Below are positions 1-37,395 of a DNA stretch of 37,395 nt, one piece after another (positions within the stretch are counted from its first letter, which is position 1; every line of letters begins with the position of its first letter). Under the pieces are notes generated by a model. It saw only the letters and a list, made by a program, of their open reading frames with translations, was not told the DNA's origin and did no database searches. The stretch is from Nitrosomonadales bacterium. Its GTDB lineage: Bacteria; Pseudomonadota; Gammaproteobacteria; Burkholderiales; Methylophilaceae. Both the position numbers and the translations under genes were made by a program. Where the stretch lies: the NCBI GenBank assembly GCA_024642775.1, contig JAHEAL010000011.1:1-37395 (forward strand). Reading direction: 5' to 3'.

Positions 1-1242
1 AAGCACCTTCCCGTAGCAAACCTAATTGAACTTGCAAATGAAAGCAAAGTTGATAATGCAGGGAGAATGCGGAAACAAGATTTAATTTTTGCAATTCTAA
101 AAACAAAAGCTAAAAATGGTGAGACTCTCTATGGACAAGGAACGTTGGAAGTTTTACCCGATGGATTTGGATTTCTTAGATCTGCGGACACATCTTACCT
201 TGCTGGCCCTGACGACATTTATGTATCACCATCTCAAATAAGAAGATTTAACCTTCATACTGGAGATACAGTAGCTGGTGAAATAAGAACTCCTAAAGAC
301 AGTGAAAGATACTTTGCTCTTGTTAAAGTAGAAAAAGTTAATGAAGAGCCACCGGAAAATACAAAAAATAAAATTTTATTCGAGAATCTAACTCCTTTAT
401 TTCCAACCCAAAGACTTAATCTTGAGAGAGATATTTCAAGTGAAGAGAATATTACTGGAAGAATTATTGATATGATTGCTCCTGTTGGAAAAGGTCAACG
501 CGGTTTGATTGTAGCTAGTCCTAAAAGTGGTAAAACTGTAATGATGCAAAATATTGCTCATGCAATTACGGCTAATCATCCCGATACAGAATTAATTGTT
601 CTTTTAATTGATGAAAGACCTGAAGAGGTTACTGAAATGTCAAGGTCAGTAAAAGGAGAGGTGGTTGCTTCTACATTTGACGAACCCGCGACAAGGCACG
701 TTCAAGTTGCTGAGATGGTTATTGAGAAAGCCAAAAGAATGGTCGAACATAAGAAAGATGTTGTGATTCTTTTAGATTCAATTACCCGCTTAGCTCGTGC
801 TTACAATACAGTTATTCCATCATCTGGAAAGGTTCTAACTGGCGGAGTGGATGCAAATGCGCTTCATAAACCAAAGAGGTTCTTTGGAGCAGCTAGAAAT
901 ACTGAAGAAAGTGGATCTTTAACCATACTAGCTACCGCTTTAATAGATACTGGATCTAAAATGGATGACGTTATATATGAAGAATTTAAAGGTACTGGAA
1001 ATATGGAGATTCATTTAGACAGAAGAATGGCAGAAAAAAGGCTTTATCCTGCTCTTAATGTCAATAAATCCGGAACACGAAGAGAAGAGTTACTTATTGA
1101 TCAAGAAGTTCTTCAAAAAATATGGGTACTTCGCAAGCTACTTTACCCAATGGATGACATTGAAGCTATGGAATTCCTTATGGATAAAATAAAATCAACA
1201 AAAAACAATGATAACTTTTTTGATAGCATGAGAAGAGGATAA
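1..1242 (+). CDS. rho: Transcription termination factor Rho (5' end outside window)
   Basis: Rho is a hexameric RNA-dependent ATPase and helicase that ends transcription. The reading frame is open from base 1 and reads [20 protein letters not shown] before the internal Met at position 67. That stretch matches the N-terminal helical domain of Rho, so the true start lies upstream of the window and the ATG at 67 is internal. The cold-shock-like RNA-binding domain follows ([19 protein letters not shown]). The ATPase core shows the P-loop SPKSGKT, the [13 protein letters not shown] stretch, [15 protein letters not shown] and the Q/R-loop region [14 protein letters not shown]. The C-terminus ends near [11 protein letters not shown], as in other proteobacterial Rho proteins. 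rpmE follows 70 bp downstream, a common pairing in proteobacteria. No intrinsic terminator is visible between them, so the two may be cotranscribed. The identification is very secure. Confidence 0.97.
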
Positions 1243-1312
1243 TATTGATTTTTTGCTAAATTACAGGGATAATTGCATCCTTATTATTTAATTAAAATTA
1301 AAGAACAACAAA

Positions 1313-1513
1313 ATGAAAAAGAATACGCACCCAAAATATCCTGAAATAAATGTTACATGCAGTTGTGGAAACACTTTTACGACGCAATCAACAGCTGGCA
1401 AAGATCTTAATATTGAAGTTTGTTCACAGTGCCACCCTTTCTACACGGGAAAGCAAAAAATTGTAGATACTGCTGGACGTGTTGAAAAATTTAAGCAAAA
1501 GTATGGGATGTAG
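1313..1513 (+). CDS. rpmE: 50S ribosomal protein L31 (zinc-binding type)
   Basis: This 66-residue protein has the normal length and sequence of bacterial L31: it begins [20 protein letters not shown] and has the [12 protein letters not shown] signature and an [10 protein letters not shown] end. Four cysteines (C16, C18, C37, C40) form the zinc-ribbon set of the C+ type, so this is the zinc-containing paralogue rather than the zinc-independent YkgM/RpmE2 type. L31 bridges the 50S and 30S subunits. The ATG at 1313 is preceded by an A-rich stretch with no clear Shine-Dalgarno sequence. A strong intrinsic terminator lies 17 bp after the stop codon and closes the rho-rpmE unit. Confidence 0.97.
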
Positions 1514-1530
1514 TTAAAAAAATAGATTAT

Positions 1531-1561
1531 AAAAAAAGGCAGCAAAGCTGCCTTTTTTTTT
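1531..1561 (+). terminator. Intrinsic terminator after rpmE
   Basis: A GC-rich stem GGCAGC / GCTGCC (1538-1543 and 1547-1552) with an AAA loop is extended by an A-tract on the left pairing with the T-tract on the right, and it ends in a run of nine T residues. This is a classical Rho-independent terminator for rpmE. The T-run abuts the next gene, which argues against a TTG start at 1560 for that gene. Confidence 0.9.
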
Positions 1562-1574
1562 GTATATTACGTAT

Positions 1575-3191
1575 ATGAAATATTTTCTTAATCATGATTG
1601 GCAAAGCAACATGCTTACACCAAATAAAAAAATTGGTGAAAAGGAAAAAATTAAGTTTCTAATAGTATTTTCTTTTATATATTTAATTATTGGTCTTTTC
1701 AATCACGCACCATGGAGACCTCTTGAAACTGACTCAATAAGTATTTTTTCGAATATTTTTTTTAATAATCATATACTTAGTCCAGTTTTAGCAAGTAGCG
1801 ATGACTTTAGTCATCCTCATATATATGAAATTGTTGGTGCTATTTTTGCTAAAGTCCTACCCTTCCTTGAACCTCATAACGCTGCGAGATTAAGTAATGT
1901 TATTTGGATTTTATTTACAATGGTTGGAATAGGACTAACGTCTAGAGAATTAAAAGGAATTGGATACGGCCGACAAAGTAATATTATTTTTCTTTCATCA
2001 GTTGGATTAGTTCTTACAATTCACTCTTTTACTCATTACTTAGCAATTATGAGCGGGTTTGCATTATGTATTTATGCATTCTCACTCTCAAATAGAAGAC
2101 CTTTTAGAGCCTCATTAGTCCTCGGGTTTGCTCTTGCTCTAGGAATTTTATCCAAAGGATTGCTTTTTTATGTGCCTGTGCTGTTGTCATGCTGCACCCT
2201 CGCGTTATTTCCGGCTTGGAACACTAAGAGACTTTTTATTTTTTTTCTTATTGGATCGATAATTAGCTTAACAGTCTTTACATTTTGGCTGTATCTTTTG
2301 TCTATTTTTAATGCTTCAATTATTCCCAAAATTTTAAATATGACTTTCACTCCTAGGTTGGTTAATTTTAAATATTATTTGATAAATATTTTATGGTTTG
2401 CTTGGCCGGCCATACCTTTATTTTTATGGACATTATTTAGTGAAGGAAGAAAATTTCATATTTATAAAAGAATAAACCTACCTCTTATATTTATTCTTTG
2501 GTTTTTAGGAATGTTTATTTCCGAATCAAGCATCAGCCAGATAAATCTAATTATCATTCTTCCAGCAATTGCGATAGTGAGTAGCTCATCAGTTGACACA
2601 ATGCAAAGAGGTGCGTCAGGTGCATTAAACTGGTTCGGGATTTTGATTTTTTCTTTTATTGCATCATTCATCTGGATCGGATGGACAGCTCACACAATTG
2701 GAGTTCCTGAAAGATTGTATGAAAGGATGATCTATCTATCTGGAAATATTCCTCCAAACTTTAACTTATATTCTTTTCTAATTTCTGTAATTATAACTAT
2801 CTTATGGATATATTTAATTATAAAAAATAAATACACCAATAGATCATCAGTATCTAACTGGGCATTAGGAATATGCCTAAACTGGATTCTTTTAATTCTA
2901 TTATGGCTGCCAATGATTGAAAATAGAAAAGATTATGGAAAAATATTTAGTCAAATAAACAAATTGGATCTACCAAAAAATGCATGCTTTATTTCAGATG
3001 GATTAAGCGGCAGCCATATTGATTTATTTTATTACTACACTCTTAAAAAGGTGTACCTGGATAATAGTAATTGTAAATATGTTTTAGGGTATAGAAACCT
3101 TACAAAATTTTCTCTAAATGACTCTGAGGTGATCTGGGAAGGGCAAATGCCAAGTGATAGAAAGAAATTTTTTATAATAAAAGATAATTAA
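1575..3191 (+). CDS. GT-C family membrane glycosyltransferase (ArnT/PMT-like)
   Basis: This is a polytopic membrane protein of about 538 residues with roughly a dozen hydrophobic segments, close in length to ArnT (about 550). A first membrane helix is followed by a periplasmic loop with acidic residues (PWRPLETDS), the usual place of the catalytic Asp in GT-C enzymes. A later helix carries ALGILSKGLLFYVPVLL, resembling the 'LTKGP' helix of the PMT_2/GT83 families. The C-terminal soluble part (about 430-538) has little recognisable sequence. Family members move a sugar from a polyprenyl phosphate carrier to lipid A or protein; the acceptor here is unknown. The frame is open from a TTG at 1560, but that codon lies in the terminator T-run, so the ATG at 1575 is preferred; the ATG at 1611 is an alternative. 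It stands alone and its end overlaps the convergent fdsD by 4 bp. Confidence 0.72.
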   Translation: MKYFLNHDWQSNMLTPNKKIGEKEKIKFLIVFSFIYLIIGLFNHAPWRPLETDSISIFSNIFFNNHILSPVLASSDDFSHPHIYEIVGAIFAKVLPFLEPHNAARLSNVIWILFTMVGIGLTSRELKGIGYGRQSNIIFLSSVGLVLTIHSFTHYLAIMSGFALCIYAFSLSNRRPFRASLVLGFALALGILSKGLLFYVPVLLSCCTLALFPAWNTKRLFIFFLIGSIISLTVFTFWLYLLSIFNASIIPKILNMTFTPRLVNFKYYLINILWFAWPAIPLFLWTLFSEGRKFHIYKRINLPLIFILWFLGMFISESSISQINLIIILPAIAIVSSSSVDTMQRGASGALNWFGILIFSFIASFIWIGWTAHTIGVPERLYERMIYLSGNIPPNFNLYSFLISVIITILWIYLIIKNKYTNRSSVSNWALGICLNWILLILLWLPMIENRKDYGKIFSQINKLDLPKNACFISDGLSGSHIDLFYYYTLKKVYLDNSNCKYVLGYRNLTKFSLNDSEVIWEGQMPSDRKKFFIIKDN

Positions 3192-3400
3192 AAGTGCTTA
3201 GAAGCTTTCAGAACATATTCAAGAATTTCAGTTTGTGAATCATTATTATTAATTATTTCCATAAGCTGTTTACGCATTTTTGGTGACCAAAATTTTTCAA
3301 TATGGTTAGCAACCCCCTGAATACCCTCATTTTCATCAGGATATGCCATAAAGAACGATGCTATTTGGTTTGCCATAATTACAAGTTGCTTATTTTCCAT
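3188..3400 (-). CDS. fdsD: Formate dehydrogenase delta subunit FdsD
   Basis: This 70-residue protein matches the short FdsD family: NKQLVIMANQIASFF, then a GVANHIEKFWSPKMRKQL block (NH..KFW.P.MR.QL is the family signature). FdsD is the last gene of fdsGBACD operons and is needed for an active NAD-dependent molybdenum formate dehydrogenase; it is thought to help maturation or assembly in the cytoplasm. The gene starts at ATG 3400, 9 bp after the fdhD stop, so it is cotranscribed. Its 3' end overlaps the convergent glycosyltransferase gene by 4 bp and no terminator is visible there. Confidence 0.9.
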   Translation of the reverse strand: MENKQLVIMANQIASFFMAYPDENEGIQGVANHIEKFWSPKMRKQLMEIINNNDSQTEILEYVLKASKHF

Positions 3401-3409
3401 CGCGCTATT

Positions 3410-4213
3410 TTACTCGATTATTCTTTCTTTGTGACTATAAACCACAAATCTTTTTTCTCTAGCAAATCCAATTAATGTAAGGTTATTTTTTTTTGCAAGC
3501 TCCACAGCCATAGATGTTGGTGCTGAAATAGCAATTAGAATAGGTATTTTTGTAACTAAAATCTTTTGTACCATTTCGTAACTTGCCCGGCTTGAACAAA
3601 TTACAAAACCTCCATTTAATCTTTTAGCAAGTATACTTCCAATCAATTTATCTAGCGCATTATGTCTACCCACATCCTCACTTGTTGATAATATTTTTCC
3701 ATTGCTATCAAAAAATGATGCTGCATGAATTGATCCTGTTTTTGAATGTGCCTCTTGTGAATTATTGAAATCACTTAATGACTTAAAAATGATATCTTTT
3801 TTTAATAAAATCTCATTTCTTGAAGGATATAGACGATTTAATCTATCTGAAAAATAGTCTAAACTTTCGACACCACAAATCCCACAACCTGTCTTTCCTG
3901 ATAAATTTCTTTTAATTTTCTTTAGATTGATAAAATTTTCTTGATCAATCTCTAGATTGATCTCAGTACCGTTTGAATTTTTTCTGATCTGAATATCAAA
4001 AATATCATCTTTACTTTGAACTATTCCTTCTGAGAATGAAAAACCGATCGCAAAATCCTCAAGATCATTAGGCGTCGCCATCATAACCACATGAGAAATT
4101 CCATTATAGCTAATAGCTATTGGAGTTTCATTAGTCAGATAGTCTTCACGTTTACCTTCAAGTTCTGTCGAATCTGAAACTTCAAAAGATGAATATAAGT
4201 TTCGACTATTCAC
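3410..4213 (-). CDS. fdhD: Formate dehydrogenase accessory sulfurtransferase FdhD (FdsC)
   Basis: This 267-residue protein is FdhD. The family hands sulfur from a cysteine desulfurase to the Mo-bis-MGD cofactor, which is required before formate dehydrogenase is active. The conserved cysteine pair is seen as TGCGICG (C110 and C113). Other family blocks are DLEDFAIGFSFSEGI, the SIHAASFF stretch, STSEDVGRHNALDKLIG and a late SAPTSMAVELA segment. The only in-frame start giving the full N-terminus is GTG at 4213, 10 bp after the fdsA stop; the first internal Met is at residue 44. In Cupriavidus-type operons this gene is called fdsC. Its place between fdsA and fdsD matches that order exactly. Confidence 0.95.
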   Translation of the reverse strand: MNSRNLYSSFEVSDSTELEGKREDYLTNETPIAISYNGISHVVMMATPNDLEDFAIGFSFSEGIVQSKDDIFDIQIRKNSNGTEINLEIDQENFINLKKIKRNLSGKTGCGICGVESLDYFSDRLNRLYPSRNEILLKKDIIFKSLSDFNNSQEAHSKTGSIHAASFFDSNGKILSTSEDVGRHNALDKLIGSILAKRLNGGFVICSSRASYEMVQKILVTKIPILIAISAPTSMAVELAKKNNLTLIGFAREKRFVVYSHKERIIE

Positions 4214-4223
4214 AGTGCACTGT

Positions 4224-7064
4224 TTAGACTTTTATTTTTTTTGAATCAACAAATGAGATTTGTTCTTCACTAAATGATTTATATTTTTCTTGCCATGAAG
4301 ACGCTTGAGTCACTTTAGAAACTTGAACAGCAGTAACTTTAAATTCAGGGCAATTTGTAGCCCAATCTGAATTGTCTGTGGTAATTACATTGGCGCCAGA
4401 AAAAGGGTGGTGAAATGTTGTATAAACAACACCAGGCTGAACCCTTTCAGTAATTTTACATCTCAATACAGTTTCACCAGCTCGACTATTAATTCCAACC
4501 CAATCTCCTTCATTAATACCTCTTTCTTCAGCATCATGCGGATGGACCTCGATTAAATCTTCATCGTGCCATTTATTATTTTCTGTTCTCCTGGTTTGCG
4601 CACCTACATTATATTGAGACAGAATTCTTCCGGTGGTTAAAATTAACGGGAATCGTTTATTTACTTTTTCTGTAGTTGGAATGTATTCGGTAATAAAGAA
4701 CTTACCTTTACCTCGAACAAATTGATCAATATGCATTGTCGGCGTTCCATCTGGATGCTCATCATTACATGGCCACTGAATACTGCCTACTTGATTCAGT
4801 TTATCAAATGTTACGTTCTTGAATGTTGGGGTTAAAAGCGCTATTTCATCTAATATCTCTGCAGCATGGCTATAATTCATCTTATAACCCAGTGCATTTG
4901 ATAATAACTGAGTTACTTCCCAATCTTCATAGCCATTTTTTGGAGTCATTACTCTATTGACTGGAGAAATTCTCCGCTCAGCATTGGTAAATGTTCCACT
5001 TTTTTCCAAAAATGATGATCCAGGTAAGAAAACATGAGCATACATTGCGGTTTCATTCAAAAATAAATCTTGAACAATTACGCACTCCATTGATTCAAGA
5101 GCATGTGTTACATGTTGTGTATTTGGGTCTGATTGAGCAATATCTTCACCTTGACAATAAAGACCTTTAAATGAACCATCAATTGCTGAATCCAGCATAT
5201 TTGGAATTCTTAAGCCTGGTTCACCTTGAAGCTTAACTCCCCAAGTATCTTCAAATAACTTTCGAGTTTCTTTATCTGAGACGTGACGGTAGCCAGGAAA
5301 TTCATGAGGGAATGATCCCATGTCGCATGATCCTTGAACATTATTTTGTCCTCTTAAAGGATTTACACCAACACCCTCTCTACCAATATTGGCAGTTGCC
5401 ATAGCTAAATTTGCAATACCCATAACCATAGTAGATCCTTGGCTGTGCTCAGTAACACCCAAGCCATAATATATTGATCCATTATTTTCTGTTGCAAAAA
5501 GTCTCGCCGCTTCTCGAACCAATTTAGCAGGAACACCGGTTTCTAACTCTAAAGACTCAGGGGAATTTTTTTCCAAACTCACAAAGTCTGACCAAATTTT
5601 GAACGAGTCGAGTTCACACCTTTCCTTAACGTATTCTTCATCCATTAATTTTTCAGTAATAATGACGTGTGCTAAGGAATTGATAATTGCTACGTTTGTT
5701 CCAGGCTTTAATTTTAAATGGTAGTCTGCACGAATATGAGGAGATTTATTAACCAGATCAATTTCTCGTGGATCAACTACAATTAATTTTGCGCCTTGCC
5801 TTAAGCGTTTTTTCATTTGAGAACCAAAAACAGGATGGCCGTCAGTTGGATTAGCACCAATAACCATAATCACATCCGACTTCATGACTGAGTCAAAATT
5901 TTGCGTACCTGCTGACTCTCCTAGTGTTTGCTTTAAACCATATCCAGTTGGCGAATGACAAACTCTTGCACACGTGTCGATATTATTATTTCCAAATCCA
6001 GCACGAACTAATTTTTGTACTAAATATGTTTCTTCATTGGTACATCTGGAAGAATTGATTGCACCAACTGAATCAGTGCCATATTTTTTTTGAATTCTTG
6101 TAATTTCTTTAGCAGCATAATTAATAGCTTCATCCCATGAAACTTCTTGCCATGGATCATGAATACTTTTTCTTATCATCGGAGTTGTGATTCTATCTTT
6201 ATGTGTTGTGTAACCCCATGCAAATCTACCCTTTACACATGAATGGCCATGATTTGCACCACCATTTTTATTAGGGGTCATTCTAACTAATTCTTCACCC
6301 TTCATTTCAGCATTAAAGGAGCATCCAACACCACAATAGGCACAAGTTGTGGTCACAGACTTTTCTGGTACTCCTGATTTGATAATTGAATTTTCCATTA
6401 ATGTTGCAGTTGGACAAGCTTGCACACAAGCTCCACAAGAAACACATTCGGAATCAAAAAAGTTTTTATTACCTGCAGATACTTTAGAATCAAAACCTCT
6501 AGCATCAATTGTTAATGCAAAAGTTCCTTGTGTCTCTTCGCATGCGCGGACACAACGAGAACATACAATGCATTTGGAGGGATCAAAAGTGAAATAAGGA
6601 TTTGATTCATCTTTTTTGGAGTCAAGATGATTTTTCCCTTCATAACCATACCTAACCTCACGAAGGCCAACAGCACCAGCCATGTCTTGCAATTCACAAT
6701 CTCCGTTTGTAGAACAGGTTAAGCAATCCAATGGATGATCGGAAATATAAAGTTCCATTACACCTTTTCTGATATCAGCTAATTTTGAGGTTTGAGTTGA
6801 AACAACCATACCCTCCTCCGCTGGAGTAGTGCAGGATGCTGGATAGCCACGTCTTCCTTCAATCTCGACAAGGCATAATCTACACGAACCAAATGGTTCT
6901 AATGAGTCGGTAGCGCATAACTTAGGAATTGAGGAGCCAAGCTCTGATGCTGCCCTCATGACCGAGGTACCTTTTGGTACGGTTACCTTTTTCCCATCAA
7001 TAGTCAGATTGACGCTTTCTAAGCTGTCTTTTTTTGGCGTTCCAAAATCTCTTGTATCATCCAT
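4224..7064 (-). CDS. fdsA: NAD-dependent formate dehydrogenase, catalytic alpha subunit FdsA
   Basis: This cytoplasmic catalytic subunit oxidises formate to CO2 at a Mo (or W) bis-MGD centre and passes electrons through FeS clusters to FdsB/FdsG, reducing NAD+. The 946 residues are full length. An N-terminal plant-ferredoxin-like domain holds a [2Fe-2S] set (C50, C61, C64, C78). A His-Cys3 cluster motif follows (H110, C114, C117, C123), then two ferredoxin [4Fe-4S] motifs (C165/168/171/175 and C207/210/213/217). The molybdopterin domain starts with C241, C244, C248, C276. The catalytic metal ligand is Cys369 in the motif CARVCHSPTGYG with the neighbouring His370; it is Cys, not selenocysteine. 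The ATG at 7064 is 32 bp after the fdsB stop. Whether Mo or W is used cannot be read from the sequence; the divergent Mo-cofactor genes fit either. Confidence 0.96.
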   Translation of the reverse strand: MDDTRDFGTPKKDSLESVNLTIDGKKVTVPKGTSVMRAASELGSSIPKLCATDSLEPFGSCRLCLVEIEGRRGYPASCTTPAEEGMVVSTQTSKLADIRKGVMELYISDHPLDCLTCSTNGDCELQDMAGAVGLREVRYGYEGKNHLDSKKDESNPYFTFDPSKCIVCSRCVRACEETQGTFALTIDARGFDSKVSAGNKNFFDSECVSCGACVQACPTATLMENSIIKSGVPEKSVTTTCAYCGVGCSFNAEMKGEELVRMTPNKNGGANHGHSCVKGRFAWGYTTHKDRITTPMIRKSIHDPWQEVSWDEAINYAAKEITRIQKKYGTDSVGAINSSRCTNEETYLVQKLVRAGFGNNNIDTCARVCHSPTGYGLKQTLGESAGTQNFDSVMKSDVIMVIGANPTDGHPVFGSQMKKRLRQGAKLIVVDPREIDLVNKSPHIRADYHLKLKPGTNVAIINSLAHVIITEKLMDEEYVKERCELDSFKIWSDFVSLEKNSPESLELETGVPAKLVREAARLFATENNGSIYYGLGVTEHSQGSTMVMGIANLAMATANIGREGVGVNPLRGQNNVQGSCDMGSFPHEFPGYRHVSDKETRKLFEDTWGVKLQGEPGLRIPNMLDSAIDGSFKGLYCQGEDIAQSDPNTQHVTHALESMECVIVQDLFLNETAMYAHVFLPGSSFLEKSGTFTNAERRISPVNRVMTPKNGYEDWEVTQLLSNALGYKMNYSHAAEILDEIALLTPTFKNVTFDKLNQVGSIQWPCNDEHPDGTPTMHIDQFVRGKGKFFITEYIPTTEKVNKRFPLILTTGRILSQYNVGAQTRRTENNKWHDEDLIEVHPHDAEERGINEGDWVGINSRAGETVLRCKITERVQPGVVYTTFHHPFSGANVITTDNSDWATNCPEFKVTAVQVSKVTQASSWQEKYKSFSEEQISFVDSKKIKV

Positions 7065-7096
7065 AATATAAATTCTTTTAAAAGTTATTAACTATT

Positions 7097-8647
7097 TTAA
7101 TTCTCAACTTGCTCAGCATCAACCCCAAAATCTTTTGGGAAATACTTTAAAGCACTCATTACTGGAAATGGGGTCATTCCTCCCATTGCGCACAGTGAAC
7201 CATCCACCATGGTGCCGCATAAATTTTTTAATAAAGCTATGTTTTTTTCTGGCTCATTTTTGCTAGTAATTTTATCAATCACCTCCATACCTCGAGTTGA
7301 CCCAATTCGGCATGGCGTACATTTTCCACAAGATTCAATGGCACAAAATTCAAATGAATATCTAGCCATTTCAGCCATATTAATATCTTCATCAAAGGCA
7401 ACAATTCCCCCATGACCTACAACAGCATTTAATTTTGAATACGCCTCATAATCAAGCTCAACATCAAAATTTTCTTCCGATATAAAAGCACCTAATGGAC
7501 CTCCTACCTGAACAGCTTTGATCTTTTTACCAGAGGCACTTCCACCACCAAAGTCAAAAAGAAGCTCTCTTAAAGTGATACCAAAGGATTTTTCAATCAA
7601 TCCCGTATTTTTTAAATTGCCCGCTAGTTGAATTGGAAGCGTTCCTTTAGATCTACCAACTCCAAAATCAGCATAATACTTAGCACCTTTTGATAAAATA
7701 ATAGGGATAGTTGCTAATGAAATAACATTATTGACAACTGTTGGCTTACCAAATAAGCCTTCGATTGCTGGAAGAGGCGGTTTATATCTTACCAAACCTC
7801 TTTTACCTTCCAAACTTTCAAGCAGTGACGTTTCTTCACCACAAATATAGGCTCCAGCGGCACGTCGAACCTCTAATTTAAAATTTTTTCCTGACCCAAG
7901 TATGTTATTACCCAGATAATTGGATTCTTCAGCGGTTTTAATCGCTTCATTCAATACATTCAATGCATCTGGGTATTCTGATCTTAAGTAAATATACCCT
8001 TGATCAGCATTAACAGCTAATCCAGCAATGACCATTCCTTCTATCAGGACAAATGGATCATTCTCCATAATCATTCGGTCAGAAAATGTTCCTGAGTCGC
8101 CCTCATCAGCATTACATACAATGTATTTTTTTTCAGACGGGGCATCAAGAACCGTTTGCCACTTAATACCTGTAGGGAATGCTGCCCCACCTCTACCTCT
8201 TAATCCAGATTCTTTAACTTCATCTACTATTTTTTGATTATCTAACGAAAGTGCTTTTTTTAATCCGTTAAATCCATCATGATTGATGTAATCATTCAAA
8301 TCAACTGGATCTGTTATACCAACACGAGCAAATGTTAATCTTTCCTGATTCCTCAACCAAGCAAGCTCATCAGTTTTTCCTAAAAACTTAGGGTGTTCTT
8401 TGCCATTATAAAATTCATTATCAAACAGTGAGGTAACGTCCGCCTCTTCTATTGGGCCGTAAGCCACTCTTCCTTCAACTGTCTCAACTTCAATCATAGG
8501 CTCAAGCCAAAAAATACCCCTAGACCCATTGCGAACAATTGCTAAATCAATATTTCTTTTTTTTGCTTCTATTTCAATTAACTTAAAAACCTTATTCGCT
8601 CCTAAGGAAACAGCTGTTGAGTCAATTGGTATGTAAATCTTTTTCAT
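7097..8647 (-). CDS. fdsB: NAD-dependent formate dehydrogenase, beta subunit FdsB (NuoF-like)
   Basis: FdsB is the FMN- and NAD(H)-binding diaphorase subunit of formate dehydrogenase, homologous to NuoF. A thioredoxin-like N-terminal domain of about 110 residues is followed by the NAD-binding loop LRGRGGAAFPTG, the FMN region NADEGDSGTFSDRM, AAGAYICGEETSLLESLEGKRG, and a C-terminal [4Fe-4S] site with ESCGKCTPCRIG plus the later Cys in KNLCGTMVDGSLC. The length (516) matches FdsB of other proteobacteria. The fdsG stop and the fdsB ATG overlap as TGATG, giving translational coupling; a GTG one codon upstream is a possible alternative. Together with FdsG it forms the electron exit module that makes NADH. 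Confidence 0.95.
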   Translation of the reverse strand: MKKIYIPIDSTAVSLGANKVFKLIEIEAKKRNIDLAIVRNGSRGIFWLEPMIEVETVEGRVAYGPIEEADVTSLFDNEFYNGKEHPKFLGKTDELAWLRNQERLTFARVGITDPVDLNDYINHDGFNGLKKALSLDNQKIVDEVKESGLRGRGGAAFPTGIKWQTVLDAPSEKKYIVCNADEGDSGTFSDRMIMENDPFVLIEGMVIAGLAVNADQGYIYLRSEYPDALNVLNEAIKTAEESNYLGNNILGSGKNFKLEVRRAAGAYICGEETSLLESLEGKRGLVRYKPPLPAIEGLFGKPTVVNNVISLATIPIILSKGAKYYADFGVGRSKGTLPIQLAGNLKNTGLIEKSFGITLRELLFDFGGGSASGKKIKAVQVGGPLGAFISEENFDVELDYEAYSKLNAVVGHGGIVAFDEDINMAEMARYSFEFCAIESCGKCTPCRIGSTRGMEVIDKITSKNEPEKNIALLKNLCGTMVDGSLCAMGGMTPFPVMSALKYFPKDFGVDAEQVEN

Positions 8648-9099
8648 CACTTATATTCTTCTATTAGTTGATCAATTTTATCTTCTGTTATCTTTCCATG
8701 TACGTCATCATTTATCATTATTGAAGGTGAGCAAGCACAATTTCCTAAACAATAAACGGGTTCTAAAGTAAATTTCTCATCTTTTGAGGTTTGATGGTAA
8801 TCAATTTTTAGCTTATCTTTAATATAAGCTTCAATTGCTTTGACATTCATTGCCTGACAAGATTCAGCCCGGCATACTTGTATAATATTTTTTCCAGATT
8901 TTTGAGTCCTAAAATGATGATAAAAAGATACAAATCCATGTACCTCGGCAACGGAAAGTTTCATGGCTTGCGATATAAGCCCATAACTTTCTTCTGGAAT
9001 AAAACCTAAATCGTCTTGAATTGCATGCATTAGAGGTAAAAGACCACCCGGGAGGTCTTTAAAGTTATCAATATGAGTTTTTAATTTCGTATCATCCAT
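8647..9099 (-). CDS. fdsG: NAD-dependent formate dehydrogenase, gamma subunit FdsG (NuoE-like)
   Basis: This is a thioredoxin-fold [2Fe-2S] subunit homologous to Nuo[21 protein letters not shown] is the typical family opening, followed by [11 protein letters not shown] and the cluster cysteines in CRAESC and [11 protein letters not shown]. It works with FdsB in electron transfer to NAD+. The frame is open from a TTG at 9120, but a candidate -10 (TATAAT, 9125-9130) would start transcription at about that point. The ATG at 9099 gives [13 protein letters not shown], the usual N-terminus, and is chosen. It is the first gene of the fdsGBACD operon, divergent from moaA across about 85 bp. Confidence 0.93.
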
Positions 9100-9124
9100 A
9101 AGTTTTGATCCATTCGACAATAGT

Positions 9125-9147
9125 ATTATACTAAGGTTTACGCCTTA
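9125..9147 (-). promoter_or_regulatory. Candidate fds operon promoter with inverted repeat
   Basis: On the minus strand a perfect -10 hexamer TATAAT (9130-9125) lies about 26 bases before the chosen fdsG start. A small inverted repeat TAAGG-N6-CCTTA (9132-9147) fills the region just upstream of the -10 box, where an operator could act. No good -35 hexamer is seen at 17 bp, as would suit an activator-dependent promoter. The reading is an inference from spacing and sequence only. Confidence 0.35.
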
Positions 9148-9184
9148 ATATATAAGTGAATTCATTAAACAATAAGTATATCAA

Positions 9185-10156
9185 ATGTTAGTAGACCAAT
9201 TTCAAAGAAAAATTGATTATTTACGCCTTTCCGTAACCGATCGCTGTGATTTTCGATGTCAATACTGCATGAGCGAAGATGTCGAATTCATGCCAAAAAG
9301 TAAAATGTTGTCCATTGAAGAAATGTACAGACTTGCTCAAATTTTTATTGATCTTGGTATTAGGAAAATTCGTTTAACTGGCGGAGAGCCGCTTGTTAAA
9401 AAAAATATCGAAAGTCTAATCAAAAGTCTTGGTGAAGAAACTCGATTAAAAGAATTAACCTTAACCACTAACGGTTCCCAGTTAGACAAAAAGTATAAGT
9501 CTCTAATTGATTCAGGCATCAAAAGAATTAACGTCAGTCTTGATAGTTTAAATGTGGATAATTTCCGTAAAATTACTCGAGGGGGAAATCTTCATCAAGT
9601 TTTGTCGAATCTGCAGCTTATTAAAAACTATATGCAAGTTAAATTAAATGTTGTTTTAATGAAGGGCGTCAATGACCATGAAATTTTTAAACTAGTGGAT
9701 TACGCGATATTGAATAATTTCAATATCTCCTTTATCGAAGAAATGCCCCTTGGTGAAATAGGTTATGGAAGAGATAAAACTTACATGTCCAGTGATGAAG
9801 TCTTGGCGACACTCCAGCAAAATTACAAACTATCAACTGTTACCACAAATTCTGGTGGCCCTGCAAAATACTGGGAAATTAAGGGATATGATAGCCAAAT
9901 AGGGTTAATTTCACCACATAGTCATAATTTTTGTGAAAGTTGTAATCGCATAAGAGTAAGTGCCAATGGCTTTCTCTACCTCTGTTTAGGTCAAGAAAAT
10001 AAAATTAATTTAATAGACCCTCTAAGGTCATCTCAGTCCAATGAGTCAATTAAACAATTGATAGTTGATTCTATGAAATCAAAACCGAAGTCACATGATT
10101 TTAATATTAATGAAAGTCATAAGATAATTCGTTTTATGTCGCATACCGGTGGATAA
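9185..10156 (+). CDS. moaA: GTP 3',8-cyclase MoaA (molybdenum cofactor biosynthesis)
   Basis: MoaA is a radical SAM enzyme that starts molybdopterin synthesis by cyclising GTP to 3',8-cH2GTP, which MoaC then converts to cPMP. The N-terminal SAM cluster motif is CDFRCQYC (C21, C25, C28), followed by the GGEPL motif. The C-terminal substrate-binding [4Fe-4S] cluster uses C250, C253 and C267 (CESCNRIR ... LYLC). The protein ends in the double glycine (SHTGG) that is functionally important in MoaA. At 323 residues it is full length. It is divergent from fdsG and overlaps mobA by 8 bp, so moaA-mobA-moeA form one unit; moaC, moaD, moaE and moeB are not in the window. Confidence 0.96.
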   Translation: MLVDQFQRKIDYLRLSVTDRCDFRCQYCMSEDVEFMPKSKMLSIEEMYRLAQIFIDLGIRKIRLTGGEPLVKKNIESLIKSLGEETRLKELTLTTNGSQLDKKYKSLIDSGIKRINVSLDSLNVDNFRKITRGGNLHQVLSNLQLIKNYMQVKLNVVLMKGVNDHEIFKLVDYAILNNFNISFIEEMPLGEIGYGRDKTYMSSDEVLATLQQNYKLSTVTTNSGGPAKYWEIKGYDSQIGLISPHSHNFCESCNRIRVSANGFLYLCLGQENKINLIDPLRSSQSNESIKQLIVDSMKSKPKSHDFNINESHKIIRFMSHTGG

Positions 10157-10736
10157 AGCACATATTGATGGTTTAATTCTCGCTGGCGGCCAATCGGTAA
10201 GAATGAAAGAATTTAAACCTACGGTTAATTTCCAAGAAAAACCCCTCATTCATCATGTTTTAGAAAGGCTTAAGCCACAAGTTAATCGACTTTATATTAA
10301 TACAAACTTACCTATACCTAATAATAAATACCCGGTTATTGCAGACTCCTTAGAAAACTTCCAAGGTCCGCTGTCTGGATTGCTATCTGCATTATCGATA
10401 ATTGAAGCACCATGGGTTCAAATTGCCCCTTGTGATACCCCTTTTATTCCTATAAACCTAACTTCTTCTCTTAGCAAACGAGTTCATGGTTCGGATAAGA
10501 AAATAATTACACCCATCACAAAACAGAATATCCATCCAACATTATCCTTAATTCACAAATCAATATTAGAAGGCCTTCAAAGTTTCCTAGAAACTGAAGA
10601 AAGAGGGTTTATTAATTTTATAAATACTATTGGATATGAAGAAGTTTTATTTGATAATGAGGACTGCTTTAGTAATATTAACACCCCAGAAGATCTAATC
10701 CATTATGAAAAAATTAAAGTTAACCCAGTTAGTTGA
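10149..10736 (+). CDS. mobA: Molybdenum cofactor guanylyltransferase MobA
   Basis: MobA attaches GMP to molybdopterin; the resulting MGD (bis-MGD) is the cofactor form used by FdsA. The N-terminal nucleotide-binding loop reads GLILAGGQSVRMKEFKP, a variant of the usual LAGG..RMGG.DK: the glycines after RM and the Asp before Lys are not kept, but the Lys is. Further family blocks are PLIHHVLERL, DSLENFQGPLSGLLSAL and VQIAPCDTPFIP (the metal-binding Asp region). The start is GTG at 10149, inside the last codons of moaA, giving an 8-bp overlap and likely translational coupling. The length of 195 is normal. Confidence 0.9.
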   Translation: MDKAHIDGLILAGGQSVRMKEFKPTVNFQEKPLIHHVLERLKPQVNRLYINTNLPIPNNKYPVIADSLENFQGPLSGLLSALSIIEAPWVQIAPCDTPFIPINLTSSLSKRVHGSDKKIITPITKQNIHPTLSLIHKSILEGLQSFLETEERGFINFINTIGYEEVLFDNEDCFSNINTPEDLIHYEKIKVNPVS

Positions 10737-11973
10737 TAATCACGGATGCTTATCGGAATATGACCCGAATGCATTAACCTATAATAAAGCCGTTGATCTC
10801 TTAAAAGAATTTTTAATTAAAAAAAATCAAGATTCGGTTATCTCAATTAAAGATGCTTCTGGATTTATTCTTGCGAAAGATATTAAATCACCTATAGACG
10901 TCCCCAATTATAATAATTCAGCCATGGATGGCTATGTTTTCAAATCAAAATATTTAAAGAAAAAAAATGAAATAAAAGTCGCTGGTCAAATTCTCGCCGG
11001 CCATCCTGTAGGGAAAAAAATTGCTACTAATGAGTGTTTTCAAATAATGACTGGGGGAATGATACCTAAAGAATTTGATACAGTCATACCACAAGAGTTT
11101 ATTACCAAAAAAGAAGATACGGTTTTCTTTGATTTTAAGCCAAAAAAAAATGCCAATATCAGACTAATAGGAGAAGATATAAAAAAAGGTGAGGTAGCAT
11201 TAAAGAAAGGCACTTATCTTAATCCTTGCCATATAGGGTTAATTGCATCACTGGGTATTGAAAAAATAAGAGTCTTCAAGCCATTAAATATTGGTTTTTT
11301 TAGCACAGGAGATGAAGTTAAAAAAGTTGGTTCAAAAATTAAACCTGGCGAAGTTTATGATAGTAACCGCTATCTTATATCTTCAATGATTAAAAATAAT
11401 AATTATAATCTTACTGATTATGGAAACTTATCAGATGATAAAAAGATGCTGCAAGATCAACTAAAAGAGGCTGCTAGATATTCTGATGTAGTCGTTACCA
11501 CAGGGGGTGTTTCTGTTGGAGAGGCAGACTTTATGAAAGAAATATTGTCAAAAATTGGTCAGGTATTATTCTGGAAAATGTCCATAAAGCCTGGAAGACC
11601 AATGGCATTTGGTAAGATCAAAAGTTGTTTCTATTTTGGTCTACCTGGCAATCCAGTTTCAGCAGCGGTTACATTTTTACAATTTGTCCAACCTAGCTTA
11701 AAACTTTTAAGCGGGAGTAACTTTGAGCCAATTCCTGAATTAAAAATTAAACTATCATCAAACATAATAAGAAAAAAAGGTCGTAAAGAATTTTTAAGAG
11801 GTTTAATTTTTTCTGATAAAGATGGATGGAAGGTGCGGCCTCTCAATCAACAAGGATCGGGTATGTTGAAATCAATGTCAGATGCTAATTGCTTCATTAT
11901 AATTAATGAAGATGTTGATAATCTTAAGAAGGATGATCTTGTCGTTGTTCAGCCATTTCATTCGATTTTTTAG
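10705..11973 (+). CDS. moeA: Molybdopterin molybdenumtransferase MoeA
   Basis: MoeA inserts molybdate into adenylylated molybdopterin to form Mo-MPT, the step before MobA. Family blocks are present in order: DVPNYNNSAMDGYVF near the N-terminus, LAGHPVG, QIMTGGMIPKEFDTVIPQE, GLIASLGIEKIRVFKP, FFSTGDEV, the MoCF-like core VVTTGGVSVGEADFMKE and KPGRPMAFG, then YFGLPGNPVSAAVTFLQFVQP. A 422-residue length is usual. The ATG at 10705 lies 32 bp inside mobA, so the start is coupled. A candidate promoter for the next gene overlaps the stop codon. Confidence 0.96.
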   Translation: MKKLKLTQLVDNHGCLSEYDPNALTYNKAVDLLKEFLIKKNQDSVISIKDASGFILAKDIKSPIDVPNYNNSAMDGYVFKSKYLKKKNEIKVAGQILAGHPVGKKIATNECFQIMTGGMIPKEFDTVIPQEFITKKEDTVFFDFKPKKNANIRLIGEDIKKGEVALKKGTYLNPCHIGLIASLGIEKIRVFKPLNIGFFSTGDEVKKVGSKIKPGEVYDSNRYLISSMIKNNNYNLTDYGNLSDDKKMLQDQLKEAARYSDVVVTTGGVSVGEADFMKEILSKIGQVLFWKMSIKPGRPMAFGKIKSCFYFGLPGNPVSAAVTFLQFVQPSLKLLSGSNFEPIPELKIKLSSNIIRKKGRKEFLRGLIFSDKDGWKVRPLNQQGSGMLKSMSDANCFIIINEDVDNLKKDDLVVVQPFHSIF

Positions 11974-11998
11974 ACAAATCGATATAATTGTCTATAAT
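11971..11998 (+). promoter_or_regulatory. Candidate promoter for the tonB-like gene, overlapping the moeA stop
   Basis: TAGACA (11971-11976), which includes the moeA stop codon, and a perfect TATAAT (11993-11998) are separated by 16 bp. The predicted transcription start (about 12004-12006) is only 6-8 bases before the ATG at 12012, so the message would be nearly leaderless. No Shine-Dalgarno sequence is visible upstream of that ATG. This makes the upstream TTG at 11988 an unlikely start. Confidence 0.4.
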
Positions 11999-12011
11999 TT
12001 ACAATCTGTAT

Positions 12012-12701
12012 ATGACGCCTACAACACATAAATACGAGATTAATTTTTTAGAAACAATACTATTGTCTCTACTTTTACACGCCTCTCTGTTTATTATAAT
12101 TCCTAGAATGAATTTAAATGAAATAGTCATTCCTGAGATGATGAACGTAGAAATTAATTTAACCAGACCTCAAATGCCTGAAGAAAAAGAGGAGATTAAA
12201 AAAGTTGAACCACCAAAGGAAAAAGTTCAGCCTGAAGTCAAAAAACCCGAGCCTATCAAAGATATAAAACCGAAGGTTGAAGAAAGCCCTAGCGAGTTAA
12301 AAGAAAAAGTGGAAGAAGTAATTGAGCCGATACCTGAAAATACGGTAAAAGATATACCCGAACCCTTAAAAGAAAAACAGGCTAGCCAACCATCGCCTGA
12401 GGCCGTCAAGGTTGCCTCAGACAGTTATACAGGGCAATTAACAAGAGCTATTGCTAAGCAAAAAAAATACCCAAAGATTGCTCAAATGAGACAATGGCAG
12501 GGCGAGGTAGTCCTCAATGTGGAAATAGACCCAAACGGTAATCTCGTAAAAACAGATATTTTAGAAAAATCACGTTACAAGATACTCGATGAAGAGGCAA
12601 TAAATATGGTTAAAAGAGCTGCACCATTTCCTAAACCACCAGAGGAGCTCCAAAGTAGAAATTTTACTGTTTTGGTACCAATATCTTTTAAACTTGAGTA
12701 A
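12012..12701 (+). CDS. tonB: TonB-family energy transducer
   Basis: This protein of about 229 residues has the TonB layout: a single N-terminal membrane helix (LETILLSLLLHASLFIIIP), a long periplasmic spacer rich in Pro, Glu and Lys (PEEKEEIKKVEPPKEKVQPEV and on), and a C-terminal TonB domain with YPKIAQMRQWQGEVVLNVEIDPNGN and DEEAINMVKRAAPFPKPPEEL. TonB couples the ExbBD proton motor in the inner membrane to outer membrane receptors, for example for iron chelates, B12 or lanthanide-binding metallophores. No exbB, exbD or receptor gene is adjacent, so its receptor is unknown. The ATG at 12012 is preferred over TTG 11988 because a TATAAT box lies between them. Confidence 0.88.
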   Translation: MTPTTHKYEINFLETILLSLLLHASLFIIIPRMNLNEIVIPEMMNVEINLTRPQMPEEKEEIKKVEPPKEKVQPEVKKPEPIKDIKPKVEESPSELKEKVEEVIEPIPENTVKDIPEPLKEKQASQPSPEAVKVASDSYTGQLTRAIAKQKKYPKIAQMRQWQGEVVLNVEIDPNGNLVKTDILEKSRYKILDEEAINMVKRAAPFPKPPEELQSRNFTVLVPISFKLE

Positions 12702-12748
12702 AATTTTAATGTCATATACACGTCATTAAAAACAAATATAATAAAGTT

Positions 12749-13192
12749 ATGAAAATAAAAAATTTTTCCCTGGATGGAACCAACAACTTAAAATTTCAAC
12801 TCAGCGATTATGTTGGTAAAAAACTAGTGATTTACTTCTACCCAAAAGATTCGACTCCTGGGTGCACTAACGAAGGTATCGATTTTTCAAATAACCATGA
12901 TTTTTTTAAAACCAAGAATTGTGAAATTTTTGGTATATCAAGAGACAGTATTAAATCTCATGAAAATTTCAAAGCTAAATATAACTTTTCCTTTGAGCTT
13001 CTTGCGGATACGGAGGAATTAGCCTGCAATATATTTGACGTCATTAAAATGAAAAATATGTACGGAAAACAGGTTAGGGGCATTGAGAGAAGCACCTTCA
13101 TTATTGATGAAAACGGTAATATCATAAAAGAGTGGCGCGGTGTTAAAGTTAAAGATCATGTTGAAGAAGTAATTAATTTCCTGAACGCATAA
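12749..13192 (+). CDS. bcp: Thioredoxin-dependent peroxiredoxin, Bcp/PrxQ family
   Basis: This 147-residue peroxiredoxin reduces hydrogen peroxide and organic peroxides in the cytoplasm. The peroxidatic Cys39 lies in YPKDSTPGCTNEG with the conserved Pro and Thr of the active site. In two-Cys Bcp proteins a resolving Cys follows five residues later; here that position is Ile44, so it should work by a 1-Cys mechanism or use C58 or a later Cys. RSTFIIDENGNI near the C-terminus is typical. A TATAAT hexamer (12737-12742) only 7 bp before the ATG could give a nearly leaderless transcript. The phoH-like gene follows after 5 bp, so the two are probably cotranscribed. Confidence 0.93.
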   Translation: MKIKNFSLDGTNNLKFQLSDYVGKKLVIYFYPKDSTPGCTNEGIDFSNNHDFFKTKNCEIFGISRDSIKSHENFKAKYNFSFELLADTEELACNIFDVIKMKNMYGKQVRGIERSTFIIDENGNIIKEWRGVKVKDHVEEVINFLNA

Positions 13193-13197
13193 ATACT

Positions 13198-14580
13198 ATG
13201 GTTAACAAAAGCACAAAATTATTTGTCCTAGACACGAATGTCTTGCTTCATGATCCAAGCTGTTTGTTTCGATTTGAAGAACATGATATCTACCTACCTA
13301 TGGTTACTCTTGAAGAGCTGGACAATATTAAAAAAGGAAGCTCTGAAGTTGCTCGAAATGCAAGGCAGACCAGTCGATTTATTGAAGAAATTATTGCAGA
13401 TACAGAAACAAGTCTTGAAAAGGGATGCATTCTAGATAAATTTAATAAAAATACTGGAAAGTTATTTTTACAAACCCACCCGATAACTTATGAACTGCCA
13501 ATGCTTGCAGGGAGTAAGGCAGATAATCAAATATTAGGAGTGGTTCATTTTTTAAAAACTGAATATTTCAAAAGAGAAGTTATCCTTGTTTCCAAAGATA
13601 TCAACATTCGAATTAAGGCAAGAGCTTTATCAATTCCAGCAGAAGATTATTTTAATGACAAGGTTTTAGAGGACACTGAGCTTCTTCATTCAGGTATTAC
13701 CGAGTTAGCTGAAGATTTTTGGGAAAAACATAGTAAAGATATGGAGTCGTGGCAAGAAGAAGGAAAAATGTTTTATAAACTTTCTGGACCGAGTTGTAAA
13801 AATTTTATTCAAAATGAATTTCTACATTATGATTTTGACAAACCCTTTCATGCAATTGTCAGAAAGATTGAAGGTAACACAGCAACTCTTGAGGTGGTTC
13901 AAGATTTTTCGAATTCAAAATTTAATGTTTGGGGAATCAACGCTAGAAATAAAGAGCAAAATTTTGCATTGAATTTACTCATGGACCCAGCTATTGATTT
14001 TGTAACGCTTCTTGGCCAAGCAGGGACCGGGAAAACATTATTAACTTTAGCGGCCGCCCTTCAACAAACGCTAGATCTAAAGCTCTATTCTGAAATTATT
14101 ATGACTCGCGTAACGGTTTCTGTTGGAGAAGATATTGGTTTTTTACCTGGAACTGAAGAAGAAAAAATGAATCCTTGGATGGGTGCGCTTGAGGATAATC
14201 TTGATGTTCTAAATAAATCTGATGATACTGCTGGAGACTGGGGTCGAGCAGCAACACAAGATCTTATTAAGTCGAGAATTAAAGTCAAGTCACTTAACTT
14301 TATGAGAGGTCGAACTTTTTTAAAAAAGTTTTTAATCATTGACGAAGCACAAAACCTCACCCCGAAACAAATGAAAACGTTAATTACCCGAGCAGGTCCA
14401 GGAACTAAAGTTGTTTGTTTGGGAAATATAGCTCAGATTGATACACCTTATTTAACGGAAGGTAGCTCAGGTCTTACTTTTGTTGTGGATCGTTTTAAAG
14501 GCTGGGAACATAACGGACATGTTACGCTTCAAAGAGGCGAAAGATCACGATTGGCAGATTATGCAGCAGAAGCTCTCTGA
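13198..14580 (+). CDS. phoH: PIN-PhoH ATPase/ribonuclease (PhoH2-like)
   Basis: This 460-residue protein joins an N-terminal PIN nuclease domain (about 7-150; acidic residues D12 in FVLDTNVLLHD, E39/E40 in TLEELDNIKKG, D109 and D134) to a C-terminal PhoH helicase-like ATPase (about 240-460). The Walker A is GQAGTGKT (273-280) and the Walker B is LIIDEAQN (D382, E383). Downstream PhoH motifs are MKTLITRAGPGTKVVCLGN and YLTEGSSGL. Characterised PhoH2 proteins unwind and cleave RNA; in mycobacteria the gene sits with an antitoxin-like gene, but no such partner is present here. It follows bcp by 5 bp and its end overlaps the lplT start by 20 bp. Confidence 0.93.
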   Translation: MVNKSTKLFVLDTNVLLHDPSCLFRFEEHDIYLPMVTLEELDNIKKGSSEVARNARQTSRFIEEIIADTETSLEKGCILDKFNKNTGKLFLQTHPITYELPMLAGSKADNQILGVVHFLKTEYFKREVILVSKDINIRIKARALSIPAEDYFNDKVLEDTELLHSGITELAEDFWEKHSKDMESWQEEGKMFYKLSGPSCKNFIQNEFLHYDFDKPFHAIVRKIEGNTATLEVVQDFSNSKFNVWGINARNKEQNFALNLLMDPAIDFVTLLGQAGTGKTLLTLAAALQQTLDLKLYSEIIMTRVTVSVGEDIGFLPGTEEEKMNPWMGALEDNLDVLNKSDDTAGDWGRAATQDLIKSRIKVKSLNFMRGRTFLKKFLIIDEAQNLTPKQMKTLITRAGPGTKVVCLGNIAQIDTPYLTEGSSGLTFVVDRFKGWEHNGHVTLQRGERSRLADYAAEAL

Positions 14581-15754
14581 AAATTCTGTTCATAGTAAAG
14601 GTTTTTACTTCTTCCTAGGTGCTCAATTTCTATCTGCGCTAGCCGATAATGCTCTATTATTCGCTGCGATTGCTCTCCTTACCAATCAAATGGCACCCGA
14701 GTGGCATCAACCACTGCTATTACAGTTTTTTGTTATTTCATATATTTTTCTAGCTCCATTTGTAGGCGCATTGGCGGATGCCTTCCCGAAAAGTAAAGTT
14801 ATGTTTGTCTCGAATGGTATTAAATTAATTGGTAGTCTAACCATGCTCGCAGGCCTTCCCCCTCTTTATGCTTATGGGATTGTTGGGATAGGAGCCGCAT
14901 CATATTCTCCAGCCAAATATGGAATACTTACCGAAATGCTTCCATCTAAAGAGTTAGTTGCCGCTAACGGTTGGGTTGAGGGGTTGACTGTTGCAGCAAT
15001 TATTCTTGGGGCAATTATTGGTGGTATTTTCTCAAACTTCTCACCCAATATAGCAATCACTCTTATATCTATTTTATATCTTGCTGCAGCAATTTGTAAC
15101 CGCTATATACCCTTTGTTCCGATTGATCATACATTAGAGAAACGTAACCCAGTCTTCCTGATTATTGATTTTTTTAATTCCTTAAAAAAATTATGGCGTG
15201 ACCCCAAAGGTCAATTGTCACTTGTCATTACAACCCTTTTTTGGGGAGCAGGCGCTACACTGAGGTTGGTTATTATTGCTTGGGCCGCTTTTACACTTTC
15301 GTTTGGTTTGGATAAAGCAACTCTTTTAACAGCGATGGTTGCATTAGGCGTCGCGCTAGGATCTGTTGTAGCAGCCAAATATATCAAGATGCAAGATGCT
15401 GTTAAAATTTTAACCATTGGGATTTTTATGGGAGTTTTAGTTTGCGTGATGATCTTTTTATCATCATGGCAAGGTGCAGCAGTTATCTTGCTATTGATTG
15501 GTATTTTTAGTGGAATTCTGATTGTACCAATGAACGCGCTGCTTCAATACAGAGGCCATAAACTCATTGGGGCTGGTCACTCAATAGCTGTTCAAAATTT
15601 TAGTGAAAATATTGGCATACTCTTATTAAGTGGTGGTTATACACTTATGGTGAAGCAAGACATTCCAATTAATGGAATAGTATTCATATTTGGCCTGTTT
15701 GTAATTATGGCCATGGTGGTCGCTAAAATTTACTATGAAGATATCAATAAATAA
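14561..15754 (+). CDS. lplT: Lysophospholipid transporter LplT (MFS)
   Basis: This 12-helix major facilitator protein is of the LplT type, which flips lysophospholipids across the inner membrane for re-acylation. Recognisable blocks are LGAQFLSALADNALLFAAIALL at the first helix, FVGALADAFPKSKVMFVSN (the A-motif loop), YSPAKYGILTEMLPSKELVAANGWVEG and MNALLQYRGHKLIGAGHSIAVQNFSEN. The frame is open from 14480, but the ATG at 14561 gives a normal N-terminus and about 397 residues, with a 20-bp overlap with phoH. The acyltransferase partner Aas is not adjacent. The stop codon is 1 bp from the end of the convergent ndh gene, with no terminator hairpin between them. Confidence 0.92.
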   Translation: MQQKLSENSVHSKGFYFFLGAQFLSALADNALLFAAIALLTNQMAPEWHQPLLLQFFVISYIFLAPFVGALADAFPKSKVMFVSNGIKLIGSLTMLAGLPPLYAYGIVGIGAASYSPAKYGILTEMLPSKELVAANGWVEGLTVAAIILGAIIGGIFSNFSPNIAITLISILYLAAAICNRYIPFVPIDHTLEKRNPVFLIIDFFNSLKKLWRDPKGQLSLVITTLFWGAGATLRLVIIAWAAFTLSFGLDKATLLTAMVALGVALGSVVAAKYIKMQDAVKILTIGIFMGVLVCVMIFLSSWQGAAVILLLIGIFSGILIVPMNALLQYRGHKLIGAGHSIAVQNFSENIGILLLSGGYTLMVKQDIPINGIVFIFGLFVIMAMVVAKIYYEDINK

Positions 15755-15755
15755 A

Positions 15756-17078
15756 TTAGTGCAATTTAACCCTGGCCTCAGTTCTTCTTGATATTAACTT
15801 TGCAAGCAATCTAAATACAACACTCAAGTATCCATGCAATGCTGATAAATGCATCTGGTATAACATTAAATACATCAACCTTGCTATCAAGCCTTCTATA
15901 AACATAGATCCGCCCAATAAAGATCCCATTAAATTACCTACTGTAGAATAACGTCCAAGATTAACTAATGATCCATAATCTTTGTATTTATAAGTGGGTA
16001 ATTTTTTATTAGGCTTAAGAACCCTAATTTTTATAGACTTATATAGCAATGAAGCTTGTTGGTGTGCAGCTTGAGCTCGTGGGGGCACTAATTGTTCACT
16101 TCCTGGTTCAATTGAACAAGCTGCACAATCACCAAAAGCAAAAATATCAGGGTAGTTAGTTGTCTGCAAGGTAGAATCAACGATCAACTGATTAATAGAG
16201 TTGGTTTCTATTCCATTAATTTTTGTTAAGAATTCAGGTGCTTTAATTCCAGCAGCCCATACCACTAAAGAAGAGATAATTTTTTTCCCAGAAGCGGTTT
16301 CAATCCCACCATCAGAAACTTTTATTACCTTTTCCCCCAAAAATAATTTCACGTTCAATTTACGTAACTCAAGTTCTACTGATGAGCTAATTTTTGGTGG
16401 AAGTGCTGGCAGTAATCGAGGGCTTGCCTCAACTAAATGGATATTAATGTCTCGGTCTGGATTAATTCTATCAAGACCATAAGCTGTCATTTCTCTTGTT
16501 GCCTTGTGAAGTTCTGCAGCAAGCTCAACCCCTGTTGCCCCACCTCCTACAATAACAACTTCAAGCTGGCCAGTTTTCACTGGACCCTTCTGAGTCTGGG
16601 CTCTTAAGATAGAGTTATGTAATTTCTGATGAAAACGTTCAGCCTGGTCTTGAGTATCTAAAGCTACAGCAAACTCTTTTGCTCCCGGGATATTAAAATC
16701 ATTTACAGTGCTTCCGACCGCTAGCACAAGGGTGTCAAAGTGTATTTTTCTCTTAGGAATAATTTCAGACCCATCCAGATCAAATGTTGGACTAATCGAC
16801 ACCGTTTTCTTTTCTGCGTCAACATTATCAACGCGTCCAAATCGAAATTTAAAATGGTGCCAATGAGCCTGGGCTAGATATTCCAACTCATCTTTATCAG
16901 GGTTTAAACTTCCAGCAGCAATTTCATGCAATAGAGGTTTCCATACATGGGTTTTTTTTGCGTCTACTAATATCACTTCAGCTAAGTTTTTTTTACCCAA
17001 AGTATTCCCAAGTTTTGTAGCAAGCTCTAGCCCACCCGCTCCGCCACCAACTATTACTATTTGATGAAGTTTTTCCAA
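15756..17078 (-). CDS. ndh: Type II NADH dehydrogenase (NDH-2)
   Basis: This single-subunit, non-proton-pumping flavoprotein oxidises NADH and reduces quinone at the inner face of the membrane. The FAD-binding motif is IVIVGGGAGGLELA (about 7-20) and the second Rossmann motif for NADH is VVIVGGGATGVELAAEL (about 174-190). The C-terminal FAD motif is IFAFGDCA, followed by PPRAQAAHQQA. The last 60 residues contain hydrophobic and amphipathic stretches (MFIEGLIARLMYLMLYQMHLSALHG) that would attach it to the membrane. It begins 8 bp after the lipoprotein-like cytochrome gene, so the two form an operon, which is an unusual partner for NDH-2. It would take up the NADH made by the formate dehydrogenase in this window. 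Confidence 0.93.
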   Translation of the reverse strand: MEKLHQIVIVGGGAGGLELATKLGNTLGKKNLAEVILVDAKKTHVWKPLLHEIAAGSLNPDKDELEYLAQAHWHHFKFRFGRVDNVDAEKKTVSISPTFDLDGSEIIPKRKIHFDTLVLAVGSTVNDFNIPGAKEFAVALDTQDQAERFHQKLHNSILRAQTQKGPVKTGQLEVVIVGGGATGVELAAELHKATREMTAYGLDRINPDRDINIHLVEASPRLLPALPPKISSSVELELRKLNVKLFLGEKVIKVSDGGIETASGKKIISSLVVWAAGIKAPEFLTKINGIETNSINQLIVDSTLQTTNYPDIFAFGDCAACSIEPGSEQLVPPRAQAAHQQASLLYKSIKIRVLKPNKKLPTYKYKDYGSLVNLGRYSTVGNLMGSLLGGSMFIEGLIARLMYLMLYQMHLSALHGYLSVVFRLLAKLISRRTEARVKLH

Positions 17079-17086
17079 ATTTTTTC

Positions 17087-17626
17087 CTATTCGTTGCCTG
17101 TTAAACCTTTGCCATTACTTCTTACAAATGCAATGATTTTTAATAATTCATCTACTGTAACGCCGTCATCTGGTGCCATTAAGCCAAAACCTTTAGCGCC
17201 CATGCCGCCGTTTGTACCACCCCAGATGGTTTCAAACATACCCTTGTTTGTCGCATCTTTTGCGTAGTTATACTTTGGACCAGTTAGGCCAGGACCAACT
17301 TGACCTTTAGCTGTAGGACCATGACATTGAGTACATGACCATAGGTTGTATCTCTTTTTACCTGTTTTGATAGCTTCTGCGTCACCAACATAAATATTCT
17401 TACCGGTTGCTAAGAATTCTTTTTCTGCATCTGTACCAACTAATGCTTTTTCAGGAAACTTAATTTCACTATTATCTGAGGTTTTATTGAGTATTATTGA
17501 TTGTAATGATGTTTCACTAGTAATTTGATCATTTTTATTGATGGATGTACCACTGGATTCAAGTTCTGAATTTTCAGAACAGCTTAGCATTGCAAGGAAC
17601 AATAATAAAATTACAAATTTTTGCAT
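17087..17626 (-). CDS. Cytochrome cL-type protein with lipoprotein-like N-terminus (XoxG paralogue)
   Basis: The C-terminal 133 or so residues are identical to the neighbouring XoxG, including the single haem site CTQCHG (C98, C101, H102). The first 45 residues are unrelated to XoxG: MQKFVILLLFLAMLSCSEN looks like a lipoprotein signal with Cys16 as the lipidation site (positions -3 to -1 are M-L-S, a slightly weak lipobox), followed by a Ser/Thr/Asn-rich linker. The inferred product is a membrane-anchored version of the methanol dehydrogenase electron acceptor. It is separated from xoxG by that gene's terminator and is followed after 8 bp by ndh. It uses TAG as stop where xoxG uses TAA. Function is inferred; a conventional Sec signal with no lipidation is the alternative. 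Confidence 0.88.
   Translation of the reverse strand: MQKFVILLLFLAMLSCSENSELESSGTSINKNDQITSETSLQSIILNKTSDNSEIKFPEKALVGTDAEKEFLATGKNIYVGDAEAIKTGKKRYNLWSCTQCHGPTAKGQVGPGLTGPKYNYAKDATNKGMFETIWGGTNGGMGAKGFGLMAPDDGVTVDELLKIIAFVRSNGKGLTGNE
17088..17488. repeat. 401-bp direct repeat, copy A (in the lipoprotein-like cytochrome gene)
   Basis: By direct reading this stretch is identical base for base to 17701-18101 (offset 613 bp). It covers the cytochrome domain from the NKTSDN residues to the second base of the stop codon. Flanks diverge at once: the stop is TAG here and TAA in the other copy, and the leucine codon just outside the other end is CTC here but TTA there. Confidence 0.95.
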
Positions 17627-17641
17627 AACTTTTTTTCTTCC

Positions 17642-17670
17642 AAAAAAAACGGCTGATAATTATCAGCCGT
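17642..17670 (-). terminator. Intrinsic terminator after xoxG
   Basis: A perfect 22-bp palindrome made of ACGGCTGATAA and TTATCAGCCGT (17649-17670) is followed on the minus strand by a run of T residues (17648-17642). It lies 30 bp after the xoxG stop and before the lipoprotein-like cytochrome gene, so the second cytochrome needs read-through or its own promoter. Confidence 0.85.
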
Positions 17671-17699
17671 CATTATAAACCAAGTTAAGATAACTTTGA

Positions 17700-18188
17700 T
17701 TATTCGTTGCCTGTTAAACCTTTGCCATTACTTCTTACAAATGCAATGATTTTTAATAATTCATCTACTGTAACGCCGTCATCTGGTGCCATTAAGCCAA
17801 AACCTTTAGCGCCCATGCCGCCGTTTGTACCACCCCAGATGGTTTCAAACATACCCTTGTTTGTCGCATCTTTTGCGTAGTTATACTTTGGACCAGTTAG
17901 GCCAGGACCAACTTGACCTTTAGCTGTAGGACCATGACATTGAGTACATGACCATAGGTTGTATCTCTTTTTACCTGTTTTGATAGCTTCTGCGTCACCA
18001 ACATAAATATTCTTACCGGTTGCTAAGAATTCTTTTTCTGCATCTGTACCAACTAATGCTTTTTCAGGAAACTTAATTTCACTATTATCTGAGGTTTTAT
18101 TTAATTTAATGTTGGCTGCATAAGCAACTGCAGAAACACCAACAAGTGCTGCTAAAACTGATGAAACAACTACTTTTTTAGAAAACAT
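17700..18188 (-). CDS. xoxG: Cytochrome cL, electron acceptor of XoxF (XoxG)
   Basis: This is the soluble periplasmic monohaem cytochrome that accepts electrons from the PQQ methanol dehydrogenase. The start at ATG 18188 (a GGAGA Shine-Dalgarno lies 8 bp upstream) gives 162 residues with a clear Sec signal, MFSKKVVVSSVLAALVGVSA ending in AYA-A. The haem c site is CTQCHG (C81, C84, H85). Blocks typical of the MxaG/XoxG cytochrome cL family follow: GPKYNYAKDATNKGMFETIW, GGTNGGMGAKGFGLMAPDDG, VDELLKIIAFVRS. A longer open frame to 18224 is rejected because the ATG at 18188 carries the signal peptide and ribosome site. The gene lies in the usual xoxF-xoxJ-xoxG order and ends at its own terminator. 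Confidence 0.93.
   Translation of the reverse strand: MFSKKVVVSSVLAALVGVSAVAYAANIKLNKTSDNSEIKFPEKALVGTDAEKEFLATGKNIYVGDAEAIKTGKKRYNLWSCTQCHGPTAKGQVGPGLTGPKYNYAKDATNKGMFETIWGGTNGGMGAKGFGLMAPDDGVTVDELLKIIAFVRSNGKGLTGNE
17701..18101. repeat. 401-bp direct repeat, copy B (in xoxG)
   Basis: This is the partner of the 17088-17488 copy, in the same orientation and identical over the whole length by eye. The 212 bp between the copies hold the unrelated N-terminal part of the second cytochrome gene and the xoxG terminator, so this is not a simple head-to-tail duplication of a whole gene. Confidence 0.95.
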
Positions 18189-18291
18189 AATTTCTCCTAT
18201 TTCTATTTTTAGCAATCTTAACAATATAAAATCTTTACATTGTTATGACTATTAAAAGTACTTAATAGTTTAATAAATTAGACTATCAGGG

Positions 18292-18321
18292 TTATTAAAA
18301 TTTTTAGATTTGGGTAGTCAA
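18292..18321 (-). promoter_or_regulatory. Candidate xoxG promoter
   Basis: On the minus strand TTGACT (18321-18316) and TAATAA (18297-18292) are 18 bp apart, about 100 bp before the xoxG ATG and just after the xoxJ terminator. A separate promoter is expected because a strong terminator precedes the gene. The rest of the 212-bp gap from 18189 to 18400 is AT-rich with no other structure noticed. Confidence 0.3.
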
Positions 18322-18342
18322 TCTTAGTCGAATATTATATAA

Positions 18343-18372
18343 GAAAAAGGGGTGAAAAATCACCCCTTTTTC
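18343..18372 (-). terminator. Intrinsic terminator after xoxJ
   Basis: The stem AAAAAGGGGTG / CACCCCTTTTT with a six-base loop lies 29 bp after the xoxJ stop. On the minus strand it ends in a T-run, giving a Rho-independent terminator. It separates xoxJ from xoxG. The symmetry means it could also work on the plus strand, where no gene needs it. Confidence 0.85.
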
Positions 18373-18400
18373 GAAAATAATTCAATTAATTTTCAATAAT

Positions 18401-19282
18401 TTACTGCTTGTGACGCTTGTATCCGTCAAGGGTATTATTGAATGTTGGATCACTATGTGGAATACCATAATCATCTAATATTTTTAAAATTTTATCCTTG
18501 TTTTTGAAGATTGCTTTTTCTAATTCATCACGTCTTTCATCTTCTTTTTTACGAACGCCACCTGAAATATTCCAATACGTTTTTCCTGTAATTTTAGTAT
18601 TTTCATATTCTGGAATTGGAACAACTACCAATTCAACATCTGATTTTTTGGCATAGTAACCACCGATAGGCCCCCATGCAATTGCGATATCTATTTTCCC
18701 ATCCGCAACATCGTCAATTAATTCACTAGGCTTTTGATTTAAGTCTCTTTGGATGCGATATGGTCTTGCATTTGCCATTAAATCATTATCATTCAGAGCT
18801 ACCGCTACAGGACTTTTATCATTTACCCCAATAATACCTTTGCGTAAGTCTGGAGATGTCCAATCTTTAATATCATAACCTTTGTCTTTTCTATAAACCC
18901 AAACATGGCCTGCGCGATAATATGGCTTTGTTGTATTTAATGCATCGTAGGTTGTATTTGTACCAATTAAATAGTCGCATCGATAGGCATTTAAGGTGTT
19001 TCTTAAGAAACCAAACCGATCGGGCCAATATTGATATGATAGTTCTTTGCCTAAGTCTTTTGCTAAAAGCTCTGCAATCTTATTTTCAAAGCCCTCTCCA
19101 GCTGAATTTGAGTAAGGAAGATTATTCTGGTCAGCACAAACCTTAAATTCATTATCCTTTGGAACACGCTTTACTTCTCCCATTTTTCCTTCATCCGGAT
19201 TTACTGCGATATTTGCATCATCAGCCAATACTACTGTTGTGACTGCTCCAAGTAATACTGATATTAATAATTTTCTTAACAT
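18401..19282 (-). CDS. xoxJ: XoxJ/MoxJ periplasmic substrate-binding-like protein
   Basis: This 293-residue protein belongs to the quinoprotein dehydrogenase-associated solute-binding family (MxaJ/XoxJ), which is encoded beside methanol dehydrogenases and is thought to help activate or mature the enzyme in the periplasm. The start at ATG 19282 (AAGGAA about 9 bp upstream) gives the signal MLRKLLISVLLGAVTTVVLA. The family opening FKVCADQNNLPYSNSAGEGFENKIA follows, then LSYQYWPDRFGFLRNTLNAYRCD, and VADGKIDIAIAWGPIGGYYAKK. The frame is open further to 19330, but that would run into the xoxF terminator and bury the signal peptide. Its two domains resemble amino-acid-binding proteins, but no ABC permease is nearby. 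Confidence 0.92.
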   Translation of the reverse strand: MLRKLLISVLLGAVTTVVLADDANIAVNPDEGKMGEVKRVPKDNEFKVCADQNNLPYSNSAGEGFENKIAELLAKDLGKELSYQYWPDRFGFLRNTLNAYRCDYLIGTNTTYDALNTTKPYYRAGHVWVYRKDKGYDIKDWTSPDLRKGIIGVNDKSPVAVALNDNDLMANARPYRIQRDLNQKPSELIDDVADGKIDIAIAWGPIGGYYAKKSDVELVVVPIPEYENTKITGKTYWNISGGVRKKEDERRDELEKAIFKNKDKILKILDDYGIPHSDPTFNNTLDGYKRHKQ

Positions 19283-19330
19283 AGTTGAACATTCCTTAAC
19301 TTTAATAAATAAACTTTTGTGATTATACAT

Positions 19331-19360
19331 AAAAAAACACCCTACCGAAGTAGGGTGTTT
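19331..19360 (-). terminator. Intrinsic terminator between xoxF and xoxJ
   Basis: An 11-bp perfect stem AAACACCCTAC / GTAGGGTGTTT (19335-19345 and 19350-19360) with a CGAA tetraloop is followed on the minus strand by T residues (19337-19331). It lies 42 bp after the xoxF stop. It probably stops most xoxF transcription and lets a fraction continue into xoxJ. Confidence 0.88.
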
Positions 19361-19402
19361 GTAAGACTAACTAACTAGTAATTAGTTTCTTATAATTTAA
19401 TA

Positions 19403-21280
19403 TTATAAGCTAAATACTGTTAATGCACCGCCGCCAGGAGCCGCGTTGTATTTTGTTAGTTCTTTATAACCACCAGCAGCACCAAGTGCGTCTGTGTCGT
19501 TTGTTAGACCAAGGTTCATAGCAACACCAGCCCAACCACCGATACCAGAAAGCACACCTACGTATTGCTTACCTTTGTGGCCGTATGTGAAGGCATTACC
19601 AATAACACCTGAACCAACTTGGAATTTCCAAAGTTCTTTACCGCTTTTCGCGTCAAGAGCTTTTAACCAACGATCTAAAGTACCGTAGAAAACTAAGTCT
19701 GAGTCAGTTGTTAATGCACCGCCCCAAGCTGAGAATTTCTCTTTGTTGTACCATACTTTTTTGTTAGTCATTGGGTCATAAGCAGCAAAGCCACCCATTA
19801 CACCGTCAGGACCAGCAAACATAGTAAGTGTTGCACCAACCCATGGCTGACCAGCTACATACTTAGACTCAACTGGTTCGTATGTCATACATACGTGGTT
19901 AAGTGGTGAGTAGATTAAGCCAGTTTTAGGTGAGTAAGCAGCTGGCTGTTGGTCTTTTGTACCAAGAGCAGCAGGACATGTACCTTTAGTGTTGTAATCT
20001 TGGTGAGTTGAATGCTCAGCCATTTTGTTAGGAACACCAGATTTCATGTCAACGTCAGTTGCCCAGTTCACGAATGGGTGAACTTTTTCAGCAGCAACTA
20101 ATACACCATTGTCAGCTTGCCATGTGTAAGCAAAACCGTTTCTGTCATGGTGCCAAGCGTATGTTTTACCACCTTTGTCAAATAAGATAACTTCGTTAAT
20201 ACCGTCATAATCCCATTCGTCGTGTGGTGTCATTTGCATACCCCAACGTGCCATACCTGTATCTAAATCACGAGCAAAAACAGTCATTGACCATTTGTTG
20301 TCACCTGGACGTACGTCTGGGTTCCAAACAGATGGGTTACCTGTACCGTAGTACACTAAGTTTGTTTTTGCATCATATGGCCACCAGCCCCAAACAGAGC
20401 CACCACCATGTTGCCAACCATCTTTAACAGCTTGTGGTTTTAACCATGTTTTAAGACCTAAGTCTTTTTCGCCGCCTTTAAGTTGATCAGTAGGGATCTT
20501 TTTGAAAGAACCACCTTGTTTGTTACCGCCGTTTACATCTTCGTAAACTGATAAAGCTGAGTATAAAGGTGTGTCTTTGTTGAAGTCAGCACCGATTAAT
20601 ACGTCTTTATCTGCGCCAGTTGAGAAAGCTTTCCAAGCTACTGAACCGTCTTTGATGTTGTAAGCTGCCATGAAGCAACGAACACCAAATTCAGCACCAG
20701 AACAACCTTGAAGAACTTTATCTTTGATCACGTGTGGAGCTGAAGTGTTAGTAGCACCAACTTTAGGATCAACGTTCTGTACAGTCCAAACTTCTTTACC
20801 TGTTTTAGCGTCAAGAGCAACTAAAAGACCGTCGTTCTGTTGTAAAAAGATTTTACCGTCACCAAAACCTAGACCACGGTTAACGTTATCACAGCAAAGA
20901 ACTGCTTGAACGCTAGGATCTTGTTTTGGGAAGTATGACCATACGATTTTTTGATCGTTGTTTAGGTCTAAAGCGTATACGTTATTTGGGAAAGCTGTGT
21001 GAACGTACATTGTGCTACCAACAACTAGTGGTGAGCCTTCGTGACCACGGTTTACACCAGTAGCGAATGTCCATGCAGCTTTAAGGTTTTTAACGTTACC
21101 TTTATTAACTTGTGTTAATGCTGAGTGACCATTGTTTGAGTGGTTACCACGTGGGTGAGCCCAATTGTTCGCATCAGCAATAGCTTTATCTTGATCAGCA
21201 GCAGCTGAAGCAACCATAGGTGCAGCAACAGCGAAACCAGCAACTAAACCAAGAGCTAATTTGATTTTATTTAATTTCAT
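19403..21280 (-). CDS. xoxF: Lanthanide-dependent PQQ methanol dehydrogenase XoxF
   Basis: XoxF oxidises methanol in the periplasm using PQQ and a lanthanide ion. The 625 residues start with a Sec signal (cleavage near ASA-AADQ, about 26-27). The family features are the vicinal disulfide Cys129-Cys130 (AVLCCDNVNRG), the metal-ligand Glu in GCSGAEFG (E197), Asn in YGTGNPSVWN (N315), and DEWDYDGINE with catalytic Asp357 and Asp359. Asp at that second position is the marker that separates lanthanide XoxF from calcium MxaF, which has Ala. W-motifs of the eight-bladed propeller are seen throughout. A GGAGA ribosome site is 7 bp before ATG 21280. The gene looks more GC-rich than its neighbours, as expected for a very highly expressed gene in an AT-rich genome. 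It is followed by an intrinsic terminator, then xoxJ and xoxG. Confidence 0.97.
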   Translation of the reverse strand: MKLNKIKLALGLVAGFAVAAPMVASAAADQDKAIADANNWAHPRGNHSNNGHSALTQVNKGNVKNLKAAWTFATGVNRGHEGSPLVVGSTMYVHTAFPNNVYALDLNNDQKIVWSYFPKQDPSVQAVLCCDNVNRGLGFGDGKIFLQQNDGLLVALDAKTGKEVWTVQNVDPKVGATNTSAPHVIKDKVLQGCSGAEFGVRCFMAAYNIKDGSVAWKAFSTGADKDVLIGADFNKDTPLYSALSVYEDVNGGNKQGGSFKKIPTDQLKGGEKDLGLKTWLKPQAVKDGWQHGGGSVWGWWPYDAKTNLVYYGTGNPSVWNPDVRPGDNKWSMTVFARDLDTGMARWGMQMTPHDEWDYDGINEVILFDKGGKTYAWHHDRNGFAYTWQADNGVLVAAEKVHPFVNWATDVDMKSGVPNKMAEHSTHQDYNTKGTCPAALGTKDQQPAAYSPKTGLIYSPLNHVCMTYEPVESKYVAGQPWVGATLTMFAGPDGVMGGFAAYDPMTNKKVWYNKEKFSAWGGALTTDSDLVFYGTLDRWLKALDAKSGKELWKFQVGSGVIGNAFTYGHKGKQYVGVLSGIGGWAGVAMNLGLTNDTDALGAAGGYKELTKYNAAPGGGALTVFSL

Positions 21281-21425
21281 TATTAAATCTCCATAGTTAA
21301 AACTAAGGGTTTATAAAAAAGAGTAAATAAATTCCCATATATTTTATGAAAAACATAGTGGATTTCATTTACCGGTAGCACTAACTTCATGTGCTTGTAA
21401 AACACTCTATACCTATCTTTTCTAA

Positions 21426-21447
21426 ATTGCAACACTTTTGTTACAAT
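21426..21447. promoter_or_regulatory. Candidate operator upstream of xoxF
   Basis: ATTGCAACA and TGTTACAAT are separated by CTTT; the arms are inverted repeats matching at 8 of 9 positions. It overlaps the -35 area of the possible xoxF promoter on the minus strand. The regulator is unknown. Confidence 0.35.
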
Positions 21448-21510
21448 TTATTTACAAATATTTGATATAAATTTCTTATCAAATTATGTAGTATTTACCA
21501 AATTTTTAAC

Positions 21511-21524
21511 CACAATATATTGTG
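21511..21524. promoter_or_regulatory. Candidate operator palindrome CACAATATATTGTG
   Basis: This is a perfect 14-bp palindrome, with two further matching outer positions after one mismatch. It lies between xoxF and pip, 5 bp before a TTGACA sequence (21530-21535) on the plus strand. It may be a binding site or simply AT-rich symmetry. Confidence 0.3.
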
Positions 21525-21571
21525 TTTTCTTGACAACTAAATCATTTTTAATCCTTTTTTTTTGTTTGATT

Positions 21572-21580
21572 TGTTATACT
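21572..21580 (+). promoter_or_regulatory. Extended -10 promoter for the proline iminopeptidase gene
   Basis: TGTTATACT matches the extended -10 form TGnTATAAT with one change. The start codon of the plus-strand gene is 46 bp downstream. There is no clear -35 at the normal distance, which extended -10 promoters do not need. Confidence 0.45.
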
Positions 21581-21625
21581 CCAATTCATCAATTAACAAT
21601 CTAAATAAGAGTCATATATTTCCCT

Positions 21626-22567
21626 ATGAGAACACTATTCCCTGAAATTGAACCCTACTCAACCCACTATATAGCAACAAATAGTGGGCATACTATATAT
21701 GTCGAAGAGTCTGGCAACTCCAAAGGAGCTCCTATAATATTTTTACATGGAGGTCCCGGTGGAGGAACTGGTCCAAAGCAGAGGCGCTTTTATGATCCTA
21801 ATCATTACCGAATTATCCTGTTTGACCAAAGAGGGTGTGGAAAAAGTACCCCTGCAGGCGGAATTGTAAATAACACGACTGATGATCTATTAACCGATAT
21901 TGAAACAATTAGGAAACATTTAAAAATTGAAAATTGGATATTATTTGGTGGGTCATGGGGCAGCACATTAGCGCTAGCTTACGCAACAGAGTACCCTAAT
22001 ATGGTCGATGGTTTGATTTTAAGGGGTATTTTTCTTAGTCGAAGATTTGAGCTTGATTGGTTCTTGAAGGATGTTGAGATATTTTTCCCAGAAAAATATC
22101 GTACGTTATTAGACTTTAACGAATCCATTTCAAAAGAGACACTCGTAGACGACTATTCAAAACTTGTTTTTGGTGATGATTTAGATGTAGCCAAAAAAGC
22201 GGCATATTGCTGGAATAACTTTGAAGGCAGTATTTTAAAATTAACTTACGAAAAGTCAGATGAAGTCCCAGAAATTAATTATGAGGACGAGCTAGCTAGA
22301 GCTCGAGTTCAGCTTCATTACATAAAAAATAATTGTTTCGTTGATGGAGATAAAATTTTAGAAAAAATTTCAGCAGTAAAAGATAAGCCCATTGTGATTA
22401 TTCAAGGTCAGTACGATATGGTGTGCCCTCCTAAGACTGCTTTTGAACTTTATGAACAATTACCAAAAGCTGAGTTTAAAGTTATTCCCGATGCAGGACA
22501 CTCAGCCTCTGAGACGGGAATTACCGATGCGCTGATTGCTGCCACGGAAGATTTTAAAAAAATCTAG
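21626..22567 (+). CDS. pip: Proline iminopeptidase
   Basis: This 313-residue cytoplasmic alpha/beta hydrolase (family S33) removes N-terminal proline from peptides. The opening PYSTHYIATNSGHTIYVEESG is typical of bacterial Pip. The oxyanion motif is HGGPGGG (41-47), followed by FDQRGCGKSTP, the nucleophile Ser110 in GGSWGS, the acid residue in IIQGQYDMVCPP and His in PDAGHSASE. Length and spacing match the family. It lies divergent from xoxF and its stop is 3 bp before the YihY-like gene, so the two are probably cotranscribed. Confidence 0.95.
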   Translation: MRTLFPEIEPYSTHYIATNSGHTIYVEESGNSKGAPIIFLHGGPGGGTGPKQRRFYDPNHYRIILFDQRGCGKSTPAGGIVNNTTDDLLTDIETIRKHLKIENWILFGGSWGSTLALAYATEYPNMVDGLILRGIFLSRRFELDWFLKDVEIFFPEKYRTLLDFNESISKETLVDDYSKLVFGDDLDVAKKAAYCWNNFEGSILKLTYEKSDEVPEINYEDELARARVQLHYIKNNCFVDGDKILEKISAVKDKPIVIIQGQYDMVCPPKTAFELYEQLPKAEFKVIPDAGHSASETGITDALIAATEDFKKI

Positions 22568-22570
22568 ATT

Positions 22571-23758
22571 ATGAAACAGTTGGTATGGAAAATTCGTTTT
22601 TTCTTCCATCACTTTAGTGAAAACTTAAAAAGACATCACTTTTTCTCACTTTGTGCTACCACTAGTTTTTATTTTTTATTCACTTTAATTCCATTTATTA
22701 TTTTAATCTTTTTGCTTCTTACCCGATGGGTATCAAACTCAGAAATAATTTTTAATGAATTAAATGAGATTACTAATAACCTGTTACCTGAAATTTCTGA
22801 CAGGATTATGAGTCAAGTAAAACAGTTTACAACAACGAAGGGATTAGGATGGATCTGGTTTGTTGTATTATTTTGGGCGGCCAGCCCCTTAGCTCAAGCC
22901 TTAAGGAAAAATTTTCAATTAATTTTTAATTATCAAATTAAAAGAAAGTTTATAACAAATAAATTGATAGACATTATCGTCTTATTGGCAATTATCTTTT
23001 TATTTTTTATCTATTTTATTTTATCTAAATACTTAAATTCTCTTGCCAATGTTTTCCATGGACTTATTCCATTTAGCGAAAAATCCCTAATCATAGTTAT
23101 ATTTTCAAGCATGCTAATTTTATTAATCATGTCAGTCTTTTTTCGAATAATGATACCGGTCAAAAAATTTTCAAGGGTTCTTATTCTTATCGGCGCAGGT
23201 GTTACTTGCTTTATTTGGATTAGCCTTCATGAAATGTTTGATTTCATCATGAGCATGAGTCAGGCTTACGGTATTTTTTATGGAAGCATGAGGAATTTAT
23301 TTGTTTCTTTAATTTGGCTCTTCCTAAATATCGCCGGACTCCTTGTTGGAGTTGAAGTCATTTCATTTATTTACGAAAAGAATCAATACAAATATCGTAT
23401 GTTATTTCTAAACCCAAGCAAATTACTTCTTAAAACTTATTTTCAACAAGACATCATTCGTTATAAAAAAGATGAGATAGTATTTAATCATGACAATCCA
23501 TCACTGTTTGTCTATTTTGTTGTAGATGGTCAGATCGAAACTACAATTAACGGCAATCAAAGAGTAATTTCGAACAATAATTATTTTGGTGAGCTATCTA
23601 TTATCAATAATACAAAAAGGGTTGGTAATGCAAGGGTGGTCTCCGACTGGGCAAAAGTTATAAAGATTCCAAATGCATTATTTAAAAAACTTCTTCGTCA
23701 GGATATAGAATTCCAAAACTTAATTCTTAAAAATCTTAATAAAATTATCATTAATTAA
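22571..23758 (+). CDS. YihY/BrkB membrane protein fused to a cyclic-nucleotide-binding-like domain
   Basis: Residues 1-270 are a YihY/BrkB (formerly 'RNase BN') inner membrane domain: ATTSFYFLFTLIPFIILIFLLL, the LFWAASPLAQALRKNF stretch, and helices up to LIWLFLNIAGLLVGVEV. Residues about 280-395 form a soluble cytoplasmic domain with the cNMP-binding (CAP_ED) pattern: IVFNHDNPSLFVYFVVDGQIE, the FGELSII cassette (339-345), and Arg350, aligned with the ligand Arg but followed by VG rather than the usual Ala-Ala/Thr. Most YihY proteins lack such a domain. The role of YihY is not settled; here the tail suggests control by a small ligand, or a structural relic if ligand binding is lost. It follows pip by 3 bp; its stop codon abuts the end of the convergent TPR gene. 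Confidence 0.82.
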   Translation: MKQLVWKIRFFFHHFSENLKRHHFFSLCATTSFYFLFTLIPFIILIFLLLTRWVSNSEIIFNELNEITNNLLPEISDRIMSQVKQFTTTKGLGWIWFVVLFWAASPLAQALRKNFQLIFNYQIKRKFITNKLIDIIVLLAIIFLFFIYFILSKYLNSLANVFHGLIPFSEKSLIIVIFSSMLILLIMSVFFRIMIPVKKFSRVLILIGAGVTCFIWISLHEMFDFIMSMSQAYGIFYGSMRNLFVSLIWLFLNIAGLLVGVEVISFIYEKNQYKYRMLFLNPSKLLLKTYFQQDIIRYKKDEIVFNHDNPSLFVYFVVDGQIETTINGNQRVISNNNYFGELSIINNTKRVGNARVVSDWAKVIKIPNALFKKLLRQDIEFQNLILKNLNKIIIN

Positions 23759-25336
23759 TCAGGTTGGTTTTAGATCAAAGGCGATACAAATTCTTTCTTC
23801 ATTTGAGCTAAAAGGAATAGTTCGATGAAAAACGGAAGATGGGAAAAAAATTACATCACCTTCGTTAGGTAAAATTGTTTTAACTGGAAAATTATTATGC
23901 TGCTTAGGGTAGCCATCTCCATCTGTACTCAATTCAATCGCCCCTTCCTCATTGTTATTTCTTATTTTAGGAATTTTTAAATACACCGCTCCACTAATCC
24001 AGCCGTCTTCATGAATATGTGATTTAAGGTGTCCGCCCGATTTCATTCTAACGAACCAAGAGCTGCTAAAAGAAATATTTTTAGGAAAAAGTTTTACAAA
24101 ATCACAATTGTTATTCTTATGAAATTCATAGAAATTCTTAATTAATATTTTTAGTGCCTCTGACAGCTTCAAGAAAGATTGTTCTTTTCTTTGAAATAAA
24201 TTTCCTGAAGATTGAATCCCATTAATTAATCGACTTTGCTGCCGATCAGAAATTTCGGCTGCATTAATATCTGATAAAAGCTCATGGATTAATTGTCCAT
24301 TGTTTATTTTTAACTCCGGAACCTCAACATGCATTACAAAATCGAGTGGATTTGGACAAAAGTTGTACATGTCAGGTTTGTTAAAATTTTTTGAATAATG
24401 TAATGAAAGTGTTGATAATAACGGTGACGAGTGTATTTTCCCAATCGCTTTTTTTAAATACTTTTCAAACTCTTTAAACTCCTCTAATTTATATAAGCAA
24501 TATAAGGCTCTTGACTCAGAATCATATAACTTTGCTTTTTTAAAATGTGGAATAGCCTCTTTTAGCAAATGATTATCATAATAAAAAATTGCAAGCTGAT
24601 AGTTAGCCTTCTCATGCAATGGATCTATTTCAACTGCTTTTTCTAAAAATTGACGGGCCTTAGCAACTTCACCGTCATGCCACAACGCGTCACCTATATC
24701 TGAAAAAAATTCTGGGTTTTTAGGCTCCATGGAAATTGCTTTTTCATATTCAGCTATTGAGGCTTTTAACAGCCCTTTATTTCGAAGAGCACCCGCTAAG
24801 TTAAAGTGTGTTCTTGCATTAGAGCTGATTGTCAACGACTTTTCATAAACTTGAATAGCCTTTTCCAAGTCTCCTATTTGCTGATAAACAGACCCGATAT
24901 TATTTAGAACTTCATAAAATCCCGGCTGAAGATTAATTGCTTTTTGATATTCAACAAGAGCTTCCTCAAATTTTCCCAGATGCTGGAATAAGATGCCTTT
25001 ATTAAAAAAAACTTCAACAAAATCAGATTTTAGATTTAATGCCTTATCGTAATTCTTAAGTGCTCCTTCAAAATCATTTAAATTAAATTTTATAGCGCCA
25101 AGATTAAATAATATTTCCGGTACTTGATTATTAATCTCTACAGCTCTCTCATATGAACTCTGTGCATCAACAAGGTTATTTAATTGCTCATGAGATGCGC
25201 CCAGAATATTCCAGAGAAAAATTTCATTTGGTAAATCTTTCAATAGTGACTTAGATCTCTTGATTACTTCTTGATACTTTCCACTTTGGTGAAGAGAAAT
25301 AATATTTTCGATATCTTGTTGAGTTAAAAATTTCAT
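23759..25336 (-). CDS. TPR-repeat protein with C-terminal 2OG-Fe(II) oxygenase-like domain
   Basis: This 525-residue protein has about eight tetratricopeptide repeats (residues 7 to about 285), with the usual pattern such as FNLGAIKFNLNDFEGALKNY and NNIGSVYQQIGDLEKAIQVY. A linker is followed by a C-terminal double-stranded beta-helix domain like the 2OG-FeII_Oxy_5 family. Iron ligands are readable: His442 and Asp444 in the HxD of SHIHEDGWISG, and distal His504 in PSSVFHRTIPF; Arg516 could bind 2-oxoglutarate. GAVYL and GDVIFFPS also match. Such proteins may hydroxylate a protein or small molecule bound by the TPR; the substrate is unknown. There is no signal peptide, so it is presumably cytoplasmic. 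It is a single gene, divergent from the antiporter gene. Confidence 0.85.
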   Translation of the reverse strand: MKFLTQQDIENIISLHQSGKYQEVIKRSKSLLKDLPNEIFLWNILGASHEQLNNLVDAQSSYERAVEINNQVPEILFNLGAIKFNLNDFEGALKNYDKALNLKSDFVEVFFNKGILFQHLGKFEEALVEYQKAINLQPGFYEVLNNIGSVYQQIGDLEKAIQVYEKSLTISSNARTHFNLAGALRNKGLLKASIAEYEKAISMEPKNPEFFSDIGDALWHDGEVAKARQFLEKAVEIDPLHEKANYQLAIFYYDNHLLKEAIPHFKKAKLYDSESRALYCLYKLEEFKEFEKYLKKAIGKIHSSPLLSTLSLHYSKNFNKPDMYNFCPNPLDFVMHVEVPELKINNGQLIHELLSDINAAEISDRQQSRLINGIQSSGNLFQRKEQSFLKLSEALKILIKNFYEFHKNNNCDFVKLFPKNISFSSSWFVRMKSGGHLKSHIHEDGWISGAVYLKIPKIRNNNEEGAIELSTDGDGYPKQHNNFPVKTILPNEGDVIFFPSSVFHRTIPFSSNEERICIAFDLKPT

Positions 25337-25472
25337 TAATTTTAGTTAAATTGAATAATTTGTTTATTAATTAATGATAATTATAACTTAACAAGATATT
25401 TTTTAATTTTACATAAACTAAAATAATGTCATGATAAAATCAATTCAAGATTAATTATAAAAAAAATACACA

Positions 25473-26729
25473 ATGGATCATGTTTCAACAATAAATATCA
25501 TTGGCACAATACTATTTGCAATAGCAATTCTTCATACATTTTCGACAAAATATTTTGAACATCTTGCTCACATCCATAAGCAATTTTCTGGATTACTCCA
25601 TTTGCTAGGTGAAGTTGAAATTGTTTTTGGTTTTTGGGCAATGGTTTTGGTTATTTTTATGTTCATGTTTGAAGGTAAATCATTTGCGGTAGATTATGTT
25701 GATTCCAGAAATTTTACGGAACCAATGTTTGTTTTTGTGATTATGGTCATAGCTGCTACAAAACCTATTCTTCAATTTTCTGAAAAACTTGTAATTTTTT
25801 TAAGCCGACTATTACCTCTAAAAATTGAAATTAGTATGTTTTTTATTTTATTGAGCATTGTGCCTCTTTTAGGCTCATTCATTACTGAACCAGCTGCAAT
25901 GACCTTAGCTGCTTTGCTTCTAAGCAGGATCTATTTTAAAGAAAAGCTAACAAGTCGATTTAAATACTTAGCTCTAGGTGTTTTATTTGTCAATATTTCT
26001 ATTGGTGGGACACTTACTCCTTATGCTGCACCTCCAGTTTTAATGGTTGCAGGGACTTGGAATTGGGATATTATTTTTATGTTGGAAAATTTTGGATGGC
26101 GATCAGCTATCGCAGTTTTTATTAATGCAATCATAATTACTGTTGTATTTCGTAGCCAGCTTGATGCAATAAAATTTAAAAACCTAAGTGAAGATTTTGT
26201 CCCTTTTTCACTTACTTTTATTCATTTGTTATTTTTACTCGGGGTTGTAATTTTCGCACACCATCCAGCAATATTTATGTCACTATTTTTATTTTTTCTT
26301 GGGTTAACGACTGCATACAAGCACTTTCAATCGGAACTAATATTAAAAGAAGCCCTTTTAGTTGCCTTCTTTCTTGCCGGCTTGGTAGTCATTGGCGGGG
26401 TTCAACAGTGGTGGCTCCAGCCTGTATTGGTTTCCATGAGTGATAATGCTGTTTATTTCGGCGCGACAATTCTTACAGCATTTACTGATAATGCTGCATT
26501 AACTTATCTTGGTTCATTAGTTGAGGGGTTAAGTGAGCCTTTTAAAGTTTCACTTGTAGCTGGTGCAGTAACTGGTGGTGGTTTAACTGTTATCGCTAAT
26601 GCTCCAAATCCAGCAGGCATTAGCATACTTAAAAAACATTTTGAAGAGTCCTCTATAAGCCCTTTGGGACTTCTATTGGGTGCTATCCCTCCAACGATAG
26701 TTGCTATTATTTTATTTAGACTATTTTGA
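25473..26729 (+). CDS. Putative Na+/H+ antiporter (Na_H_antiport_3-like)
   Basis: This 418-residue membrane protein has about eleven hydrophobic segments. It matches the 'putative Na+/H+ antiporter' family related to the ion transporter superfamily: MFFILLSIVPLLGSFITEPAAMTLAALLLS, SIGGTLTPYAAPPVLMVAG and the inverted-repeat counterpart TAFTDNAALTYLGSLV with GGGLTVIANAPNPAGISIL. The paired helix breaks rich in Gly, Pro, Asp and Asn are typical of the NhaD/ArsB/CitM fold. Transport of Na+ against H+ is a family-level guess and the true substrate is untested. The RodZ-like gene begins 15 bp downstream, so the two may be cotranscribed. Confidence 0.8.
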   Translation: MDHVSTINIIGTILFAIAILHTFSTKYFEHLAHIHKQFSGLLHLLGEVEIVFGFWAMVLVIFMFMFEGKSFAVDYVDSRNFTEPMFVFVIMVIAATKPILQFSEKLVIFLSRLLPLKIEISMFFILLSIVPLLGSFITEPAAMTLAALLLSRIYFKEKLTSRFKYLALGVLFVNISIGGTLTPYAAPPVLMVAGTWNWDIIFMLENFGWRSAIAVFINAIIITVVFRSQLDAIKFKNLSEDFVPFSLTFIHLLFLLGVVIFAHHPAIFMSLFLFFLGLTTAYKHFQSELILKEALLVAFFLAGLVVIGGVQQWWLQPVLVSMSDNAVYFGATILTAFTDNAALTYLGSLVEGLSEPFKVSLVAGAVTGGGLTVIANAPNPAGISILKKHFEESSISPLGLLLGAIPPTIVAIILFRLF

Positions 26730-26744
26730 TGACTAACACTAACT

Positions 26745-27635
26745 ATGATTATTGATTTTGAAAAAATTAAAGCAGCTCGTTTAAAATCTAAATTAAGCAT
26801 TGAAGTCGTTGCCTCCAACTGCAGCCTGTCTGTGCAACAAATTAAATCGATTGAAGAAAACAAGGGTGATGGTTTTTTTAATGATCACTTTAAAAAAATT
26901 GCTACTAAAAAATATATTGCTTTTCTCAATCTTTCTGAAGATGAAATTTTTCATATCAACAAGAAGGATGAATTGCTTGAACAACCTATCGAAAATGAAC
27001 CGTCTGTTGGTTCCGATCATGCCATCAAACCATCATTAAAATTTTTCATACCTAAATACATTAATTACACAATAATATTGGCTTTACTTTTTACTTTATT
27101 TTTAATTATCTTCAAAAAAACTGAAGATGATGTTTCTGAAAATATTATTGATAATGAGCTTTTACCTGAAATTCAAGAAGAGTCCATTCCAAAATTAGAG
27201 TCAGAGATACCCTTAGATATAATCTCAAATAATCAGGAAAACAAGGAATCCCCGAACTCGAATACATCCGCCGATATTAACGAAGGAACTATGACTCAGT
27301 TAAGTGATTCATGCGAATCTATTTTTAATCAAAATGAAAATAAGATATCGAATTATCAAACTCGACGAGTTCCTGAGAAGCCGAATAATTATATTCATTT
27401 AACTAGCACATCAAAACAAACTATTTGTATAAAAAGTCAAAATAAAGATGTGAAAGAGTATGAAATTGATGGATCTAATCCTTTAACTTTTAGAGGCTCT
27501 CCACCCTTCTTAATCTACCTTAATCCCATTTTAACTGAAATATTTTTCCAGGGCTGGAAGATTCCTCTAGATAATAATTTTAACTTATACCAAATCACCT
27601 CTTACCAAGATCCAACATTATCCAACTTCCAATAG
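26745..27635 (+). CDS. RodZ-like protein (HTH, one membrane helix, DUF4115)
   Basis: This 296-residue protein shows the RodZ plan: a cytoplasmic N-terminal helix-turn-helix domain (about 5-70; IKAARLKSKLSIEVVASNCSL, VQQIKSIEENKG), a basic stretch, one membrane helix (about 104-121, INYTIILALLFTLFLIIF), a Glu/Asn-rich periplasmic linker, and a C-terminal domain like DUF4115 (IHLTSTSKQTICIKS, then FRGSPPFLIYLNPILTEIFFQGW). RodZ links MreB to the peptidoglycan machinery and helps keep rod shape. The usual neighbour ispG is absent. The start is ATG 26745. The 3' end overlaps the convergent umuC gene by 18 bp. Confidence 0.78.
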   Translation: MIIDFEKIKAARLKSKLSIEVVASNCSLSVQQIKSIEENKGDGFFNDHFKKIATKKYIAFLNLSEDEIFHINKKDELLEQPIENEPSVGSDHAIKPSLKFFIPKYINYTIILALLFTLFLIIFKKTEDDVSENIIDNELLPEIQEESIPKLESEIPLDIISNNQENKESPNSNTSADINEGTMTQLSDSCESIFNQNENKISNYQTRRVPEKPNNYIHLTSTSKQTICIKSQNKDVKEYEIDGSNPLTFRGSPPFLIYLNPILTEIFFQGWKIPLDNNFNLYQITSYQDPTLSNFQ

Positions 27636-28862
27636 TTCATTCCATGACGTGGTGTATCGCTTGCTCTTATTAAGCTGCTTCATTCCCCATAAAGGATTTT
27701 TATTCTGCCATCCACTTACAATCATATCTTTAGCATATTTCCTATTAATAGCATCTAATGTATCAATAAGTTTAGATTCAGCCACCTCTTTGCTGTAATC
27801 ATAATTTACTCCAAAACTTTCTTTTAAGTTACCTAAAATAATTCCTGCTTTGTGGTAATCAATATCATTTTTATAAATTTTTTTAAGTCCTTCAATCACC
27901 AGCCTATTCAAAATACGACTGTCATTAGTGTAATACTCACATCGCATAGTAATTGAATTCTCAATTAATCTTTTTTCTGCAAATCGATTATTACGAATAA
28001 ATATAAATACCTGATTGGTTTGTAGGCCTTGGGTTCTGAGTTTTAATGAGGCTTTTTGAACAAATGTTATTAATGCATCCGCCATGCTTTTAAAGTCTCT
28101 AATTTTTTGACCGAAACTTCTGGAACAAATAATCTGTTTTTGAGGTAGTTTTTTGGATGTTACCGGATAACACGAAACTCCGTTCAACTCATAGACCATG
28201 CGCTCAATATTTATACCAAACAGCTGCTTGATCCATTTTGGGTTTGCTAACTTTAGTTCCCAAATCGAATAAATTCCTAGTTCATTAATTTTCTTGGTAA
28301 GGCGACCACCGACTCCCCAAAGATTTGAAATTGATGTTTCAATCATGATTTGTTCTAAGTCTTTCCTGTACGGACCCTCAAAGCTGACTACCCCTTCATA
28401 AACGTTGTATTTTTTCGCAATATAATTTGCCAGTTTAGCTAAAGTTTTTGTCTTACCGATACCTACACAAACAGGCAGGCCTAAATTTTTAAAAACTTCA
28501 TAACGAATTGAATAACCATAATCTAAATATTCTTGCTGATTAAGCTTTAGGAAACACTCATCTATAGAATAAACTTCTTGATCAACGCTATATTGATTGA
28601 GAAAATTCATTACACGGCCGCTTAGGTCAGCATACAATGGGTAATTTGAAGAATAAACAGTTACATTATGCTCAGTGATTAATTTTTTCGCTTTAAAAAA
28701 TGGCATCCCCATTTTAATGCCAATCTTTTTAGCCTCATCGCTTCTGGAGATAATGCATCCATCATTATTACTTAAAACAACGACAGGTTTATTTTGAATA
28801 CGCTTATTAAATAATCGTTCGCAACTGACATAGAAGTTGTTAACATCAACTAACGCAATCAT
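27618..28862 (-). CDS. umuC: DNA polymerase V catalytic subunit UmuC (Y family)
   Basis: This 414-residue error-prone translesion polymerase is made active by cleaved UmuD'. The catalytic acidic residues are visible: Asp6 in MIALVDVNNFYVSCERLF, and Asp101-Glu102 in YSIDECFL. SNNDGCIISRSDEAKKIGIKMG is the usual fingers region. The helix-hairpin-helix thumb has CVGIGKTKTLAKLANYIAK and SNLWGVGGRL. The C-terminal part contains RSFGQ and a QLN near the end, at about the position of the beta-clamp binding motif of E. coli UmuC. Its ATG at 28862 overlaps the umuD stop by 4 bp, so the pair is translationally coupled. The 3' end overlaps the convergent RodZ-like gene. Confidence 0.96.
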   Translation of the reverse strand: MIALVDVNNFYVSCERLFNKRIQNKPVVVLSNNDGCIISRSDEAKKIGIKMGMPFFKAKKLITEHNVTVYSSNYPLYADLSGRVMNFLNQYSVDQEVYSIDECFLKLNQQEYLDYGYSIRYEVFKNLGLPVCVGIGKTKTLAKLANYIAKKYNVYEGVVSFEGPYRKDLEQIMIETSISNLWGVGGRLTKKINELGIYSIWELKLANPKWIKQLFGINIERMVYELNGVSCYPVTSKKLPQKQIICSRSFGQKIRDFKSMADALITFVQKASLKLRTQGLQTNQVFIFIRNNRFAEKRLIENSITMRCEYYTNDSRILNRLVIEGLKKIYKNDIDYHKAGIILGNLKESFGVNYDYSKEVAESKLIDTLDAINRKYAKDMIVSGWQNKNPLWGMKQLNKSKRYTTSWNELLEVG

Positions 28863-29446
28863 GTTTTGAATTTTCTAACAGACCCTGTAACCACTCCCCA
28901 TATTTCAAACTGACTTCCGGGGTTAATGTGAATTGGCTTAAATTCTTTATTAGCAGCCATTAGATAAGGGCCATCCATGTTCTTAGCTAGCACCTTAACT
29001 GTAAATTCTCCGTCTATTGATGCCAATACGATATCGTTAATAGCAGCTACTTTTGATCGATCGACAATAACAATATCGTTATCGAGTATTCCAGCATCGA
29101 TCATGGATTCACCTTTGATCCTGACAAAAAAAGTTGTCTCGCTTTGGTCTACTAAATACTCATTCAAATCTAATTTTTTTTCCGAATAATCATCAGCAGG
29201 AGATGGAAATCCAGCAGGTACTTTATGGCTAAATAACGTTATGGGATTAGTTACTGGAAAATTATCAGGCAGAAAAAAATCTCTCACATTAAAATTTTTT
29301 TTATCCTGCAACAAATAATTTTTAACTTCGTCCACTCGACTTTTGGGAACTCTTAACACTTTCGTCTGCTCGGAATAGAGACCCGTCCCTTTTTTTCTTC
29401 CAGAGCCATTTCTGTAACCACCATGTTTTATTTTTTTATTATCCAT
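28859..29446 (-). CDS. umuD: UmuD with basic N-terminal extension (LexA-like autopeptidase)
   Basis: This is a 195-residue UmuD, about 55 longer than E. coli UmuD (139). Residues from about 72 on match UmuD: the cleavage site A78-G79 in KVPAGFPSPADDY, catalytic Ser114 in KGESMIDAGI, and Lys151 in DGEFTVKVL. The added N-terminal part (about 1-60) is basic: KHGGYRNGSGRKKGTG, then TKVLRVPKSRVDEVKNYLL, which could form a strand and helix of a DNA-binding unit. After damage, RecA would trigger self-cleavage, giving UmuD' for polymerase V and also separating the N-terminal part. A 29-bp palindrome touches the start codon, suggesting that the extended form represses its own gene. It is coupled to umuC. 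Confidence 0.94.
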   Translation of the reverse strand: MDNKKIKHGGYRNGSGRKKGTGLYSEQTKVLRVPKSRVDEVKNYLLQDKKNFNVRDFFLPDNFPVTNPITLFSHKVPAGFPSPADDYSEKKLDLNEYLVDQSETTFFVRIKGESMIDAGILDNDIVIVDRSKVAAINDIVLASIDGEFTVKVLAKNMDGPYLMAANKEFKPIHINPGSQFEIWGVVTGSVRKFKT

Positions 29447-29474
29447 TTTTGATTAATGTTACATTAATCAAAAA
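29446..29474. promoter_or_regulatory. 29-bp palindromic operator at the umuD start (UmuDAb-box-like)
   Basis: The arms TTTTTGATTAATGT (29446-29459) and ACATTAATCAAAAA (29461-29474) are perfect inverted repeats around a single central T. The first base is the A of the umuD ATG read on the minus strand. A minus-strand TATAAT (29507-29502) lies upstream, so a bound repressor would sit between the promoter and the start codon. The core ATGTTACAT flanked by TTGA/TCAA resembles the published Acinetobacter UmuDAb site (TTGAAAATGT and its mirror image). It does not match the usual betaproteobacterial LexA box CTGT-N8-ACAG. Confidence 0.7.
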
Positions 29475-29651
29475 AAATTAAAAGTTGTTTTTTACAAAAA
29501 AATTATAAAATTAGGGTTGACAACTTTATTCAATAGGGGCAAAGTAAGTTCAAGCGCCCGAGATAGCAGTATTTTAGGGACATTTGAGCTGATATTTTTA
29601 CAGTGTATTAGCTTTAGTAATTTATTCAATTAATACATATGGAGGATTCAA

Positions 29652-29924
29652 ATGAATAAAGGCGAACTTATAGATGCAATTGCAGGTGCAACAGGCTCAA
29701 CAAAAGCTGATGCAGGTCGTGCTCTAGACGCTACAATTGAGAGCATTACAAAAGCTCTTAAAAAAGGAGATACAGTAACATTGATTGGTTTTGGTACTTT
29801 TAAAGTAACAAAGAGAGCAGCGCGTACAGGACGTAACCCGCAAACTGGTGCAGAACTAAAAATACCAGCACGTAAAGTTCCATCATTCAAAGCAGGCGCA
29901 GGTCTTAAGTCAGCAGTTAACTAA
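29652..29924 (+). CDS. hupB: Nucleoid protein HU-beta
   Basis: This 90-residue HU protein is full length: [20 protein letters not shown], the GFGTFKV turn, the [12 protein letters not shown] beta-arm with the DNA-intercalating Pro, and the [18 protein letters not shown] end. HU bends and compacts DNA. It has the strongest ribosome site seen in the window, GGAGG at 29641-29645, 6 bp before ATG 29652, and is followed by a strong terminator, so high expression is expected. The 205-bp space to the divergent umuD holds a TTGACA at 29517-29522 but no good -10 at the right distance. The gene is monocistronic. Confidence 0.97.
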
Positions 29925-29941
29925 AATACCGCATACAAGTT

Positions 29942-29976
29942 TCAAAAAAAACCCAGCATATGCTGGGTTTTTTTTG
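29942..29976. terminator. Bidirectional intrinsic terminator between hupB and the efflux operon
   Basis: The palindrome CCCAGCATATGCTGGG is flanked by eight A on the left and eight T on the right. It lies 17 bp after the hupB stop and 10 bp after the end of the convergent RND pump gene, so it can end transcription from both sides. Confidence 0.92.
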
Positions 29977-29986
29977 AACAATATAT

Positions 29987-32900
29987 TTACTTTATATTTT
30001 TTGTAAATAATTTATAAAGCACAGGCAGCACAAGCAAAGTAAGGGATGTGGATGTAATTAACCCGCCAATAACAACAATCGCCAATGGTTTCTGAACTTC
30101 AGAACCTGGGCCAGTGGCAAACAAGAAAGGAACTAAGGCTAACATCGCAACCGAAGCTGTCATCAATACGGGTCTTAATCTTTGTTTACATCCTTCAATA
30201 ATTGCAGCATCAGATTTAAACCCATTCTTACTGAGTCCCTGAATGCATGAGATTAATACCACGCCATTTAATACCGCTATACCAGCCAGGGTAATAAATC
30301 CAACAGATGCTGGGACAGAAAGGTATTCACCTGTTATAGCTAATCCAAAAATTCCTCCAATACTCGCAAAGGGGAGTACAGTAATAATCAGCGTTGCAAA
30401 ACGAACAGAGTTAAATAATAGGAATAGTAAGAAAAAAATGCCGGCAATGGTTAACGGGATAATAATAGACAAATGACCAAGGGCTCGAGTCATATTCTCA
30501 AATTGGCCGCCATACTCAATGTAATAGCCATCGGGTAAATCTAGTTTCTGATCAATCGCTTTTTGTAAATCAGCAACCAAACCGCCTAAGTCACGATTCT
30601 GAACATTAATGCCAGTATACACTCGGCGTTTAGCAAATTCACGGCTTATTCGAGCTGGGCCGTCACGAACTTCAATGCTAGCTAGGTCCCCTAGGGATAC
30701 TCGCGAACCGTTAGGAGAGGTTAACATTATGGTTCGAATGACATCCTCATCATCACGATACTTGGCTGGGAAGCGGACAGCTGCCCCGAAATTTCGCTGC
30801 CCCTCATAAATTCTTGTAGCTTCTTTTCCACCAATTGCCATCTCAACTAGATCATTAATCTCTGAGACATTAAAACCATGACGCGCAATAGCATTTCGAT
30901 CCAATACAATATTTAGATACTGCTGACCGGTAATTTTCTCAACTTTAATTCCGGTTGCTCCAGGAATAGTCTTCGCAAGCTCAGCCACTTCGTCAGCCTT
31001 TTTTCGAAGAATACGAATATCATCTCCAAAAATTTTAACAGCCACATCCGCCCTAACTCCAGTAACTAATTCATCAACTCGATCTGATATTGGCTGCATC
31101 ATCATTAAAACCACGCCTGGTAAAAATTTAATCTTTTCTTGAATGGCATCCGAGATATCATCCTGAGTCCACCCATCAGGCCATTCATCTTTTGGTTTAA
31201 GACTTACTAACGGCGTTGATTCATTTTGAGCCTGCGGATCTGCTGGACTTTCACCTCGACCCAGAGCACTAACAACAGACTTGACACCGGGAACTTCCAT
31301 AATAGCCCTCATTGCCTTAAACTCCATGTTAATCGATTCTTCGATCGATATATTAGGTACTCGATCAATGCCTGGAACGATTGATCCCTCTTTCATCTCT
31401 GGTATAAAAGAAGTCCCCAAGAAAGGAATAACTAGGACTGAGGAAATAAATAATCCAACCGCAATAGCGATAACTTTTTTTTCATTAACGAGCACTTTAT
31501 TAAGAAGACTAATGTAAGGTTTTTTTATTTTTTGAATTATTTTTGTATCTTCGCCAGACCCACCATTCAAAAAGAAACTACACAATGCTGGAGATAATGA
31601 GAAAGATAATATTAGAGATATTGTAAGAGCAATAGCAATCGTTAAGGCAAGAGGAGCAAACATTTTTCCTTCCATGCCTTGCATTGTCATTAATGGTAAG
31701 AAAACTAAAATAATTATTCCTACACCAAATAAAACAGGGGTTGCTACTTCTTTACATGCATTAAAAATTAAATTATTTTTCTGTTCATTTTTTTTCTTAT
31801 GCCCTAATCTATGGAAAGTATTTTCAACAATAACCACCGAACCGTCTACCATCAATCCTATTGCAATCGCCAAACCTCCCAGTGACATTAGGTTTGCTGA
31901 AATTCCAAGATAATTCATTACCATAAAAGTTATTAGTGGGGTCAGAACTAGTGTCATTACTACAATCATACTTGATCGGAAGTCGCCAAGAAAAATAAAT
32001 AGGATGGCAATCACCAAAATGATCCCCTCAATTAAAACCTTAACCACAGTTTTAATTGCTGAATTGACCAGCTCACTTCGATCGTAGTAAGGGGCAATCT
32101 TTAGTCCTCCTGGAAGCAATTCTTTGTCATTGATTTCTTGAACGCGTGCTTTAATATTTTGAACCACCTCTCTTGCATTCCCACCTCTTAACATCATTAC
32201 TACCCCGCCGACTGCTTCACTGACACCATTCTTAATTACTGCACCCACTCTTACCTCATAACCAATTTTAACTTCACCGATATCTCTCATATAAACTGGA
32301 ATACCATCAGCCTCCCTTAGGACAATATTCTCTATATCAGAAATATTTTGAATCAACCCCTCACCACGAATAAGAAATTGCTGAGCACCTTTTGGCAATA
32401 CACCGGCACCACTATTTATATTGTTCTTTTCTAAAGCTTCGTAAACACGAGACATTTTTATTTTATAGTGTGCCAACCGATCAGGATTTACTAAAACTTG
32501 ATACTGTTTAACATAGCCACCCTGTGAATTTATTTCAGCCACACCATTAATGTTTCTCAACATAGGTCTTACGACCCAGTCATTAATTGTTCTTCTGTTT
32601 GTTAATTCAGGTATGGTTAGTTGACGGTTCTCCTCCCCAGGAAGCTCCAAGGTATATTGATAGATCTCTCCAAGACCTGTCGAAACTGGTCCAAGAATAG
32701 GAGCTACATCTTTTGGCATTACATCCTGAACTTGCATTAATCGTTCCATTGCCAGCTGGCGTGCAAAATAAACATCCGTCTGATCAGTAAAAACTAATGT
32801 GATTAACGATAATGAATCCTTATTTAAAGATCGCATCTCCACCAATCCTGGTAAACCAGTCATCGCGATTTCAATAGGAACCGTTATAAAACGTTCAACT

Positions 32901-33079
32901 TCCTCTGGAGACTTTCCAGAAGCAACAGTTGCTATTTGAACTTGTATATTAGTTACATCTGGAAATGCGTCTAATGATAATTTTTGGGATGCGAAGAAGC
33001 CTCCAATAATCAGCATGGCTGAAATTACCATGACTATTAATCTTTGATTTAGTGACCCTCTAATAAATGATTCAATCAT
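29987..33079 (-). CDS. czcA: Heavy-metal efflux RND pump, CusA/CzcA family
   Basis: This 1030-residue inner membrane pump of the HME-RND family exports metal ions by proton exchange. It has two sets of six helices and two large periplasmic loops. Family blocks include LDAFPDVTNIQVQIAT, SPEEVERFITVPIE, FARQLAMERL, and AIAIGLMVDGSVVIVEN in the fourth helix. Of the three acidic residues of CzcA (D402, D408, E415) the last two are kept (D412, E419) but the first is Ala406, so it is not a classical Zn/Co/Cd CzcA. Nor is the motif that of Cu/Ag CusA, which has VDAA rather than VDGS. The metal is therefore uncertain. It lies 3 bp after the membrane fusion gene and ends at a shared terminator. Confidence 0.93.
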   Translation of the reverse strand: MIESFIRGSLNQRLIVMVISAMLIIGGFFASQKLSLDAFPDVTNIQVQIATVASGKSPEEVERFITVPIEIAMTGLPGLVEMRSLNKDSLSLITLVFTDQTDVYFARQLAMERLMQVQDVMPKDVAPILGPVSTGLGEIYQYTLELPGEENRQLTIPELTNRRTINDWVVRPMLRNINGVAEINSQGGYVKQYQVLVNPDRLAHYKIKMSRVYEALEKNNINSGAGVLPKGAQQFLIRGEGLIQNISDIENIVLREADGIPVYMRDIGEVKIGYEVRVGAVIKNGVSEAVGGVVMMLRGGNAREVVQNIKARVQEINDKELLPGGLKIAPYYDRSELVNSAIKTVVKVLIEGIILVIAILFIFLGDFRSSMIVVMTLVLTPLITFMVMNYLGISANLMSLGGLAIAIGLMVDGSVVIVENTFHRLGHKKKNEQKNNLIFNACKEVATPVLFGVGIIILVFLPLMTMQGMEGKMFAPLALTIAIALTISLILSFSLSPALCSFFLNGGSGEDTKIIQKIKKPYISLLNKVLVNEKKVIAIAVGLFISSVLVIPFLGTSFIPEMKEGSIVPGIDRVPNISIEESINMEFKAMRAIMEVPGVKSVVSALGRGESPADPQAQNESTPLVSLKPKDEWPDGWTQDDISDAIQEKIKFLPGVVLMMMQPISDRVDELVTGVRADVAVKIFGDDIRILRKKADEVAELAKTIPGATGIKVEKITGQQYLNIVLDRNAIARHGFNVSEINDLVEMAIGGKEATRIYEGQRNFGAAVRFPAKYRDDEDVIRTIMLTSPNGSRVSLGDLASIEVRDGPARISREFAKRRVYTGINVQNRDLGGLVADLQKAIDQKLDLPDGYYIEYGGQFENMTRALGHLSIIIPLTIAGIFFLLFLLFNSVRFATLIITVLPFASIGGIFGLAITGEYLSVPASVGFITLAGIAVLNGVVLISCIQGLSKNGFKSDAAIIEGCKQRLRPVLMTASVAMLALVPFLFATGPGSEVQKPLAIVVIGGLITSTSLTLLVLPVLYKLFTKNIK

Positions 33080-33082
33080 GTC

Positions 33083-34213
33083 TTAATCTTTTTTATACAA
33101 TCGCTCATTATTCAAATGAAAAGCTCCATCTACAACAATTTCTTCATCTTCAGATAAACCGTCCTCAATATGCACATAACTTTTATTTTTCATTCCTAAA
33201 GTAACTGGTCTTAATAAAAAAGTATTTGAAGAGGTTTTAACAAATAAATTGGGAATATCATCAATTGCAACAATTGAATTAATAGGAACACCTATTTTAT
33301 TAATCTCTTTCCCTGATACTTTCATGGTAATTAACATATCAGGTTTTAATAATCCATTCGTATTATCAATCTCCGTTCGAATTGTAACGGTTCGGGTTAT
33401 GGGATCAACAATATCTCCCAGATAACTAATTTTTCCATCAACTAACTTTTTCTCATACGCGGGGACATCAATCAAAATTTCATCACCCTCTTTCAAAAAT
33501 CCAATTTGCCTCTCTGGAACCTGAGCAACTCCCCAAACTTGCTCAAGAGCCGCTACAGTAAATATATCCTCGGTTGGATCGACAACCTGACCTATATTTA
33601 CATTTTTCTTAATTACTTTTCCATCAATTTTAGCAACGATGGTAGTTACTGAATCTATTTGAGTTTCTGACTGAATAGCTTCTACTTCCTGATTCGTCAT
33701 ACCAAGAACATATAACTGATCTTTACTTGCTTCCATTTCCGCTTTTGCCGCTGATAATTCAGTTTTACGTTGTAACTTTTGTGCTTCACTTATAACATCC
33801 GCATCAAACAAAAGAACTGCTCTTTCGAATGCTTTTGATCTCAATTCAACCATCTGAACTGATTTAATATAATTTAATTGCTGCTTTGCAAGCTCTGTAC
33901 TATTGATTATTGCAAGAACTTGACCTTTTTTAACTTTCTGCCCAAGTTCGACATTGACCTCAATTATTCTCCCCTGAACTGGAGAGCCTATTTTTGCAAG
34001 GAGATTTTGTTTAACTTCGATACTCCCAGGGATGTCTAATGTTCTTTTTATAGGAATTTCTTTTACTTTCTCAATCTTAATTTGGTTGAGCATACTTTCT
34101 GATGCAATAACCTCATTAGGATTTAGTTGTTGTTGATCTGTAATATCCTGTTCTTTAGTACAAGAAACCATTAAGCAACCTATAAATAAAAGTTTAAATA
34201 AATTAATTTTCAT
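33083..34213 (-). CDS. czcB: Efflux RND periplasmic adaptor (membrane fusion protein, lipoprotein)
   Basis: This 376-residue membrane fusion subunit links the pump to the outer membrane channel. The signal MKINLFKLLFIGCLMVSCTKEQ has a likely lipidation Cys at 18, so the protein is anchored in the inner membrane by lipid. A barrel-sandwich half motif (GSPVQGRIIEVNVELGQKVKKGQVLAII) is followed by a coiled-coil hairpin (about 108-165), the second half (TTIVAKIDGKVIKKNVNIGQVVDPTE) and beta-barrel blocks (GVAQVPERQIGFLKEGDE). It lacks the His-rich N-terminal metal-binding region of CzcB and the Met pattern of CusB, so its sequence does not settle the metal. It is spaced 1 bp from the channel gene and 3 bp from the pump gene. 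Confidence 0.9.
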   Translation of the reverse strand: MKINLFKLLFIGCLMVSCTKEQDITDQQQLNPNEVIASESMLNQIKIEKVKEIPIKRTLDIPGSIEVKQNLLAKIGSPVQGRIIEVNVELGQKVKKGQVLAIINSTELAKQQLNYIKSVQMVELRSKAFERAVLLFDADVISEAQKLQRKTELSAAKAEMEASKDQLYVLGMTNQEVEAIQSETQIDSVTTIVAKIDGKVIKKNVNIGQVVDPTEDIFTVAALEQVWGVAQVPERQIGFLKEGDEILIDVPAYEKKLVDGKISYLGDIVDPITRTVTIRTEIDNTNGLLKPDMLITMKVSGKEINKIGVPINSIVAIDDIPNLFVKTSSNTFLLRPVTLGMKNKSYVHIEDGLSEDEEIVVDGAFHLNNERLYKKD

Positions 34214-34214
34214 A

Positions 34215-35444
34215 TCACTCCATTATTTTTGTACCAAGTAATTGTTCCATCTCCATAATGGAGATTAAATAATCCAATCTTGCAGCGAGGTAATCTTTCC
34301 TAACCGCTCTTTGTGTTCGTTGGGCATCTAAGTATTCTAAAATACCTCTTTCACCAAAACGATATGCCGATTCAACCACCTTCAAAACCGATTCCGCCTG
34401 ATCGAGCAGACTTTCTTCAAAGGTCATCACTTGCTCTTTAGCAATCAAATAACGCTGATATGAGGCGTCAATATCTCTTCGAAGCAATAATGTTTGTTGC
34501 TCATAGGTTGCCTCTACTTCTCTTAAATTAGCTGATGCTTGATTAATTTCACCCTTTCTTTGATTCCATATTGGAAGAGGAATGCTAACACCAATGGTGT
34601 AGTTTCGAATCCCTGGGTCTTGGTTTATACCAGCACTTAACGTTAAGCCAGGATTAACTAAATTTTTTTCTAATTTGATTTTATTCTCATATACGGATGA
34701 CGCCGCTTTCAGTTGTTTTAAACGAGGGCTGTTAGCAATTAATTCCGTAACTTCTGATTTGCTTATGTCAATATCAGAACTAGGAAAGACTCCAGTTAAT
34801 TCAAATGTATCAGGCATCTTGTTTCCAATTAAACCTTTTAAAAAAAATTTACTTTCTTGAATTCTCAGCTTTGATGCTTGAGCATCTCGCTTGGCTGCTA
34901 GAAGTTCTGTGTCAGCTTTTATTAGTTCATATCGTGCAGATTCACCAACGTCCACCCTTAACTCAACACGATCTCTAATATCTTGTATTACTTTTCGGTC
35001 TGCTTCGGCAAGTTTTAGTATTTCTTGGTTGTGTATAACATTGTAAAAAGCTGATTTTATGTTTAGCATTAAGCCAATCCTGGTACCCTTGTTCACCTCA
35101 TCAACAAATTTTAGATTGGATTCCGCTATCTCTTTTCTGGCACTCCTAACATCAGAGAACTCCAATGGCTGAGAAATTCCAACTGCCCAGTACTTATCAT
35201 TTACAATTGGTTGCATTCTAGTTTTTGAAGGACCTGCCGTTAATCCCACAGATGGATTTAAATATTGCTCTGCTACAGTGATTCCAGCTTTTGCAGCATC
35301 CTCTTTTGCTTGAATGACATCTATAACGGGGTTGGATTCATTTGCCATTGCAATCAAATCTTCAAGGGTAAAAACAGGGTCCGAGAATACACTCGAATAG
35401 AAAAAAACAAAAAGTGCAACGAATGTTGAAGGTTTTAAAATCAT
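34215..35444 (-). CDS. czcC: TolC-family outer membrane channel of metal efflux system
   Basis: This 409-residue outer membrane factor is homologous to CzcC. It has a Sec signal (MILKPSTFVALFVFFYSSVFS), then the two repeated TolC helical hairpins, for example NPVIDVIQAKEDAAKAGITVAEQ, NPSVGLTAG, GISQPLEFSDVRSARKEIAE, and in the second half NPGLTLSAGINQDPG, SIPLPIWNQRKGEINQA and AYRFGERGILEYLDAQRT. No lipobox Cys is seen. It is the first gene of the three-gene operon and starts 52 bp from the divergent SDR gene, so the promoters of both must lie in that short gap. No regulator gene is adjacent. Confidence 0.9.
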   Translation of the reverse strand: MILKPSTFVALFVFFYSSVFSDPVFTLEDLIAMANESNPVIDVIQAKEDAAKAGITVAEQYLNPSVGLTAGPSKTRMQPIVNDKYWAVGISQPLEFSDVRSARKEIAESNLKFVDEVNKGTRIGLMLNIKSAFYNVIHNQEILKLAEADRKVIQDIRDRVELRVDVGESARYELIKADTELLAAKRDAQASKLRIQESKFFLKGLIGNKMPDTFELTGVFPSSDIDISKSEVTELIANSPRLKQLKAASSVYENKIKLEKNLVNPGLTLSAGINQDPGIRNYTIGVSIPLPIWNQRKGEINQASANLREVEATYEQQTLLLRRDIDASYQRYLIAKEQVMTFEESLLDQAESVLKVVESAYRFGERGILEYLDAQRTQRAVRKDYLAARLDYLISIMEMEQLLGTKIME

Positions 35445-35496
35445 TGAGTTTATTATAAAGTATCTTCATTAGATAAACAGATTTTTAAGGAAATTT

Positions 35497-36180
35497 ATGG
35501 CCAATATTTTTATCACGGGATGCAATCGCGGCTTAGGTTTAGAATTCACTCGCCAATACCTAAAACAAAACCATAAAGTCATTGCAACATGCAGAAATAT
35601 AGAAGATGTAAAAGAGCTCCGTGAGCTCTCAAAACTTGGTGATCTTGAGGTTCATGAACTTGATGTATCCAAGCATGAAATGATCAACCAACTTCAAAAA
35701 AAATTATCCGGTCAAGCAATTGATATCTTGATTAATAATGCTGGAATTTGGCGAGGAAGTCATCTTGGTTCAATTTCAGCTGATGACTGGTTAGATAGTT
35801 TTTTAGTTAATGCCATCTCACCTATAAAAATTATTGAGCAATTTTTACCTAATCTTGAATTAGGAGATCAAAAAAAGGTTGTTTCCATAACGAGCAAAAT
35901 GGGAAGTATTGAAGATAATACAAGTGGGGGATCTTATATTTATAGATCTTCAAAATCTGCTTTAAACTCAGCCATGCAGAGCATGCGCCATGATCTCATC
36001 AATAAAAATATTGCTACCTTAACACTTCACCCAGGATGGGTGAGGACTGATATGGGTGGTCCGGGTGGCTGGATTAATGTTGAAGAGAGTGTCAGCGGAA
36101 TGATTGAGGTCATCAATCAACTATCGATTAAAAATTCTGGAAAGTATATCGATTACGCAGGCAAGCATATACCTTGGTAA
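35497..36180 (+). CDS. Short-chain dehydrogenase/reductase (C-factor-like)
   Basis: This 227-residue classical SDR has the cofactor motif TGCNRGLG (7-14), NNAG (80-83), a catalytic Ser in SITSKMGS (S133) and YRSSK (Tyr149, Lys153). The Arg after the first strand (ATCRN) suggests NADP preference. Similar sequences are annotated as C-factor/CsgA-type or carbonyl reductase-like SDRs; the substrate is unknown. The ATG at 35497 is preceded by AAGGAAATTT, a usable ribosome site. Its stop overlaps the following glycosylase gene, so the two are cotranscribed. Confidence 0.88.
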   Translation: MANIFITGCNRGLGLEFTRQYLKQNHKVIATCRNIEDVKELRELSKLGDLEVHELDVSKHEMINQLQKKLSGQAIDILINNAGIWRGSHLGSISADDWLDSFLVNAISPIKIIEQFLPNLELGDQKKVVSITSKMGSIEDNTSGGSYIYRSSKSALNSAMQSMRHDLINKNIATLTLHPGWVRTDMGGPGGWINVEESVSGMIEVINQLSIKNSGKYIDYAGKHIPW

Positions 36181-36776
36181 AGCGTTTTCAAGAGGCCGCA
36201 AACTATCTCAGACAAATGGATAAAACCTGGGAAAATATTATCCATGATGTTGGTGACTGTCTACTAAAGAAAACCGATAGCCTTCTGCCACACCAAAGTC
36301 TAGTTAAAGCTATTTTTTTTCAACAACTTCATCCGAAAGCTGGGAATACAATTTTTAATCGATTTGTGGAAAATTTTAGTCAGACTTTCCCTGATGACGA
36401 AATAATCTTAAACCATCAAGAAAAGCTGAGTAGCATTGGCTTATCCTCTAGAAAAATTAAAACCATCATCGATATTGTTGAAGCCAATCAAGCACAACTA
36501 ATCCCCAGTAAAAGCCAAATGAAAAATCTCAGCAATGATGAAATCATTGCTGAATTTACAAAAATAAAGGGGATTGGAAGGTGGTCGGTTGAAATGATGC
36601 TTATTTTTAATCAACAGCACTTGGACATTATGCCAAGTACTGATTATGCTATCAGAAAAAAATATTCTCAGTTATTTGGGTATCCTAGTTTATTAACTGC
36701 GAATCAGATAACAAGTCATACAAGAAAATTGTCACCGTACAGATCAATAGCTGCATGGTATGTATGGAACAGCTAA
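36174..36776 (+). CDS. DNA-3-methyladenine glycosylase II (AlkA-like, HhH-GPD)
   Basis: This 200-residue protein carries an HhH-GPD base-excision domain. It removes alkylated bases from DNA by family analogy with AlkA. The helix-hairpin-helix is TKIKGIGRWSVEMML (129-143) and the catalytic Asp157 lies in MPSTDYAIRKKY. The start of the domain shows SLVKAIFFQQLHPKAG, like the QQ(V/L)S..AA block of the family. It has only the core and lacks the N-terminal TBP-like domain of E. coli AlkA, as do many short bacterial versions. The start is TTG at 36174 within the SDR gene's last codons (7-bp overlap); the first Met downstream (residue 15) is an alternative. Confidence 0.86.
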   Translation: MVKRFQEAANYLRQMDKTWENIIHDVGDCLLKKTDSLLPHQSLVKAIFFQQLHPKAGNTIFNRFVENFSQTFPDDEIILNHQEKLSSIGLSSRKIKTIIDIVEANQAQLIPSKSQMKNLSNDEIIAEFTKIKGIGRWSVEMMLIFNQQHLDIMPSTDYAIRKKYSQLFGYPSLLTANQITSHTRKLSPYRSIAAWYVWNS

Positions 36777-36779
36777 AAA

Positions 36780-37079
36780 TTATTTCTTTTTAGTATCAAT
36801 TTTACTATGACAGCCTGAGCCTTTTCGACGTGCGCATAAGACAACCAGCACATCTAAAATAAGTTGAAAGATAACAATAAAAAATAAGATTTGGGCTATA
36901 TAACTTCCCCAGTTGATTGATACCACCTCGCTAGAATTTACTCCCAAACACATAAAAAATACCCGCACACTTTCAACAGTCTCGCTACCATTCTCAATTT
37001 TAGTTGAAATGGCAGGTACGAAAGATAATGGGATAACTAAAAAAAGCCAAAAAAACATACGAACAAAGGCACAGCGCAT
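36780..37079 (-). CDS. Hypothetical small membrane protein
   Basis: This 99-residue protein is not recognised. It has two hydrophobic segments: about 6-25 (VRMFFWLFLVIPLSFVPAIS) and about 59-86 (YIAQILFFIVIFQLILDVLVVLC), and a basic tail with KIDTKKK. The ATG at 37079 has a good ribosome site (GGAG 7 bp upstream on the minus strand), supporting a real gene. It begins 17 bp after the msrA stop, so the two are probably cotranscribed, and its end faces the end of the glycosylase gene at 3 bp. No function is proposed. Confidence 0.65.
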   Translation of the reverse strand: MRCAFVRMFFWLFLVIPLSFVPAISTKIENGSETVESVRVFFMCLGVNSSEVVSINWGSYIAQILFFIVIFQLILDVLVVLCARRKGSGCHSKIDTKKK

Positions 37080-37096
37080 TTTAAACTCCTATAATA

Positions 37097-37395
37097 TTAA
37101 TTAGTAAAACTAAAATCCCGAACGTAATGACAAGAGTATCCATTTGGGTTTTTTTTCAAATAATCCTGATGATCCTCTTGAGCCTCATAAAATTGTTTAA
37201 ATTTTTCAACCTCAGTAACTACTGGATCTTTCCAAAATCCGGAAGTGTTTACTTTTTCTATCGTTTTTATAGAGTCCTGATATTGGTCTTCAGTGACATA
37301 AAAAATTATTGATCGATATTGTGTCCCGACGTCATTACCCTGTTGATTTTTGGTTGTTGGGTTGTGCATACGAAAAAATTCATTAAGAAGATTGG
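37097..37395 (-). CDS. msrA: Peptide methionine sulfoxide reductase MsrA (5' end outside window)
   Basis: This is the C-terminal part of MsrA, which reduces methionine-S-sulfoxide in proteins. On the minus strand the frame is open to the window edge and reads NLLNEFFRMHNPTTKNQQGNDVG, so the internal Met at 37369 is not the start. HNPTTKNQQGNDVGTQYRSI is the conserved core block, and the end has EDHQDYLKKNPNGYSCHY. A Cys remains near the C-terminus (NGYSCHY), at a place where some MsrA proteins carry a resolving Cys. The catalytic GCFWG motif would lie beyond the window. Confidence 0.95.
   Translation of the reverse strand, partial: NLLNEFFRMHNPTTKNQQGNDVGTQYRSIIFYVTEDQYQDSIKTIEKVNTSGFWKDPVVTEVEKFKQFYEAQEDHQDYLKKNPNGYSCHYVRDFSFTN

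Follow-up and report, generated by a model that had tools for sequence, protein, structure and literature searches.

In most bacteria the umuDC operon is repressed by LexA. The locus described here raises the question of what represses umuDC when UmuD itself carries an additional N-terminal domain and a palindrome touches its start codon. The window, that is, the whole stretch of 37,395 nucleotides that was analysed, belongs to a methanol-using Nitrosomonadales bacterium with a small genome of 1.15 Mb (91.6% complete). Reasoning from sequence and from analogy, we consider it very probable that the extended UmuD represses its own operon, umuDC, as a switch of the UmuDAb kind. The basis for this is the anatomy of the locus, the conservation of the cleavage residues and of the site, the linkage between the site and the N-terminal domain, homology to UmuDAb and the finding of no LexA.

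Both genes lie on the minus strand: umuD (28859..29446, 195 aa, N-terminally extended), the proposed autorepressor and UmuD′ precursor, and umuC (27618..28862, 414 aa), whose start codon overlaps the umuD stop codon in a shared ATGA. The umuC product matched IMS, IMS_C and DUF4113 and scored 345 bits against the UmuC model PRK03609, below the cut-off of 431. The sole Pfam match above cut-off in the umuD product was Peptidase_S24 (residues 74-186, E 2.3e-29), which is preceded by 73 residues, versus the short arm of E. coli-type UmuD. The protein scored above the cut-off for the UmuD subfamily PRK10276 (150.5 bits, cut-off 110) and below that for LexA, TIGR00498 (86.5 bits, cut-off 110.95), which covered residues 75-193 only.

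The UmuD-type S24 domain, the A-G cleavage site and the Ser/Lys dyad are all present. In an alignment of 57 homologues G79, the catalytic serine Ser114 (29105..29107, minus strand) and the catalytic lysine Lys151 (28994..28996, minus strand) were invariant and A78 was at least 90% conserved. The predicted site of RecA-stimulated self-cleavage, Ala78-Gly79, is thus placed at 29210..29215 (minus strand) by translation and conservation. The original prediction had described a 195-residue UmuD with a basic N-terminal extension, an AG site and a Ser114/Lys151 dyad, and the translation and the alignment agree with this description.

Residues 1-51 (29294..29446, minus strand) make up the N-terminal domain, which is proposed to bind DNA; it is defined by an AlphaFold2 model and by invariant residues and has no Pfam family. 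It contains a GGxRxGxGRK motif, an extended segment, TKVLRVP, and a single helix, residues 35-51, in a model whose mean pLDDT was 92 at residues 31-40 and 54-66 at residues 1-20. Residues 1-40 contain 11 K/R and 4 D/E. Across 36 N-termini whose records carry the labels of several phyla, G9, G10, R12, G16, R17, R32 and P34 were invariant. No credible Pfam family was found in residues 1-73, and besides Peptidase_S24 none of Pfam's families recurred in more than two of the 57 homologues. Credible matches in PDB searches were confined to the C-terminal domain, the best match of the N-terminal profile having an E of 0.11, and neither the Pfam nor the PDB searches found a recognised DNA-binding fold for the N-terminal domain.

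An alignment of this N-terminus with UmuDAb had been suggested as a check, and the two proved homologous. The N-terminal domains of two UmuDAb proteins, one encoded beside a ddrR-like gene (L081) and the other from A. pittii (L182), align with the entire window N-terminus; identity to the A. pittii domain is 46%, and ten residues (G, G, R, G, E, T, R, P, S and L) are invariant in the nine aligned sequences. AlphaFold2 lays out the window and A. pittii proteins alike, with a glycine/basic stretch of low confidence, an extended TKVxRVP segment and one helix (35-51 in the window, 33-49 in A. pittii). A LexA-like HTH was proposed for UmuDAb by earlier modelling, according to passages of PMC4807011 and PMC11332147; the two AlphaFold2 models (pTM 0.55 and 0.51) do not support such a fold and have one helix instead. 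We infer that the domain contacts DNA.

The record containing L081 (CAKLQH020000001.1) is labelled Acinetobacter phage MD-2021a, and its genes appear to be Acinetobacter chromosomal genes (ddrR-like, umuDAb, rhtB, lrp).

Since the window protein and UmuDAb have homologous N-terminal domains, the domain was not invented separately here. The idea that the window case would be a separate instance of the UmuDAb logic has to be given up, the domain and the operator being common to UmuDAb and other lineages. Judged by sequence, the UmuDAb logic is found here, beyond Acinetobacter, by shared ancestry of the domain.

The proposed operator is a perfect inverted repeat at 29446..29474. Its arms (29446-29459 and 29461-29474, 14 nt each) are 100% complementary with 1 nt between them. 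As had been claimed, the repeat is perfect and touches the start codon, base 29446 being the A of the umuD ATG. The 23-bp core (29449-29471) is TTGATTAATGTTACATTAATCAA and has the form TTGA-N5-GTTAC-N5-TCAA. The UmuDAb operator has been published as TTGA(N4)GTWAC(N4)TCAA (in the part of PMC11332147 that deals with it); the predicted likeness of the core to it holds for the TTGA/TCAA arms and the GTWAC core. The site is also, as stated at the outset, unlike a LexA box, the best match to CTGTN8ACAG upstream of the window umuD having 5 of 8 bases. With up to 3 mismatches allowed, a 25-mer core of the palindrome occurred once in the window (none in 100 shuffles) and had a single place in the whole 1.15-Mb genome (none for the reversed-pattern control). 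The exact pattern TTGAN5GTWACN5TCAA likewise has a single place in this genome. No second regulated site was found there, the 3 extra places with 1 mismatch being about as many as in the reversed-pattern control (2).

Conservation of the palindrome in related genomes had been proposed as a check, and the site was kept in all 30 best-matching loci (L003-L032; 21 of the window's genus, the window included, and 9 of a related genus, g14). In each of them it directly precedes the umuD ATG or is only a few bases away from it, with 13 of the 13 specified bases in 29 loci and 12 in the other. A family set of 72 umuD places, comprising these 30 loci and 40 picked by hand from a longer family list, was then scored with two patterns: a strict form, with a GTWAC core and two spacers of the same length (4 or 5), and a general form, in which the core is GTWAC or GTAC and the spacers are 4-6. 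The strict form matched with at least 12 of 13 bases at 44 of the 72 places (shuffles 0.0000). The general form was found at 51 places with at most one mismatch (shuffles 0.3%) and at 65 with at most two (shuffles 7.5%). An exact search across 150 family genomes returned 67 sites, spread over 55 of the genomes, against 9 for the reversed pattern (counted by hand from the table); about 16 of the 67 resembled background when judged by eye.

The half-sites also vary together. Among 48 distinct sites the fraction complementary at positions 5 and 19 was 0.79, where 0.54 was expected (0 of 2000 shuffles as high), the related sites among the 48 not being independent. Complementarity was also high at positions 8/16 (12 of 2000 shuffles) and 9/15 (21 of 2000) and fell below expectation at 7/17. 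That the half-sites change together fits a symmetric, dimeric binder.

The linkage between the site and the domain was assessed in an even sample of the class, which was drawn regardless of the operator and comprised 369 genomes, 47 of them with a match; the GTAC core had been added to the patterns after the named loci were viewed and before this sample was drawn. Of 57 matches listed, 49 were fetched and 48 scored: the window's own genome and seven others were left out, and L260, cut by a contig end, was left unscored. With at most one mismatch the general form stood before 18 of 30 genes with the domain and before none of 18 without it (Fisher p 2e-5; shuffles 0.2% and 0%, respectively), 12 of the 30 thus having no site at this threshold. 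A chance match to the pattern had put L273 among the genes with the domain, and L259, which has a variant domain, had been placed among those without it; when both are removed the counts become 18/29 and 0/17. With at most two mismatches, 25 of the 30 genes with the domain had a site (shuffles 6%). Read by eye, the core is GTAC in 14 of these 18 positives and of the window's GTWAC type in 4; most of the signal across the class thus derives from a sister form of the window's site. A perfect CTGT-N8-ACAG box was found at 4 of the 18 genes without the domain and at none of the 30 with it.

In the named set the general form was present at 58 of 73 genes with the domain and at none of 7 without; this set is biased towards domain-bearing proteins because the similarity query carried the domain. 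The set includes Nitrosomonas, Acinetobacter, Thioglobus/SUP05, Legionella, Methylococcus and Opitutales, and the GTAC-core form occurs in PS1/OCS116 alphaproteobacteria and Actinomarina. No upstream site was found for two extended umuD genes labelled Planctomycetota (L180 and L181).

These counts bear on the possibility that a different repressor binds the palindrome and that the extension of UmuD serves otherwise, for example in binding DNA or UmuC during lesion bypass. The extension has no recognised DNA-binding fold, as noted above, and passages of PMC11332147 report that in A. baumannii UmuDAb is assisted by a corepressor, DdrR; both points speak for a second protein. No match to a DdrR homologue was found in 31 genomes of the window's genus, in a search run without a positive control. 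The site, however, tracks the extension across taxa, and umuD genes that lack the extension either lack the site or, in part, have LexA-type boxes instead. We therefore regard a different repressor as unlikely and prefer UmuD itself as the binder.

The position of the site relative to the promoter was then considered. In 46 of the 72 family umuD genes the ATG is preceded, at exactly 6 nt, by the hexamer TACAAT; a Shine-Dalgarno-like motif was found in none of the 72. These two observations suggest that the operator probably covers the -10 and the start of a leaderless umuDC message. The corresponding hexamer of the window, TAACAT (29456..29461, minus strand), is a possible -10 that lies within the operator, 9 nt ahead of the ATG. 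When the window was scanned for consensus promoters, no sigma-70 pair turned up at the umuD site; coverage of the -10 in the window itself is on these grounds a presumption.

The -10-like hexamer that relatives carry inside the palindrome, beside the ATG, might alternatively mean that the palindrome is only a conserved promoter, or an RNA hairpin governing umuD translation. As RNA, the window's perfect copy does pair better than its shuffles (z -2.5, with 3 of 200 shuffles as good). Yet both half-sites are conserved, including the one upstream of the -10, many relatives keep the sequence with imperfect pairing, and in the Acinetobacter locus L081 the gap between the site and the start codon is about 45 nt. 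The position of the hexamer, moreover, would put the transcript start at about the ATG, so that a hairpin would not be transcribed. The hairpin was rejected on this leaderless arrangement, despite the z of -2.5, and a mere promoter or hairpin appears very improbable beside an operator bound by UmuD.

A search for a canonical LexA had been proposed as a further check, and none was found in the window's genome or in 31 genomes of its genus. The former (91.6% complete) has only one S24 protein, UmuD. Of the 31, of which only 14 reach 90% completeness with no more than 5% contamination, 28 have exactly one S24 protein and three have none; the single match falls at the umuD place in 21 of the 28, the other seven including one partial hit. 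In the family PF01726 was matched in 15 of 150 genomes at E 0.001, 7 of them over the cut-off; by itself it is a poor test, and the absence of LexA therefore rests on PF00717. More widely, LexA scored above the model cut-off in 8 of 33 tested genomes (of the 80 named), so an extended UmuD can coexist with LexA; in these 8 the umuD site is, by eye, still of the UmuDAb type or the GTAC form.

LexA-type boxes in the family were examined by eye. Boxes like TTGTACGNNCGTACAA were seen at no fewer than 7 of 17 domain-less umuD-like genes and at all 3 lexA-like genes (L130-L132, L114-L116, L119, L121, L122 and L124). Among the 17 domain-less genes there were also one GAACGATCGTTC box and two UmuDAb-type sites (L126 and L127). 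That LexA represses umuDC in the window organism is hardly credible and was rejected: LexA-like genes do occur in some related genera and the assembly is incomplete, but the sole S24 protein of the genome is UmuD, none of the 31 genus genomes has more than one, and the TTGTACGNNCGTACAA-like boxes of the family are unlike the window site.

For a self-repressing UmuD, repression, cleavage and induction of umuDC can be pictured by analogy, and we infer the following course. Dimers of uncleaved UmuD would occupy the palindrome, and with it the -10 and the start of an almost leaderless umuDC transcript, shutting RNA polymerase out of the operon. On DNA damage, RecA filaments would stimulate self-cleavage between Ala78 and Gly79, parting the N-terminal DNA-binding portion from the dimer-forming C-terminal domain. 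This would lift repression and at the same time yield UmuD′, the active polymerase V subunit. A single protein would then be sensor, repressor and product, without LexA.

It had also been suggested that the protein might regulate other genes. This finds no support in the window's genome, with its one site, and some in relatives. There the site precedes domain-less umuDC operons (L107 in G011, L109 and L241 in G087, and, more weakly, L126 and L127) and lone umuC genes (L106, and L239 and L240 in G140). In three genomes of the window's genus it lies directly before a gene for a 59-73 aa HTH protein with a sub-threshold AlpA match (L083, L085, L242 and L245). The stop codon of this gene comes earlier in L242 and L245 than in L083. 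One site lies about 50 bp from a gene named by eye as mutL (L244).

The divergent neighbour of umuDC in the window is an HU-like gene (29652..29924, plus strand), identified as an ORF and given for context only; an HU-type start, MNKGELI, was found on the divergent side in all 30 loci L003-L032. Elsewhere in the window two tandem cytochrome c genes (17087-17626 and 17700-18224, minus strand) are identical at 407 of their last 420 bases and differ in their N-termini; they adjoin genes that, from their translations by eye, are xoxJ-like and xoxF-like. A YihY-like membrane protein (22571-23758, plus strand) has an apparent cyclic-nucleotide-binding segment at its C-terminus, again by eye.

The logic of the switch is already known from UmuDAb; what is claimed as new is its wider occurrence, as a kind that is old and widespread. 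A search of the open-access literature found no report of a UmuDAb-type circuit outside Acinetobacter. In passages of PMC8565304 and PMC7273328 UmuDAb regulation is described from Acinetobacter or Moraxellaceae, and one section heading of PMC11332147 calls features of the operator unique to Acinetobacter.

A broader reading can be offered tentatively, as one that we think somewhat less probable than its contrary. The self-repressing UmuD with its N-terminal domain and a TTGA-(N4-6)-GT(W)AC-(N4-6)-TCAA operator may represent a third kind of SOS regulator, ancient and widely distributed over Proteobacteria, Verrucomicrobia and Actinomycetota, of which the Acinetobacter UmuDAb would be one tip. 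LexA-controlled UmuD proteins such as that of E. coli would then be derived, the domain having been lost when LexA took over the promoter. The domain might read DNA in a new way, contacting the GTWAC core through a ribbon or helix pair made by two chains and the AT-rich flanks through GRK/GRP arms. An unrooted tree of the C-terminal domain (104 rows, 123 columns, quick method) had at least 11 label changes, 5 of them forced by starred branches; with so few columns and no root, gain and loss of the domain look alike in it.

Should the domain and the operator function together in the proposed way, a one-protein damage switch for the mutagenic polymerase V would exist in many other bacteria, among them several in which no LexA was detected and some that are streamlined and marine. 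This would give organisms thought to be without an SOS circuit a testable one, and the operator would serve as a motif for finding regulons. The putative DNA-binding domain is unclassified, and the tripartite operator could receive a structural explanation through it.

Among known systems UmuDAb is the closest, its DNA binding and repression having been published (in passages of PMC11332147 and PMC4807011). It and the window protein have in common a homologous N-terminal domain, a UmuD-type self-cleaving C-terminal domain, a genome in which no LexA is found, and TTGA/TCAA arms with a GTWAC core at their own promoters. The UmuDAb-type site of L081, TTGAAAATGTAACTTTTTCAA (L081:2424-2444), is an example. 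They differ in the spacers, N5 in the window and N4 in Acinetobacter, where some extended UmuD proteins also have N5 (L152, L153 and L158). The window site would lie over the -10 and start whereas in Acinetobacter it overlaps -35 elements, as described in part of PMC7273328, and the divergent neighbour is an HU gene in the window and ddrR in Acinetobacter. In A. baumannii UmuDAb sites are also found before several umuDC or umuC genes (in the relevant part of PMC11332147).

With LexA the window protein shares the logic of a self-cleaving S24 repressor; it differs in having neither the LexA DNA-binding domain (no PF01726) nor a LexA box. Proteins of the E. coli UmuD and MucA type are not known to have the domain of about 50 residues. 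They resemble the window protein in the umuDC operon and in the C-terminal domain, which is 41% identical to UmuD′ (1umu), and the match of E. coli-type UmuD proteins to the window protein begins near residue 15. Unlike the window gene, the domain-less umuD genes of the class sample have no UmuDAb-type site, and some carry the perfect CTGTN8ACAG box counted above. HdiR, the Bacteroidetes LexA-like repressors and Francisella FddR are S24 regulators of the damage response other than LexA, grouped with phage repressors or given a separate clade (in passages of PMC8565304 and PMC13148647); the window protein differs from these in being a UmuD with another N-terminal domain.
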